This document shows, one piece after another, positions 1 through 64,000 of a DNA stretch of 64,000 nt (its first letter is position 1; each line of letters starts with the position of its first letter). The DNA comes from Deltaproteobacteria bacterium (GTDB lineage Bacteria; Bdellovibrionota; Bdellovibrionia; Bdellovibrionales; Bdellovibrionaceae). Made by a program: the position numbers and the translations under genes. The stretch lies in assembly GCA_017302835.1 (NCBI GenBank), contig JAFLCC010000001.1:186001-250000 (forward strand), given 5' to 3'. Below the pieces are notes generated by a model. It did no database searches. It was not told the DNA's origin and worked only from the letters and a program-made list of their open reading frames with translations.

Positions 1-1259
1 GCTATGGTTTTCTCTCTGAAAACACCCATTTTGCTCGAGCTTGTAAAGAAGCCGGGATCGTTTTTATCGGCCCAACATCAGAAAATATCGAAGCCATGGG
101 CGATAAACTTTCCGCAAAGGCCTTAATGAAAAAAGCCAAGGTGCCCACCGTACCTGGAAGCGATGGCGGAGTTGAAACCTTAGAGCAGGCTAAGCTGATA
201 GCTGCAGAGATTGGTTTTCCTGTTATTATAAAAGCTTCTGCGGGGGGTGGTGGAAAAGGCATGCGAGTCGTCCGCCAGGAAAGTGAGTTAGAGAGTGGAT
301 TTCGCGCTTGCAAGTCAGAAGGGCAAAATTATTTTTCTGATCCGACAGTCTATATTGAAAGATTTATTAACGATCCAAAGCATATTGAAATTCAAGTTTT
401 TGGCGACCAACATGGAAATGTTTGCCACTTATATGAAAGAGAATGTTCTGTCCAACGACGACATCAAAAAATTATTGAGGAAGCTCCGTCTCCCTCTGTT
501 CCTCCAGAGGTCCGCTTACGAATGGGTGAATCGGCTGTTAGAGCTGCCAAGCAAATTAATTACGAAGGCGCGGGAACTATTGAGTTTATTTTTGATAACT
601 CAACCAAAGAATTTTTTTTCATGGAAATGAATACTCGTCTTCAAGTGGAACATCCCATTACCGAAGCCATCACCGGGATTGATTTAGTAAAAGAACAAAT
701 CTTTGTCGCGGCAGGAAGGCCCCTAAGCTTCAAACAAGAAGATGTAAAAATAAAAGGTCATGCTATTGAGGCCAGAATCTGCGCCGAAGATCCCGTAACC
801 TACAAGCCTTCCCCTGGAATGATTCGCGCCTGTCGACATCCACAAGGGCCATTTATGCGAGTTGATTCCTATGCCTATCCTGGCTACGAAGTTCCAATTT
901 ACTATGACCCCATGATTGCTAAGCTCATTACCTGGGGTGATTCTAGGGAAGATGCCATTCGTAGAATGCAACGGGCTTTAAGTGAGTTTGTTTTAACTGG
1001 AATTAAAACAAACATCGTGCTTCATAAAACTATTTTAGATCACCCTAAATTTCTAGATGGTAGCTATACCACTCAATTCATCGAAAAAAACTTTGAAGTG
1101 ATCGAACCCCTTTTGTTTAAACAAATTGAAGATCCCATGTTTCTTATCGCCGCAGCCATCACGGCTTACAATGATCGCAAGTCAAAAGATGTTCGACATT
1201 TAAACATAACTTCTAACTGGAAACGAATTGGCAGAAAAATGTCAATGCGATTAGCCTAA
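1..1259 (+). CDS. accC: Acyl-CoA carboxylase biotin carboxylase subunit (5' end cut by window)
   Basis: The ATP-grasp enzyme carboxylates biotin on a carrier protein, the first half-reaction of acetyl- or propionyl-CoA carboxylase. The frame is open from base 3, and 418 residues are visible. The first residues, YGFLSEN, match a point about 80 residues into E. coli AccC, so the start lies outside the window. The glycine-rich ATP-binding loop (ASAGGGGKGM), the ERDCSxQRRxQK-like segment (here ERECSVQRRHQKIIEEAP) and the MNTRLQVEHPITE catalytic stretch are intact. The next gene, 17 bp downstream, encodes the biotin carrier, so the two form an operon. Sequence style resembles the alpha chain of propionyl-CoA carboxylase, but the substrate is set by a carboxyltransferase not seen here. 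Confidence 0.93.
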   Translation, partial: YGFLSENTHFARACKEAGIVFIGPTSENIEAMGDKLSAKALMKKAKVPTVPGSDGGVETLEQAKLIAAEIGFPVIIKASAGGGGKGMRVVRQESELESGFRACKSEGQNYFSDPTVYIERFINDPKHIEIQVFGDQHGNVCHLYERECSVQRRHQKIIEEAPSPSVPPEVRLRMGESAVRAAKQINYEGAGTIEFIFDNSTKEFFFMEMNTRLQVEHPITEAITGIDLVKEQIFVAAGRPLSFKQEDVKIKGHAIEARICAEDPVTYKPSPGMIRACRHPQGPFMRVDSYAYPGYEVPIYYDPMIAKLITWGDSREDAIRRMQRALSEFVLTGIKTNIVLHKTILDHPKFLDGSYTTQFIEKNFEVIEPLLFKQIEDPMFLIAAAITAYNDRKSKDVRHLNITSNWKRIGRKMSMRLA

Positions 1260-1276
1260 GAACGCTGAGGTAAAAA

Positions 1277-1807
1277 ATGTATTTTGAAGCAGACCTTAAA
1301 GGACGAAAATATAAACTAGATGTGACAGAGCTTCGACATAGCTGGAAAGTTTCCATACAACCTGAAAAGGGGGAATGGCAACACTATGACGTTTCGAAAA
1401 ATGATTTCAAACAAGCTGAAGAATATATAAGTTTTTTATTTCAAGGGCAGTCCTATTTAGTGGATGTCATTGGCAAAGATACTAAATACACCGTTTTCGC
1501 AAGGAACTCATTTCGAAACATTAAAATTTTTAACGATGAGATGCTTTTGCATGAATCTCTTAAAAAAGGAGGCTCCATTGGTGGCGCTAACGAGCTTCGT
1601 GCCGGAATGCCTGGCAAAGTTATTGAAATTTTTGCCAAACAAGGTGAGATCATCAAAGCGAATAAATCTTTACTCATTATGGAAGCTATGAAAATGGAAA
1701 ATGAAATGCGCTCCGACCGAGATGTAAAGATTAAAGAAGTTTGTGTTAAACAAGGCGACAGTGTCGAAGCTGGCGCCCTCTTGCTAAAATTTGAAGAAAT
1801 TGGATAG
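1277..1807 (+). CDS. Biotin carboxyl carrier protein (biotinyl domain, acyl-CoA carboxylase)
   Basis: This 176-residue protein carries biotin between the carboxylase and carboxyltransferase centres. The C-terminal 70 residues form a biotinyl/lipoyl domain with the classic MEAMKMENEM motif, and the acceptor lysine is residue 139. The first 100 residues look like the linking (BT-like) domain found in fused propionyl-CoA carboxylase alpha chains. The pair with the upstream gene therefore resembles a split alpha chain rather than a standard accB. A GAGGT Shine-Dalgarno sequence lies 5 bp before the ATG. Confidence 0.88.
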   Translation: MYFEADLKGRKYKLDVTELRHSWKVSIQPEKGEWQHYDVSKNDFKQAEEYISFLFQGQSYLVDVIGKDTKYTVFARNSFRNIKIFNDEMLLHESLKKGGSIGGANELRAGMPGKVIEIFAKQGEIIKANKSLLIMEAMKMENEMRSDRDVKIKEVCVKQGDSVEAGALLLKFEEIG

Positions 1808-1863
1808 AGCGCTAAGAAGGACCTTGTTAAGTTTACTAAAAATTCCAGATAAAACTTGCATTT

Positions 1864-2634
1864 TTATTCTTTGCTACTTGGTGAGCCATCAATGCCAGTT
1901 GATTTTCTTTGAACAAATCCCACCAAAATAACTCCAATATAATAAAGAACGACTAAGGGTACGAGCATTATCATCATGCTCATCACATCTGGGGGCGTTA
2001 TGATTGCAGCAATTACTGCGAGGATCATCACGGCATAACGACCTTTTTCAATCAAAAATTTCTGAGAGACAATCCCTAACATTGCCAAAATACACATTAT
2101 AAGTGGAAGCTCAAAGGACACTCCAAACATCAAACTAAATTGACCAACAAAATCGAGATAATGTTCTATCGTAATCAATGGCTTGTCTTCATTCCCACCA
2201 AAGTTAAATAAAAATTCAAACGCCATCGGTAAAGCTACAAAATAAGAAAACAAAACTCCAGATAAGAACAAAACCGTTCCTAAACTGATGAAGCTAGCGG
2301 CATACTTTTTTTCATTTCGATAAAGGCCAGGGGCCACAAATAACCAAATTTGGTAAATTATAAACGGACTCGACAAAATAATTCCCATAATAATAGAAAT
2401 TTTAAAATGGGCCATAAATTTATCCATAGGAGCGGTATACACCAAGCCTCCACTTGGCAAATATTTTATAATGGGTTTTCTAACAAGATCAAAAATTTCA
2501 TTACTATAATCGTAGGCGATACCTGTAAATATCATTAATGCCCACAAACTATTGACTAATCTCTTTCTGAGATCCCGGAGATGCTCTACAAGGGTCATGT
2601 GATGTTCTAAATTTTCTTGGGTTTGATCATTCAT
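1864..2634 (-). CDS. tatC: Sec-independent protein translocase TatC
   Basis: TatC is the multi-spanning receptor of the twin-arginine pathway, which exports folded proteins with RR signal peptides across the inner membrane. The 256-residue protein shows the N-terminal cytoplasmic motif EHLRDLRKRL, about six hydrophobic segments and the conserved FELPL stretch before the fourth helix. Length fits the family. It starts 11 bp after tatB on the same strand, so the two are co-transcribed. It converges on the biotin carrier gene with a 56-bp gap. Confidence 0.96.
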   Translation of the reverse strand: MNDQTQENLEHHMTLVEHLRDLRKRLVNSLWALMIFTGIAYDYSNEIFDLVRKPIIKYLPSGGLVYTAPMDKFMAHFKISIIMGIILSSPFIIYQIWLFVAPGLYRNEKKYAASFISLGTVLFLSGVLFSYFVALPMAFEFLFNFGGNEDKPLITIEHYLDFVGQFSLMFGVSFELPLIMCILAMLGIVSQKFLIEKGRYAVMILAVIAAIITPPDVMSMMIMLVPLVVLYYIGVILVGFVQRKSTGIDGSPSSKE

Positions 2635-2645
2635 TCGGATTCTCT

Positions 2646-3029
2646 TTAAGATTTTGTAGGTTTTTCATCGATTGATTCATCGACTATGGTTTTTTTTTCA
2701 GTTGATTTATCTCCTGCAAGTTTCGAATCAAATAAGTTCAACTGGGTTTCGTTTTCTTTATCTTTTCCATCTGCAATCAATCGATGTACTTTGTTTTCTG
2801 CAATCTCCTCTGCCGGAGGAGACAATGATTTATTTTCTTCTGGATTTATAAAATTCAAATCAACTTTAGCTTGTTTTTTTAAATCATCGGTTAGTCCCTC
2901 GGTTGATCTTTTAAGCTCATTTAAAAACTTACCAATCGTTCTCGCAATCTCTGGAAGCTGATCAGGTCCAATGAGAATCAAAGCTAATATCCCCAAAACT
3001 AAAATTTCACTCATCCCTAAGCCAAACAT
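2646..3029 (-). CDS. tatB: Twin-arginine translocase TatB-type protein
   Basis: This 127-residue protein has one N-terminal membrane helix followed by an amphipathic helix and a charged tail. The helix ends in LIGPDQLPEIARTIG. A Gly-Pro hinge rather than the Phe-Gly hinge of TatA, together with the long charged tail, favours TatB, the substrate-receptor partner of TatC. A TatA-like protein with both roles is the alternative. It is the first gene of the tatB-tatC pair, and no separate tatA is present in the window. Confidence 0.88.
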   Translation of the reverse strand: MFGLGMSEILVLGILALILIGPDQLPEIARTIGKFLNELKRSTEGLTDDLKKQAKVDLNFINPEENKSLSPPAEEIAENKVHRLIADGKDKENETQLNLFDSKLAGDKSTEKKTIVDESIDEKPTKS

Positions 3030-3162
3030 TGTATACCCTTTGATTCCAATTCAATCATGTACGCCTAATTAGAACTCACAAACAAATAATACTCCAATTA
3101 TAATTTTAACTTAAGAATTTTAATTCTACATAACTGGGCGCGTGACAAAATAGAATTATTAT

Positions 3163-3810
3163 CTAATTTTGTTTATATGATTTTTTACTGTCATAAGGTA
3201 CCGTAACAATTCCCATTTCATCTAATTTTTGTTTGGCAAGATCAGAACCTGTTTTTAAATAGCTATCATATAATCTAAGCAAACTTTGATTATTAGAAAT
3301 CATCGATTTATGACTGATATAAGTTAGTGTCTCCACAAAGTCAGAAAATTGTTTAGAAAAAACTGCGAATACTTTTTTTAAAGGATCACTTTTACTTACC
3401 GAGTGGGAAAGCTCACCATAGGCATTACCACCCATATTCACATAGTAATCCACATCAATTATTTTTCTTGAAAGCGAATCGCCGAAAAATCCACTTATGT
3501 AAAGCGCTCTATCCCCTAACTTTCTTAACAAGTCCAGTTTCGTTGAATTTTCAGAATTAATTGCAACCAAATAAATCTCAGCTAACGTTTGAGGTTTTTT
3601 TTTGCCAGACTCATCTGCTATTTCAGTTTCAAAAAGATTTTCTGTTGAAAGAAAAAACTCTAAAAGTTTTACCAAATATTGTCTTACATACGGATCAGCT
3701 TTAATTCGACGAGAATTTAGAGCATCATCAATAGCATCATTAAAATAGTCCGAAGGACTTAGCAAAAGACTAAAATTTTCGTTCTGTATTTTAGGTCCAG
3801 TACTACTCAT
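3163..3810 (-). CDS. Conserved-looking protein of unknown function, 215 aa
   Basis: I do not recognise this protein. It is 215 residues, mostly predicted helical, with no signal peptide, membrane segment or cysteine. It has mixed charge, with aromatic and serine-rich helices such as SDFVETLTYISHK. It sits between the tatBC operon and the M16 peptidase on the same strand, with intergenic gaps of 133 and 156 bp, so it probably has its own promoter. The upstream gap contains two overlapping alternative hairpins (3897-3929). Codon use looks like its neighbours. Confidence 0.75.
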   Translation of the reverse strand: MSSTGPKIQNENFSLLLSPSDYFNDAIDDALNSRRIKADPYVRQYLVKLLEFFLSTENLFETEIADESGKKKPQTLAEIYLVAINSENSTKLDLLRKLGDRALYISGFFGDSLSRKIIDVDYYVNMGGNAYGELSHSVSKSDPLKKVFAVFSKQFSDFVETLTYISHKSMISNNQSLLRLYDSYLKTGSDLAKQKLDEMGIVTVPYDSKKSYKQN

Positions 3811-3896
3811 AATATTAGTTCCAGTTTACATTGTATAAAAATATTATCCTCAATTAAAGACAAGACTTACAATAACTAGACTTTTATCATTATTTT

Positions 3897-3929
3897 CTCA
3901 TTTTGAGACATAAATGAGGGGCTCAAAAT
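3897..3929 (-). promoter_or_regulatory. Two mutually exclusive hairpins in the leader of the 215-aa gene
   Basis: CTCATTT (3897-3903) pairs with AAATGAG (3912-3918), while ATTTTGAG (3900-3907) pairs with CTCAAAAT (3922-3929). The arms overlap, so only one stem can form at a time. They lie after the M16 gene stop and before the unknown gene. They could be a terminator/antiterminator pair, but no clear T-tract follows on the minus strand, so the role is open. Confidence 0.3.
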
Positions 3930-3966
3930 CACAATTCAGCAAACCATTTTATTGTTCTTAAAAAAA

Positions 3967-6561
3967 TTAAACACTCGGAGGTGTGGCCCCAACCACGGAT
4001 ATTATCGATGGTGTTTGAAAGATTCGTTGGCTGACTCTTAAAATATCATCAGCAGTTACTTGAAAATATTTTTCAGTAGCTTTAAAAATCTCATCAGAGT
4101 CCATTCCGTAAATCACATCAAACAATATTCCCGTACAAATAGTTCCCTTTTTTTGTAAATCAATATCATTTCTTCCAGATAAATATTTTTGGGCACGTAA
4201 TAATTCTTCAGAAGCCACCGGGGTCGTACAAAGTTTTTTGAATTCTTCCTTAAGCATGGATATCGATTTATCTACTTTTTCTGGTGAACAACCAATGTAT
4301 CCCCCAAAATATCCTGTTTCTATTCCTTCCATTTTTATTGGAGATACCGAATAAGCTAAGGAGTTTTTGTCTCTTAGTTCGATGAATAATCGACCACCTT
4401 GGCCAGAAAGTATTGATTGAATCACTTCTAGGGTGTATCGGTCTTTATCTCCAAGTGGCAATCCACGATAAGCAACAACCACATGTGATTGCTCTTTCTT
4501 AAGTTCATGAAAAATCACCTTGTCTTGACTTAAATCACTTAATGGAAATTTGGATGAAAACTTTTCCCCAACGGGTATTTTTTCTATGATATGATTCAAT
4601 TCTTGAACAAGTTTTGCCTTATTAAAATCACCAACAGCACATAAATACATGTTTCCTGATTTTAAAATGGCTTCATGATAATTTTTAAAATCCTTTTGAG
4701 TGAGACGATCTAAAGATTCTTTGCTTCCTAAAATTTCTTTAGCATAAGGATGACCATGAAACATTCCTTTCATAAACTGCATTATACAAACTTGAGAAGG
4801 ATTATCGTTTTGAGACTGTATTTGATTCTTTTGTATCTGCTTTTCTCTTTGAATAATTTCTTCATCCCAAGTTGGGTTTAAAATCAGATCCCCAGTAATA
4901 TCCAGTATTTCTTGTTCATTTAAGGATAAATAATTAAGGCTCAAACCAACAGTATTACGCCCAGAAAAAGCACTTAAACTCGCTGCCATTTTATCAATTT
5001 TTTCGTTGATTTCCTGCTCTGTAAACTTAGCACATCCTGCAGGCCACACTCTTGAATAAAGTTCTGCCAATCCACCTTGTGTCTCATTTTCTAATCTGAC
5101 ACCGCCTAAAAAAGCGATTTTAAGGGAGCAAGTTGGGGTTTCCTTTTGCTCACGATAATATAATTTTATTCCTCTTTTTAAAGTGACCACTTCGGTTTTA
5201 GCTTTTGTCGCTTCCAAATTAAAATTAAATTTTAATTTTTGTGGAGCAAATTTTTTTGTTTTTCCAATATATGAAATTTCTTCTTCTAGATCTTTCACGA
5301 ATTGAGCAATGAGTGCTTTTCCTTCTGACACTGAATTTTTCGTCATCAAAACAAAGGTCATTTTTTTTGGATCCAAATATTTTTTTGCTAACTTTTGGAT
5401 GTCTTCCGGCTGAAGGGCGTAAAGTTGTCTAAGGTATTCTTTATAGTAGTTAGGATCGTTCATGTAAAACTCAAGAGATCCCACTTTTCTTGCAAGACCA
5501 TCAACGCTTTCCAGGGAATAGATTTGTTCAGAGGCAATATTTGTAATGGCCTTTTGAGTTTCTTCATGACTCGGTGGAGTTTGAATGAGTTTAATTATTT
5601 CCAATTTTAATTTTTCCAAATAGGCCGCTAAATTCTCTGGTTCTAAACTCGCAGAAACCGCAATAAGCCCTTCATCCTGTGGGGTAAAGGCAAAGGCCCC
5701 GGTCGAGTTAACGATGGGCGAATCCATTCTGAGTGACTTAACAAGTCTAGAGCTATCTCCTTGTCCAAGAATCAATGCAAGAACGTCTAAACCTGTAACG
5801 TCTTTATGCTTCACATTGGGTCCTTTGAAAGCTAAATAGGTAAGCGCTTCTTGAAATTTTGTTTCTTGAACAAGAATTTGTGTTTTAGTTTGAACTGGTT
5901 CTTTTTTTCGCACCACTTTTTTAATCTTATAATCTTTAAATCCTCCAAAATAAGATTCTATTTTTTTCTTCATGTCTGCAGAGACAAAATCCCCAGCGAC
6001 AACCAGAAACATATTTCTAGGGGCATAACGGCTATGAAAGTACTCCACTATTTTTTTTGCCGATAAGGTTTTTATGTTTTTATCATAACCAATAACGGGA
6101 ACTTTATAGGCATGATTTTTATACGCTGTTGAAAATAACATCTGGGAAATCTGTCTTTGCGGAGAGTCTTCTCCTCTTTTGATTTCTTCAATAACTACTT
6201 CTCGCTCATTATCAATTTCGTTTTTATCAAAAGTTGGATACCCCATCATTTGACTGATAACGTCTAGCCCCACATCGGAATACTGTTTTGAAATGGTGAC
6301 ATAAAACACTGTTTGATCAAAGGAAGTATAAGCATTTAATTCTCCGCCAGACCCCTCAACCGCAGAGGCTATTTCCCCCAACTTGTATTTTTCTGTTCCT
6401 TTAAATACCAAATGTTCTATAAAGTGAGAAATACCTTCTTCATTTTTTCCCTCATCTGCGCTTCCTGTTTTAACCCACATTTGAATGGAAACCACCGGCG
6501 ATTTATGGCTTTCTACAAGTAATACCTTTAAACCATTTTTTAGTTGATATTTTTTGGACAT
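3967..6561 (-). CDS. M16 family zinc metallopeptidase, double-domain (pitrilysin/processing-protease type)
   Basis: The 864-residue protein has two tandem M16 units. The N-terminal unit carries the inverted zinc motif HFIEH at residues 46-50, and the downstream glutamate of the motif lies in the NEREVVIEEIKRGED segment. The C-terminal half (about residues 460-864) repeats the fold but has GGLAELYS where HxxEH would be, so it is probably catalytically inactive and closes the chamber. No signal peptide is visible: the protein starts MSKKYQLKNGLKVLL, directly in the first beta-strand. A cytosolic peptide-degrading role is likely. It starts 16 bp from the divergent hemW-like gene. Confidence 0.92.
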   Translation of the reverse strand: MSKKYQLKNGLKVLLVESHKSPVVSIQMWVKTGSADEGKNEEGISHFIEHLVFKGTEKYKLGEIASAVEGSGGELNAYTSFDQTVFYVTISKQYSDVGLDVISQMMGYPTFDKNEIDNEREVVIEEIKRGEDSPQRQISQMLFSTAYKNHAYKVPVIGYDKNIKTLSAKKIVEYFHSRYAPRNMFLVVAGDFVSADMKKKIESYFGGFKDYKIKKVVRKKEPVQTKTQILVQETKFQEALTYLAFKGPNVKHKDVTGLDVLALILGQGDSSRLVKSLRMDSPIVNSTGAFAFTPQDEGLIAVSASLEPENLAAYLEKLKLEIIKLIQTPPSHEETQKAITNIASEQIYSLESVDGLARKVGSLEFYMNDPNYYKEYLRQLYALQPEDIQKLAKKYLDPKKMTFVLMTKNSVSEGKALIAQFVKDLEEEISYIGKTKKFAPQKLKFNFNLEATKAKTEVVTLKRGIKLYYREQKETPTCSLKIAFLGGVRLENETQGGLAELYSRVWPAGCAKFTEQEINEKIDKMAASLSAFSGRNTVGLSLNYLSLNEQEILDITGDLILNPTWDEEIIQREKQIQKNQIQSQNDNPSQVCIMQFMKGMFHGHPYAKEILGSKESLDRLTQKDFKNYHEAILKSGNMYLCAVGDFNKAKLVQELNHIIEKIPVGEKFSSKFPLSDLSQDKVIFHELKKEQSHVVVAYRGLPLGDKDRYTLEVIQSILSGQGGRLFIELRDKNSLAYSVSPIKMEGIETGYFGGYIGCSPEKVDKSISMLKEEFKKLCTTPVASEELLRAQKYLSGRNDIDLQKKGTICTGILFDVIYGMDSDEIFKATEKYFQVTADDILRVSQRIFQTPSIISVVGATPPSV

Positions 6562-6577
6562 ACTCTATTTTCTCCCT

Positions 6578-7768
6578 ATGTTGTTCGGTGTCTATTTTCA
6601 TATTCCCTATTGTATTCAACGCTGCACCTATTGCGATTTTGCGACCTACGAACAATCACAAATACTGCCACCAGATAGTTACACCCAGCTAGTGATTAAA
6701 GAAATCGCTTTGAAAAAAAGGTTATTCCTTGGCGGCTCAACGACTCGAGAAATAAACACAACCTATTTTGGCGGCGGCACTCCAAGTCTTTTTTCCATTG
6801 AAAATATTGTACTCCTATTGGAAGCCTTATCAAGGGAAGGATTTTATCGCAGTCCAGATGCAGAACTCACCATTGAAATAAATCCTGGAACCGTGAATGA
6901 GCGAAAATTAAATCAGTATCTAGAGTTGGGTTTTAATCGATTCAGCCTTGGTGCTCAAACCTTTAATCAAAATCATCTAAAAAGAGTCCATCGCGAACAC
7001 TCTGTAGAACAGACCTTGGAATCCTTGGATCTTTTTAGGCGCTACAAGTTAAATTTTAACTTCGATATTTTATTTGGTCTTCCTTTTCAAAATGTCGAAG
7101 AATTAAAAGAGGACATTCTTCGAGCTGTTTGTCTGGGGTCTACTCATATAAGTCCTTATTACCTGACCGTTCCGGAGGGACATCCTTTGTCTAAAAACCG
7201 CCCCCCCGAAGACGCGCAAATTTCCATGTTCGAGACTATTGATCGCGAACTAACTCATAGTGGGTATTTTCGATATGAACTTTCAAATTATGCAAAACCA
7301 GGTTTTGAGTCCAAACACAATATGTTATATTGGACGGATCAAGAATATGCTGGATTTGGACTTTCAAGTCATTCTTATGTTAAACAATCTTTTGAAAATA
7401 GCACCCCCTGGGGATCAAGGTTTTGGAACCCAAATAATATAAAAATTTATGAGAATGAAATTAGGGAACAAAGCTCTCAAAATGATTTTTGTTTTATCTC
7501 GCCAAAGGAGTTGCCAAAAAAATATTTCGAGGTTCTTGCTGAGAACCAGTCCTTAACAGATTTTTGTCATACATCGTTAAGAATTGCCAGAGGTATTGAT
7601 TTGTCACAATTGGAAGCAAAGTTTTCAAATACTTTCTATCAACAGGCTCTATCTTCCTTTAGAAAGCTTACCGCCGGTGGTCTTTTGATTGAGACACCTA
7701 TGGGTTTTTCCCTCTCAAATAATGGAAAAATGATCAGTAATTTTGTTTTTCAAAAATTGACTTTTTAA
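6578..7768 (+). CDS. hemW: HemW-like radical SAM protein (coproporphyrinogen III oxidase-like)
   Basis: This 396-residue protein has the radical SAM cluster motif CX3CX2C at C12, C16 and C19 (YCIQRCTYCDF), followed by the GGGTPS motif and the ARGIDL-like C-terminal region of the HemN/HemW family. HemW members are heme chaperones rather than true oxygen-independent oxidases; the sequence alone cannot exclude HemN activity. I chose ATG 6578 over the in-frame ATG at 6554, because the latter lies inside the divergent M16 gene and adds non-family residues. No clear Shine-Dalgarno sequence precedes 6578. Confidence 0.88.
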   Translation: MLFGVYFHIPYCIQRCTYCDFATYEQSQILPPDSYTQLVIKEIALKKRLFLGGSTTREINTTYFGGGTPSLFSIENIVLLLEALSREGFYRSPDAELTIEINPGTVNERKLNQYLELGFNRFSLGAQTFNQNHLKRVHREHSVEQTLESLDLFRRYKLNFNFDILFGLPFQNVEELKEDILRAVCLGSTHISPYYLTVPEGHPLSKNRPPEDAQISMFETIDRELTHSGYFRYELSNYAKPGFESKHNMLYWTDQEYAGFGLSSHSYVKQSFENSTPWGSRFWNPNNIKIYENEIREQSSQNDFCFISPKELPKKYFEVLAENQSLTDFCHTSLRIARGIDLSQLEAKFSNTFYQQALSSFRKLTAGGLLIETPMGFSLSNNGKMISNFVFQKLTF

Positions 7769-7789
7769 GATAGATTCACACCTTAATAG

Positions 7790-7823
7790 TTGTATATACA
7801 AGGGATAAAATATATTTTTATCC
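7790..7823 (+). promoter_or_regulatory. Palindrome and hairpin between hemW and grpE
   Basis: A perfect 12-bp palindrome, TTGTATATACAA (7790-7801), is followed at once by an 8-bp stem GGATAAAA/TTTTATCC with a TATAT loop (7803-7823). The hairpin could end hemW transcription. The palindrome could be an operator in front of grpE. No CIRCE element was seen, so HrcA control is not supported. Confidence 0.35.
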
Positions 7824-7864
7824 TCAACTTAGCATGACTCAACTTTTAGAGAAGGAGAACCCCT

Positions 7865-8434
7865 GTGAGTTCAAATCAACAACCTAATTCTTCAAATTCC
7901 GATGATACGACCTCTGATCAAAATGAGAATCCACTAAACTCAAACTCGACAGATTTAAACAGTGAAACTACAAAACTTTTAGAGGAGGTGGATAAATTTA
8001 AGAACGACTACCTCTATTTAAAAGCAGAATTCGAAAACTATAAACGACATTCTATTAAAGAGCGCTCTGAACTTTTAAAATACGGAGCTGAAAGATTTAT
8101 TAAAGACCTTTTGGGCGTCCTTGATAATTTTGAAAGAGCCATGCAAATGAAGGTAACTGCCGATAACTTTCAAACTTTTGTGAAAGGAATTGATCTGACC
8201 TCTTCTGAATTAAAGGGCCTCTTAACTAAACATGCCGTTGTCGAGATTCCTAGCGAAGGCAAGCCCTTTGATCCAAATATTCATGAAGCCCTCAGTGCTG
8301 AACCTACGGATAAATTACCCCCTGGTTATGTTGTAAAGGTTTTTCAAAAGCCCTACAAATATCAAGAAAAAATCATTCGACCGGGACAAGTTATTGTGGC
8401 AATGGCCCCATCAAAAAATTCTGAATCTAATTAA
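7865..8434 (+). CDS. grpE: Nucleotide exchange factor GrpE
   Basis: GrpE releases ADP from DnaK in the cytosolic Hsp70 cycle. The 189-residue protein has a polar Ser/Asn-rich N-terminus, a long coiled-coil helix (LKAEFENYKRHSIKER) and the beta-domain ending in QPGQVIVAM-like sequence (here RPGQVIVAM). The start is GTG at 7865 with a good AAGGAG upstream. dnaJ follows after 26 bp. dnaK and hrcA, the usual neighbours, are absent. Confidence 0.95.
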   Translation: MSSNQQPNSSNSDDTTSDQNENPLNSNSTDLNSETTKLLEEVDKFKNDYLYLKAEFENYKRHSIKERSELLKYGAERFIKDLLGVLDNFERAMQMKVTADNFQTFVKGIDLTSSELKGLLTKHAVVEIPSEGKPFDPNIHEALSAEPTDKLPPGYVVKVFQKPYKYQEKIIRPGQVIVAMAPSKNSESN

Positions 8435-8460
8435 TCTGAGTTTAACTAAAAGGAGCAGTG

Positions 8461-9468
8461 GTGGCGAAACAAGACTTTTATCATCTTTTGGGTGTTTCTA
8501 GAACAGCCTCAGACGAAGAAATTAAAAAGGCTTATCGCAAGTTAGCTATTCAATTTCATCCTGATCGAAATCCTGATGATAAAAAAGCCGAAGAAAAGTT
8601 TAAAGAAATTTCTGAAGCCTATGAAACATTAAGTGATCCCAAGAAAAGAGAAGTCTATGACCAGTTTGGACACACTCAATCTGGTGGAAATCCTTTTGGC
8701 GCCGGAGGAAACCCCTTTGGGGGCGGCAATCCTTTTGGTCGAGGTTCAGGAGGACCTTCTCAAGGTGGTGATCCGTTTCAAGATATCTTTGGCGATGTTT
8801 TTAGCGAAATTTTTGGAGCCAATCGCAATGGCGGTTCGCCCTCTGGTGGTGGCTATCAATCTCAGACCAGAAGAAAGCATCAACGTGGTGCTGATTTAAG
8901 ATACACACTGAGTATTTCTTTGGAAGAAGCCGCTCTGGGATGTGAAAAACCCATCCATTTTGTCAGAAATCGTGGTTCCAAGGAAGAAAATGCAAAACTT
9001 GCAGTTACTGTTCCTGCGGGAGTCAAAGAAAATCAGAAATTAAAGTTGACTGGTGAGGGAGATTCATCAACCTCCGGAGCCGCTGGTGATTTATATGTAA
9101 TTATTCAGATTCAAGAACATCCTTTGTTTCAACGGGATGAGAATGATATCATATTAAATTTGCCTATTCATTTTCTAGATGCCATTTTAGGAACGGCTGT
9201 AGAAATTCCCACGCTCACAGGAAAAGTGTTGATTAAAATTCCGCCTGGCACTCATACGGGTCAAATTTTACGAGTTAAAGGAAAAGGTCTTCCTAAAATG
9301 GGTGGTTTTGGAGGCGGAGATATGTTGGTAAAAGTGCTTGTTGATATTCCCAATGAAATTTCGCCAGCAGATAAGGAGCTTTTTAACAAGCTTTCTCAGG
9401 CAGCTTTGGAAACTCCCATGGTCAAAGAATATAAGGAAAAATTAATTCGTCTAGGAAAATTTAAATAA
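8461..9468 (+). CDS. DnaJ-type co-chaperone without zinc finger (CbpA-like, class B)
   Basis: The 335-residue protein has a J-domain with HPD at residues 33-35, a Gly/Phe-rich linker (about 70-135, repeated NPFG units) and two C-terminal substrate-binding beta-domains. The four CxxCxGxG zinc-binding repeats of classical DnaJ are missing, so it is a class B J-protein like CbpA. It would stimulate DnaK ATPase and deliver substrates. Two GTG codons are adjacent at 8458 and 8461. The AGGAG at 8451-8455 is better spaced (5 bp) for 8461. It lies directly after grpE. Confidence 0.92.
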
Positions 9469-9491
9469 TTACGCACGCTGAAAGGAATTTT

Positions 9492-11204
9492 ATGTTTAAT
9501 TTTCGATGGCTATGGCCTGTGTTTTTTTTAGTTGGCTGTGCCTCTCCGATAAGAAAAACTCACTCAGTAAATCATGTCCCTTCAGAGAAAACCATCGAAA
9601 GATCTTCAGAAAAAAAACCGATTTCTAATTCAAGCATGCAAGCAGGAAGTCCCCATGGAGTGCAACAACCGCAACAAACAAAGACGACACCTCTTCCAAA
9701 TGATGATTTTAATTATTCCCAATTGGTTAGAGCTGGTTCATTTTTAGAAGCCTTTAATCTGAGCTCGGCTTTGGCCCTTTCAACTGGAGATCCTGCCAAA
9801 ATTGAAAATTACAAACAAAAATCCATTGAGCTAATAAATGAAAAACTAACATCTGAAGAGCTGCACCATGTCTCTAGAACTTCTGATTACGGTTATTTTA
9901 GAAGCTATTCTTTATTTCGCCTTGGAAACAAAGAAATGCAAGTTAACCCAGAGGAAAGTAAAAAGTTCTATCACTCAGTCATTGAACTCATGCCTGATGG
10001 TGAATTAGCAGAAAAATCTAAAACCATTCTCAATGATATGGAGATAAGCCGGCGCGTCTCTCCACAAACAATAGGGGTTGTATTGCCATTAACTGGAAAA
10101 AATGCAGCTATTGGCCAGCGCCTTCTTCGCGGGGTTCAGTTAGGTCTAGGAACCCATCAATCTTTTTCAAAATTCAAAATTGCAATTGTTGATAGTGAAG
10201 GCCGCGCCGATACGGCAAGAATCGGGGTTGAGCGTTTGATTAAAGAAGATAATGTGATTGCTATTATTGGTGGAGCACTTAATAAAACCGTTCAGTCAGA
10301 GCTTATAGTTGCTAATGAATTCAATGTACCTTTTATTTATTTGTCACAAAAACAAGGGATCAATGAAATTCATCCTACCTCCATCAGAAATTCCTTAACT
10401 CCAGAAATGCAAGTCAGACAAATTGTGAGAACGGCAATGCTTGATTTGAATATGAAAAATTTTGCAATTCTTTACCCGAATGATCCTTATGGAATTGAAT
10501 ACACTAATGCCTTCTGGGACGAGGTTTTGGCTCAAGGTGGTCACATTGTTTCTGCACAAACTTACAATCCTAAGGAAAATGATTTCAGGCCCATGGTCCA
10601 ACGGCTCGTTGGCACCTATTATATAGAAGCAAGAAAAGAAGAGTACTTGCAAAAATTGAAACTTTTTAAACAAAATTTGAAAACCAAAAACTCTAGAGAA
10701 AACGTCAACGTTGACGATATCCTTCCTGCTATTCAAGATTTTGATGCTATTTTTATACCGGATCAAGCCCGTGTGATTGCTCAAATCGGTGCTTTCTTAA
10801 GTTACTCAGGAATTAAAGATACAACTATTTTGTCAACAAACCTGTTGAACATACCTGGCATTAGTAAAAAATTTATTAACTTTAATTTTCCCGTTCTTTT
10901 TGTAGACAGTTTTATTTCAGATGGACCAAATCAAATTGCCTCTGATTTTGCAAAGGACTATGAAAGTATTTTTAATGAGAAACCTTCTCAGATTGAAATC
11001 TCGGCTTATGATTCTGGTTTAATTCTGAGGCAACTGATTTTAAAGGGTTCTGACACCAGAGAAGATCTTGGCCTAAAGTTAACTCAACTTAAATCATTTC
11101 CTGCAAGTTACGGACAGCTAAATGTGACCTCAACCAAAGAAGTTTTAAAGCCTCTCATCACCTTAACTCTAAAAAAGGGTGAAGTTTCGATTTTTAAAAA
11201 TTAA
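9492..11204 (+). CDS. LpoA-like lipoprotein with periplasmic-binding-protein fold
   Basis: The 570-residue protein begins with a lipoprotein signal peptide ending in the lipobox LVGC (cysteine at residue 16). After a low-complexity Ser/Gln linker and a helical, TPR-like region, residues from about 195 (TIGVVLPLTGKNAAIGQRL) show a type I periplasmic-binding fold like that of branched-chain amino acid receptors. This architecture matches LpoA/LppC-type activators of penicillin-binding proteins, so an outer-membrane-anchored role in peptidoglycan synthesis is inferred. It starts 24 bp after dnaJ. Confidence 0.8.
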   Translation: MFNFRWLWPVFFLVGCASPIRKTHSVNHVPSEKTIERSSEKKPISNSSMQAGSPHGVQQPQQTKTTPLPNDDFNYSQLVRAGSFLEAFNLSSALALSTGDPAKIENYKQKSIELINEKLTSEELHHVSRTSDYGYFRSYSLFRLGNKEMQVNPEESKKFYHSVIELMPDGELAEKSKTILNDMEISRRVSPQTIGVVLPLTGKNAAIGQRLLRGVQLGLGTHQSFSKFKIAIVDSEGRADTARIGVERLIKEDNVIAIIGGALNKTVQSELIVANEFNVPFIYLSQKQGINEIHPTSIRNSLTPEMQVRQIVRTAMLDLNMKNFAILYPNDPYGIEYTNAFWDEVLAQGGHIVSAQTYNPKENDFRPMVQRLVGTYYIEARKEEYLQKLKLFKQNLKTKNSRENVNVDDILPAIQDFDAIFIPDQARVIAQIGAFLSYSGIKDTTILSTNLLNIPGISKKFINFNFPVLFVDSFISDGPNQIASDFAKDYESIFNEKPSQIEISAYDSGLILRQLILKGSDTREDLGLKLTQLKSFPASYGQLNVTSTKEVLKPLITLTLKKGEVSIFKN

Positions 11205-11287
11205 TTTTAACCGTTTTTCGTTGCTGAAGACTCATAGGCTCCAAAGGTTGGATTCAATTAAGATCCAATTAATTAATGGAGGAAATG

Positions 11288-11668
11288 ATGAAGGTTTCAA
11301 ATTTCAATGACCAGTTTATTTTAGAATGTCGCCAAAAGTTAACTCTTGTAAAACAAGATTTGCTTAACAGAATGAAAGTTTCTGCCGAAAGATTTAGAGA
11401 AAATAATAAAAATGTTGGGGATGAGATTGACCAATCTGTTGCACAAATAGAAGAGTATAATATTCTTATCACGCAAGATAGAATCAGAAATCAATTATTA
11501 GAAGTAGAATTTGCATTGGCCCGAATTGAGAATGGAGATTTTGGTTTTTGCGAAGAAACCTTAGAGCCAATCGAGAAACAAAGATTGCTAACGATTCCTT
11601 GGACAAGACTAAGTATTGAAGGAGCAGAAATTCGCGAAAGATATAAAAAACATTATGCTCAGATATAA
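11288..11668 (+). CDS. DksA/TraR-like protein lacking most zinc-finger cysteines
   Basis: The 126-residue protein has the coiled-coil plus C-terminal globular layout of DksA, a factor that binds the RNA polymerase secondary channel and cooperates with ppGpp. Where DksA has four zinc cysteines, this one keeps only the first (FGFCEETLEPI...LTIPWTRLSIEGAE). The fold must therefore be held without zinc, as in DksA2-type proteins. The ATG at 11276 overlaps the strong GGAGG at 11278-11282, so the start is placed at ATG 11288 (11285 is possible). Confidence 0.8.
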   Translation: MKVSNFNDQFILECRQKLTLVKQDLLNRMKVSAERFRENNKNVGDEIDQSVAQIEEYNILITQDRIRNQLLEVEFALARIENGDFGFCEETLEPIEKQRLLTIPWTRLSIEGAEIRERYKKHYAQI

Positions 11669-11849
11669 ATTATTTTTGTTTGTCTGAAATGATCTTAACA
11701 TCTCTGTCTTGATTTAATTTCATCGCGTTAAATCTTTGTTGAATAAATAATCAAATTCATTTTTTTGATGACATGAAACTTGTTGTACGTTTAATTCACC
11801 CATATTTCATTCACTAGAGTAAAATATATTCTCACTTTTGGAGGGGAAA

Positions 11850-12341
11850 ATGAAACAAGCTAGTATCTCAGCAAAGAGTTCAAAACTTCAAAAAACTATG
11901 AAACCAAAATCTAAGAAATTAAGTTTACAAAAATCAAATAACACTCTCATCGCTCCTAATTTGGAAAATCATTCAGAAGAACCAGTTCTTGCAAAAATAA
12001 TCCCTACCTTAAAAGAGTCTTTACTTTTTCAAAAAAGTTCCATTTTGAATAAAACCAATGAGTTTAAAAGACAGCAAGCAGAGACGGTACAGTTGTCTGA
12101 TGAAGCTGAAGTTGCTTCTAATGAGCTGAGCCAAAATCTTTCAATCCATTTGCATGAAAGGGATTTAAAATCTCTCATTCAGATTGAAAAGGCTCTGGGC
12201 AAGATTGCCGCAGGAACCTATGGCGAATGTGAAATATGTTCAGACATGATTAACGCCAAAAGACTGCAAGTAAGACCCCTTGCGACCCTATGTGTTTCTT
12301 GTATGGAAGATCTTGAAGAAGAGAGAAAAAGAATTCAGTAA
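11850..12341 (+). CDS. DksA/TraR family protein with intact four-cysteine zinc finger and long N-terminal extension
   Basis: The C-terminal part contains CEICSDMINAKRLQ and LCVSCMEDLEEE, a complete C-x2-C...C-x2-C zinc finger of the DksA/TraR type. The first 80 residues of this 163-residue protein are Lys/Ser-rich and look disordered and basic. A GGAGGGG at 11840-11846 sets the start at ATG 11850; the in-frame TTG at 11838 lies upstream of this ribosome site. It follows another DksA-like gene and precedes lon, so this is a transcription and stress neighbourhood. Confidence 0.82.
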   Translation: MKQASISAKSSKLQKTMKPKSKKLSLQKSNNTLIAPNLENHSEEPVLAKIIPTLKESLLFQKSSILNKTNEFKRQQAETVQLSDEAEVASNELSQNLSIHLHERDLKSLIQIEKALGKIAAGTYGECEICSDMINAKRLQVRPLATLCVSCMEDLEEERKRIQ

Positions 12342-12543
12342 TCATTTTTTATGTCAAAAGATTTAAGACGTGGAAGTCTTTGTCACTTTCTATAGTTTTC
12401 TGGACTAAGTGTCAGTTATCCATATTTTTGCACAATCAAAATCCGGTCCTTTGATAGTTATATTTGAGTAAAGCTATTGCCTTTTCCAGCCGAGAAAAAT
12501 GTCAGGAAATCTTGAAAAGACATTGAAAAGAAAAGGGTGTTTT

Positions 12544-14979
12544 ATGAATTTTGATGACAGAAGCGGAAATGGTGGAAATTACAAAGATGATAAGACAGTT
12601 GAAGTTCCATCAACACTACCCATGCTTCCTGTACGGGATTTTGTTGTGTTTCCATATATGATTATACCATTGGTTGTTGGTAGAGAATCTTCTATTAGAT
12701 CTGTGGAAGAGGCTTTGTCAAAAAATCGTTTAATTTTTTTGGTTTCTCAAAAAGATTTAAATGAAGAAAATCCTAATCCTGATTCGATTTATACGGTTGG
12801 AACCGTCGCGATGATTATGCGAATGAAAAAAGTTCCTGATGGCCAGATTCGAATATTAATTCAAGGAGTCGCCAAAGCCCGCATTAAAAATTATTCCAAA
12901 ACATATCCAAATTTTGAAGTGGCCGTTGAGAAAATCGAAGATCTGCGGACCACAACGCCCACTGAGAATGAAGTCTTAATGCAAAAATCTAAAGAAAAAA
13001 TTGAGAAAATTATTTCCTTAGGAAAAACCCTTCTCCCTGATATTTTATTAGTGTTAGATGATCTACAAGACCCAGGAAAAGGTGCTGATTTGATAGCCGC
13101 CAATTTAGGAATTAAAGTGGCTGAGGCTCAAAAAGTTCTTGAAACGGCCGACGCAAAAGAAAGAATGGGGCTTGTTCTTGAATTGTTAAATTCTGAAATC
13201 GAAGCCATGCAATTGCTACAAAAAGCAAAGTCGGGAAAAGACGAGACCGGTAAAAACAATCGTGAGCAATTTTTTAAAGATCAAATGAAAGCCATAAAAA
13301 ATGAACTTGGTGATAATGATTCAAAATCCGAAGAACTTGAGGAATTAAAGGAAAAAATAAATTCTTCAGGAATGCCCAAGCCCGTATTGACAGAAGCACT
13401 GAAACAACTACATCGCCTGGAAAGAATGCATCCCGATGCTTCCGAAGCAACGATGGTTAGAACCTATCTGGATTGGATGGTAGATTTGCCATGGAATAAA
13501 CGATCCGAAGATTCTATTGATTTAAAAGTAGCTAAAGAAATCCTTGATGAAGATCATCATGAATTAATAAAAGCGAAGGATCGTGTTTTAGAATTTTTAG
13601 CTGTCAGAAAATTAAAAAGCACGATGAAAGGTCCTATCCTTTGTTTTGCTGGACCTCCAGGGGTTGGGAAAACATCGCTCGGAAAATCGATAGCTCGCGC
13701 TATGGGTAGAGAATATTTTCGTATCGCTTTTGGTGGCGTCAAAGATGAAGCTGAAATTCGTGGTCACAGAAGAACTTATGTTGGGGCTATGCCTGGTAAA
13801 ATTGTTCAAGCATTGCGACAAGTCAAAACTAACAACCCCGTGTTGGTTCTTGATGAAATCGATAAACTTGGAAGTGATTTCAGAGGTGATCCTTCGGCGG
13901 CGATGCTTGAGGTTTTAGATCCAGAACAAAATGCAACCTTTAGAGATAACTATCTCAATGTTGATTTTGATCTAAGTAATGCTTTATTTATTGCAACTGC
14001 CAACGTATTGGAAAATATTCCTGCAGCCCTTAGAGATCGAATGGAAATCATTCAAATACCAGGATATACCGAGAATGATAAACTTTTAATTTCCAAAAAA
14101 CATTTAATAAAAAGACAAATGGAAAACAATGGAATTACCTCGGACCAAGTCACTTTCACAGATGACGGTATTAAGTACATCATTTCTGGCTACACTCGTG
14201 AAGCTGGTTTAAGAAATCTAGAAAGAGAAATTGGTTCTGTTTGTAGAAAAATTGCAAAGATGATTGTCATGAATGAAGCCTCACATCTAGAAATCACGCC
14301 AACAACAGTAACGGAACTTTTGGGACCACCCAAATTCCTGCGAGAAGAAAAGCTATATGATTCTCAAGTCGGAGTTGTGCAAGGTTTAGCATGGACCCAA
14401 GCAGGCGGCGAAGTTTTACAAGTAGAGGCTCTTAAGATGAAAGGAAAAGGACATCTCGCACTTACGGGACAACTTGGAGATGTGATGAAGGAGTCCGCTC
14501 ATGCTGCCATGTCGTACTGCAAAGCACATATGGAAGAATTGGGTATTCCTGAAGATTTCTTTGATCGTTATGATATTCATGTTCACTTGCCGGCAGGAGC
14601 CATTCCAAAAGATGGGCCTTCCGCTGGAATAACTTTAACAACTGCCCTTGTGAGTTTAATGACTGAAACTCCAATTCGACATGATTTTGCCATGACGGGA
14701 GAAGTAACCTTACAAGGTAAAGTTCTTCCTGTAGGCGGCATCAGAGAGAAGTGTTTAGCTGCTTTAAATCAAGGAATTACAAACGTTATTATTCCTCTTG
14801 CTAACCAAAAAGATTTAGCTGACATCCCTAAATTATTTAAAGATAAAATGAATTTCATTTTAGCAGAAAATTTAGATGAAGTGTTTGCTGTCGCATTAGA
14901 TAAATCAGCAAAAGGAAAAAACAAGAAGACTGATGTTAAAAAAGAAAAAAAGAACAAGACATCATCGGCAGCTGCTTAG
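12544..14979 (+). CDS. lon: ATP-dependent protease Lon
   Basis: Lon is a cytosolic AAA+ serine protease that degrades misfolded and regulatory proteins. The 811-residue protein has the N-terminal LON domain (from [16 protein letters not shown]), the Walker [10 protein letters not shown], the Walker B region [10 protein letters not shown], and a protease domain with catalytic Ser693 (DGPSAG) and Lys736 (REKCLAAL), 43 residues apart as in E. coli. A Lys-rich tail ends the protein. ATG 12544 has a well-spaced AAAGGG; an in-frame ATG at 12499 would add 15 residues with a weak ribosome site. The stop overlaps that of the convergent protease gene. Confidence 0.95.
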
Positions 14980-14994
14980 TTTTTAAAACTAAGC
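14974..14994. terminator. Bidirectional terminator-like palindrome at lon / C1-protease junction
   Basis: A 10-bp perfect inverted repeat (GCTTAGTTTT / AAAACTAAGC, one-base loop) covers both overlapping stop codons of the convergent lon and papain-like genes. Each strand has U-rich sequence in the stem, so it could slow transcription from both sides, though the stem is AT-rich and the T-tracts are short. Confidence 0.5.
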
Positions 14995-16010
14995 ACTTCG
15001 GTGATACCTCTTTTTAAAATTTCACTTGGTAACCACAAATATCCGGTCTTGGGGTCACATTTTCCTATTAGCTCTGGATTCTGATAACTGGAACAGTTTA
15101 TGCCCCAAGAATTTCTTAATAAAAACTCACACTGGTTTTGTTCATCATTCCATCGTCGCCCGACAATGAGTGAGACATGACCTCCGTATGTTTGATAAGA
15201 TTGATATCCTTTTTCGTCAAAAATGCTCGTATTATAACCAACAGAAACTGGTTTGTTATTTGAAATATAATAATTAGTTTTTTTTATTAAATTCTCTTTT
15301 CCAGATATTGCGAAACCTTTACTTAGCTCATAGTGAAATAATCCATTGATCATAAAATAATTATAATCGACATCATTTATGTCCATTTTTAATTTTATTA
15401 AGTCCTTTCCACAAATCCTATTAGCTAATTTTCGCAGAAACGTTTTTCTTGATGAGTTTTTTAATATTTCTTCTACTTCTTCGAGTGAAATTTTATTCAT
15501 TAAACTATTTGATAGAGTATATTGATTTATTCTTTGTAAATAACTGCTCAAATATTCTTGATTTTTTTTCCTTTTATCGTAGGCATCTTTTAAGTAAACT
15601 AAATTATTTATTTTTTCACGCAGAGTTTTATGCGGACCCGTTATGAAAAATTCTTCTTCTAAACTTCCTGTACAAACACCAAAATATTCAGCAATAAGCA
15701 AAGCAGGAAGAACATCGCCGACATCATCATTGGGGTATTTTTGAAAAATTTCATTATTTAGTAATGCGATATAACTGGCAGAAACCCGAGCGCCCCTCAA
15801 TTCATTTTTAAATTTAAACGCGATAAGATCAGCTGCTACATTTGCATAGCACCATCCTATATCTCTTTGATCTCTTAGCGGCCCAAAGTTTTCAGATAAG
15901 TCCACTGATGAGCATTTTTCTTTGTCTATTCTCTGATCGCCCCATGTAATTATTGCTAAACTTAAGATTGCTAGTATAATTTTAAGCCGTTTTGGTAAGT
16001 TTTTTTTCAT
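14976..16010 (-). CDS. Exported papain-like (C1) cysteine protease
   Basis: The 344-residue protein has an N-terminal signal or anchor (basic MKKNLPKRLK then a hydrophobic stretch to about residue 23). The papain-family catalytic set is visible: oxyanion Gln48, Cys54 in DQRDIGWCYANVAADL (spacing 6, as in papain), the histidine in YGGHVSLIVG, and the asparagine in LRNSWGINC. An insertion of about 120 charged helical residues separates the two halves of the fold. No propeptide is obvious. It is a single gene, probably monocistronic, convergent with lon. A secreted degradative role would fit a predatory or scavenging lifestyle, which is inference. Confidence 0.85.
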   Translation of the reverse strand: MKKNLPKRLKIILAILSLAIITWGDQRIDKEKCSSVDLSENFGPLRDQRDIGWCYANVAADLIAFKFKNELRGARVSASYIALLNNEIFQKYPNDDVGDVLPALLIAEYFGVCTGSLEEEFFITGPHKTLREKINNLVYLKDAYDKRKKNQEYLSSYLQRINQYTLSNSLMNKISLEEVEEILKNSSRKTFLRKLANRICGKDLIKLKMDINDVDYNYFMINGLFHYELSKGFAISGKENLIKKTNYYISNNKPVSVGYNTSIFDEKGYQSYQTYGGHVSLIVGRRWNDEQNQCEFLLRNSWGINCSSYQNPELIGKCDPKTGYLWLPSEILKRGITEVLSFKN

Positions 16011-16041
16011 CTCAAAAAACTATAGCAAAATACCTACCACA

Positions 16042-16794
16042 TCATGACCACTGATTTTTTATTCTATTATTTTCGCTCTCCAGAACCTTAACTAAGGTTT
16101 TTAAATCCGAGACTTCCTCTTTTAAAGTCATTATTTGTTCTTCTTTTTCGTGAAGAATTTGAGTGTAGGCTTTTTTTAGTTCCGCCAGAAGCTTATTGGC
16201 TGCTGTTAAAATGGGCTCTTTGACTCCAATTTTAGATATCTTTTCAGAAAACTCTTTGATTCCTGAATTTTCACTAGCTGATGCAGGCATTTCTGTTTTT
16301 ACATATTCGAACTCTGAAACTATTTTTCGATCTTCTTTTTGTTTCTTAAAATAATATTCTTCTTCTATGTTGATAGAAGGTGAAATTGCAGAACTCAATT
16401 CCTGTTTTGGATTTTTATTCTTATACAACATTCCAACTTCATTTTTTAATTGGGGCAATCTTGATGTAGCTGTTTTTCTTAAATTTTCAAGAAAGTTGGA
16501 ATCTTCATTCTTTATTGAAGACTCCAACTTATCTTCAGTTGAACCTTCAACTGCAAGTTCTAACGAGGTCAAAGGTGATAACTCTGGTGGTGCTGATTCT
16601 GAATTTAAATAACTTTGGGAGGGGCTATTTACTTTAGAATTTGTTGAACTTGTTGGTCCTAGGTTTTCATAAATAAAATACTTACCATCTTGAAATAAAT
16701 ATTTAATGTCCTCAGCTTTAATTCGCCGTCTCAATGTACTAACGCTTACTTTATACTTTGTTGCATAATCTGTAAGTGGCAACCATTGATCCAT
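16042..16794 (-). CDS. Helix-turn-helix protein with C-terminal coiled coil, function unknown
   Basis: The 250-residue protein begins with a MerR/excisionase-like winged-helix motif (PLTDYATKYKVSVSTLRRRI followed by a short wing YLFQDGKYFIYE). A long low-complexity Ser/Glu/Asn linker and a C-terminal coiled coil (about the last 55 residues, ending with EVSDLKTLVKVLESENNR) complete it. GGAAGGAT seven bases upstream selects ATG 16794; a longer frame reaches 16875 but lacks such a site. It may be a DNA-binding regulator or a DNA-tethering structural protein. I do not recognise a named family. Confidence 0.7.
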   Translation of the reverse strand: MDQWLPLTDYATKYKVSVSTLRRRIKAEDIKYLFQDGKYFIYENLGPTSSTNSKVNSPSQSYLNSESAPPELSPLTSLELAVEGSTEDKLESSIKNEDSNFLENLRKTATSRLPQLKNEVGMLYKNKNPKQELSSAISPSINIEEEYYFKKQKEDRKIVSEFEYVKTEMPASASENSGIKEFSEKISKIGVKEPILTAANKLLAELKKAYTQILHEKEEQIMTLKEEVSDLKTLVKVLESENNRIKNQWS

Positions 16795-17162
16795 TAAACT
16801 ATCCTTCCAACTTTCTATTTTCAAAACTAAAAAATAATGGTTTAGGTTTTTTTTAGTTTCAAAATGAGCAAACAAAAGTCGAAATTATTTCTTGTTTTGC
16901 TTGCTCATTTTATTATTCATCTTGTTGCGGGAGATCGCTCCAACAACTTAGCGGTTTTTGAATAGTCATTAAAGTGGTGGCTTTGACTATTCTTAGATTA
17001 ACTTAAGCTAATTGATTATCCTAAGTCAAATTTCTTGTGACTAATCTCTTGAATACCCATCAAATCTAAACTAAGGACCTGATCAAGCTTCAATTAGTTT
17101 ACTTAATTGTTGGATATCCAATTGATTAGCCATAATTATTAGTGCTAGTCTACTTAGTCAGA
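16795..17162. other. Gene-free divergent region between HTH gene and patatin gene
   Basis: This 368-bp stretch has no supportable gene. It contains the inverted repeat at 16861-16911, a small GGAG-ATCG-CTCC hairpin near 16929, and the perfect palindrome TTGGATATCCAA at 17110-17121. It also has several related AATTGATTA-like words between 17000 and 17135. It should hold promoters for both divergent genes. I could not pick out convincing -35/-10 boxes. Confidence 0.5.
16861..16911. repeat. 17-bp inverted repeat upstream of the HTH/coiled-coil gene
   Basis: Arms at 16861-16877 and 16895-16911 are complementary apart from one mismatch, with a 17-base AT-rich loop. The repeat lies 67 bp before the chosen start of the HTH gene. 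It could be an operator for autoregulation or a transcript hairpin. The plus-strand copy ends in TTTT, but no plus-strand gene lies just upstream. Confidence 0.5.
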
Positions 17163-18371
17163 ATGAACATTAAAATTCAAAATAAAAAAAAGATTGGCCT
17201 TGTGCTGAGTGGCGGTGGAATTAAAGCTGCCGCTTTCCACATTGGTGTCTGTTTAGCCTTAAAAGAAAAAGGATTCGTTTTTAGCGGTGGATCTAAAAGT
17301 TTGGTCAGAAAGGACACGGCCGCTCCATCATCCCCTTTGACTATTCAACTTTACGTGGGATCAAGTGCTGGTTCCTTTATAAGCACTATTTTAGCTGCTG
17401 GATATCCAGTTGAAGCTTTAATCACGGCTTTCCAAATAGGCATCGGCGAAAGTCCTGAATATCCACCAAGTAATTTCCGACTACTCAAACCTTTGACCTA
17501 TGGAAGACTATTCAATCTCAACAAAAAAAGTTGGTTATCCATAATGCCGACATCATGGTTACAAAAGTCCTTAGTCACTGGAGGGCTTGAGTCTTTGATA
17601 AAAAATGGATTTAAGCTGAATGGTCTGTTCTCAACTTCTGGAATTGAGCGTTATCTAAGACAATATGTTTTGGTCGAAAATGATTTTTCTAGCCTAAATG
17701 CCGAGCTCTATATTGTTTCGACACAGCTTAATCATACTCGAAAAGTAATATTTGGAAATTTTAAAGATAATATCAAAACTCCCTCAACAAAACATATTAA
17801 TTATGCAAGTATCAGCGAAGCCGTTGCTTGTAGTACTGCTCTGCCTCCTATATATTCACCTTATAATTTACATAATCAAAATGGAGAAGAGCGCTACTAT
17901 TATGATGGTGAAATTAGAGAAACCTTATCCGCTCATATTGCAGCAGACATGGGATGTGACTTAGTTATCTCGTCCTTTTCGATGCAGCCCTACCATTATA
18001 CTCCAGAAATTGGGAGCCTACATAATTACGGAATTCCTGTAATTTTAAATCAGGCACTTTATCAAGTATTGGAACAAAAAACGCATAAACATATAGAATG
18101 GCAAAATACCCTTAAGCATATTTACAAAACTATTGATGGATACTTCAAACAAAACTCTCTTCCTGAAGAACACCGTCAAAAAATACTCGATATTTATAAA
18201 GCACGCTTTAAGTTTAATCCCGAAGTTGATTATATTAACATCACGCCTCGACCACAAAATTATGAAATGTTTTTGGTGGACCACTTCAGTTTAAATCCAA
18301 AAATCTTAGAGAGAATTCTTAAAATTGGCTTTAAATCAGGCATTAATACCTTAAGAAAATTAAATATTTAA
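17163..18371 (+). CDS. Patatin-like phospholipase
   Basis: This is a lipid acyl hydrolase with a Ser-Asp dyad. The 402-residue protein shows the oxyanion-hole glycine loop LSGGGIKAAAFH (residues 15-26), the nucleophile elbow GSSAG with Ser68, and the aspartate motif as DGE (YYDGEIRE) rather than the common DGG/DGA. No signal peptide is visible, so the enzyme is cytosolic or leaves by another route. I chose ATG 17163; a GTG at 17142 would add seven residues, and neither has a strong ribosome site. The stop overlaps nuoN on the opposite strand by 4 bp. Confidence 0.9.
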   Translation: MNIKIQNKKKIGLVLSGGGIKAAAFHIGVCLALKEKGFVFSGGSKSLVRKDTAAPSSPLTIQLYVGSSAGSFISTILAAGYPVEALITAFQIGIGESPEYPPSNFRLLKPLTYGRLFNLNKKSWLSIMPTSWLQKSLVTGGLESLIKNGFKLNGLFSTSGIERYLRQYVLVENDFSSLNAELYIVSTQLNHTRKVIFGNFKDNIKTPSTKHINYASISEAVACSTALPPIYSPYNLHNQNGEERYYYDGEIRETLSAHIAADMGCDLVISSFSMQPYHYTPEIGSLHNYGIPVILNQALYQVLEQKTHKHIEWQNTLKHIYKTIDGYFKQNSLPEEHRQKILDIYKARFKFNPEVDYINITPRPQNYEMFLVDHFSLNPKILERILKIGFKSGINTLRKLNI

Positions 18372-19831
18372 TTTATAAAACTTTTTTCCACTGCTGAGAA
18401 AAGTGGTCCAGACAAAACACCCAAAACAGCAATAAAAGCAGCTGATGCTAAAACTGTCACGGTGGTCGCATTTAAACTATGCCCAGCAATATCGCTTTCC
18501 CCTTCAGTCATATACATTAAAACAATGGGTTTTAAGTAATAAAAAACGCTGATTACTGAATTAATAACCCCCCAAATAGCGAGCCAAATTAATCCTTCAC
18601 CAATAGCTGCATTAAATAAATAAAATTTTCCAAAGAACCCTAATGCTGGAGGAAGTCCTGCAAGTGAGATCAAAAATAAAGAAAAACAAAATGCATGGAT
18701 AGGTTTTTTATGAGCCAGACCTTTTAAGTTATCAATAGTTATGATATCGTCGTCTGATTTTTCTAAAATAGAAACAATAGCAAAAGTCCCCAATGTCATC
18801 ACACAATAACTAAAGAGATAAAAAACAACAGAAGAGGCACCAAAAAATCCCGCATCACTCACGCCCGCAGTAATCACACCCACAAGAATATAGCCCGAAT
18901 GAGCAATACTCGAGTATGCCAACATTCTTTTTAAGTTTGTTTGTACAATAGCCCCTAAATTTCCAACTAACATAGTTATCACAGCAAGCCATTGAAGCAC
19001 CATAAACAATCCATCCGAAGCTGCTAATGATTTCGTAGCAACAACTCTCAATAAAGCAGCAAAAGAAACTACTTTAACAGCTGTTGCCATAAAGGCCGTG
19101 TGTGGAGTTGGGGCCCCTTGATAAACGTCTGGAGTCCAAGCATGGAAAGGAGCAATCGAAATCTTAAAGCAAAACCCTAAAATCACTAATGAAATTCCAA
19201 ACAAGAATAACCGATTTGTTTGTACCAACCCCATCGCGTCTTGCATTAACAACCCCACATTTGTTGAACCAGTTGTTCCATAAATAAATGAAGTTCCATA
19301 CAAAAATATTGCAGACGCAAAACTTCCTAATACAAAATATTTAAATGAAGCCTCTTTTGAAAGCTTTTCTTCGTGGCTCATCCCAATCATTAAATACAAT
19401 GATAATGACATCAATTCTAAACCAATAAAAACGGTCAATAAATCCAATGCTGAAACAAGAATCAGCATTCCTACTACGGAGTTAAGTGCTAAAAATACTA
19501 ACTCTGAAAATTGATTTCCATTTGTTGCTGGGTTTTCATACATCATGATAATTGCTGTTCCCGCAGAGGAAATGGCGATAATTCCCATCCAAAAAGAAAT
19601 CGAATCAAAAACCAATACTTTGTTAAATGCGGTTTCCCCGCTTCCGCCAAAAACAGCTAATAATACTAATCCCACAATAAGACCACCAATTCCCTCTATG
19701 AGGGTGATTAAATTTGATGGCTCTTTATTGTTATTAAATAATTTTGAGGTCAGCGGAATTAAGCTAGCTAAAAAAATTGCAATCATAGGAGAAGTTCTAA
19801 TTATATCTGCCATACCAATATCTATTTTCAT
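18368..19831 (-). CDS. nuoN: NADH-quinone oxidoreductase subunit N
   Basis: This is an antiporter-like proton-channel subunit of complex I in the inner membrane. The 487-residue, about 14-helix protein has the proton_antipo_M motifs (ALDLLTVFIGLELMSL; LKRMLAYSSIAHSGYI). It is the last gene of the nuoAHJKLMN run, 10 bp after nuoM. Length fits the family. Confidence 0.95.
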   Translation of the reverse strand: MKIDIGMADIIRTSPMIAIFLASLIPLTSKLFNNNKEPSNLITLIEGIGGLIVGLVLLAVFGGSGETAFNKVLVFDSISFWMGIIAISSAGTAIIMMYENPATNGNQFSELVFLALNSVVGMLILVSALDLLTVFIGLELMSLSLYLMIGMSHEEKLSKEASFKYFVLGSFASAIFLYGTSFIYGTTGSTNVGLLMQDAMGLVQTNRLFLFGISLVILGFCFKISIAPFHAWTPDVYQGAPTPHTAFMATAVKVVSFAALLRVVATKSLAASDGLFMVLQWLAVITMLVGNLGAIVQTNLKRMLAYSSIAHSGYILVGVITAGVSDAGFFGASSVVFYLFSYCVMTLGTFAIVSILEKSDDDIITIDNLKGLAHKKPIHAFCFSLFLISLAGLPPALGFFGKFYLFNAAIGEGLIWLAIWGVINSVISVFYYLKPIVLMYMTEGESDIAGHSLNATTVTVLASAAFIAVLGVLSGPLFSAVEKSFIN

Positions 19832-19841
19832 TTTGCTACCT

Positions 19842-21392
19842 TTATTTGTTTTCTATTTGTTTAAGGTTTCCAGATTTAATATCTTCAATTTGTAAATAAT
19901 ATCTATTTTTATTGGTAACTAAATGTTTCACGCTGGCTTTGCTATAATCTAAAAATTGATTTGGAAAAAGCCCCATCCAAAAAACCAAAATAACCAGAGG
20001 GGTCAAAATAGAAATCTCACGAAGACTCAGATCTTTCAGGGGATGATGAATATCTTTGACCAGCTCTCCTTTTTCTCCAAAAAAAACTCGCTTAAACATC
20101 CACAACATATACGAGGCACCAAACACCACACCACTGACAGCGAAATAAGCATAAATTGGTTTCGCCTGATGCAGGCCTAATAGAATTAAAAACTCTCCAA
20201 TAAATCCATTTGTCATTGGAACAGCAATCGATGACAGCGTGATGATAAAAAAGAAAATTGTAAAAATAGGTAGAACTCCTGCGAGTCCACCATACTTAGA
20301 AATTTCCCTTGAATGCGTTCTTTCGTATATCATTCCAATTAACAAAAATAAAGCTCCTGTGGAAACACCGTGGTTCAACATCTGATATAATCCGCCAGTA
20401 ATTCCATACTCATTAAAGACAAACAGTCCAACAATAATATAACCCATGTGAGAAACAGAAGAATAAGCGACTAATTTTTTAATGTCTGGTTGAACCATAG
20501 CAACAAGAGCACCATAGATAATTCCAATAACTCCTAAAACCAGAAATACCCAAGCCCAATATTCAGCAGCATCTGGAAACAATGGAATGACCCATCTTAG
20601 GAAACCGTAGGTTCCCATTTTTAACATCACACCGGCAAGAATCACAGACCCAGGAGTTGGCGCCTCCACGTGAGCATCTGGCAGCCACGTATGAACTGGC
20701 CAAACAGGTACTTTGATTGCAAACGCTAAAGCAAATGCAAAAAACAAAAGGGATTGTAAATTTAAAATAGAACCCCCAACAAATGGAATTCTAACTTTGT
20801 AAAATTCAAGAAGACTAGCGCTCATTTGTCCTGATGATTGCTGAGTTAAATACATGAGGTAAATAATTGCAATCAACATCAAAACTGAACCCGCCATGGT
20901 GAATATGAAAAACTTTATAGTCGCATAAATCCTGCGCGAGCCACCCCAAATTCCAATCATAAAATACATAGGGATTAATGAAAGCTCCCAAAAAACATAA
21001 AAGAAAACGGCGTCCATGGCTAAAAAGGTACCAAGCATAGCTGACTGAAGAACGAACATCGCCACGTGAAAACCTTTTAATTTTTTATCAATGGAATTCC
21101 AACTTGCCAGAATTATAATCGGTGTTAAGAACGTTGTTAACAAAACAAGCCAAAGAGATATCCCATCAATTCCAAGAAAATATTGAATTCCAAAACGTTC
21201 AATCCACATTTGTTTTTCAACTAATTGCAATTGTGCCGTACCTGAATCAAATTTATTTAAAACAATTAAACTTATAAGAAACTCAAGCAAACTTAATATA
21301 AAAGCAATATGTCTGATTGTTTTAGCTTGAGGCCAAACCAAAACAACAAAAGCGAAAATAATTGGCAAAAAAACAATGGTTGAAAGTAACAT
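19842..21392 (-). CDS. nuoM: NADH-quinone oxidoreductase subunit M
   Basis: This 516-residue antiporter-like subunit has about 14 membrane helices. The conserved FYVFWELSLIPMYFMIG stretch with its glutamate and KKLVAYSSVSHMGYI with its lysine are present, as is the HTWLPDAHVEAPT loop typical of NuoM. It lies between nuoL and nuoN with gaps of about 10 bp, so translation is tightly coupled. Confidence 0.96.
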   Translation of the reverse strand: MLLSTIVFLPIIFAFVVLVWPQAKTIRHIAFILSLLEFLISLIVLNKFDSGTAQLQLVEKQMWIERFGIQYFLGIDGISLWLVLLTTFLTPIIILASWNSIDKKLKGFHVAMFVLQSAMLGTFLAMDAVFFYVFWELSLIPMYFMIGIWGGSRRIYATIKFFIFTMAGSVLMLIAIIYLMYLTQQSSGQMSASLLEFYKVRIPFVGGSILNLQSLLFFAFALAFAIKVPVWPVHTWLPDAHVEAPTPGSVILAGVMLKMGTYGFLRWVIPLFPDAAEYWAWVFLVLGVIGIIYGALVAMVQPDIKKLVAYSSVSHMGYIIVGLFVFNEYGITGGLYQMLNHGVSTGALFLLIGMIYERTHSREISKYGGLAGVLPIFTIFFFIITLSSIAVPMTNGFIGEFLILLGLHQAKPIYAYFAVSGVVFGASYMLWMFKRVFFGEKGELVKDIHHPLKDLSLREISILTPLVILVFWMGLFPNQFLDYSKASVKHLVTNKNRYYLQIEDIKSGNLKQIENK

Positions 21393-21402
21393 TTCATTTC
21401 CC

Positions 21403-23340
21403 CTATTTCATGATAATAATCGAAAGAGCAATCACTAATCCTATGGCTATGTACATGGCATATTGTTGTAAATTTCCAGTCTGTAAGGCTCGAACAATGC
21501 CGCCACCGCCTTTTACAATATCGCTAATAATATAAGTCGTTTTATCTACAAAATTCACATCTATGTATAACCATAATCTTTTTGAAAAACAGACTAAAGG
21601 ATCAATAATCACTTTAAAATAAAACTCATCAACTAAATATTTTTTAGAAACTAATGAATGAAAAGGTTTAATCGAATTTGCAATTTTTTCTGGAATTTCA
21701 GGTGATTTTACATAAAAACGATATGAGATAAATGCTGAAATACTAGCAAACCCTAGAGAGACGCCCATGAGTCCCCACTCCTGACCATGATCAGCCTCGA
21801 TTAAATTTGGAATTGGTCGAATCACCGGCAACAACCATTCTCCCAACACATTTGGAAGATGCCCAAGACTTTCACCAATCACTTCAGGAATGCCAATCCA
21901 TCCACCAACTAAACTCAATATGGCAAGAATAATCAAAGGCACCGTCATCAGGGCTGGCGATTCATGGGGGTGAACACTCTTTGATACTCGGGACTTTCCC
22001 CAGAATGTTAAGCACATCAATCTCGTCATATAAAATGCCGTCATTGAGGCGCCAAGCACGCCCAAAGCCCACAATGCTGGAGATCCTAATGGAGAATGAA
22101 AGCTCATCCACAAAATTTCATCCTTAGAAAAAAATCCCGCAAAAGGAGGCACTCCAATAATTGCCAACCAACCCACAAAAAAAGTTAAATGAGTCACTGG
22201 AAGATATTTTTTAAGCGCTCCCATTTTTCGAATATCTTGTTCTTCATGCATAGCATGAATAACGCTACCAGAGCCCAAAAACATGAGCGCCTTAAAAAAA
22301 GCATGAGTCATCAAATGAAACATCCCCGCTCCAAAAGCTCCAACCCCCACAGCTAAAAACATATAACCAAGTTGAGAAATCGTTGAATAGGCTAGGATTT
22401 TTTTTATGTCCCATTGAGTGATTCCAATGCTTGCCGCCAAGACCGCCGTCAAGGCTCCTATCAAGGAAATAACCATCATGGTATTTGGGGCCATAATAAA
22501 TAATGGATTTAGCCTCACAATCATGTACACACCGGCAGTCACCATCGTGGCAGCATGGATAAGCGCCGAAACAGGCGTGGGTCCTGCCATGGCGTCTGGA
22601 AGCCAGACATACAAAGGAATTTGTGCAGATTTTCCAGTTGCCCCAATAAATAAAAGCAAAGTCCCCAAGGTTAAAGCGCCAAACCAAGAAGCCTCAACCA
22701 TTGTTGGCGCCAAAGAATTCATTTCTTGAATATTGAGCGTTCCAAATGTTGCAAAAAGCACAAACATCCCAATTAAAAAAGCAGCATCACCGATTCTGTT
22801 GGTAATAAAAGCCTTCATTCCCGCTGCGGCTTTATCTTTGTCATTAAACCAAAATCCAATTAAAAGATAGCTACAGAGACCAACGCCTTCCCATCCAACG
22901 AACATAGTTACCAAGCTATCGCCCAGAACCAATATCAACATATTGAAAATAAATAGATTTAAGTAAGAAAAATATTTGGTAACACCCTTGTCGTGGTGCA
23001 TGTAACCAATGGAAAACAAGTGAATCAAAGAGCCCACCCCAGTAATAACTAAAATCATGATGGCGCTAATTTGATCTAAATAAAACGAAGCATTTACTTT
23101 AAATTTTCCGACCATAATCCATTCAAAAAATGAAATTTGAATTTTTCTCGTCTCTGCAGGCATCCCAACAAGATCAATAACCAAAAATAGGGAACTTAAA
23201 AAAGATACCACCACCGCTGCCGTAGCGATACCCCCTGATAAGTTAGCTGTTGGTTGTTTATATCTGACTCCATTTATTAAAAATCCAACAAGAGGACTTA
23301 ATAACAAAACTGCCATTAACAACGAATGATCCATTTTCAC
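21403..23340 (-). CDS. nuoL: NADH-quinone oxidoreductase subunit L
   Basis: The distal antiporter-like subunit of the membrane arm has 645 residues. FVGWEGVGLCSYLLIGFW, YVWLPDAMAGPTPVSALIHAATMV and KKILAYSTISQLGYM are diagnostic of NuoL. The long C-terminus should hold the lateral helix that spans NuoM and NuoN. It starts 8 bp after nuoK. Confidence 0.97.
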   Translation of the reverse strand: MKMDHSLLMAVLLLSPLVGFLINGVRYKQPTANLSGGIATAAVVVSFLSSLFLVIDLVGMPAETRKIQISFFEWIMVGKFKVNASFYLDQISAIMILVITGVGSLIHLFSIGYMHHDKGVTKYFSYLNLFIFNMLILVLGDSLVTMFVGWEGVGLCSYLLIGFWFNDKDKAAAGMKAFITNRIGDAAFLIGMFVLFATFGTLNIQEMNSLAPTMVEASWFGALTLGTLLLFIGATGKSAQIPLYVWLPDAMAGPTPVSALIHAATMVTAGVYMIVRLNPLFIMAPNTMMVISLIGALTAVLAASIGITQWDIKKILAYSTISQLGYMFLAVGVGAFGAGMFHLMTHAFFKALMFLGSGSVIHAMHEEQDIRKMGALKKYLPVTHLTFFVGWLAIIGVPPFAGFFSKDEILWMSFHSPLGSPALWALGVLGASMTAFYMTRLMCLTFWGKSRVSKSVHPHESPALMTVPLIILAILSLVGGWIGIPEVIGESLGHLPNVLGEWLLPVIRPIPNLIEADHGQEWGLMGVSLGFASISAFISYRFYVKSPEIPEKIANSIKPFHSLVSKKYLVDEFYFKVIIDPLVCFSKRLWLYIDVNFVDKTTYIISDIVKGGGGIVRALQTGNLQQYAMYIAIGLVIALSIIIMK

Positions 23341-23348
23341 CTCAATAA

Positions 23349-23675
23349 TTAACCACGTAAGTGTTCAAAAAATCTAATATTAACTTCTTTAAATCTTTTA
23401 AAAATTGTCACCGCGATTGCCAAACCGACAGCCGCTTCCGCTGCAGCAATAGTCATTACGAAGAACACCATGATTTGGCCATCTATATTATGAAGATATT
23501 TACTAAATGCGATAAATGAAATATTCACGCCATTCAACATGAGCTCTATGGACATCAAAATCACGATAATATTTTTTCTTAATAAGACTCCCGCCATTCC
23601 CATCACAAAAAGCAAAGACGACAAAATAAGATAATGCTGAAGTCCAATATCTAATATAAAATTAGTGTTTGGCAT
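23349..23675 (-). CDS. nuoK: NADH-quinone oxidoreductase subunit K
   Basis: This is a three-helix membrane subunit of 108 residues from ATG 23675. The two buried glutamates of NuoK are visible in SIELMLNGVN and in the AAAEAAVGLAI segment. A GGGGGAA ribosome site precedes this ATG. A longer frame to 23705 only adds residues inside nuoJ. The start overlaps the end of nuoJ by 14 bp, so translation is coupled. Confidence 0.95.
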   Translation of the reverse strand: MPNTNFILDIGLQHYLILSSLLFVMGMAGVLLRKNIIVILMSIELMLNGVNISFIAFSKYLHNIDGQIMVFFVMTIAAAEAAVGLAIAVTIFKRFKEVNIRFFEHLRG

Positions 23676-24210
23676 GCGTTCCCCCTTTACTTCTAGCCAA
23701 GGCAACTGTTCCCACGGCGATAACTGTTAATAACACTCCTAAGGCTTCAAAACCGAATACATGTTTTGAAAATAAAGCCACACCTAGAGCCTTAGAATTG
23801 TCCTCGCTAATCACTGCGCTATTTGCTGCATTTTGAGTTTTTATTTGAGATTTAAAGAAATTCTCCTGACTCATTACTATCCCACCAACGATGAGTCCCG
23901 ACAAAACTCCAATAGAAACAAGCTTAATGGTTCCAGATATTTTACCCGCAGTGAATGCTTGAAGCTCTGATTTTAAATCAAACAGCATCAGCACCATAAC
24001 AAACAATACCATCACTGCCCCGGCGTAAACAATCAACTGAACTCCAGCAATAAAATAAGCTCCAAGTGTTACAAAAATTGCTCCTACACCAACCATTGTC
24101 ATTGCTAAAGAAAGCGCAGAATAAACTGGATTTGTAAATAAAATTACCGACAATCCGCTAGACAAAACAACGAAAGCTAAAAACCAAAACAAAATTGCAT
24201 CTGTTATCAT
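23662..24210 (-). CDS. nuoJ: NADH-quinone oxidoreductase subunit J
   Basis: The five-helix subunit has 182 residues. The conserved GVQLIVYAGAVMVLFVMVLML helix is intact. ATG 24210 is preceded by GGAG with 6-bp spacing; the upstream in-frame TTG (24222) is part of that ribosome site. It follows nuoH directly. nuoI, which usually sits between nuoH and nuoJ, is absent. Confidence 0.95.
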   Translation of the reverse strand: MITDAILFWFLAFVVLSSGLSVILFTNPVYSALSLAMTMVGVGAIFVTLGAYFIAGVQLIVYAGAVMVLFVMVLMLFDLKSELQAFTAGKISGTIKLVSIGVLSGLIVGGIVMSQENFFKSQIKTQNAANSAVISEDNSKALGVALFSKHVFGFEALGVLLTVIAVGTVALARSKGGTHAKH

Positions 24211-24225
24211 CGCGTTCTCCAAATA

Positions 24226-25353
24226 TTAAATCACTACTGATGTCATATAAATTATAATTGCTGTTACAATGGTATTTCCAAGGGCCCAAGGAAGCATTGT
24301 TCTCCAACCTAAGTCCATTAATTGATCATATCTAAATCTTGGCAACGTCCATCTAACCCAAATAAAAATCCATAAAAAGAAAGCTAACTTTAATGTGAAA
24401 CACAAAAAATGAACCAATGTTGTTATAAGACTGATTCCCCCCGGTGAGTCAGCAAATCCAGCGGCCCACTGTCTTACTTGTTCAATGGTAATTCCAGGCA
24501 ATCCATAACCACCAAAGAAAAAGATAATCATCAATGAAGATCCCAAAATCATATGTCCATACTCTCCGATAAAAAACATAAGCATTTTAAAGCCACCATA
24601 TTCCGTGTGAAATCCAGCAACAATTTCAGCTTCTCCTTCTGCTAAATCAAATGGCAATCTGTTTGACTCAGCAAAAGTAGCTGCAAAAAACAAGATGGCG
24701 CCTAGGGGTTGAAAAAAAATTCCCCAATTAGGTAAAAAATCAGAACTCACCTTATAGCCAAACGCGTGGAAGACCAAGGTCCCCTGTTGTGCCATTATCA
24801 TCTCTGTGAGATTAAATGTTCCAAAAAGCATGATCACTCCAACAATTGAGAGTCCTAATGCTAATTCATAACTGATAACTTGAGCACTGGCCCTTAAGGC
24901 CCCCAATAAAGAAAACTTACTGCCAGAACCCCAACCGGCCATTAAAATAGTGTACGCAGCAAGACCCGACACTCCCAAAATAAAAACAATTCCTACGTTC
25001 ATTTCATAACCCTGAATAGGGAATACATAACCCCCTATACTCAAAGGAACAGAAAGTGGAATGGCCGCAAACGCTAGAGCCGCAGGAATCAAAGCAAAAA
25101 TAGGAGCCGCATAAAACAAAGGTTTCACCGCTTTATCTGGAGCAAAATCTTCTTTAGTTAAAAATTTTACAGCATCTGCAAGAAGTTGCATCAAACCTAA
25201 GGGACCAATTCTGTTTGGTCCAAGTCGATTTTGAATAAAAGCAGAGCCTCGTCTTTCAACCCAAACCAAAATAGGCACAGCTTGAACAATCATAAAAAAA
25301 ACGACAACAAGTTTAATTAAATTAATTGAAATTTCAAAAAAATCATTTCCCAT
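24226..25353 (-). CDS. nuoH: NADH-quinone oxidoreductase subunit H
   Basis: NuoH lines the quinone-binding chamber at the join of the two arms. The 375-residue, eight-helix protein has ERRGSAFIQNRLGPNRIGP and the loop EGEAEIVAGFHTEYGGFKM, both hallmarks of the family. It lies 13 bp after nuoA. The peripheral-arm genes nuoBCD that normally separate nuoA and nuoH are missing. Confidence 0.97.
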   Translation of the reverse strand: MGNDFFEISINLIKLVVVFFMIVQAVPILVWVERRGSAFIQNRLGPNRIGPLGLMQLLADAVKFLTKEDFAPDKAVKPLFYAAPIFALIPAALAFAAIPLSVPLSIGGYVFPIQGYEMNVGIVFILGVSGLAAYTILMAGWGSGSKFSLLGALRASAQVISYELALGLSIVGVIMLFGTFNLTEMIMAQQGTLVFHAFGYKVSSDFLPNWGIFFQPLGAILFFAATFAESNRLPFDLAEGEAEIVAGFHTEYGGFKMLMFFIGEYGHMILGSSLMIIFFFGGYGLPGITIEQVRQWAAGFADSPGGISLITTLVHFLCFTLKLAFFLWIFIWVRWTLPRFRYDQLMDLGWRTMLPWALGNTIVTAIIIYMTSVVI

Positions 25354-25366
25354 AATCGCTCCCTAT

Positions 25367-25759
25367 TTAATCCCACTCCAACGCTTTTGATTTTATCTCC
25401 CAAAATAAACCATAAATAAAGATGCTCAAAAATACCATCATTGAAATAAACACAAAAGCACCTTGTCCAGAAGAAATAAAATCCCTAAAGGTGACGGCCC
25501 ATGGGTACATAAAAATGATTTCAATATCAAACAAGATAAATAGAATTGCTGTCAGATAAAACTTAACAGAAACTTTCGTCTCACGTTTTTCTTGAACCGG
25601 TATTCCGCACTCATAAATTTCTTTTTTTACATCTGAATTATTTTTTCTTGTTCCACCGATTAGACGAGCAAGGATAATCAATATGGTACCAAATATAGCA
25701 ATAAAAACTGACATGAAAACGACGCCACCTAAGGGCATGCCTGCGGCCACTGAGTTCAT
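25367..25759 (-). CDS. nuoA: NADH-quinone oxidoreductase subunit A
   Basis: This 130-residue, three-helix subunit is the first gene of the membrane-arm run. The loop YECGIPVQEKRETKVSVKFY and the helix FDIEIIFMYPWAV are diagnostic. GGAGGACAGT sets the start at ATG 25759. The upstream TTG at 25771 is part of the ribosome site. Confidence 0.95.
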   Translation of the reverse strand: MNSVAAGMPLGGVVFMSVFIAIFGTILIILARLIGGTRKNNSDVKKEIYECGIPVQEKRETKVSVKFYLTAILFILFDIEIIFMYPWAVTFRDFISSGQGAFVFISMMVFLSIFIYGLFWEIKSKALEWD

Positions 25760-25862
25760 ACTGTCCTCCAAAAATTATAGGGTCTGATTCTACCTTTTCT
25801 AATTTCGAAACTTAACAAGATTCAGTTATACTTTCCATTACTTAGAAAACCAAGCAATATGC

Positions 25863-25891
25863 AATTTGCACGAGTGGCGCCGCGGCAAATT
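25863..25891 (+). terminator. Terminator-like hairpin in nuoA-mfd intergenic region
   Basis: AATTTGC (25863-25869) pairs with GCAAATT (25885-25891) around a GC-rich loop containing GGCGCC, followed by TTTT. It points along the plus strand, where no annotated gene is being transcribed. It may end a small RNA or be a chance fold. Confidence 0.35.
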
Positions 25892-25916
25892 TTTTATTGT
25901 GAGGCAACCACTAGAA

Positions 25917-26033
25917 GCCTGTTTGAAAAAACTTAAATCGAGGCCGTAGGAGAAAGGAGGCTGAGGCTTAGCACAGCTAAGTCGCAGGGAGTCCGATCGA
26001 CGAGAACGAAGATTTAAGACTTTTCAAACACGC
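25917..26033. repeat. 117-bp element with 23-bp imperfect terminal inverted repeats (REP/MITE-like or structured RNA)
   Basis: The ends at 25917-25939 and 26011-26033 are complementary over 23 bp with three mismatches; the core is GTTTGAAAA at one end and TTTTCAAAC at the other. Inside lies a perfect hairpin CTTAGC-ACA-GCTAAG near 25976, plus purine-rich, GC-richer sequence. No reading frame is supported. The layout suits a non-autonomous mobile repeat or a structured non-coding RNA. I found no second copy in the window. Confidence 0.6.
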
Positions 26034-26079
26034 TCTGACTTGTTACTTAATTGGACAATATTTTTTCGAAAGAATCTCT

Positions 26080-29000
26080 ATGAAATTTGAGCCACTTAAT
26101 TTAAATCTAGAATCCCAGCTCGAAAGGGTTTTCGATGGTCCTTCGAAAAAAGAAGTTCAAATCATTGGATCTTCCTCGCTACTCTCCTTTGCTCTCTTTC
26201 TAAGTCAATCACACAGCAAACAAATTCACGCGCTCCCTCACTTAGTTATTGTCAGCAACTCTAATGATGCAAATAAATTAATCAATTATATTGAGTTTTT
26301 TGATCCAAGCAAAGTTTGCTATGTGTTACCAGAATTCGATGTCTCCCCCTATTCAGGAGTCTACCCTTCTCCGAAAATAATTAAAGAGAGAATGCTCTTT
26401 ATGAGCCGTGCTCAAAACGCCAGAAAGGGCGAAATTTTTGTCGCGTCTTACTTGGGTATGCAACAAAAATCAATCCCCGTGGATGTTTTGATTGAATCCA
26501 ATAAATTGTATAAAAAAGGAGACTTTTTACCTGAAAATTTGTCTCTTCATTTAATAAATTTGGGCTATGAATCGGCACCTATGGTTGAAGATGTGGGCCA
26601 GTTTGCCATTCGTGGCGGAATTGTCGATATCTTTTCCCCAGGAGAAAAACTTCCTGTCCGTGTCGAGCTTTTTGGTGACCAGATTGAAACGCTTAGATTT
26701 TTTTCTCCTACGACGTTAAAAAGTGAAACCGCTATCGATAGTTTTCTTTTAACACCTGCAAAAGAGATTTTATACTTAGACAATGAGTATGAGCACTTGG
26801 TCTCGAGATTTAAAGCTTCTACCCAAGGAAGAGTTATTCCAAATGAAGAAGTCGACGACATTTCTCGCTCTTTAGTGCAAAAAAACTTCTTTCCTGGCAT
26901 CGAATTTTTGATTACTTGTTTTTATGAAAAGCCATCTCTGCCAATTGAACATTTTGCAACTTCTTTAAACCTTTGGATTGTAGATCCCATTGAGGTTCAA
27001 AAAATAAGTGATGACTCTTTGTCAGAACTCAAAACTGAGTTCAATAATTCTGAAAATTCATTGATCAGACCAAAACTGGAAGATTTTTTTAATCCCGCTT
27101 GGATTTCTTCCACCAGTGAATCCTCTGCAGATTTCTGTGGGTTAAATGAAAACATTATTTTGAAAAAAATATTTTTTTCAAATATCGATTTTAAAAACAC
27201 AAACTTTGATGAGGGCTCTGAATCTCCTTGTCGAATTGAATATCGTTCTTTTACGACACAAGAATTTTCCAATCTTTCTTTGGCCTCAACGCCAGGATCA
27301 GAGGCCTGGAATATTTCTTTGTCAAACAAACTAAACCATTGGAAAAAAGATCATTATAAAATATTTGTGGCTATACGAAACACCGCCCAAGCCGAAAGAC
27401 TCAAACACTTTTTAGATCAAATTCATTTTCAGTTTGGCAAAGTCTCTAATGAAGATTATTGCTGGGACAGCTGGTGCCGCGAACAGGAATTTAATCCACA
27501 CCTTATTCATCTTATTCCACGTTTTCTAAGTGAAAGCCTGCGTGTTGAAGAAGAAAAAATCATTTTTTTGCGTGAAGAGGATTTCTTCGGAAAAAAAGAC
27601 CGAATCCGCTCTACTCAAGGTGCTGAGGACTTCCAAAAACAAGCCAAACGTCTTAATTTTGGCGATTTGAAGCCGGGCGATTTGGTTGTTCATATCAAAC
27701 ATGGAATCGGCCAGTACGAAGGTCTTAAGGTAATGAATATCAACGGCGTGGAAAGCGAGTTTATTCAGCTTTCTTATAAAGAAAAAGATAAACTTTACCT
27801 TCCTGTCTATCGTGTCAGTCAACTACAAAAATATTCAAGCAGCATTTCCACTTCCCTACTAGATAAGCTGGGTGGAACCAGCTGGGAAAAAACAAAAATT
27901 AAAGTTAAGAATCATCTTAAAGATATCGCTAGCGAGTTGCTAGCTCTCTATGCCAAGCGAGCCGAAATGCACCGCCCTCCTTTTAAACTGAGTGAATCAG
28001 AAGCTCAACTTTTTGAAAAAGGATTTCCCTTCCAAGAAACAGATGATCAATTGCGCTCCATTAATGATATTATTAAAGACCTGTCTTCCTCTAAACCAAT
28101 GGACAGGTTAATTTGTGGAGATGTTGGTTTTGGAAAAACGGAAGTGGCCATGCGGGCAGCCTTTTTTGCTGTGGAAAGTAAAAAACAAGTGGCCATTTTA
28201 GCCCCTACTACTATTTTAACATTCCAACATTTCGAAAATTTCAAAAAACGTTTCCACGGTTGGCCCATTGAAATCCGCGAGCTCAACCGTTTTGTTTCCA
28301 CCGCTGATGCGAAAAAAACCCTCGTAGATCTAAAAGAAGGACGTGTCGATATTTTAATTGGCACTCATCGAATACTTTCAAAAGATGTAAACTTTAAAGA
28401 GCTAGGACTTTTAGTCGTTGATGAGGAACAAAAGTTTGGAGTCATCCACAAAGAGAAAATTAAAAAATTAAAAACCTCCGTAGACACCTTAACTCTTTCA
28501 GCGACACCAATACCAAGAACTTTGAACATGAGTCTTGTTGGCATTCGTGATCTCAGTTTAATTAACACCGCTCCTGTGGATCGACTGCCCACCCGAACTT
28601 TCATTTGCAAATGGGAAGCTGAAACCATCCGTAAGGCAATTGAATCAGAGATTCATCGTGGAGGTCAGGTTTATTTCATCCACAACCGAATTCAAACAAT
28701 CTATGGAGTCGCTGACGAAATCAGACAGATTGTTCCTAAAGCTCGAATTAAAGTGGCTCATGGGCAAATGGATGAAGAAGAGTTAGAGAAAACCACCTTG
28801 GCTTTTTTTAATCATGACATCGACGTGCTCATCAGCACAGCCATTGTGGAATCGGGCATGGACGTCTCGCGAGCCAATACCATGTTTATTGACCAAGCTC
28901 AGTTGTTTGGCCTATCTCAACTCTATCAACTCCGAGGTCGAGTGGGACGGTCTAAACAACGCGCTTATTGCTATCTCCTGTTACCAAGAAGTCGACAATT

Positions 29001-29730
29001 AGATAAAGAGGCCCAAGAACGCTTAAAAATAATCCAGGAAAACACTCAACTTGGCAGTGGTATTCGCATCGCTCAATATGATCTTGAGTTACGTGGTGCT
29101 GGTAATATTTTAGGAGATGAGCAGTCTGGACATGTAAACTCTGTTGGTTATGAGTTGTATATGGATTTACTTAATGACGCCATTTCTAGAGCTAAGGGCG
29201 AAGAGGTAGATGATTTTGAATTAGATCCAGAAATTAACTTAAGAATTTCCGCAATGATTCCAGATAAATATATTCCAGATATCCGAATGAGGCTAAGCTA
29301 TTACAAAGCCTTAGCTGAAATTAAATTCGAATCCGATGTCGAGCAAATTGAAAATGAATTGCAAGATCAGTTTGGACCTCTACCAGAACCTGTCGTTAAT
29401 CTCATAGGTGTTATGCTTGTAAGAAAGCTCTGCAAGGATTTAGGGGTTAGAGACGTGAGTGCCGGAGTTAAAACTGTTTCCCTTGTTTTCACTGAAAAAT
29501 CTAAACTTTCTCCAGAGCAAGCGATCAAGCTTGCCATGAGAGAAACTAAAAAATACTCGCTAACTCCCGACAACAGACTAAATATCCGTTTAGAAATCAT
29601 CGGCTGGTCTCAAGTGTACGAAGAGCTTAAATATTTATTAGCTGTCTCGGAGGGAAACGACCCCAAAAACCCAAAACCACCTCAACAGCCCACGCAAACC
29701 AAACTCATCCGCCGTATGGGAATATTTTAA
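26080..29730 (+). CDS. mfd: Transcription-repair coupling factor Mfd
   Basis: Mfd is a DNA translocase that removes RNA polymerase stalled at lesions and recruits UvrA. The 1216-residue protein has the UvrB-like N-terminal module, the polymerase-interacting domain (GDLVVHIKHGIGQYEGL), a superfamily 2 motor with GDVGFGKTEVAMRAAF (about residue 680) and the DEEQ box (about 781), the RGRVGRS motif VI, and the C-terminal regulatory domain. Length fits the family. It is divergent from nuo and stops 3 bp from the convergent 888-residue gene. Confidence 0.97.
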   Translation: MKFEPLNLNLESQLERVFDGPSKKEVQIIGSSSLLSFALFLSQSHSKQIHALPHLVIVSNSNDANKLINYIEFFDPSKVCYVLPEFDVSPYSGVYPSPKIIKERMLFMSRAQNARKGEIFVASYLGMQQKSIPVDVLIESNKLYKKGDFLPENLSLHLINLGYESAPMVEDVGQFAIRGGIVDIFSPGEKLPVRVELFGDQIETLRFFSPTTLKSETAIDSFLLTPAKEILYLDNEYEHLVSRFKASTQGRVIPNEEVDDISRSLVQKNFFPGIEFLITCFYEKPSLPIEHFATSLNLWIVDPIEVQKISDDSLSELKTEFNNSENSLIRPKLEDFFNPAWISSTSESSADFCGLNENIILKKIFFSNIDFKNTNFDEGSESPCRIEYRSFTTQEFSNLSLASTPGSEAWNISLSNKLNHWKKDHYKIFVAIRNTAQAERLKHFLDQIHFQFGKVSNEDYCWDSWCREQEFNPHLIHLIPRFLSESLRVEEEKIIFLREEDFFGKKDRIRSTQGAEDFQKQAKRLNFGDLKPGDLVVHIKHGIGQYEGLKVMNINGVESEFIQLSYKEKDKLYLPVYRVSQLQKYSSSISTSLLDKLGGTSWEKTKIKVKNHLKDIASELLALYAKRAEMHRPPFKLSESEAQLFEKGFPFQETDDQLRSINDIIKDLSSSKPMDRLICGDVGFGKTEVAMRAAFFAVESKKQVAILAPTTILTFQHFENFKKRFHGWPIEIRELNRFVSTADAKKTLVDLKEGRVDILIGTHRILSKDVNFKELGLLVVDEEQKFGVIHKEKIKKLKTSVDTLTLSATPIPRTLNMSLVGIRDLSLINTAPVDRLPTRTFICKWEAETIRKAIESEIHRGGQVYFIHNRIQTIYGVADEIRQIVPKARIKVAHGQMDEEELEKTTLAFFNHDIDVLISTAIVESGMDVSRANTMFIDQAQLFGLSQLYQLRGRVGRSKQRAYCYLLLPRSRQLDKEAQERLKIIQENTQLGSGIRIAQYDLELRGAGNILGDEQSGHVNSVGYELYMDLLNDAISRAKGEEVDDFELDPEINLRISAMIPDKYIPDIRMRLSYYKALAEIKFESDVEQIENELQDQFGPLPEPVVNLIGVMLVRKLCKDLGVRDVSAGVKTVSLVFTEKSKLSPEQAIKLAMRETKKYSLTPDNRLNIRLEIIGWSQVYEELKYLLAVSEGNDPKNPKPPQQPTQTKLIRRMGIF

Positions 29731-29733
29731 TTC

Positions 29734-32400
29734 CTACGGACCTGGATCGTCATTTGTAGAAAGAGGTGGTGGTGGTGGCGGTATCTCCACCTCACCTTGC
29801 TTTGCTTTTGGAACTGTTGACGTCGTTACCGGTGCCTTTGCTGGAGGTTTTGCTGCTGCGCTTGGAGCTGGAACTGCCGGCACCTCTACGGGTGCCACAG
29901 CCGGTGTCGCGGCCGTCGGTGAAACCGCTGCCGGTGCTGAGGCTGGCGGTGGTGGTGGCGTTTGATTACCCGAACCATCTTGCGATTTTGGTGCCTCTAT
30001 TTCTCCTGGAACTTTATCTCCCACTTCCTTTGGTTTTCCCTTGCTTGATTTTGAGCTTTCTTTTAACTTTTCCGCCTGCTGAGACGATACACCGATTATA
30101 GTTCCTGTCGTTGTTACCGCTTTAAATTTCTTTTGATTTTGAATTTCTTTCTGTTCTTCTAGTAATTTAGTTTTTTCTGCTTCGAATTTTTTAATTTCTC
30201 TTTGAGTATCGCTTATTAGATTATCGATTTTTTCACTGTTAGCGTTACTGTCTTTTGATTTTTGCCCTTTCAGATCTTCAATATATTTTCTTTGCTCTTC
30301 AATAATATAATTTATTTTCTCTATTTTCTTACCTTTGAATAGATCATCTAATGTCTTTTGAGCCATCACTGTTTTGGTATTAATTTCATTACTAAGATCT
30401 TTCAATTCCCTTGCCTTTTTTTCATACTCTAAGGCATCCTTAGTGTTTTTAAAACTTGGTTTATTTTCGGGAATTTGAGTTTTTTTAGGATCTTTAGGTT
30501 TTGCATTGGATTCTAAAAATTCTTGCAATTCTTTATTTTTTTCAAAATATTGGTTTTGAATTTCTCTAATTTCATTTTCAACCTTTTTAACCTCGTTAAG
30601 TCCTTTATTAATCTCATAGTTTTTATCTTTTAGATTCTTCATTGACTCTTTGGCAGCTTCAACTCTTCCTTGACCTACTTCTTTCAAAGTATCACCTGCG
30701 GATTTTATTGGAGGCTTAGAACTTTTTGCCATCACGCCGCCAACCCCTTTCAGAGTCGATCCACCAACAGCGTTAATGGCTGCTCCTGTTGTGGCTCCTG
30801 CGATACCAAGAGCTGTCTTGCCATTATATATTTTAAAGCCAACCAGTTTGAAAGGTAAGGTCAAAGGTAAATGAGACGCTGTTAAACCGCCCTTGAAGCC
30901 AGATTTTATGCCTTTCAGAGTTTCAGCAACTAACCCTTTTCCCGCTGTCTGGTTCTCCGCAATTCCTTTGCGAAAGGCTTCTAATTTTCCCTCTGCCTTA
31001 AATTTCCCTGCGGATTTAGTCGCAATCTTAGCACCTATTTTTGCTCCCACAACCGCGCCAGACTTAATCATTCCTCCCATGGCAGCGCCAAAGCCGACGT
31101 TGCCACCAACAAATTTCCCCAACATGGCGCAACCCAATTCAATCTTCGTGCTGTCGTTCACACAAGACATTAGAGCCGAATCCCAACCTACCAACTCTTG
31201 TAGAACTTTAGTTAGTGTTTCTATTGGTTTTTCTTTTAGTTCAGACAAAAGCATGGGTATGCTTGTAATCCAGCCAAACGAAAAAAAGTCAAGAAATGAG
31301 TTTATTCCATTTATCATTAAAGAAGCGCCCAAATTTCTTATACATTGCTGAATCAAAGGCAAAGTATCTTTTTTGGATTCTTTATCGAACATATCTTGGC
31401 ATAAGCGATCCGATGGTTTCGAGCCTTTGATTGCAGAAAAGCCCAACGAATTCCAATTTTTTGAAATATTATCACAACAAGCTTTTTCTTCTGCCTCTGC
31501 TGCAAGTTCTTTTGTTTCTGTTGGGTTTTTTGTTCCGCTTGGACAATTTTTACCATCAGCACAGATTCCAGCCTCAGATTTTGTAGGTGAGTTCCTTCCT
31601 GTCTCTTTGGCGTCAATTTTTCCCTGATCTGAATTCCCCGCGGCCTGACCAACCTTGTCTATGGCTTCCTTCATTTGGCTCTGTATGATTGTATTTACCT
31701 TGTCATAAAATGTATTATTAGTTTCCTTCAAATACCCCAGACCATCAACAATCGTTTGAAATAGTTCTTTTCCAGACTCTGTTTTATTACAGGTATTTTT
31801 TTTCTTACTTTTATCTGAAGAGAAATCCAATTTTGTTATTGAAAATCCTGGCATCGAATCATTTACTTCAGACTCAATGACTTTACAGTCAATTTTTAGC
31901 GTCTTTTCATTTGGACTACAAAACGATTCTTTTCTAGTTGCCTCAATTTCACAGCCAAAATCATTTGACAGTTTCTGAAAATAGGACCTCCATTCTTCCA
32001 TAGCAACAGTATGAAGAAGAAACAAACAATCCGTCATTTTCTTGTTTTTTAAATCTAATATATCTGTTTGCAATTTTTCAAAATCAAAAATTCTTTCGCC
32101 TAAATGTTCTATATCTTCATTTTTAGTTAGACTTCCTTTAACTTTGGTTTTTTGCCCATTTATTTCGACTTCTTCTTCTCTGATATAGGCATTTAATTTC
32201 GCCAATACTTGTTGATTGATCCCATTGGCTGGATTTGATTTTCCTTTTGCTTCGTCATAACCACATTCTTTTGTCTTGAGTACGCCTTCCGTATAGAAGT
32301 TTTTTTCTATCCCTTCCGCATAGGCATTAAATCCAAGTGCTAGTTCCACTAGAACCAAAAATATCTTACCAATTAAACTTATATAAAATTTATTTTTCAT
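29734..32400 (-). CDS. Large exported protein of unknown function (Cys-rich head, Gly-rich segments, coiled coil, Pro/Ala tail)
   Basis: I do not recognise this 888-residue protein. It starts with a signal peptide (cut likely after NAYA, residue 28). Residues 30-430 contain about 16 cysteines, including a CC pair, suggesting disulfides after export. Residues about 430-560 hold small-residue, glycine-zipper-like hydrophobic stretches (VGFGAAMGGMIKSGAVVGA; GIAGATTGAAINAVGG) that could sit in or perturb a membrane. Residues about 570-760 form a highly charged coiled coil, and the last 75 are Pro/Ala-rich with a run of six prolines. It is followed by no gene on its strand and preceded by a small exported-protein gene 8 bp upstream, so they share an operon. 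Confidence 0.75.
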   Translation of the reverse strand: MKNKFYISLIGKIFLVLVELALGFNAYAEGIEKNFYTEGVLKTKECGYDEAKGKSNPANGINQQVLAKLNAYIREEEVEINGQKTKVKGSLTKNEDIEHLGERIFDFEKLQTDILDLKNKKMTDCLFLLHTVAMEEWRSYFQKLSNDFGCEIEATRKESFCSPNEKTLKIDCKVIESEVNDSMPGFSITKLDFSSDKSKKKNTCNKTESGKELFQTIVDGLGYLKETNNTFYDKVNTIIQSQMKEAIDKVGQAAGNSDQGKIDAKETGRNSPTKSEAGICADGKNCPSGTKNPTETKELAAEAEEKACCDNISKNWNSLGFSAIKGSKPSDRLCQDMFDKESKKDTLPLIQQCIRNLGASLMINGINSFLDFFSFGWITSIPMLLSELKEKPIETLTKVLQELVGWDSALMSCVNDSTKIELGCAMLGKFVGGNVGFGAAMGGMIKSGAVVGAKIGAKIATKSAGKFKAEGKLEAFRKGIAENQTAGKGLVAETLKGIKSGFKGGLTASHLPLTLPFKLVGFKIYNGKTALGIAGATTGAAINAVGGSTLKGVGGVMAKSSKPPIKSAGDTLKEVGQGRVEAAKESMKNLKDKNYEINKGLNEVKKVENEIREIQNQYFEKNKELQEFLESNAKPKDPKKTQIPENKPSFKNTKDALEYEKKARELKDLSNEINTKTVMAQKTLDDLFKGKKIEKINYIIEEQRKYIEDLKGQKSKDSNANSEKIDNLISDTQREIKKFEAEKTKLLEEQKEIQNQKKFKAVTTTGTIIGVSSQQAEKLKESSKSSKGKPKEVGDKVPGEIEAPKSQDGSGNQTPPPPPASAPAAVSPTAATPAVAPVEVPAVPAPSAAAKPPAKAPVTTSTVPKAKQGEVEIPPPPPPLSTNDDPGP

Positions 32401-32408
32401 TATATTTC

Positions 32409-32957
32409 CTATTCAAATTCAGGCTTAAAGTTATGTAGACTGTTTTTTGCCTCTTCTATGGCTCTTTTCTCTGCAGATTGAGGATATATGAGGTGAATGG
32501 ATCTGGCCCTCTTGTCTTTTGAAAAATAATAATGTTCAATAAATACTTTGGTGTCTCCATGATTTCCTTTATAACTTCCCATAAGTTCTAATTTTTCTCC
32601 CACAGGAGTTGGTTGAAATTTGTAATTATCAAGTTTCCAATCCTTTACTCCAAACTTAAAATTGAATTCCTGTTTTCCTTGAAGGAATTCGGGATGGATC
32701 TTCCCTTCCATAGTCTTAGGAGAACCTTTTGCGGTTTTGAGTTCAGGCATAATATAAATGTCTATTTTCTTTTTCCCCAAAGAATGAAATTCTGTTGGAA
32801 GCAAATCGGGAAAAAAATTTGTTTTAGCTTCAAAGTCCTTTGGAGGATGATATTCAAAATCACTTTTTTTGGATGCTCTGACAAGAACTCCAAACGTAAT
32901 AATTAAAAAAAGAACTCCAAGACTCTTCGCCTTGTTTTTTTTAAAATACGCCATCAT
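32409..32957 (-). CDS. Membrane-anchored or exported protein of unknown function, 182 aa
   Basis: The protein has a basic N-terminus (MMAYFKKNKAKS) and one hydrophobic segment (LGVLFLIITFGVLVRA). The remainder looks beta-rich, with many aromatic residues, no cysteines and charged ends. GGTGGGAAA supports ATG 32957 over the GTG at 32969. It precedes the 888-residue gene by 8 bp and probably works with it. I recognise no family. Confidence 0.7.
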   Translation of the reverse strand: MMAYFKKNKAKSLGVLFLIITFGVLVRASKKSDFEYHPPKDFEAKTNFFPDLLPTEFHSLGKKKIDIYIMPELKTAKGSPKTMEGKIHPEFLQGKQEFNFKFGVKDWKLDNYKFQPTPVGEKLELMGSYKGNHGDTKVFIEHYYFSKDKRARSIHLIYPQSAEKRAIEEAKNSLHNFKPEFE

Positions 32958-33062
32958 AAATTTTCCCACCTATAATGATAAAAAATAAGTTTTTATCTTT
33001 CTTTATTCTATCCGATTATTTTTTATTTTGAATATTATTTAACCATCTAATTGACGTTTTGA

Positions 33063-34289
33063 TTAAAACTCAACTCTTAGTCCAGCGCCCCAGTTGATGT
33101 CACTTTCTAAGTTTGGTTTTGGATCATCATTAGGATTTTCATGTTTGGTCCAGTGAAAATCTAAATATGTATTTTCAAGACCATGCTCTAAGTAAGCCTG
33201 TTTAGAAACTTCTTTTTCTATCCAATTAAGTTGTATTAAAAATCCAACGGTAAATGAATACCCAACATCCGATGTGTCTTCATAAGACTTTTCAACGCTT
33301 TTTACATTCTCAGATACCTTAAACCGAAACACAGAAGCTCCTAGGTAAGGAACAAAATAAGGCTCCCGCATCAGATTATCTGCCAGAAATTGAATGCTCG
33401 CGCTTATTTTCTCGATGGCAATGGTCCGTTCGTCTCCAATTCTGTCGTCGAGCAAGGATCCTTGACCAAAACCAAGTCCAAAGGTCAAGCTTCCGAGTAG
33501 AAAATTAAATTTATAGTTTAAATTTAGCTCCGGTACTGTTAGATCTTCATTTCCCCAAAGCTCTTCATAAAGTAGCTGATCATGTTGAGATACATAGTCT
33601 GCGAAATATAAGTTTTCAGATCCCAAGTACATCATAAAGCCATTAGTGGTTCTTCTTTCTTTGTAGTTTTCGTAATTTTTAAATTTCAAAACTTCAACAT
33701 TCCCTTGATAGGGAATGACTTCAACAAGCTCTTCTCTCGGTTTAGGATCAAGACGTCGATCCCTGTTTTGATCCATACTTTGATTATTGGATTGATCCAT
33801 ACGTTGATCTAAACGTTGTTCTATACTTTGATCGATATTTTTTTCAGTGCTTTGATCTATATCGCTTATGGTTTTGGATTCAACGCTTTCTAATTTTTTT
33901 TCTTCTAGCTGATGTTTTTCGGTTTCCTCGGCAACTTCTTGTGTTTCTTCTTTATCCACAGTGTCCGAGTTCTCTTCATTCTCTGCATTTAATGTGTCGT
34001 CTGTGTCGTCTGCGTCGTCTGCCGCGGCTTTGTCATCTCCTTGTTCATCAGCCTCTTTCTGATCATTGTCACTATCACTTTCACTATCATTCTCTACAGC
34101 ATTGTCATCCTCTTCGTCTTTGCTTGCTTTTAAACGGTCTGTGCTACTTTTTTCTATGGCAACTGCTTTTGTAACAGGGAAAATTACCGTGCCACTTACC
34201 GTAATAAAAAAAAATGAGAGTAAAAATCGCGCCTTAAGACTAAGGTCCTTTTTATAAAAATTTTTATTTTTTGTCTCATTTGTTTTCAT
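33063..34289 (-). CDS. Putative outer-membrane beta-barrel protein with acidic repeat-rich N-terminal extension
   Basis: The 408-residue protein has a signal peptide (hydrophobic ARFLLSFFFITVSGTVIF after a basic start). Residues about 50-135 are extremely Asp/Glu-rich. Residues about 145-185 carry DQS/DQR/DQN repeats. The C-terminal 210 residues show alternating hydrophobic and aromatic beta-strands, ending in GAGLRVEF with the terminal phenylalanine typical of outer-membrane barrels. A barrel of about eight strands with a long periplasmic acidic arm is inferred. It lies upstream of the other two unknown exported-protein genes, with a 105-bp gap. Confidence 0.7.
   Translation of the reverse strand: MKTNETKNKNFYKKDLSLKARFLLSFFFITVSGTVIFPVTKAVAIEKSSTDRLKASKDEEDDNAVENDSESDSDNDQKEADEQGDDKAAADDADDTDDTLNAENEENSDTVDKEETQEVAEETEKHQLEEKKLESVESKTISDIDQSTEKNIDQSIEQRLDQRMDQSNNQSMDQNRDRRLDPKPREELVEVIPYQGNVEVLKFKNYENYKERRTTNGFMMYLGSENLYFADYVSQHDQLLYEELWGNEDLTVPELNLNYKFNFLLGSLTFGLGFGQGSLLDDRIGDERTIAIEKISASIQFLADNLMREPYFVPYLGASVFRFKVSENVKSVEKSYEDTSDVGYSFTVGFLIQLNWIEKEVSKQAYLEHGLENTYLDFHWTKHENPNDDPKPNLESDINWGAGLRVEF
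33745..33866 (-). repeat. Degenerate in-frame repeat encoding DQ-type units
   Basis: TTGATC/TTTGAT words recur about every 12-30 bases within the barrel gene. They encode repeated Ile/Leu/Met-Asp-Gln-Ser/Arg units (IDQS, LDQR, MDQS, MDQN). The array likely varies in length between strains. Confidence 0.6.
33993..34019 (-). repeat. Three tandem 9-bp units in acidic region of barrel gene
   Basis: The unit TGTGTCGTC occurs twice exactly and a third time with one change. It encodes the repeated acidic residues in DDADDTDDT. Such perfect in-frame units are prone to slippage without frameshift. Confidence 0.6.
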
Positions 34290-34310
34290 TTATTACCGAT
34301 ATCTTATTAT

Positions 34311-35987
34311 ATGTCTTCTGAGTTTACGGTAAAAATTAAAAATATATTATTATATTTATCGCTGATCTCTCAATTTCAGAACTTTTCGCTAGCTATGACT
34401 CAAGAAATAACTCGATCATTTTCAGATTCCTCAGCTGAAAAAATTCTATCCCAAATGAGTTTAGATGAAAAAATTGGACAATTATTTATTGTTGGTTTTC
34501 CACAAAACAGTTTTGACCAGAAACTAAAAAAACATATTCAAATCAACAAAATAGGTTCATTTATTCTTTTTAAGCGAAATATTACTGACTTAGTCTCTTT
34601 AAAAAAATTAAATTCCGAATTGGTCCAGTATTCAGTTGAAAAGCTCAGTGTGCCCCCTTTGCTGGCTGTTGATCAAGAAGGCGGTAATGTAGCACGTATT
34701 GAAACAACTCCCAAAATGCCTTATTTTTTTCAATTAGGAAATATTGAAGATTCCAATTTAATTTACCAGTTTGGAAAATATACAGCTGAATTGCTTTCCT
34801 CATTGGGTTTTAATTTAAATTTAGCTCCTGTTCTAGATCTTGCCGATTCGACGGAAAGCAGTTTTATTTCTCTTCGATCTTTTGGAAATAACCCCATAAA
34901 GGTATCCACCCTTGGATATTCCTACTCTAAAGGTCTATTAGACAATGGCGTTATTCCAACGGCAAAACATTTTCCAGGGCTCGGCAATTCGAGGAATGAC
35001 CCTCATACTTCTTTTACGAGTCGAAATACTTCTTTAAATGATTTGGAAACTTTCGATTTAAAACCCTTCAAAGAGTTTTCAAAATTAGGTCCGAATTCTG
35101 CAGTGATGTTGTCCCATATGGTTTACAAAAATCTTGATCATTCACTAAAACCTGCTTCTTTCTCTCAGTTTATTATTAAAGATCTTCTTCGGAGCCGTTT
35201 AGGGTTTTCTGGAGTTATTATAACAGATGATTTGCAAATGAAAGCCTCTTCTTTAGCTTCCTTTGGTCCATCACAGGCAGCCTTGGAAGCCCTCATGGCG
35301 GGAGCAGATATTGTCATGCTTTCTTGGTCTTTAACTGATCAAACTAAAGCCTTTAATTTGGTTAAATCCGCGGTTTCCTCTGGAAAATTGCCAATTGCCC
35401 TTGTTAACGAAAAAGTATTGAGAATTCTTTCTCTTAAAAAGAATATTCATCAAAAATCAAATCTCTTATTTAAAAAATTTCAGACAGATGATATTCGTGT
35501 TCTAAATCAAGTACAAAAAAATATTTTCACGACAAAAGTGAATACCGCACTTCTCAATCCTGAACTGCTTTTAAACTCAAAAAACTCCAAGAATAAATTT
35601 TGTGTTGTTTCAAATTTAAATAAAATTTTTGATAAATTTAAGTTTCCAAACTTTCATCAATTTCTTGGTTTTAAATTACCACAAAATACAAGCGCAGAAG
35701 AGTTTGTAAGTTTTTTTAAAAAATGTCCCTGTGAAGTTTTTTTTCTTATTGTTGATAATTTCGAACAAGTCCGCTTGTTAAATGCCTTTTCTCCAAGTAA
35801 GGATAAAAAAATTGTAGTTTTTAACTACACGCACCCGTCAGCGCTTAAAAACAGAGATAAATTTTTTAATGTCATTGATTTTTATGGACTTGCTTCCGCC
35901 GACATAGAAGCTCTTTCAAGTCGCCTACAAGAATTTTCGCTTCTGGTATCTAAAAAATTTAAACAGAATTCTTTCTACAAAGAATAA
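34311..35987 (+). CDS. Exported glycoside hydrolase family 3 beta-N-acetylhexosaminidase (NagZ-like) with C-terminal extension
   Basis: The enzyme type removes N-acetylglucosamine from muropeptides or chitin-like sugars. Of 558 residues, about 30-390 match NagZ: VDQEGGNVAR, KHFPGLGNSRNDPHTS (Lys219-His220, with the Asp/His catalytic dyad loop) and ITDDLQM with the nucleophile aspartate near residues 306-307. E. coli NagZ is about 340 residues and cytosolic. This one adds an N-terminal signal-like hydrophobic stretch and about 170 C-terminal residues of unclear fold. No ribosome site is obvious at the ATG. It ends 1 bp before the stop of the convergent atpC. Confidence 0.87.
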   Translation: MSSEFTVKIKNILLYLSLISQFQNFSLAMTQEITRSFSDSSAEKILSQMSLDEKIGQLFIVGFPQNSFDQKLKKHIQINKIGSFILFKRNITDLVSLKKLNSELVQYSVEKLSVPPLLAVDQEGGNVARIETTPKMPYFFQLGNIEDSNLIYQFGKYTAELLSSLGFNLNLAPVLDLADSTESSFISLRSFGNNPIKVSTLGYSYSKGLLDNGVIPTAKHFPGLGNSRNDPHTSFTSRNTSLNDLETFDLKPFKEFSKLGPNSAVMLSHMVYKNLDHSLKPASFSQFIIKDLLRSRLGFSGVIITDDLQMKASSLASFGPSQAALEALMAGADIVMLSWSLTDQTKAFNLVKSAVSSGKLPIALVNEKVLRILSLKKNIHQKSNLLFKKFQTDDIRVLNQVQKNIFTTKVNTALLNPELLLNSKNSKNKFCVVSNLNKIFDKFKFPNFHQFLGFKLPQNTSAEEFVSFFKKCPCEVFFLIVDNFEQVRLLNAFSPSKDKKIVVFNYTHPSALKNRDKFFNVIDFYGLASADIEALSSRLQEFSLLVSKKFKQNSFYKE

Positions 35988-35988
35988 T

Positions 35989-36399
35989 TTAATTTTTATA
36001 TTTAGAAATTTCTAGATCGGCTCGCATTCGATTTATTTCTCTAGTAACGCTTTCAAAAGTTTCATCATTCAAAATTTCGGAATTTAAACGTTTCTCTGCT
36101 GACACAATATAGCGTTTACACTCTTCGACATCTACTTCAGCTGGAAGATCCGCTATTTCAGCTAATATATCCACACCACCTGGAAAAATCTCGCAATAAC
36201 CCCAAGAAACAACAGCATGGTTGTAAGTTTCTTTCCCTTTTTCTTTCCACTTAACAATTCCTGTTTCCAAGGAGGTAATAAGAGGAGTATGCCCTCCTAA
36301 TATATTCAGCTCTCCTCGGTTTGCAGGCACTACGACGGATTCAACTTCTTGATCCATTATAATTTTTTTTTCAGGGGTCACTAAGGTCAGTTTAAACAT
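35989..36399 (-). CDS. atpC: ATP synthase epsilon subunit
   Basis: The 136-residue central-stalk subunit couples F1 to the c-ring and can inhibit ATP hydrolysis. The N-terminal beta-sandwich (LTLVTPEKKIIM; NILGGHTPLITSLETGIV) is clear, and a short two-helix C-terminus follows. It is the last gene of the F1 operon, 27 bp after atpD. Confidence 0.95.
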   Translation of the reverse strand: MFKLTLVTPEKKIIMDQEVESVVVPANRGELNILGGHTPLITSLETGIVKWKEKGKETYNHAVVSWGYCEIFPGGVDILAEIADLPAEVDVEECKRYIVSAEKRLNSEILNDETFESVTREINRMRADLEISKYKN

Positions 36400-36426
36400 T
36401 TGATATAACCTTTTAAATTTGTTTCA

Positions 36427-38728
<2,302 letters not shown>

Positions 38729-38730
38729 AA

Positions 38731-40260
38731 TTATTTCTTCTGATTTACTTGGAAGATAGATTTAAATTCAATCAATGCATCCTGAAGTAGCTTTTCGTTA
38801 TCCTTTGTAAGTTCTTTTTTCTCAGAAACTGATTTTAATATCCCTGAATGTTTGTGTTTTACAAATTCAAGCATTTCTTTTTCATATCTTCTCACTTCAA
38901 TTTCTGGATATTCATCTAGAAATCCATTGGTAGCTGCATAAATTGATAAAACCTGATCTTCAACTTTTAATGGTTGGTACTGACCTTGTTTCAACAATTC
39001 AACAAGTCTTCTTCCTCTGGCAAGTTGTCGTTGAGAAGCTTTGTCCAGATCAGATGCAAAAGCCGCAAAAGCTTCAAGGGCTCTGTATTGTGCTAATTCT
39101 AGTTTTATAGTTCCCGCAATTTTTTTCATTGCTTTGATTTGGGCAGCCCCACCAACCCTGGACACCGACTTACCAACCGAAATAGCTGGACGGACTCCTT
39201 TATAAAATAAATCCGTCTCAAGAAAAATTTGACCATCGGTAATTGAAATTACATTCGTTGGGATATATGCAGAAATATCTCCTGCCTGAGTTTCAATGAT
39301 GGGAAGTGCGGTCAACGAACCTGCACCTTTGTCATCCGATAACTTGGCCGCTCTTTCAAGCAATCGAGAGTGAAGATAAAACACATCCCCAGGGTAAGCC
39401 TCTCTACCTGGAGGTCTTCTTAATAACAATGATAATTGACGATAGGCCTGAGCTTGTTTAGTTAAATCATCATAAATAATTAAAGCATGTCGACCCGTGT
39501 CTCTGAAGTATTCAGCCATAGCTGTTCCAGAATACGCTGCCAAAAACTGAAGAGGAGCTGCATCTGATGCGTTTGCCGCAATAACCGTAGTATATTCCAA
39601 TGATCCCGCTGCTCGCAGTTTTTCTACCACCAAAGCAACGGTTGATTGTTTCTGCCCAATTGCCACATAAAAACACTGAACGTTTAGTCCTTTTTGATTA
39701 ATAATCGTATCAATCGCAATCGCCGTTTTTCCCGTTTGTCTATCGCCAATGATAAGCTCTCTTTGTCCTCTTCCAATGGGGATCATTGAGTCAATAGCTT
39801 TGATGCCCGTTTGCAAAGGTTCATGAACGGGTTGTCTATAAACAATTCCAGGAGCTTTTAACTCAACAACTCGCGAGTGAGGAGTATTCAAAGGACCCCT
39901 TCCATCGATCGGATTTCCAAGCGCATCGACAACCCTTCCCAAAAGGGCTTCGCCTACGGGAACCTCCACAATCTTTTTCGTCCTTTTAACTGTGTCGCCT
40001 TCCTTGATATATCTATCTTCACCAAATATAACGACACCAACATAACCTTCTTCTAAATTTAGTACCATTCCTTGAACGCCACTGCTGAACTCAACAAGCT
40101 CACCAGCCTGCACATTTTCTAATCCATAAACCCTGGCAACACCATCTCCAACAGAAAGAACACTTCCAGCTTCGCTAACTTCTATTTTTTTTGAGAATTG
40201 ATTTATTTGCTCCTTAAGAACTCTGCTAATTTCATCGGCTCTAACCTGATTCATATCCAT
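38731..40260 (-). CDS. atpA: ATP synthase alpha subunit
   Basis: This non-catalytic nucleotide-binding F1 subunit has 509 residues. [15 protein letters not shown] is the P-loop, and the signature [17 protein letters not shown] is intact. GGAG nine bases upstream supports ATG 40260. It lies between atpH and atpG. Confidence 0.98.
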
Positions 40261-40277
40261 TGTAACTTGCTCCTAAA

Positions 40278-40817
40278 TTAGTGATTTAATAATTTTTCAT
40301 TTAATTTTTTTAATTGCGTGTCAAGACTATCATCAAAAGTCCATCCACCAACTCTTGCTATCACACCCGCAATCATCGAAGGGTCCTCACTTGCTGATAA
40401 CACAATTTTTTTCTTAAGTACTTGAGTTATTTTACTTTCTAATAAGGCCAAAGATTCCTTCGAAAGGGGTTTGGCGGAAGTAACAAATCCTCTCGTAACC
40501 CCATTGTTTTCATCTACAATAGCCTCAAAAACTTTTACAATCTCAGGAAGCAAGGACATCCTTTTTCGGTCCAATAGAAGATTAAAAAAGGAACTGAGCT
40601 CTGGGGCGAAACTGGTGTCAGAAAAAATTTTATTAATCGCTTGTTTCTTGACGGACAAGGACACGTTAGGGTTGTTAATAAATTCTTTTACTTCTTTTTT
40701 TTCCAAAGCAAAGTTAATTGTTCTTAATTGATCAAATATTTTTTCTTGTGAATTACTTTCTTTGCTTATGGCAAAAAGAGATTTTGCATATCTTTTGGAA
40801 AGATCAACTTTACTCAT
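40278..40817 (-). CDS. atpH: ATP synthase delta subunit
   Basis: The delta subunit links the peripheral stalk to the top of F1. The 179-residue protein has the N-terminal helical bundle (LSKRYAKSLFAISKE) and the C-terminal signature IAGVIARVGGWTFDDSLD. Its start overlaps the end of the upstream b-subunit gene by 4 bp. Confidence 0.95.
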   Translation of the reverse strand: MSKVDLSKRYAKSLFAISKESNSQEKIFDQLRTINFALEKKEVKEFINNPNVSLSVKKQAINKIFSDTSFAPELSSFFNLLLDRKRMSLLPEIVKVFEAIVDENNGVTRGFVTSAKPLSKESLALLESKITQVLKKKIVLSASEDPSMIAGVIARVGGWTFDDSLDTQLKKLNEKLLNH

Positions 40818-41437
40818 GGATTTGTCGCCTCAATATTTTTATTAAAATCGGATTGCAATCTCAAATGGTCTTGCGCCCCAATATCTTTTGTTAGAAGACC
40901 TTTAGCCAATACTATGGAATCCAGCACAAGCTTCTTCTGCACCGATTGATAGGCTTTTTGCGCTTCAATTTTAATTGATAGCAAAGTCTCTAATCCAATT
41001 TTGTGGGCAGACTCCTCGGCCTCTTTTATAATATTTTTTTTCATTTCCATAGCTTCTAGTCTGGCCCTAGCTATACTTTCATCGGAGCTGTTTTGCAATA
41101 TCTCCAGTCGATGTTTAATATCGTGATATTCTTTTTCAGCCTCAAGATAAATAGCTTTAGACTTTTCCGCCTGACTTAAATAGTCTTTTTGTTTTTGGTC
41201 GAAATAATTTTTTATTGGAATTTTTGTATACTTATAAATGATTAAAAACAAAACTCCAAGATTAAAAAATTGCCAAAGAATAACAGATGGAATTTCATTT
41301 GAGTGAGCTCCCGTGTTGGCTTCTGCGAAACTATACCCACTTAAAAAAAATAAATAAAAACCCAAACTCTTCACTGTTAATTTTATTGTTAAATAACTTT
41401 TATTATTCATTCTATTGTTTATATCAATGTTCGTCAT
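40814..41437 (-). CDS. atpF: ATP synthase b subunit (second stator subunit, with N-terminal extension)
   Basis: The peripheral-stalk subunit has 207 residues. After a signal-peptide-like extension (GFYLFFLSGYSFAEA) comes the membrane helix (VILWQFFNLGVLFLIIYKY) and a long charged coiled coil (DQKQKDYLSQAEKSKAIYLE). The extension suggests the N-terminus may be exported or cleaved, as in some b subunits with an extra hydrophobic stretch. It starts at TAATG, overlapping the b' stop by 1 bp. Confidence 0.9.
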   Translation of the reverse strand: MTNIDINNRMNNKSYLTIKLTVKSLGFYLFFLSGYSFAEANTGAHSNEIPSVILWQFFNLGVLFLIIYKYTKIPIKNYFDQKQKDYLSQAEKSKAIYLEAEKEYHDIKHRLEILQNSSDESIARARLEAMEMKKNIIKEAEESAHKIGLETLLSIKIEAQKAYQSVQKKLVLDSIVLAKGLLTKDIGAQDHLRLQSDFNKNIEATNP

Positions 41438-41865
41438 TATTTGCCCAACATCTTATTGGTTATAGCTAGGACAATTCCTGGCTTAAGAGTCTCTAGATCT
41501 TTTTGAATTTTTCCAACTTCATCTTCATTAGTTTTTCGGTTTTTTTCAATCAGCTGTCTTGCCTCTTCTCTGGCTCTGTTAATGATTTTATCATACTCAT
41601 TAGTGGCCTCTGCTTTAACAACCTTATAAATTTCAGAGATAACCGAGTGAATTTCTCTCGCTTTTACTGAATATTCCGAGTGCAATTCTATAGATTTTCT
41701 ACCAATTTCATCTGCTATTTCAGCGCTCCCCAAAGTGCGCTTTTGTCTTTCTAGAAGAGCTTTTGTAAAGGGTTCATAAACTAGTTTAATAAGCGCAAAA
41801 AATGTAATTATAAATATAGCAAATTGAATCAATGACGTCGAATTTATACCCAACTGATTTAGCAT
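41437..41865 (-). CDS. ATP synthase b' subunit (first stator subunit)
   Basis: The 142-residue protein has one N-terminal membrane helix (SLIQFAIFIITFFALIKLVY) and a charged coiled coil containing LLERQKRTLGSAEIAD. Together with the next gene it makes a b/b' heterodimeric stalk, as in photosynthetic and some deltaproteobacterial synthases. It is the first gene of the F1 operon, 113 bp after the bactofilin gene. Confidence 0.9.
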   Translation of the reverse strand: MLNQLGINSTSLIQFAIFIITFFALIKLVYEPFTKALLERQKRTLGSAEIADEIGRKSIELHSEYSVKAREIHSVISEIYKVVKAEATNEYDKIINRAREEARQLIEKNRKTNEDEVGKIQKDLETLKPGIVLAITNKMLGK

Positions 41866-41978
41866 GCATTTTTCCTATAAAATTAGGGATTAACGTTTTG
41901 TTTGCATTGCTGAGATATCATCTTTAAAATTATTTTGCAAAAATTATTTTTGTAGAATTATATCAATTTCTATCCGTA

Positions 41979-42329
41979 TTATGTGGCGGGCATATAAGAG
42001 GCGCCTTCAAAAACAACACCTTCATCAATTCTTAAACTTGGCGATGTGACCGTCCCTCTAAAAATTGTTGGTGGATGCATGACCACCCTTTTTCTTGCAA
42101 AAACATTTCCTTCAACTTTACCACTTATTATAATTGTGTCTGCTTCAATTTGTGCGGTAACCTCAGCGCCTTCACATATAACCAAAGTATCATTAGTGAA
42201 AATTTCTCCCTTAAATACTCCACCTATCTGAACTGTCCCTTCAAAGGCAAGTTTTCCCTCGAAAGAGGCCCCTTTATCTAGAATTGCTGTTACCTGTTGG
42301 CTATTTGTTGTTTGTTCTATAGTTGACAT
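41979..42329 (-). CDS. Bactofilin
   Basis: This 116-residue polymer-forming cytoskeletal protein is made almost wholly of the right-handed beta-helix bactofilin domain (GKLAFEGTVQIGGVFKGEI; VEGNVFARKRVVMHPP; FRGTVTSPSLRIDEGVVFEG). Its start lies inside the end of parB (13-bp overlap), so it is translationally coupled to parAB. In Myxococcus, bactofilins scaffold the ParAB machinery, which makes a segregation role plausible here. Confidence 0.93.
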   Translation of the reverse strand: MSTIEQTTNSQQVTAILDKGASFEGKLAFEGTVQIGGVFKGEIFTNDTLVICEGAEVTAQIEADTIIISGKVEGNVFARKRVVMHPPTIFRGTVTSPSLRIDEGVVFEGASYMPAT

Positions 42330-43381
42330 CCTGCTTTTAGCTTATCAATAATTCCCGTGAGTTCCTCATCTGAATAAAAATAGATACTCAGTTTTCCTTT
42401 TGTCCCATTGTAATCAATATTTACCTTTGTTCCAAGAAGCTTTTGCATCTCTTCTCCTAGACCGTTTATCAGTCGATCAGACAAGGAAGATTGCAATAAC
42501 GTATTGTCTTTACTCTCTGATTTATTTTCTGGAGATTTCATTGCTAATTTTTCAAGCTTTCGGACGCTTATTTTTTCATTTTTACATAAATCTGCCAATT
42601 CAATTTGTCTATTTTTGTCCACAACACTTAACAAAATTTTTGCATGACCAACTGAAATATCTGAATTTTCTATATATTTTCTAATCTCTATCGGTAATGC
42701 CAAAAGCCTGATGGCATTACTTACGGAAGACCTGTCTTTGCCGACCTTTTCAGCAATTTGTTGATGAGATAATGAGAACTCATTTATAAGGCGCGAGTAA
42801 CCTTCTGCCTCTTCTATAGGACTAAGATCTTCTCTTTGAATATTTTCAACAATAGACAATTCAAGGGTTTCTTTGTCGGTGTAGTTCTTAATCAATACAG
42901 GAACCTCATGAAGTCCTGCCGCTTGAGCCGCTCTCCAGCGCCGCTCTCCAGCTATAATTTCAAAACCCTCATCTTTTTTTCTGACAATAATGGGTTGTAA
43001 GATTCCACTTTGTTTTATTGATAAAGACAATTCTTCAATTTTTTCTTTATTAAATGTCTTTCTTGGTTGGTAGGCTCCCGGTTTTAGTTTTTCTACACTT
43101 ACCTTCCAAACCTTACCGTCCGTATTAAGTCCCTGGATAGCCACGGAGTCTTTGGATATTCTATTTGTTTCAATTTTATTCTGTTCTTCTGAGTTTTGAA
43201 TACCCAACCGAGCTGAAATAGCTCTTTTTTTTGATTCATTGTGATTTTGATGACTACTCAACTCTTTGTGACTATCCAATCTGGATAGTCCACTTGATAG
43301 TCCACCTGAACCATCTCCAAGCAAAGACCCCAATCCTCTTCCTAATCCTCTTTTTTTAGAATCAGCATTTAAATCAGACAC
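42317..43381 (-). CDS. parB: Chromosome partitioning protein ParB
   Basis: ParB is a CTP-dependent clamp that loads at parS and spreads on DNA near the origin. The 354-residue protein has an N-terminal basic leader (KKRGLGRGLGSLLG, the ParA-activating type), the CTP-binding motifs GERRWRAAQAAG and ENIQREDLSPIEEA, the helix-turn-helix HQQIAEKVGKDRSSVSNAI, and a C-terminal dimer domain. It overlaps the parA end by 8 bp. Three parS sites lie 0.9-1.5 kb upstream. Confidence 0.97.
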   Translation of the reverse strand: MSDLNADSKKRGLGRGLGSLLGDGSGGLSSGLSRLDSHKELSSHQNHNESKKRAISARLGIQNSEEQNKIETNRISKDSVAIQGLNTDGKVWKVSVEKLKPGAYQPRKTFNKEKIEELSLSIKQSGILQPIIVRKKDEGFEIIAGERRWRAAQAAGLHEVPVLIKNYTDKETLELSIVENIQREDLSPIEEAEGYSRLINEFSLSHQQIAEKVGKDRSSVSNAIRLLALPIEIRKYIENSDISVGHAKILLSVVDKNRQIELADLCKNEKISVRKLEKLAMKSPENKSESKDNTLLQSSLSDRLINGLGEEMQKLLGTKVNIDYNGTKGKLSIYFYSDEELTGIIDKLKAGCQL

Positions 43382-44195
43382 TTAAATCACCAACCCCTTC
43401 TATTTCACGGTTTTTATGACTCTGAGCGTTGGCGTACTTGTTTAATACCTCTTTGGCCAGCTCTAAATATTTAATGGCACCTATCGATTTTCCATCATAA
43501 TCAAATATTGACTGCCCATGACTTGGAGCTTCGCTTAACCTTACGTTCCTTGGTATAATGGACTGAAATACTTTTTCTCCAAAATGGTTTTTGATTTCTG
43601 TCACTACTTGATGGCTTAGATTGTTCCTTGTATCAAACATAGTAAGGACGATTCCTTCAATGTGTAGCTCGTGGTTTAATGATTTTTTAATTAAACCGGC
43701 AGTATTCAAAAGTTGACTCAATCCCTCAAGAGCATAATATTCGCACTGCAGAGGAACTAAAAAACTATTGGCTGCGGTTAGCGCGTTTAGAGTTAATAGC
43801 CCTAAAGATGGTGGGCAATCTATAATAAAATAGTCAAAATGATCCGATATGGCCGCAATTGCTTGTTTTAATTTATATTCTCTTTGTGGGATATCTACCA
43901 ACTCAATTTCAGCACCAACCAAATCAGGATTTGCCGTAACAATAAACAAATTTGGATCTTTTGTCTTTAAAATGGTCTCGGCAATTGATTTTTCTCCAAT
44001 TAAAACATGATAAATATTGTTTTCTTGGCACTCATATTTTTTAATACCAAGACCACTGGACGCGTTTCCTTGTGGATCCATGTCTAAAAGTAATACTTTT
44101 TTACCAAGTAATGCCAGCGCGGAGGATAGGTTTACTGAAGTTGTTGTCTTACCCACCCCTCCTTTTTGATTTGCAATGCATATCGTTTTTGCCAT
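43374..44195 (-). CDS. parA: Chromosome partitioning ATPase ParA
   Basis: This 273-residue deviant-Walker ATPase moves ParB-parS complexes over the nucleoid. KGGVGKTTTSVNLSSALA is the deviant Walker A motif, and LLLDMDPQGNAS and FIIDCPPSLG are the following switch motifs. It is the first gene of the parA-parB-bactofilin run, with a parS site about 110 bp upstream of its start. Confidence 0.97.
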   Translation of the reverse strand: MAKTICIANQKGGVGKTTTSVNLSSALALLGKKVLLLDMDPQGNASSGLGIKKYECQENNIYHVLIGEKSIAETILKTKDPNLFIVTANPDLVGAEIELVDIPQREYKLKQAIAAISDHFDYFIIDCPPSLGLLTLNALTAANSFLVPLQCEYYALEGLSQLLNTAGLIKKSLNHELHIEGIVLTMFDTRNNLSHQVVTEIKNHFGEKVFQSIIPRNVRLSEAPSHGQSIFDYDGKSIGAIKYLELAKEVLNKYANAQSHKNREIEGVGDLSV

Positions 44196-44307
44196 TAATG
44201 TTCTCCAATGGAAGGAAATTGTAGTGCGAGTTAATTAAAGATATAAATTTCGCTTAATTCAACATTTTTTTTGTTTTTTCACTTATGCTTTGTGTCTTTT
44301 ATTCCGA

Positions 44308-44323
44308 TGTTCCACGTGGAACT
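44308..44323. other. parS site 1
   Basis: The perfect 14-bp palindrome GTTCCACGTGGAAC (44309-44322) matches the bacterial parS consensus core. It lies in the divergent gap between parA and the lipoprotein gene, so ParB bound here could also affect both promoters. Confidence 0.93.
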
Positions 44324-44338
44324 TGGTTTTAGGAAAAA

Positions 44339-44893
44339 ATGTATTTGAACTTTAATTTTTTTGTCACATTGAAACTTCTCTTGTGTTCCACGTGGAACAT
44401 CTTGATCCTTTTTTTTCTGATGTTTTTATTGGGCTGCAAGAAAGATGATCCGAATCCTGAGTTAAAAGACAAAATCTATCTAGATTTAGTAAATCAAGAA
44501 GCTATCGAGCTTAAAAAAATTGAGGATAGCGTGGCAAAAATTCAAGAAATATTAAAATCATTAGAAAAAAGTAAACCACAAACTGGGGACATCAAAAGAA
44601 ACACCATAAAACTTCATGATTTTGAAAATATAAAAATAAAACAGCAGCAGCAATTGAAAATGTGGAGAATTCTAAAATTTGAGCGTCTTAAGTATGTCAG
44701 AAAATCAAGGTTGGCCCTAGATGAAGATTCTTGGAATAAAACTTCAGAACATGAATTTGAAAAGTACTATGCAGAAAAAAAATTAATTCGATCTAAACCT
44801 TATTGGGATATTAAAGACAGATTCAAAGAAAGCGGCTATAAATTTGACCCTACTCTTTTGGGTGAAGGAATTAAAACAGAAGAAAAAAAATAA
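44339..44893 (+). CDS. Small lipoprotein of unknown function embedded in the parS cluster
   Basis: The 184-residue protein has a hydrophobic N-terminus and the lipobox LLGC (cysteine 33). The mature part is highly charged and helical (KKIEDSVAKIQEILKSLEKS) with Lys/Glu-rich segments. I recognise no family. AGGA four bases before ATG 44339 supports this start, which puts parS site 2 inside codons 16-21 of the signal peptide. The protein therefore carries the unusual stretch CSTWN in its hydrophobic core. The gene runs opposite to parA and is flanked by parS on both sides. Confidence 0.75.
   Translation: MYLNFNFFVTLKLLLCSTWNILILFFLMFLLGCKKDDPNPELKDKIYLDLVNQEAIELKKIEDSVAKIQEILKSLEKSKPQTGDIKRNTIKLHDFENIKIKQQQQLKMWRILKFERLKYVRKSRLALDEDSWNKTSEHEFEKYYAEKKLIRSKPYWDIKDRFKESGYKFDPTLLGEGIKTEEKK
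44384..44399. other. parS site 2, inside the lipoprotein coding region
   Basis: TGTTCCACGTGGAACA is a perfect 16-bp palindrome that fits the parS consensus fully. It is translated as Cys-Ser-Thr-Trp-Asn plus the first base of Ile within the predicted signal peptide of the lipoprotein gene. Confidence 0.95.
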
Positions 44894-44902
44894 AATATCT
44901 AA

Positions 44903-44918
44903 TGTTCCACGTGGAACA
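44903..44918. other. parS site 3
   Basis: TGTTCCACGTGGAACA, identical to site 2, fills the 25-bp gap between the convergent lipoprotein and rsmG genes and abuts the rsmG stop codon. Confidence 0.95.
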
Positions 44919-45581
44919 TTAAATCTTCGTAGTTGCAATAATTGCAAACTTAACAGGAACAACGGGAAGCCTATATTCTTTAACTAAAGCAGGTTCCCAA
45001 ATAGAGCAAAGTTGAATAGGAATCTCACTCACTTCCAGTCCCCACTGTTCGCTTTTCATATGAAAATAAGTGCCTTTTTTAGAAAAACACTTTCTAGCTA
45101 CAAGGATTGATTTAGAAATATTTGCTAATCCTCTTGATACTGCAAACTTCACAGAATCCTGTGGCAAATTTTCAATTGTAGAATTAATTGTAAAAACATT
45201 ATCTAGATGTAAATTAGAAATAACATGTTTCAAAAACTCAATCTTTCTGGCATCTGAATCAATCAAAGTAACCTTTAATTTTCTATTTAAAATTCCAAAA
45301 ACCAAACCAGGAAAACCATTTCCACTTCCAAAATCATAAATATGATCAATATGAGGAGAGTGCTCAGCGATAATGCGTTGGGCCATAATTGAATCAGAAA
45401 AATGAAGAGAATCTAAAAAGGGAATTGTCTTCGGTCCAACCAAATTAATTGTTTTGTTAAACTTAATAAGAATATCTGCATATAATTTCAATGCCGAAAT
45501 TGCCTTGTCCTCGATGTCGGGGAACCATTCTTTGATTTTCCAACTATAGGTTGAACTGTCTTCAACTGGATTTGTGCTCAT
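44919..45581 (-). CDS. rsmG: 16S rRNA (guanine-527 N7)-methyltransferase RsmG (GidB)
   Basis: RsmG uses S-adenosylmethionine to methylate G527 of 16S rRNA. The 220-residue protein has the SAM-binding motif DFGSGNGFPGLV and LIDSDARKIEFLKHV, with NLVGPKT in the N-terminal region. It lies 9 bp after mnmG, the usual neighbour. AAGGA precedes the ATG. Confidence 0.95.
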   Translation of the reverse strand: MSTNPVEDSSTYSWKIKEWFPDIEDKAISALKLYADILIKFNKTINLVGPKTIPFLDSLHFSDSIMAQRIIAEHSPHIDHIYDFGSGNGFPGLVFGILNRKLKVTLIDSDARKIEFLKHVISNLHLDNVFTINSTIENLPQDSVKFAVSRGLANISKSILVARKCFSKKGTYFHMKSEQWGLEVSEIPIQLCSIWEPALVKEYRLPVVPVKFAIIATTKI

Positions 45582-45590
45582 AATACATCC

Positions 45591-47489
45591 TTAAAGAATT
45601 TGATCAGACTTTTTTGAACCGTGTCCTTTAATATATATTACAATAGCTTGAATTGCGGAAGGATTAACACCACTTATGCGTTGAGCTTGGCCTAAAGTTA
45701 GTGGCTTAATTCGAGACAATTTTTCGATCTCTTCTCTCGATAATCCTTTAACCAAACTGTACTCAATATCCTTAGGAATTTGAAAATTTTCCGACAAAGC
45801 CATCTGATTGATTAATTCAAGTTGCCTTTTAATGTAACCAGAATACTTAATTTCAATTTCAATTGATTCTAAAATTGATGGTGATAACTTTAGATCTGGA
45901 AAAAACTCAAAGATAACATCATTAGAAATTTCAGGACGTCTCAGGAACTCTTCTAAGCTAATTGATTTCAATAATACCGATGTATTTAGTTTTCTCAATT
46001 TTTCTTGCGTTTCACCAGTCGGAGTTAAGCGAAAATTCTTAATATTTTCAATAGCTTGAGCTTTATTTTGTTTATCTCTTTGAATTTGATCTAACTCATT
46101 CCTACCAAGCAAACCAATATTTTTAGAACACTCATCTAACCTATCGTAAGTATTGTCTTCTCTTAAAACCAAACGATGTTCGGCTCTTGATGTGAACATC
46201 CTATAGGGTTCACTTGTACCCTTGGTAACTAAATCATCTATAAGAACTCCGATATAAGCTTGATCCCTTTTTAACACCAATGGCTCTTCACTTAAAATGC
46301 TTCTTGAGGCATTGATTCCAGCTATTAAACCTTGGGCTGCTGCCTCTTCGTAACCAGAAGTTCCATTAATTTGCCCAGCTAAAAACAAATTTCTAATAGG
46401 CCTTGATTCTAAACTGTGTTCAATCTGAGTTGGTTCAAAGTAGTCATACTCAACAGCATACCCATACCTAGCCACTTTAACATTTTCCAATCCAGGTATA
46501 GTTTGTAGAAACTCTTGCTGAATCCCCTCGGGTAAAGAAGTTGAAATACCCTGCAAATAAATTAAATCACTCTCTAAACTCTCTGGCTCTAAGAAGGTTT
46601 GGTGAGAATCCCTATCAGAAAATCGAGTAATTTTATCCTCAATACTTGGACAATATCTAGGCCCAATGCCTTCAATAATGCCACAAAACATTGGCGATTT
46701 ATCGAGGTTTTTCCTGATAATTTCATGAGTTTGTTCTGTCGTTCTGGACAAAAAACAAGTAACTTGTGGTAAGACTGGAAAATTTTTTGTTTTTAAGCTG
46801 AAGGGAAAAAACTTATTATCTCCATATTGAGGACTCGTTTTTGACCAATCAATAGAATCCTTCAAAAGTCTTGCTGGAGTGCCTGTTTTAAGTCTTTTAA
46901 CCGAAAATCCAAAATCTCGCAGCTGATCAGATAACCCGATCGAAGACTTATCCCCGATTCTCCCACCTGCAATTTGTTTCAATCCAAAGTGCATAACTCC
47001 ATTCATAAAAGTTCCTGTAGTCAAAATCACCCTCTTAGCATGAACAAAAGAATGATCTTCTAGAACAACCCCTTCACACAAATTACCATTGAGAATCAAA
47101 GATTTAACTTCTGATTCCAGAAGAGACAGGTTCTCTTGAGAGTCTAAAATTTCAATCATTCTTCTGGAATACTTAATCTTATCAGATTGAACCCTTGATC
47201 CTCGCACAGCAGGACCTCTAGATGAATTAAGCCTCTTAAATTGAAGACAGGTCTCATCAGCGACTTGGGCCATTTGACCACCAAGAACATCCAGCTCTCT
47301 GACCATATGTCCTTTGGCCAAACCACCAATACTCGGATTACAGCTCATGTATCCGATTCTGCTAAGATTTGATGTAACTAGCAACACCTTGTGCTGCAAT
47401 CTAGAGCAGGAAAGAGCTGCCTCAATCCCCGCATGGCCTCCGCCAACCACTATAATATCAAAATCACTTTTTCTTCTCATAGTTTTCAT
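45591..47489 (-). CDS. mnmG: tRNA uridine-5-carboxymethylaminomethyl modification enzyme MnmG (GidA)
   Basis: This FAD-dependent enzyme works with MnmE to modify U34 of certain tRNAs. The 632-residue protein has the dinucleotide-binding GGGHAGIEAALSCSR, the GidA signatures GPRYCPSIEDKI and AGQINGTSGYEEAAAQGLIA, and a helical C-terminus that binds MnmE. It lies between mnmE and rsmG on the same strand. Confidence 0.98.
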   Translation of the reverse strand: MKTMRRKSDFDIIVVGGGHAGIEAALSCSRLQHKVLLVTSNLSRIGYMSCNPSIGGLAKGHMVRELDVLGGQMAQVADETCLQFKRLNSSRGPAVRGSRVQSDKIKYSRRMIEILDSQENLSLLESEVKSLILNGNLCEGVVLEDHSFVHAKRVILTTGTFMNGVMHFGLKQIAGGRIGDKSSIGLSDQLRDFGFSVKRLKTGTPARLLKDSIDWSKTSPQYGDNKFFPFSLKTKNFPVLPQVTCFLSRTTEQTHEIIRKNLDKSPMFCGIIEGIGPRYCPSIEDKITRFSDRDSHQTFLEPESLESDLIYLQGISTSLPEGIQQEFLQTIPGLENVKVARYGYAVEYDYFEPTQIEHSLESRPIRNLFLAGQINGTSGYEEAAAQGLIAGINASRSILSEEPLVLKRDQAYIGVLIDDLVTKGTSEPYRMFTSRAEHRLVLREDNTYDRLDECSKNIGLLGRNELDQIQRDKQNKAQAIENIKNFRLTPTGETQEKLRKLNTSVLLKSISLEEFLRRPEISNDVIFEFFPDLKLSPSILESIEIEIKYSGYIKRQLELINQMALSENFQIPKDIEYSLVKGLSREEIEKLSRIKPLTLGQAQRISGVNPSAIQAIVIYIKGHGSKKSDQIL

Positions 47490-47536
47490 CTCATTGAAGT
47501 CAATTTTTAATGTTAATTATTGCAAAAATCCAGAGA

Positions 47537-49117
47537 CTATTTACCTAAACAGAATTCTTTGAAAACTTTATCTAAGATTTGATCGTCATAAACGATGCCT
47601 AATATGCTTTGAATACTCAAAAGAGCTTCCTTTAAATCAAGTGCTATAAATTCATGTCCCAATCCATTGCCAACGGCTAGCTTGGTCGATTCAATAAAAT
47701 GAAGACTTTTCACTAAAGCATCTTTCTGTCTACTGCTTGTTACTGACGTATTATCAATATGACTACTCAAATCAACCCAACTCTGCATCACTGCATTTAA
47801 AATATATTTACGAGAAGATAAATCAAAAGTGCTACAAAAAATGACATGCACAGAAATCCAACTTATCAAATCTTGATATGTTTTAAAATTAAATTGTAAT
47901 TCTAAATAGTTAAACAACGAAACTATAAATTGAAATAAGCATGGCTCGTTAAATTGCTGGCGAAAATCAGAAAAAAACTCTTCTTTAGAGGCAAATTTAG
48001 AAATATTCTGCCAATAATTTCTTAAAAATTCAGTTTGCTGAGGGTTAAGGCTCAAATCAATCTTATTTAAAATTAAAAATGTCGAATTCAAATCAAATTT
48101 AGAAAACAAAGAAAACGATTCTTGATTAAAGGACTTATTCCTTTCCTGAGCGGGATGACCAAAACAATCAGAAAAATCAAAAATAAACATATTAACCTGA
48201 GCTTCATCTTGTTCTCTAAAAGTCCTTTCAATTCCCATTTTCTCAATAATATCATCAGTATTATTTCTGATACCCGCAGTATCAACTAAGATAAATCGAA
48301 TACCCTCATACAAAAAATCTTCTTTAATTACATCTCTCGTCGTTCCCGCCACATCAGTAATAATTGATCGATTTGTTTGCAATAGTAAATTCATCAAACT
48401 AGATTTTCCGGTATTTGGTTTACCACTTAAGGTAATTTGAACACCATCAGAAATCATCTTTCCAAATTTAAATGAATGAACTAGCTCTGTAATTTTGGTT
48501 TCTATTATGTCCAACTTGTTCAGCAATGTATGATCTTGAATAATCTCTATATCTTCTGAAGAAAAATCAATGCTTGCCTCAATATGAGCTAAACACCATA
48601 AAATTTCATCTTCAACTTTTTTAATCGCAGAAGAAAGATCCCCTTTTAGCTGACGTAGTGCCAATTTTGCAGAAAGTTCTGATTTAGAATGAATGGCAGA
48701 TAAAACACTTTCTGCTTGAATTAAATCAAGTCGATTATTCAAAAAAGCCCGGTAGGTAAACTCACCACGATCTGCTACCCGCGCACCGTGAAAACAGAGC
48801 TGATCCAGTATAAGCTGACAAATAGTCGGAGAACCATGACAAGAAATTTCTACCACTTCTTCCCCAGTAAAAGACTTTCCATCTAAAAAAACAGTTATAC
48901 AGACTTCATCAATAAGGACTAAAGATAAAGAGTTAATAAAATTGGCCAAAAAAACCCTATGACTTTCGACAATTTTAGGGGGGTTTTTAATCGATTTTTG
49001 AACAATTTTAAGAGCATCAATGCCGCTAATCCGAATAACTGAGATGCCGCCAATTCCATTTGGAGTAGAGACCGCACAAATTGTATCTTTATCTCTTACC
49101 CCTAAATACATACTCAC
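47537..49117 (-). CDS. mnmE: tRNA modification GTPase MnmE (TrmE)
   Basis: The partner of MnmG has 526 residues. It has an N-terminal tetrahydrofolate-binding domain, a G-domain with GKPNTGKSSLMN, DTAGIRN and NKID, and the C-terminal C-x-G-K motif (FCLGK). The GTG at 49117 overlaps the jag stop by 4 bp; an ATG two codons later (49111) is an equally good start. It is somewhat longer than the usual 450-460 residues because of an insertion within the G-domain. Confidence 0.96.
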   Translation of the reverse strand: MSMYLGVRDKDTICAVSTPNGIGGISVIRISGIDALKIVQKSIKNPPKIVESHRVFLANFINSLSLVLIDEVCITVFLDGKSFTGEEVVEISCHGSPTICQLILDQLCFHGARVADRGEFTYRAFLNNRLDLIQAESVLSAIHSKSELSAKLALRQLKGDLSSAIKKVEDEILWCLAHIEASIDFSSEDIEIIQDHTLLNKLDIIETKITELVHSFKFGKMISDGVQITLSGKPNTGKSSLMNLLLQTNRSIITDVAGTTRDVIKEDFLYEGIRFILVDTAGIRNNTDDIIEKMGIERTFREQDEAQVNMFIFDFSDCFGHPAQERNKSFNQESFSLFSKFDLNSTFLILNKIDLSLNPQQTEFLRNYWQNISKFASKEEFFSDFRQQFNEPCLFQFIVSLFNYLELQFNFKTYQDLISWISVHVIFCSTFDLSSRKYILNAVMQSWVDLSSHIDNTSVTSSRQKDALVKSLHFIESTKLAVGNGLGHEFIALDLKEALLSIQSILGIVYDDQILDKVFKEFCLGK

Positions 49118-49668
49118 TCTTGAGAAGTTAAATCGTCTTTTTGTGAACCAAAATTTTTTGCAGGAAATATTTTAATTTTTTTATATAATCCATCACCAAG
49201 AGATCTGCTTTTAACTCTTTCGTCCTTCGAAAGATACTGATGAACCACTTTTCTTTCCTTAGGAGGAAGGGCGCGGTAATAAACTGCTTTATTTTGCTCA
49301 ATGGCAATTGTTTTTAAATTTTCAGCTCTTTCTATTAAAGCCTGTTCATTCTCTTCTCTATACCCACCACAATCTACATTGATATTTGTTTTATCGTCTG
49401 GAATTTGATGCTGAACCACGCGTTTTAATATAAGCTGAAAAGAATCTAAAAGCTGACCCTTTCGATCTTTAAATAACTCTTCATCGGCTCCAGAAAGCTC
49501 AATATGAATTGATTTGTTTTCAGCGTCTTCGCTTTCAGATAAAAAAGTGTATTCTAAATTAAATTGACCATACTCAATAAGACCCTCAAGAGTACTGCGG
49601 ACAAGGGATTCTACAGGACCATCTTCACTCTTTTTTCCGCCTCCAAAAAGTTTTTTAAAAAAATTCAT
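49114..49668 (-). CDS. jag: Jag/KhpB-type RNA-binding protein (KH-R3H)
   Basis: The 184-residue protein ends in an R3H domain (ERAENLKTIAIEQNKAVYYR...LPPKERKVVHQYLSKDERVKSRSLGDG), with a KH-like domain before it. The family binds RNA and is nearly always encoded beside yidC. It sits between yidC and mnmE and overlaps mnmE by 4 bp. The N-terminal FFKKLFGGGKK is a short Jag-N-like start. Confidence 0.88.
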   Translation of the reverse strand: MNFFKKLFGGGKKSEDGPVESLVRSTLEGLIEYGQFNLEYTFLSESEDAENKSIHIELSGADEELFKDRKGQLLDSFQLILKRVVQHQIPDDKTNINVDCGGYREENEQALIERAENLKTIAIEQNKAVYYRALPPKERKVVHQYLSKDERVKSRSLGDGLYKKIKIFPAKNFGSQKDDLTSQE

Positions 49669-49704
49669 TACCTAGCTCCTCTCGTTATTACATCATTAAA
49701 TAAA

Positions 49705-51378
49705 TCAAATTTTTGTTACTACGGCCTTATTACTTTTTAACATAAAATACTGTTGAGTGATTCCAAACAATCCACTCACAAACATATAAAGAGTCAATCC
49801 GCTTGGAAGATTAAGCATAAAAACGGACATTACTAAAGGCATATATAATAATATTTTTGCCTGAGCCGGATCCATATTTGTTGGAGTGATTTTCTGTTGA
49901 GTAAACATGGTGGCTCCCATTAAAACAGGTAAAACATAAAATTTATCGTGAGAGCTTAAATCTGTTATCCAAAGCATAAAAGGACTTTGATATAACTCGA
50001 TACTCGAGCCAATCACCCTATAGAGTGCAAAAAATATTGGAATTTGTAACAACATAGGTAAACAGCCTCCAAATGGATTTGCTTTATTTACCTTCATTAA
50101 TGACATAATTTCTTGATTCATACGTATGGGATCTTCTTTATATTTTTCCCTAATAGCTGTCATTTCTGGTTGAATTTTTTGCATGGCTTTCATTGATTTC
50201 ATTGACATCAAATTAAAAGGTAAAACAAATAATCTTACCAACAATGTTAAAAGAATAATGGCAACACCCCAGTTAGAAATCTGTGCGTAAAACCATTTCA
50301 TGGTAAATAATAATGGTTTTGCAATGAATCCTAGCCATCCAAAATTAATAATACTTGTAAGTTCATCGCTGATAGCACTCAAAATTGTGATCGATTTAGG
50401 GCCAGCGTAAAACACTTGTTTTATGGAAAGTTCTGCTTTTCCAGGCAAGACGGGGTAAACAAGCTCTCCAAGTGCCGCCGATTCGTTAATTAATACATTT
50501 AGTTTTGCATCTGGCAACAAATCAGACTTATCTAATATGGCTGTTGCAAAATATTGGTTTCCAACAGAAAGAATATTAGCCGTCTTAATTTCTTGGCTTA
50601 AATTTTCTTTAGCTGAAGAAAAATTAACCGATGTTGTTTTACTCGCGTGTGAAACGTAAAAATCTTGATGTTCATAGGAAGGAAATAACCAGGATTGACT
50701 TTCTGGAACGTTAATTTTTTCAGGAATTAATACTTTAATATTTTGTATGTTTTTATCATTTAAGCCAGATAAATTAATCTGGCTATCAAACGAATTATTT
50801 GATTCGTTATAGATAATTTCCCGATTAACAATAAGGTCATCAATTTTTGCAATCCCTTTATAGTGCCCCTTTGCAATTTCACTCATTTCGAAATAAACTA
50901 TCTTATTATCTGCGAATCTAAACTCAAACAAACCAGCCAAAGCAGACTGGCCAAGTAAAATTGGTTTATTTTCTTTATCCGTATAAGAATTTACTTTTAA
51001 ATTAACTAGACCCATTCCTTTATTTGAAATCTCAAAAGAGAGCTCTTTATTTTCAAAAGTAAACTTCTTTTCTTCAACAAATTTGTTGTCCGTTTTAAGA
51101 TCGGAATTTTGAGATTTACCATTACCACCTTGTCGATCTGCTTTTCCTTTTGAAAATTCAGCACTTGAGGAGCCACTCTCTAAATCAGAGGTCTGAGGGC
51201 GTTCTTGATTTTTGAGTTCCGTATTTATCTGAGGAGACTGGGCCGTCTGATTTTTTTTACCAAAATCAGGATACTTTTTTTGAAGATAAGAATTCCAGCC
51301 AAAATAAAATAGCGCAAAAATAATCATCGCCATTAAAAATCGACTGTTAAACGGATTAGTTTGTTGCTGTTCTTGCAT
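49705..51378 (-). CDS. yidC: Membrane protein insertase YidC
   Basis: YidC inserts and folds inner-membrane proteins, including ATP synthase subunit c. The 557-residue Gram-negative form has an N-terminal helix (FLMAMIIFALFYFGWNSYL), a large periplasmic domain, and a five-helix core (WGVAIILLTLLVRLFVLPF; GGCLPMLLQIPIFFALYRV). AAAGGA precedes ATG 51378; a longer frame to 51420 overlaps yidD and has no family match. Its start overlaps the yidD end by 23 bp. Confidence 0.96.
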   Translation of the reverse strand: MQEQQQTNPFNSRFLMAMIIFALFYFGWNSYLQKKYPDFGKKNQTAQSPQINTELKNQERPQTSDLESGSSSAEFSKGKADRQGGNGKSQNSDLKTDNKFVEEKKFTFENKELSFEISNKGMGLVNLKVNSYTDKENKPILLGQSALAGLFEFRFADNKIVYFEMSEIAKGHYKGIAKIDDLIVNREIIYNESNNSFDSQINLSGLNDKNIQNIKVLIPEKINVPESQSWLFPSYEHQDFYVSHASKTTSVNFSSAKENLSQEIKTANILSVGNQYFATAILDKSDLLPDAKLNVLINESAALGELVYPVLPGKAELSIKQVFYAGPKSITILSAISDELTSIINFGWLGFIAKPLLFTMKWFYAQISNWGVAIILLTLLVRLFVLPFNLMSMKSMKAMQKIQPEMTAIREKYKEDPIRMNQEIMSLMKVNKANPFGGCLPMLLQIPIFFALYRVIGSSIELYQSPFMLWITDLSSHDKFYVLPVLMGATMFTQQKITPTNMDPAQAKILLYMPLVMSVFMLNLPSGLTLYMFVSGLFGITQQYFMLKSNKAVVTKI

Positions 51379-51592
51379 TACATTTCCTTTCAGGGACAGG
51401 ATCATATCCAAATGATCCAAATGGATGACATTTTGACAATCTTCCCAGTGTCATTTTTAAAGCACATAAAAAATCATGTTCATTAAAAGCCTCTTTGGCA
51501 AACTCAGAACAAGAAGGAATAAATCGACAATTACCACCTAAAAATTGAGTTCCAAAAGTTCTATAAGAACCAATAAAAAACAAAGCACACAT
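51356..51592 (-). CDS. yidD: Membrane protein insertion efficiency factor YidD
   Basis: This small amphipathic protein helps YidC-dependent insertion. The signature NCRFIPSCSEFAKEAF and the closing KCHPFGSFGYDPVP are typical. The start is uncertain: ATG 51592 gives 78 residues; TTG 51610 would put the CRF motif at the usual position near residue 30; ATG 51691 would overlap rnpA by 47 bp. None has a clear ribosome site. Confidence 0.88.
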   Translation of the reverse strand: MCALFFIGSYRTFGTQFLGGNCRFIPSCSEFAKEAFNEHDFLCALKMTLGRLSKCHPFGSFGYDPVPERKCNARTATN

Positions 51593-51644
51593 TTTAAGTG
51601 TCTTGTTCAAAAAATTTTTGAAGGTACAAAAAAATTTTAGCTGT

Positions 51645-52019
51645 TTAGAGTTTCGTGAATATCCGGTTTTTTTCAAGTTGTTTGATTCCATGATTAAAAG
51701 CTTTAAGAAAAGTATCAAAACTCATATTTTTGTAAAAATCGCTTTTCATGGGTTTAATAAAAAAAGTCATTTTAGTTTGAACCAAGGGTTTACTTTTAAG
51801 ATATTTAGCAATTTCAGATCTAACCCATCTTTTAATTTTATTTCGAATAACAGCATTTCCAGCTTTTTTACTTATGGAAATACCTAATTCAGAAATCGGT
51901 TTATTCGCCCTCATAAACGATATAAGCATCCAAGAAGATGCCCACACTTTTTGACCATTATTTTTTAAATCAAGAAAATCCGAGTTCTTACGGATAGATA
52001 GATAAGGTTTACTTACCAC
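51645..52019 (-). CDS. rnpA: Ribonuclease P protein component
   Basis: The 124-residue basic protein assists the RNase P RNA in tRNA 5' maturation. The RNR-type motif [17 protein letters not shown] is diagnostic. It starts with GTG at 52019, inside the last codons of rpmH (11-bp overlap), so translation of the two is coupled. Confidence 0.93.
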
Positions 52020-52158
52020 TAATTTCCACAGAAAGCTTTTTTCTACCCTTTGCTCTTCGTCTATTTAATACCTGTTGGCCATTTTTGGTTAACATTCTTT
52101 TTCTAAAGCCATGGGCTCTTTTTCTTCTAATTTTTGAGGGTTGGTACGTTCTTTTCAT
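52009..52158 (-). CDS. rpmH: 50S ribosomal protein L34
   Basis: This 49-residue, Arg/Lys-rich protein begins [20 protein letters not shown] and has the L34 signature [25 protein letters not shown] lies just upstream of the ATG at 52158. It is the first gene of the leftward run from the origin, rpmH-rnpA-yidD-yidC-jag-mnmE-mnmG-rsmG. Confidence 0.97.
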
Positions 52159-52445
52159 TTTATCTCCTTAATCAAACTTAATAGAACTAAATGTTTGTTG
52201 TTTATGTCTCTAAATCGAAATATTTTCAAGGAATAAATTAGAAAACACCTCTAGCTTTACAAACAAATTCTCTTTTAGAAAAATTAACCTATGGAATTAA
52301 AACTAGCCATGCTATTTAACCTTAATTAAAACCACTAAATGCATGTTTCCGAATTAAACCACATCGCAGCATGATGGTGAACCATTGATAAGCATTTTAA
52401 GCCTTGATAATTATGCTACTCATTGAAGATCGAGAGAGGAAATAA
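52159..52445. other. Divergent rpmH-dnaA intergenic region
   Basis: This AT-rich 287-bp gap should hold the promoters of both operons. I see no good DnaA box here, which points to the dnaA-dnaN gap as the main origin. A TTGATA near 52386 is a possible -35 for dnaA, but no convincing -10 follows at proper spacing. Confidence 0.5.
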
Positions 52446-53846
52446 ATGCCAATTAATTCTCATTTTTGGGATCAAATTAAAACAAATATGAAAAGCAGAA
52501 ATTTAAATAACAAACTGTTAGATACTTGGCTTGACCCAATTGAATATTTAAACACCATTAGTACAAATGACCGACCAAAAATTCAACTTGGTGTCCCGAA
52601 TGCCTTTCATCAATATTTTGTTATAGAAAACCTTCAGGATAAAATTTACACAGAGATTTCAAATATTTATAATTCATCTTTTGAGGTTGAGTTTGTTGTG
52701 ACTGGCAACAAAAATATGGCTCATCCCGAAAGTCCACAAGCGCTCGAAGAAGCGATTTTGAATCAAAATACTCGGCAGTTTCCTCAACAAATCAGTAGGG
52801 AAAAAAATATCAATTCAGATCCCTTAAACCAAGAGCTCACCTTTTCTACTTTTGTAGTAGGAAAAAATTCGGAATTTGCCCATGCTGCCTGTTACAATGT
52901 AGCTAAACATCCTGGAGGTCATGATTATAATCCTCTTTATATTTATGGACCTGTGGGGATGGGTAAAACACATCTTCTTCATGCTGCTGGAAATTATATC
53001 CGGGATCAATACCCTCAGGTAAAAATTACATATATTTCCGCTGAACGGTATATGAATGAGTGCATAGCCTCCATAAGACACCATCAAATGGATAAGTTTA
53101 GACTTAAATACAGAGAAAATTCGGATATTTTACTTGTAGATGATGTTCAGTTTATTGGGAAAGGTGAGGCCGTTCAAGAGGAGTTTTTTCATACGATTAA
53201 TACCTTTATCGATCGAAAAAAACAGGTTATTTTAGCCTCAGATAGGATGCCAAAAGATATTATAGATCTGGAGGATAGAAATAGAACGAGGCTTGAGCGT
53301 GGATTAATTGCCGATATTACCATGCCTGATTTAGAAACTCGAATTGCTATCTTAAGGTATAAAGCTGAAAAATATAACGTTAGAATGTCAGAAGATGTCG
53401 TCAATCATATTGCAAGAATTTCTAAAAGATCAATTAGAGAATTAGAGGGAAATTTAAAAAAGGTAAAAATGTTTTCTGAATTGCAAGGTTTGCAAATTGA
53501 TTATGATTTAGTAAAAAAAATATTATCAAATCATGAAACTCAAACGATGATAAGTATTGAGGAAATTCAAAGAATTGTTGGTGACCATTTTAAAGTCCGA
53601 GTGCAAGACTTGAAATCTGCAACCAGATCTAAAAATATCGTTGTTCCGCGTCAGATAGCTATGCATTTTATAAAGAAATTTTTAGATAAATCTCTTGTTG
53701 ATATTGGAAAAGCTTTCGGTGGTAAAGATCACACGACCGTAATGAATGCCATTGAACGAGTTAAATATCTACAACAGACGGATCAAGATATGTTTAAGAA
53801 TATTGAAGAGTTAGAATCTAGAATCCACAATATCACAGGTGTGTGA
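52446..53846 (+). CDS. dnaA: Chromosomal replication initiator DnaA
   Basis: DnaA is an AAA+ protein that binds DnaA boxes and melts oriC. The 466-residue protein has the domain I helices, a linker, the Walker A GPVGMGKTHLLHAAGN (about residue 170), the sensor and box VII arginine region, and the domain IV signature GGKDHTTVMNAIERV. It reads away from rpmH, and oriC follows its stop directly. GAGAGGAAATAA precedes the ATG. Confidence 0.98.
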   Translation: MPINSHFWDQIKTNMKSRNLNNKLLDTWLDPIEYLNTISTNDRPKIQLGVPNAFHQYFVIENLQDKIYTEISNIYNSSFEVEFVVTGNKNMAHPESPQALEEAILNQNTRQFPQQISREKNINSDPLNQELTFSTFVVGKNSEFAHAACYNVAKHPGGHDYNPLYIYGPVGMGKTHLLHAAGNYIRDQYPQVKITYISAERYMNECIASIRHHQMDKFRLKYRENSDILLVDDVQFIGKGEAVQEEFFHTINTFIDRKKQVILASDRMPKDIIDLEDRNRTRLERGLIADITMPDLETRIAILRYKAEKYNVRMSEDVVNHIARISKRSIRELEGNLKKVKMFSELQGLQIDYDLVKKILSNHETQTMISIEEIQRIVGDHFKVRVQDLKSATRSKNIVVPRQIAMHFIKKFLDKSLVDIGKAFGGKDHTTVMNAIERVKYLQQTDQDMFKNIEELESRIHNITGV

Positions 53847-54071
53847 ATGGGGACTGTGGATAAAGCTATGGATAAAGCTAGGAGTTTAATTGTGGATGGT
53901 TTTAAAGAGGGTTTATCCAAAAGCAGGGTTGACTTTTACACTCATCTTATCCACATTAATACTCTAATAAAATCAAGTGGTTATTTAAAAAAGGACGTTA
54001 TCCACGCCCCTACTACTACTACTATATATTTATATATAGTAAAAGATAATACAAAAAAGGCCGGGTAAAAT
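53847..54071. other. oriC: Chromosomal replication origin oriC (dnaA-dnaN gap)
   Basis: Perfect DnaA boxes TTATCCACA occur at 53947-53955 (plus) and 53855-53863 (minus). Near matches lie at 53867-53875, 53891-53899, 53913-53921 and 53998-54006. The last box leads into a GC-rich spacer, five DnaA trios and an AT-rich stretch (54010-54040). Position between dnaA and dnaN, plus divergent gene orientation on both sides, support the call. An open frame across the region (53847-54068) is only the translation of these boxes. Confidence 0.9.
53998..54040 (+). other. Basal unwinding system: DnaA box, GC spacer, five DnaA trios, AT-rich DUE
   Basis: TTATCCACG (53998-54006) is followed by CCC, then five exact CTA repeats (54010-54024; 3'-GAT-5' trios on the opposite strand), then TATATTTATATATAG. 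This matches the box, GC-rich spacer and trio layout shown for B. subtilis oriC, where DnaA filaments on the trios open the duplex. Confidence 0.85.
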
Positions 54072-55178
54072 ATGAAAATAGAAATTGATAAAAAAGATCT
54101 TTTAAATTTAATCGGAAAAACTTTGAATATTGTGGATAAAAAAAATACCATGGCTGTTCTGGTCAATGTTTTATTGGATGCAGAAAAAGAAAGGGTTAAA
54201 GTTTTTGCAACAGATTTGGAAGTAAGTCTTACGGATGAAGTATACGCAAAGGTCATGGAGCCTGGAAAGGTTGTAGTTAGTACAAAAAGTCTTTTTGAAA
54301 TTTGTAAAAAATTATCCGATGGAAAAATACAATTAATCAAAAAAGAAAATAACTGGTTAGAAATAAAACAAGGAAAATTTTCTTCAAGAATTGTTGGAGT
54401 AAGCCATGAAGAGTACCCAATATTTCCAACTTACAATCCACAGTTTTTATTAAAGCTTAAGGCAAATGTACTGAAAGAAATGATAGATAAAACCAGTTAT
54501 TCTGTTTCGAATGATGAAACAAGATATCATCTTAACGGGGTCTTTTTCGAGATAACTCCTCAAGGTATTTGCAGAATGGTGGCTACAGATGGACATCGAT
54601 TGAGCTTAGTAAATAAACAAATTGAAAATATAAAAATAAACTTACCTACGGGTGTGATTATTCCAAGAAAAGGGTTGTTGGAAATTAAAAAAATTGTTGA
54701 AAATAGTAATGAAATTATAGAAATTTCTATTGAAGGGTCACAGTTCTACTTGAAAAATGAATCAACGATTTTGATGATACGTTTGATTGAAGGAAAGTAT
54801 CCTAATTATCAACAGTTTGTTCCACAAAAACTACCACATAAAGTTATGATTAACAGAAATGAATTTTTAAATTCTCTTGAGAGGGTGGCTCTCTTGGCTA
54901 ATCAAAAATCTAAAGCTGTTTTGCTAAACATCGTCAGTGATAAAATGGAAATTTCATCTAATAATCCTGAGTTGGGTGAGGCAAAGGAAGAAATCGAAAT
55001 AGAATATTCTGGGCCAGAATTAAAATTAGGTTTTAATGCTAGGTACTTGTTAGATGTACTCACCTCAATGGAAGACTCCAAAGTTGTCTTAGAAATTAAT
55101 AATCATTTGTCACCAGGAGTGATTCGACCTGCAGAAGATTTGAATTATACCTGTGTTGTCATGCCTATGAGAATTTAA
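54072..55178 (+). CDS. dnaN: DNA polymerase III beta subunit (sliding clamp)
   Basis: This 368-residue processivity clamp has three copies of the clamp fold. MKIEIDKKDLLNLIGKTLNIVDKK at the start, ATDGHRLSLV in the middle and the C-terminal CVVMPMRI are typical. It lies directly after oriC and 9 bp before recF. Confidence 0.97.
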   Translation: MKIEIDKKDLLNLIGKTLNIVDKKNTMAVLVNVLLDAEKERVKVFATDLEVSLTDEVYAKVMEPGKVVVSTKSLFEICKKLSDGKIQLIKKENNWLEIKQGKFSSRIVGVSHEEYPIFPTYNPQFLLKLKANVLKEMIDKTSYSVSNDETRYHLNGVFFEITPQGICRMVATDGHRLSLVNKQIENIKINLPTGVIIPRKGLLEIKKIVENSNEIIEISIEGSQFYLKNESTILMIRLIEGKYPNYQQFVPQKLPHKVMINRNEFLNSLERVALLANQKSKAVLLNIVSDKMEISSNNPELGEAKEEIEIEYSGPELKLGFNARYLLDVLTSMEDSKVVLEINNHLSPGVIRPAEDLNYTCVVMPMRI

Positions 55179-55187
55179 GAATTAAAG

Positions 55188-56330
55188 ATGTATATTAAAA
55201 ATCTTTATGCTAATAACTTTAGAAATTTTAATAAAATTAGCCTAGAGTTTTCTCCACAAGTAAATTTTTTTTTAGGCCGAAATGGTCAAGGCAAAACAAA
55301 TCTTTTAGAAAGTTTATATTTATTAATTAAGGGTGATTCTTTTAGATATTCAAATAATGAAACCTTTATAAATCACAATCAGAATAAAGAGTTGTCAGAA
55401 TTTGAAAAAACGAGAGTCAAATCAATTTTTATTGAAAATGATTTGTCGTTCGAGCTTGAAGTAGGTATCGAAAATAAATCAAAGTTATTTTTGTTAAATA
55501 AAAAAAAAGTATCTTCTTCTGAAATTCAAAAAAAATTTAACTGCATATTATTTTCTCCAGAGAGTTTAAGCTTTATTAAAGAATCCTCAGAATTTAGAAG
55601 GGAACTCATAGATGAGTTTTTAAAATCAATTCATTCTAAAAATGTGGATATTATTTTTGAATATAAAAAGATTTTGCGTTCAAGAAATAAGCTATTAAAA
55701 GAAAATAAAGAAGGTAGGTTAGAAAAAGATAATTTTGTTCCTTTGTTTGAAGCTATAAATAGTTTATTTATAAAAAAAGCCTGTGAACTTGTTTACGCCA
55801 GAGTTGAAGCCATAAAGGCCATAAAAGAAGACATAAATGACCATATGCGATATATAAACCAAGAAAATGTGGATATATTCGTGGATTATGTGGCCTCAGG
55901 AGAGTCTTATTTAAGTTTTTCAATAAATGAAATTGAACAAAAATTAAGTCATAGATTGAATTCTCTAAAGGTTGCAGAAATAGCTTATGGAAGTTCACTG
56001 GTCGGCCCTCATAAGCACGAAATAATATTTCTATATAATCAGAAAGATTCAAGAATTTTTTGTTCGCAGGGGCAGCAAAGAGCAATTATATTATCTTTCA
56101 AAATGGCTCAAATCGTGTATCATAGAAAAACTCATGGATGGTATCCTGTTCTGATGTTGGATGACGTACTGTCAGAATTAGATTTTGAAAAAAAAATGAG
56201 ATTAATATCTTTTTTAGAAAAAATTAATACTCAAATTTTTATCACTGCTACGGAGTTAGATCGTGATACAAAATTTAGTTCTAGTACGTATAAAATTACC
56301 AATATGGTTCAAGGAAAAATTCTTGATTAA
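55188..56330 (+). CDS. recF: DNA replication and repair protein RecF
   Basis: This SMC-like ATPase loads RecA at gaps. The 380-residue protein has Walker A GRNGQGKTNLLES, the signature CSQGQQRAIILSFKMAQ and Walker B PVLMLDDVLSELD. It occupies the usual slot between dnaN and gyrB. Confidence 0.96.
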   Translation: MYIKNLYANNFRNFNKISLEFSPQVNFFLGRNGQGKTNLLESLYLLIKGDSFRYSNNETFINHNQNKELSEFEKTRVKSIFIENDLSFELEVGIENKSKLFLLNKKKVSSSEIQKKFNCILFSPESLSFIKESSEFRRELIDEFLKSIHSKNVDIIFEYKKILRSRNKLLKENKEGRLEKDNFVPLFEAINSLFIKKACELVYARVEAIKAIKEDINDHMRYINQENVDIFVDYVASGESYLSFSINEIEQKLSHRLNSLKVAEIAYGSSLVGPHKHEIIFLYNQKDSRIFCSQGQQRAIILSFKMAQIVYHRKTHGWYPVLMLDDVLSELDFEKKMRLISFLEKINTQIFITATELDRDTKFSSSTYKITNMVQGKILD

Positions 56331-56351
56331 AAAATCCAATTTAAAAACTAA

Positions 56352-58793
<2,442 letters not shown>

Positions 58794-58806
58794 AAGAAGG
58801 TAGATA

Positions 58807-61266
58807 ATGGAAATAGAAAAAGGAATTTCAACGATAGATATAAATAAAGAAATGAGAGATGCTTACTTACAATACTCTATGTCGGTAATTGTAGGAAGAG
58901 CACTTCCGGATGTCAGAGATGGTTTGAAACCAGTTCATCGTCGTATCTTGTTTGCTCAAAGTGAAATGAGCAACACACACGATAAACCGTATAAAAAATC
59001 AGCTCGTGTCGTTGGGGATGTTATTGGTAAATATCACCCTCATGGCGATACAGCTGTGTATGATACGATGGTGAGAATGGCTCAAGAGTTTTCATTGCGC
59101 TATCCCCTTGAGGATGGGCAAGGTAACTTTGGATCTATTGATGGAGATTCACCAGCGGCAATGAGGTACACAGAAGTTCGAATGACCAAATTAGCGGAAG
59201 AACTTTTAAACGATATTGAAAAAGAAACCATTCCTTTTGGTCCAAATTATGATGACTCTTTGGAAATTCCGTTGGTTTTACCAGCAAAGTTTCCAAATCT
59301 TTTAGTAAATGGTTCGGCTGGTATTGCTGTAGGAATGGCTACAAATATTCCACCTCACAATTTAGGCGAAGTCATAGATGGTTGCATTCATTTAATTCAT
59401 AACCCCGATTGTCTTATCGAGGAGTTAATTCAAAGAATTCCAGGGCCCGATTTTCCCACCAATGGTGTTATTGCTGGAAGGGAGGGGATTCTTCAGGCTT
59501 ATTTGAAAGGTCGTGGAATTATTACTCTTAAGGCTGTTACTGAGGTTATTCAAAATAAAGACCATGAAGAAATTATTGTGACTGAAATTCCATATCAGGT
59601 AAATAAGGCTAAGCTTATTGAAAGTATTGCCGATCTTGTAAGAGAAAAGACAATCGAAGGAATCTCTGATATCCGTGACGAGTCTTCAAGAGAAGGAATG
59701 AGAATTGTGATCATTCTTAAGCGCAACGAAAACTCAAGCGTTGTCTTGAATAGACTTTTTAAATTTACCCAAATGCAAGTGAGCTTTGGTATCATCATGT
59801 TGGCTTTAGATAAAAAAAATCAGCCAGTGACGTTTAACCTTAAACAAATGTTAGAAGCTTTTGTTGATCATCGAAGAGATGTAGTTACTAAACGGTGTAT
59901 TTTTGACTTAAAGAAAGCTCAAGAAAGAGCTCATATTCTTGAGGGTTTGAAAAAAGCTCTTGATAATATTGATGAAGTGATTGCTACCATTAAAGCCTCT
60001 AGCGAAGCCCAAGTTGCTAGAGAAAATTTAATGAAAAAATTTGACTTTAGTGAACGCCAAGCGGTGGCTATTTTAGAAATGCGCCTTCAAAGATTAACGG
60101 GTTTAGAAAAAGAAAAAATATTAACTGAACTCGCCGAGCTGATGAAACAAATAGACTGGTTAAAATTTGTCTTAGCTGATGTGAAAGAAATTTTTAAAAT
60201 TATTGTTCAAGAACTAGAAGATATTAAGAAAAAATATGCAGACCCAAGAAGAACGCAAATAACAGGAGATCTGACAGATATTGAGGATGAAGATTTAATT
60301 GCTGATGAAAACATGGTGGTTACTATTACCAATACAGGTTATATAAAAAGAATTCCTACCGATGAATACCGAACTCAAAAACGAGGAGGAAAAGGTTTAA
60401 AAGGTATGGAAACACGTGATGAAGACTATGTTACCGATATTTTTACAGCATCAACAAAGACCATGTTGCTGGTCTTTACAGATAAAGGGAAAATATACTG
60501 GTGCAAGGTTCATAAATTACCATTGGGTAATAGGACTTCTAAAGGTAAGTCCATAAACAATGTTGTTCAAACGGATGCAAAAGAAAAAGTAAGAGCTATT
60601 CTTCCCGTCGAGGAATTTAGTGAAAATAAATACGTTGTTATGATTACAGAAAAAGGGATAATTAAAAAGACATCCTTAGACGCCTTTTCAAATCCAAGAA
60701 CGGCTGGAATTATTGCCCTGACTACGGATTTAGATGATGGTGTTATTGATGCTCAAATCAGCGATGGAAATAGTGATATTTTTATAGCAACCAGGGAAGG
60801 AATGTCGATTCGTTTTGATGAGGGCGATGTGAGGGCTATGGGTCGAAGCGCTCGTGGGGTTAAAGGGATATCTCTTTCAAAAGATGATGTTGTTGTTGCC
60901 ATGGAAATTATTGAAAAAGATTCAAAAGCATCGATACTTATGGTGACCAGTAAGGGTTATGGAAAAAGATCTTCGTTAGAGGAATACCGCACTCAAGGCC
61001 GTGGAGGCGTGGGGATTATTACTCAGAAAACTACGGATAAAGTGGGTATAGTTATTGGAACCAAAAAAGTTTTTGATGATCAAGATTTAATTATTTCAAC
61101 TGATAATGGACAAATTATAAGGATGGCTATTAAAAATATTTCCTTAATTGGAAGAAACACTCAAGGTGTTCGGTTAATTAACTTAGATGATAAGGACGAG
61201 GTTGTTTCTGGAATAGCAGCAATTAAAGAACAAGAAGTCGATGAGGTTGAAAAATTAGAAATATAG
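58807..61266 (+). CDS. gyrA: DNA gyrase subunit A
   Basis: GyrA is the DNA-breaking and rejoining subunit. Of 819 residues, the active-site tyrosine is Tyr121 ([10 protein letters not shown]), and the quinolone-determining region [19 protein letters not shown] has the usual Asp81-Thr82 and Tyr85-Asp86. The C-terminal pinwheel has the GyrA box KRGGKGLKG, which separates it from ParC. A short acidic tail ends it. Confidence 0.98.
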
Positions 61267-61328
61267 AAATATAGAAGTATAATTTCAATTTTTCGACCTA
61301 TCAACCTCAAAGACATGAGGAGCTAACT

Positions 61329-62138
61329 ATTAAGTGTTTGTGTCGTTTTATAACTTTATTTGTAGTTTTCTCGTTAGTATCATGCTCACCTCCGGATCAA
61401 AAAGAATATTATCGTGGAATGACAGAAGTAAAAAAGAAAAACTTCATAAACTCTCTTTTACATTTTGAAAACACAATAAAACTTTCGCCAAACTCGATGT
61501 GGGCAGTAAATGCATCTAGAGAAGCTGCGAGAGTGAGTTTGTATGAAATTAAGAATTATAAAAAGGCTATTTTTTTTAATAAACAGTTAGTTCTGTATTC
61601 AAATGATTCAGAAGAAAGAATTAAAGCACAAAAAGAAATATCCTATATTAATTTTGATAATTTACAAAATTATCAACAGTCCATTATTGAATTTAATAAA
61701 TTATTACAAATGACGGAAAAAGATTCTGACATAGCCACATATAAACTCACTATTGCAAGAGCATTTTTTTATCTTAATAATTTTAATCAGGCCCAAAGTG
61801 AAATCAATGAAGCCTCTCGTTTGAAAATACCAGACGAAATCATGTTTGATCTTTTAATTTTAAATGGAAATATTTTGGTTGCTCAAAAAAAATTTCCTAA
61901 AGCCATCATTGTTTATAATGATATTTTAAAAAAATTTCCTATGTTGTCGCAAAAAGAAAATGTGAAATTAACTTTAGCTGTTTGTTATGAAGAAAACCTT
62001 CAATTTAAAGAATCTATTGAAATTTTAGAAAAGCTAAAAGATATTTATAAACCACCAGAATATATTGAGTTAAGAATTAAAAAGCTAAAAGAACGGCTAA
62101 AAAATTTACCTGGAGCCAAAGGATTATATAGAAAATGA
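61329..62138 (+). CDS. TPR-type lipoprotein, apparently initiated at ATT
   Basis: The protein of about 269 residues has a lipoprotein signal peptide (K-C-L-C-R-F then hydrophobic, lipobox LVSC) and TPR-like helical repeats (YYRGMTEVKKKNFINSLLHFE; KAIFFNKQLVLYSND; YQQSIIEFNKLL). It is likely an outer-membrane-anchored scaffold, partner unknown. No ATG, GTG or TTG stands at proper distance from the strong GAGGAG (61317-61322). In-frame ATT at 61329 does (6 bp) and restores a Lys at position 2. TTG 61338 is the alternative but is 15 bp away. The end overlaps the next start as ATGA. Confidence 0.75.
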   Translation: MKCLCRFITLFVVFSLVSCSPPDQKEYYRGMTEVKKKNFINSLLHFENTIKLSPNSMWAVNASREAARVSLYEIKNYKKAIFFNKQLVLYSNDSEERIKAQKEISYINFDNLQNYQQSIIEFNKLLQMTEKDSDIATYKLTIARAFFYLNNFNQAQSEINEASRLKIPDEIMFDLLILNGNILVAQKKFPKAIIVYNDILKKFPMLSQKENVKLTLAVCYEENLQFKESIEILEKLKDIYKPPEYIELRIKKLKERLKNLPGAKGLYRK

Positions 62139-62344
62139 ATAAGTATATTTTATTTGTAGGAATAGGATTTGAACTTATAGGATTGATTATAGGTGCCCTT
62201 GTTCTTTCTGCTTGGTTAGAAGAAAAATACCCTTCCAAGGGGACCCTTACAGCAGGCCTTGTTGTTTTGGCTTTAATAGGTTGGTTTATACATATTTTTA
62301 TTCTTTTAAAAAATATTGAAAACCAAGGAAAAAAAGGTAATTAG
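62135..62344 (+). CDS. AtpZ/AtpI-like small membrane protein
   Basis: This 69-residue, two-helix protein has the GIGFELIGLIIGALVLSAWLEEKY pattern of the AtpZ family, found before F0 genes. Members are thought to assist c-ring assembly or Mg2+ supply. It begins in an ATGA overlap with the TPR gene and is followed by an AtpI-like gene, atpB and atpE. Confidence 0.75.
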   Translation: MNKYILFVGIGFELIGLIIGALVLSAWLEEKYPSKGTLTAGLVVLALIGWFIHIFILLKNIENQGKKGN

Positions 62345-62345
62345 A

Positions 62346-62741
62346 GTGCTTAAGCGAAGTGGTTTTAAGCCAAAACAGAATAATAAGTTTATTGACAGAT
62401 TTTTAAAAACAACAAGCTATATCCTTTTGTCGCAGATAGTTCTTAGTATTTTTTTTATAAGCTTTCTAAGGACTCATTTGCTATCTTTTATACTTGGGGG
62501 ATTGATTGCCTACTTAAACTTTGTCGTTTTAACCATTCTTTGGAACTTGATAATTTTTAAAAAAAGAGTTGCCCCTCCGCTCATAGTTGTTGTAATAAAG
62601 TATGGAATTTTGATTTATCTTTTTTTAAAAATACCTCAAATAAACTGGATCAACCAAAATGATTTAGTTTATGGGATTCTGATGAATCCAGCAGCTATCA
62701 TACTGGGTGGGTTTTTTCTTAAAGATAAGAAAAGCAGATAA
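62346..62741 (+). CDS. atpI: ATP synthase protein I-like membrane protein
   Basis: The 131-residue protein has about four membrane helices (YILLSQIVLSIFFISFL; LSFILGGLIAYLNFVVLTIL). Position before atpB and the helix pattern match AtpI, a chaperone of c-ring assembly. GTG 62346 is preceded by AAGG and lies just after the stop of the previous gene; the longer frame from TTG 62316 is less likely. The family is divergent, so the call rests partly on context. Confidence 0.7.
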   Translation: MLKRSGFKPKQNNKFIDRFLKTTSYILLSQIVLSIFFISFLRTHLLSFILGGLIAYLNFVVLTILWNLIIFKKRVAPPLIVVVIKYGILIYLFLKIPQINWINQNDLVYGILMNPAAIILGGFFLKDKKSR

Positions 62742-62754
62742 CTAAGGAATTAAA

Positions 62755-63441
62755 ATGTCTTTTAATTGGACCCAGTTGGTCGTCGGTCATGAAAATGCGC
62801 ACATAGCAACCTTAGGCTTGGCCAGCCTAGCAAGCATTGGTCTTGGCCTGGCAGCTAGAAAGCAATTAGGGTCTGGTGAGTCCGCGGTTATTCCCGCTGG
62901 AAAATTTTCATTAAGAGGTCTTTTTGAACTTAATGTTGAATTTATCGATAAATTGGCAAATTCAATAATTGGTCGCGAGGGACATAAATATGTGCCTTAT
63001 TTCTCTGCCTTGTTTGGATTTATTTTCTTGAATAATTTAATAGGAGTTATTCCAGGAATGACCCCGGCAACTGAAAACATCAATACCACATTTGCATTTG
63101 GCGTTTTCTCCTTTTTAACGTATAATTTAATTGGATTAAAAAAAGGTGGCGCTCATTATTTAGCACACTTTTTAGGTCCGATTTGGTGGTTAGCCCCATT
63201 GATGTTAGTTATCGAACTGATTGCACATCTTATTCGTCCGTTAACTTTAGGCCTTCGTTTGGCTAATGTTATGACTGGCGACCATACAGTTCTGTCAGTA
63301 TTTTTGTCGATAGTACCCTACCCTATTTTAATACCGATTCCATTTTATATTTTAGGTTTATTAGTTTGTTTTATTCAAGCGTTTGTTTTTACATTATTAT
63401 CTATGGTTTATGTGGCATTGGCTCAAGCCTCAGATCATTAA
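62755..63441 (+). CDS. atpB: ATP synthase a subunit
   Basis: This 228-residue membrane stator subunit forms the ion half-channels. The essential arginine lies in LIRPLTLGLRLANVMTGDH. Five to six helices are visible. It is followed 25 bp later by atpE. No b subunit follows; those genes are left of the origin. Confidence 0.96.
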   Translation: MSFNWTQLVVGHENAHIATLGLASLASIGLGLAARKQLGSGESAVIPAGKFSLRGLFELNVEFIDKLANSIIGREGHKYVPYFSALFGFIFLNNLIGVIPGMTPATENINTTFAFGVFSFLTYNLIGLKKGGAHYLAHFLGPIWWLAPLMLVIELIAHLIRPLTLGLRLANVMTGDHTVLSVFLSIVPYPILIPIPFYILGLLVCFIQAFVFTLLSMVYVALAQASDH

Positions 63442-63466
63442 AGATTAAAATTAAAGGAGAAAAAAA

Positions 63467-63799
63467 ATGAAAAAATATTCTATCGTTATTGCTACAGTTT
63501 TAGCATCAGCATCTGTTTTTGCAGAGGAAGCTGCCACCCAAGCAACGACAGTTGCAGCTGCAACAAGTTCTGACAAAGGAATGCTTGCTTTAGCTGCTGC
63601 ACTTTGTATGGGTATAGCTGTGTTAGGCGGTACTTTTGGTCAAGGAAAAGCAGCTTCTGCTGCATTAGAGGGAATTGCAAGAAATCCAGCAGCTCAGGAT
63701 AAAATCTTTACCCCTATGTTGTTATCACTAGCTCTTATCGAGTCTTTAGTTATTCTTGGATTCCTAGTAGCCTTTGTAAAAATTGGTGGATTATTATAA
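63467..63799 (+). CDS. atpE: ATP synthase c subunit with N-terminal signal peptide
   Basis: The rotor-ring subunit has 110 residues. The first 19 form a signal peptide ([19 protein letters not shown]), giving a mature protein of about 91 residues. The mature part has two helices with the loop ARNPAAQ, Gln59 in GQG, the ion-carrying Glu92 and an adjacent Ser93. Gln, Glu and Ser occur in sodium-binding rings, but the Thr and Tyr of that motif are replaced by Leu, so proton or sodium use is undecided. GGAG precedes the ATG. Confidence 0.95.
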
Positions 63800-63812
63800 G
63801 CCCTTGGTTGTT

Positions 63813-64000
63813 TTAAAGAAGTGATTCTTTTCGAGTAATAGAATTTTTTAAATAAAAATGAAAGCAGCCGTTCTTTTGTTCGGCTGCCTTCATTTTTTTA
63901 ATGTCTTCATAAATATATTTTTCTCTGTGATTATCGTCTGATAATAAAAAAATAGGAACACCAGTTAGGGAGTTTTTTCCTGATACGATCATTTTTAGTC
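63813..64000 (-). CDS. 3' end of an unidentified gene, convergent with atpE (cut by window)
   Basis: Reading in from the window edge on the minus strand, 61 codons are open to TAA at 63813-63815. The end of the protein includes SGKNSLTGVPIFLLSDDN and DIKKMKAAEQKNGCFHF. An open frame this long is unlikely by chance in such AT-rich sequence. No family is recognised. The terminator at 63857-63899 lies within it. Confidence 0.45.
   Translation of the reverse strand, partial: LKMIVSGKNSLTGVPIFLLSDDNHREKYIYEDIKKMKAAEQKNGCFHFYLKNSITRKESLL
63857..63899 (+). terminator. Rho-independent terminator after atpE
   Basis: A 14-bp stem with one mismatch has GCAGCCG (63864-63870) pairing with CGGCTGC (63881-63887) at its core, a 10-base loop and a following run of T. 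It ends the atpZ-atpI-atpB-atpE transcript. The other strand is also A/T-flanked, so it may work both ways. Confidence 0.88.

Follow-up and report, generated by a model that had tools for sequence, protein, structure and literature searches.

The parS centromere region of the Bdellovibrionia is best explained, in our analysis of a 64-kb stretch of DNA (hereafter the window) and of its relatives, as a centromere built around an attack-phase gene, in which the RNA polymerase carrying sigma-28 and the ParB protein would be mutually exclusive at the parS site on the 5' side of the gene; we give this reading, drawn from sequence, a probability of about one half. The arrangement suggests that one and the same stretch of DNA serves either the activation of a hunting-phase gene or the assembly of the centromere, and not both. 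Its most informative feature is a sigma-28 promoter, which was absent from an earlier sequence-only reading of the locus. B. bacteriovorus is a reported exception in that ParB does not mark its centromere throughout, with a Bdellovibrio-specific factor beside parS being proposed; the joining of a sigma-28 promoter to the 5' parS across a family provides a named candidate for this factor, a target of five bases and a prediction for both partners. If true, it would be a direct physical link from the transcription programme of a developmental phase to the assembly of the segregation machinery, and an uncharacterised lipoprotein of a whole bacterial class gains a context that bears on its function.

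A motif search of the window found exact copies of GTTCCACGTGGAAC at 44309-44322, 44385-44398 and 44904-44917, in agreement with the earlier description of three parS copies around one lipoprotein gene beside parAB, and no further site in the window even when up to 3 mismatches were allowed. These three copies are also the only exact parS in the 3.63 Mb genome, where the reversed-pattern control gave 0 exact matches; sites with two mismatches, 4 in the genome compared with 6 for the control, are at background. The sequence fits the 16-bp-type palindrome TGTTNCACGTGNAACA of chromosomal ParABS centromeres, and the sites are not scattered but lie near parAB and oriC, at 114 bp from parA. Together with the lipoprotein gene, they sit between parA (43374-44195, minus strand; AAA_31, E=1e-67), which is accompanied by parB (42317-43381, minus strand; ParB_N/HTH_ParB/ParB_C), and rsmG, also called gidB (44919-45581, minus strand; GidB, E=7e-36). 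The dnaA gene (52446-53846) is about 7.5-8.1 kb from the parS sites, and the GC skew changes sign there. Because exact parS is unique to this locus, two-mismatch sites stay at background and dnaA and the skew switch are close by, the parA-rsmG interval is, as far as sequence can show, the chromosome's single ParB-loading centre. That dense parS would act as such a centre had been proposed before, and it is borne out by the restriction of exact parS to this locus, both in this genome and in almost every relative, as well as by the binding of the B. bacteriovorus parS by ParB in vitro (PMC10547168). In that homologous system, binding by the cognate ParB comes with CTP-dependent spreading (PMC10547168).

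The three sites differ in their setting. The 5' parS (44309-44322) lies upstream of the ATG and begins at the sixth base of a promoter -10 element. The inner parS (44385-44398) is genus-specific and is read in frame as C-S-T-W-N within a long signal peptide, a feature shared by all five genus members having the locus (the window and L025-L028). The 3' parS (44904-44917) is 10 nt past the stop of the lipoprotein gene, between its stop and the convergent one of rsmG, and is contained in a hairpin of 12 bp followed by a T-rich tail (44897-44924, minus strand), which is terminator-like for rsmG. Exact parS was found in 36 of the 40 genomes sampled from the order, and every copy lies within the parA-lipoprotein-rsmG locus; genomes with one or zero exact copies mostly carry near-copies GTTCYACGTRGAAC at the corresponding places. 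The usual layout is one parS where the lipoprotein gene begins and another just past its stop, between the convergent genes, the latter often a single base from the stop codon. L206, which we take to be B. bacteriovorus HD100, shows two parS framing bd3907. At both sites of L047 (4929, 5414) and in L039 (5311) parS is symmetrically altered to GTTCTACGTAGAAC, which may reflect tolerance on the part of ParB or a change in its specificity.

The gene framed by these sites (44339-44893, plus strand) encodes 184 aa with a signal peptide and the lipobox LLG-C33, whose Cys33 is invariant in the alignment, and a likely Shine-Dalgarno AGGA (44331-44334, plus strand) stands 4 nt before the ATG at 44339. 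It is the homologue of B. bacteriovorus bd3907, which is listed as an unknown protein in the interval holding two parS (PMC10547168). Homologues occur in 35 of the 40 genomes sampled from the order, in 49 of 54 members of the order in contrast to 0 of 138 other genomes in a sample of the phylum (split counted by hand from the result table), and in all three sampled genomes of the sister order (L239-L241), where they were found by reading the loci. A search of relatives for the same gene between parA and rsmG, which had been recommended, thus finds it across the class at this fixed position, so that it is by no means special to one genome, and in all loci read it is opposite in strand to both parA and rsmG. 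The dN/dS of 0.01-0.06 between closest relatives indicates strong purifying selection, and synonymous sites along the gene display no clear hidden constraint. Loci with a decayed 5' parS, such as those of L046, L049 and L054, still carry the gene. Its direction is head-on to replication from the origin, which suits use while the chromosome is not replicating. It is the only plausible plus-strand gene between about 37.8 and 52.4 kb, as judged for the stretch to the left of the origin (37847-52019).

Assignment of a function by family or fold was given up, as no usable match was found and a helical hairpin is too generic for Foldseek. The window protein (P0001) has no credible match to a Pfam, NCBIfam or PDB family, one Pfam match being at E=0.49; its relatives have weak and inconsistent family matches only; and its AlphaFold2 model, consisting of a signal helix and a confidently predicted helical hairpin (pLDDT 81.7), gave no fold match in Foldseek at E<=0.001. 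One genome of the same genus (G003, 99% complete) has neither a lipoprotein match nor any parS, exact or with one mismatch, probably owing to a gap in the assembly at the locus. At position 4460 of L059, a promoter-like element and parS are kept and no lipoprotein homologue was detected alongside.

Regarding the promoter, 92 of the 140 attack-phase promoters that Karunker et al. (PMC3627812) mapped in B. bacteriovorus have TTAAG-N16-CCGATA, a FliA/sigma-28 type motif, and by the same study the sigma-28 holoenzyme is the main attack-phase polymerase. In the window, TTATG (44283-44287)-N16-CCGATG (44304-44309) on the plus strand agrees with this published consensus at 9 of 11 positions and with its spacing. 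The same picture is seen in the relatives, where the 5' parS is flanked by a constant CCGAT directly before it and by TCAAG, TTATG or the like 16 nt further upstream. Within the parA-lipoprotein interval, a score of at least 8/11 is reached on the gene strand by 35 of 37 loci and on the reverse strand by 5 of 37, and the mean score is 8.62 against 6.93 in shuffles, though these loci are related by descent and the counts are not independent events. When spacers of 9-23 were scored in 40 loci, N16 alone was enriched, with 23 loci at 9/11 or better and 0-4 for the other spacers; at this threshold the reverse strand has no N16 promoter in any of the 40. In 23 of 37 loci, the distance from the first base of CCGAT to the start of parS is exactly 5 nt. 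This fusion of CCGAT with parS is present, once per genome, in 50 of 58 genomes of the window's family and in 3 of 61 other genomes (both tallied by hand from the result table). Other families, like the sister order, mostly have the promoter just downstream of parS, which then abuts its -35 side, and in most loci, from 10 families and the sister order, the promoter and some parS are within about 55 bp of each other in one of these two arrangements. In L049 and L054 the promoter is still present though the 5' parS has decayed.

FliA itself is encoded in the window genome (G000:C8:158898, 277 bits). Of 40 genomes, 38 have a FliA that scores above the family cut-off; the remaining two are 83-86% complete. 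In the window genome the exact consensus is no more frequent than its reversed control; a single site is therefore weak, the case rests on conservation, and no genome-wide regulon is claimed. The strength of the case lies in the spacer specificity, in a consensus published independently and in the two arrangements of both elements. It is well supported by sequence that the lipoprotein gene is driven by a sigma-28/FliA attack-phase promoter, the phase of expression being a prediction, and transcription would be expected to start at about 44314-44318, i.e. within the 5' parS palindrome.

Since the -10 element and parS share one base and the expected start is within the palindrome, polymerase and ParB should exclude each other. 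In attack phase, the sigma-28 polymerase would occupy the promoter or fire it repeatedly, the lipoprotein would be made and the 5' parS would not be free for ParB. In growth phase, sigma-28 activity would drop, ParB would load at the 5' parS, and its clamps would cover the roughly 550-bp gene and shut the promoter. The 5' parS would then be a two-state switch coupling centromere assembly to the phase of the cell cycle. The sequence-only reading had supposed that the gene may be silenced or linked to the cell cycle, and a promoter of attack-phase sigma-28 form overlapping parS gives both ideas a concrete basis, the silencing itself being a prediction. We propose more tentatively that in the Bdellovibrionia centromere and developmental promoter have become one: the sigma-28 polymerase would be a gate barring ParB from the chromosome in attack phase, when there is no replication, and ParB for its part would repress, in growth phase, an attack-phase lipoprotein that occurs throughout the class.

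Published observations bear on this proposal from both sides. In attack-phase B. bacteriovorus, ParB foci formed on a bare plasmid parS and not on one with native flanks, foci appearing later in growth, from which the authors inferred a Bdellovibrio-specific factor acting via DNA beside parS (PMC10547168). As the main attack-phase form of polymerase with a promoter in the 5' flank, sigma-28 is an obvious candidate at the 5' parS, where it would supply part of the missing factor. The shut-off of the promoter by ParB in growth phase, which we infer by analogy, would have a precedent in KorB, a ParB-family clamp that occludes RNA polymerase at promoters (PMC11790492). Against the proposal, both extended parS fragments (242 and 330 bp) show the attack-phase block (PMC10547168), and no conserved sigma-28 promoter accompanies the 3' parS in the relatives' loci, so that sigma-28 alone cannot explain both. 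In E. coli, moreover, ParB formed foci on extended parS (PMC10547168), which counts against the proposal given the FliA of that host, although N16 and TTATG may suit E. coli FliA poorly. It also counts against the proposal that parS and promoter are usually adjacent rather than overlapping outside the window's family.

The behaviour of both fragments is handled better by a one-way scheme, in which ParB at the 5' parS represses the lipoprotein gene in growth phase, the sigma-28 polymerase has no effect on the centromere, and the attack-phase block is due to another DNA-binding protein or to local topology at both sites. It draws on the identical promoter-parS overlap and on the same KorB precedent for repression by a ParB-family clamp. 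We regard it as possible and, on balance, rather unlikely, as it requires a second factor and the alignments show no motif common to the flanks of the 5' and 3' parS. Somewhat less probable still is mere inherited proximity, with parS and the sigma-28 promoter conserved separately in a short parA-lipoprotein interval and occupied independently of each other. The synteny is conserved class-wide, and the fixed promoter-parS spacing could thus be simple inheritance; several families have the two elements adjacent without overlap, and attack-phase cells contain little ParB in any case (PMC10547168). What weighs against independence is that the approximation to within about 55 bp recurs across so many families in two arrangements, and that steric exclusion of two proteins on common base pairs is hard to avoid.

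Two further readings concern the gene rather than the promoter. The lipoprotein might be a segregation or polar-anchoring partner, framed by parS to stay linked to parABS, as its fixed parA-rsmG position across the class and the strong purifying selection on it would allow. This we consider improbable: the lipoprotein signal puts the protein outside the cytoplasm, away from ParB and DNA, and a promoter of this type points to expression together with surface and motility genes rather than with parAB. The idea that the gene is retained solely as housing for the parS sites, also raised by the sequence-only reading, has in its favour that many species have parS immediately next to the gene's start and stop, and yet it can hardly be upheld. 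A dN/dS as low as that of the closest pairs argues that the gene is not retained merely to house sites, its protein is conserved order-wide, it outlasts an intact 5' parS, and elsewhere in the phylum (L242, L243) parS stands beside parA and rsmG without any such gene.

In comparison with known systems, the B. bacteriovorus parABS locus (PMC10547168) has the same gene order (bactofilin, parB, parA, unknown gene, rRNA methyltransferase) and an identical parS, with parS1 and parS2 framing bd3907 as in the window, which differs by having a third parS, read in frame within the signal peptide. For one species, the two parS on either side of bd3907 were already known; that report calls the gene 'unknown', with no mention of FliA or of a lipoprotein. 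The B. bacteriovorus FliA promoters (PMC3627812) have in common with that of the window the TTAAG-N16-CCGATA type, the spacing and the short distance to the start codon, and differ in that the last base of the window's -10 element also belongs to the ParB site; no overlap of a FliA promoter -10 with a ParB site is described in the literature searched. Nor did the papers searched describe the promoter-parS fusion, its spread, or a class-wide lipoprotein framed by parS. The likeness to the KorB operators of plasmid RK2 (PMC11790492), where RNA polymerase is kept from a promoter by a ParB-family clamp, is one of function only, since KorB works with KorA on plasmid promoters whereas in the window it would be the chromosomal ParB at the centromere itself, where the polymerase would also be able to exclude ParB. 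With the usual mnmG-rsmG-parAB layout the Bdellovibrionia share parS near oriC and parAB and close to rsmG and parA, but in them rsmG and parA are separated by a lipoprotein gene of opposite orientation with parS on either side.

Several other interpretations of the sites were tried and rejected. An RNA hairpin formed by parS (a stem of 5 bp) and hiding the ribosome-binding site was dismissed because the predicted start is inside the palindrome and the pair-breaking variant GTTCCACGTAGAAC is common, which together fit selection on parS as DNA, not RNA. On the strand running from rsmG toward the 3' parS, an N16 signal occurs in 13 of 50 loci; a second sigma-28 promoter within rsmG was nevertheless discarded, the signal being a coding echo of conserved RsmG codons (VKF..VVKTDK) that does not preserve the CC of the -10 element. 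CCGAT as part of an extended ParB site was likewise rejected, given that the 3' parS lacks it and other families have CCGAT apart from parS. In a scan of the whole collection for CCGAT-parS, the matches listed were mostly due to chance, parS being universal, and only the extra homologues among them were useful. In L033, CCGAT is found on both strands around the 5' parS (5015-5038; CCGATGTTCCACGTAGAACATCGG).

Elsewhere in the window genome, contigs G000:C3 and G000:C8 hold at least eight flagellin-like genes, at least two of them with upstream sigma-28-like elements having N15 rather than N16, namely CTCAAG-N15-CCGAT before one flagellin gene and TTAAG-N15-CCGAA before another. Similar motifs are found 8-36 nt before ORFs of secreted or lipoprotein-like proteins in the same genome.
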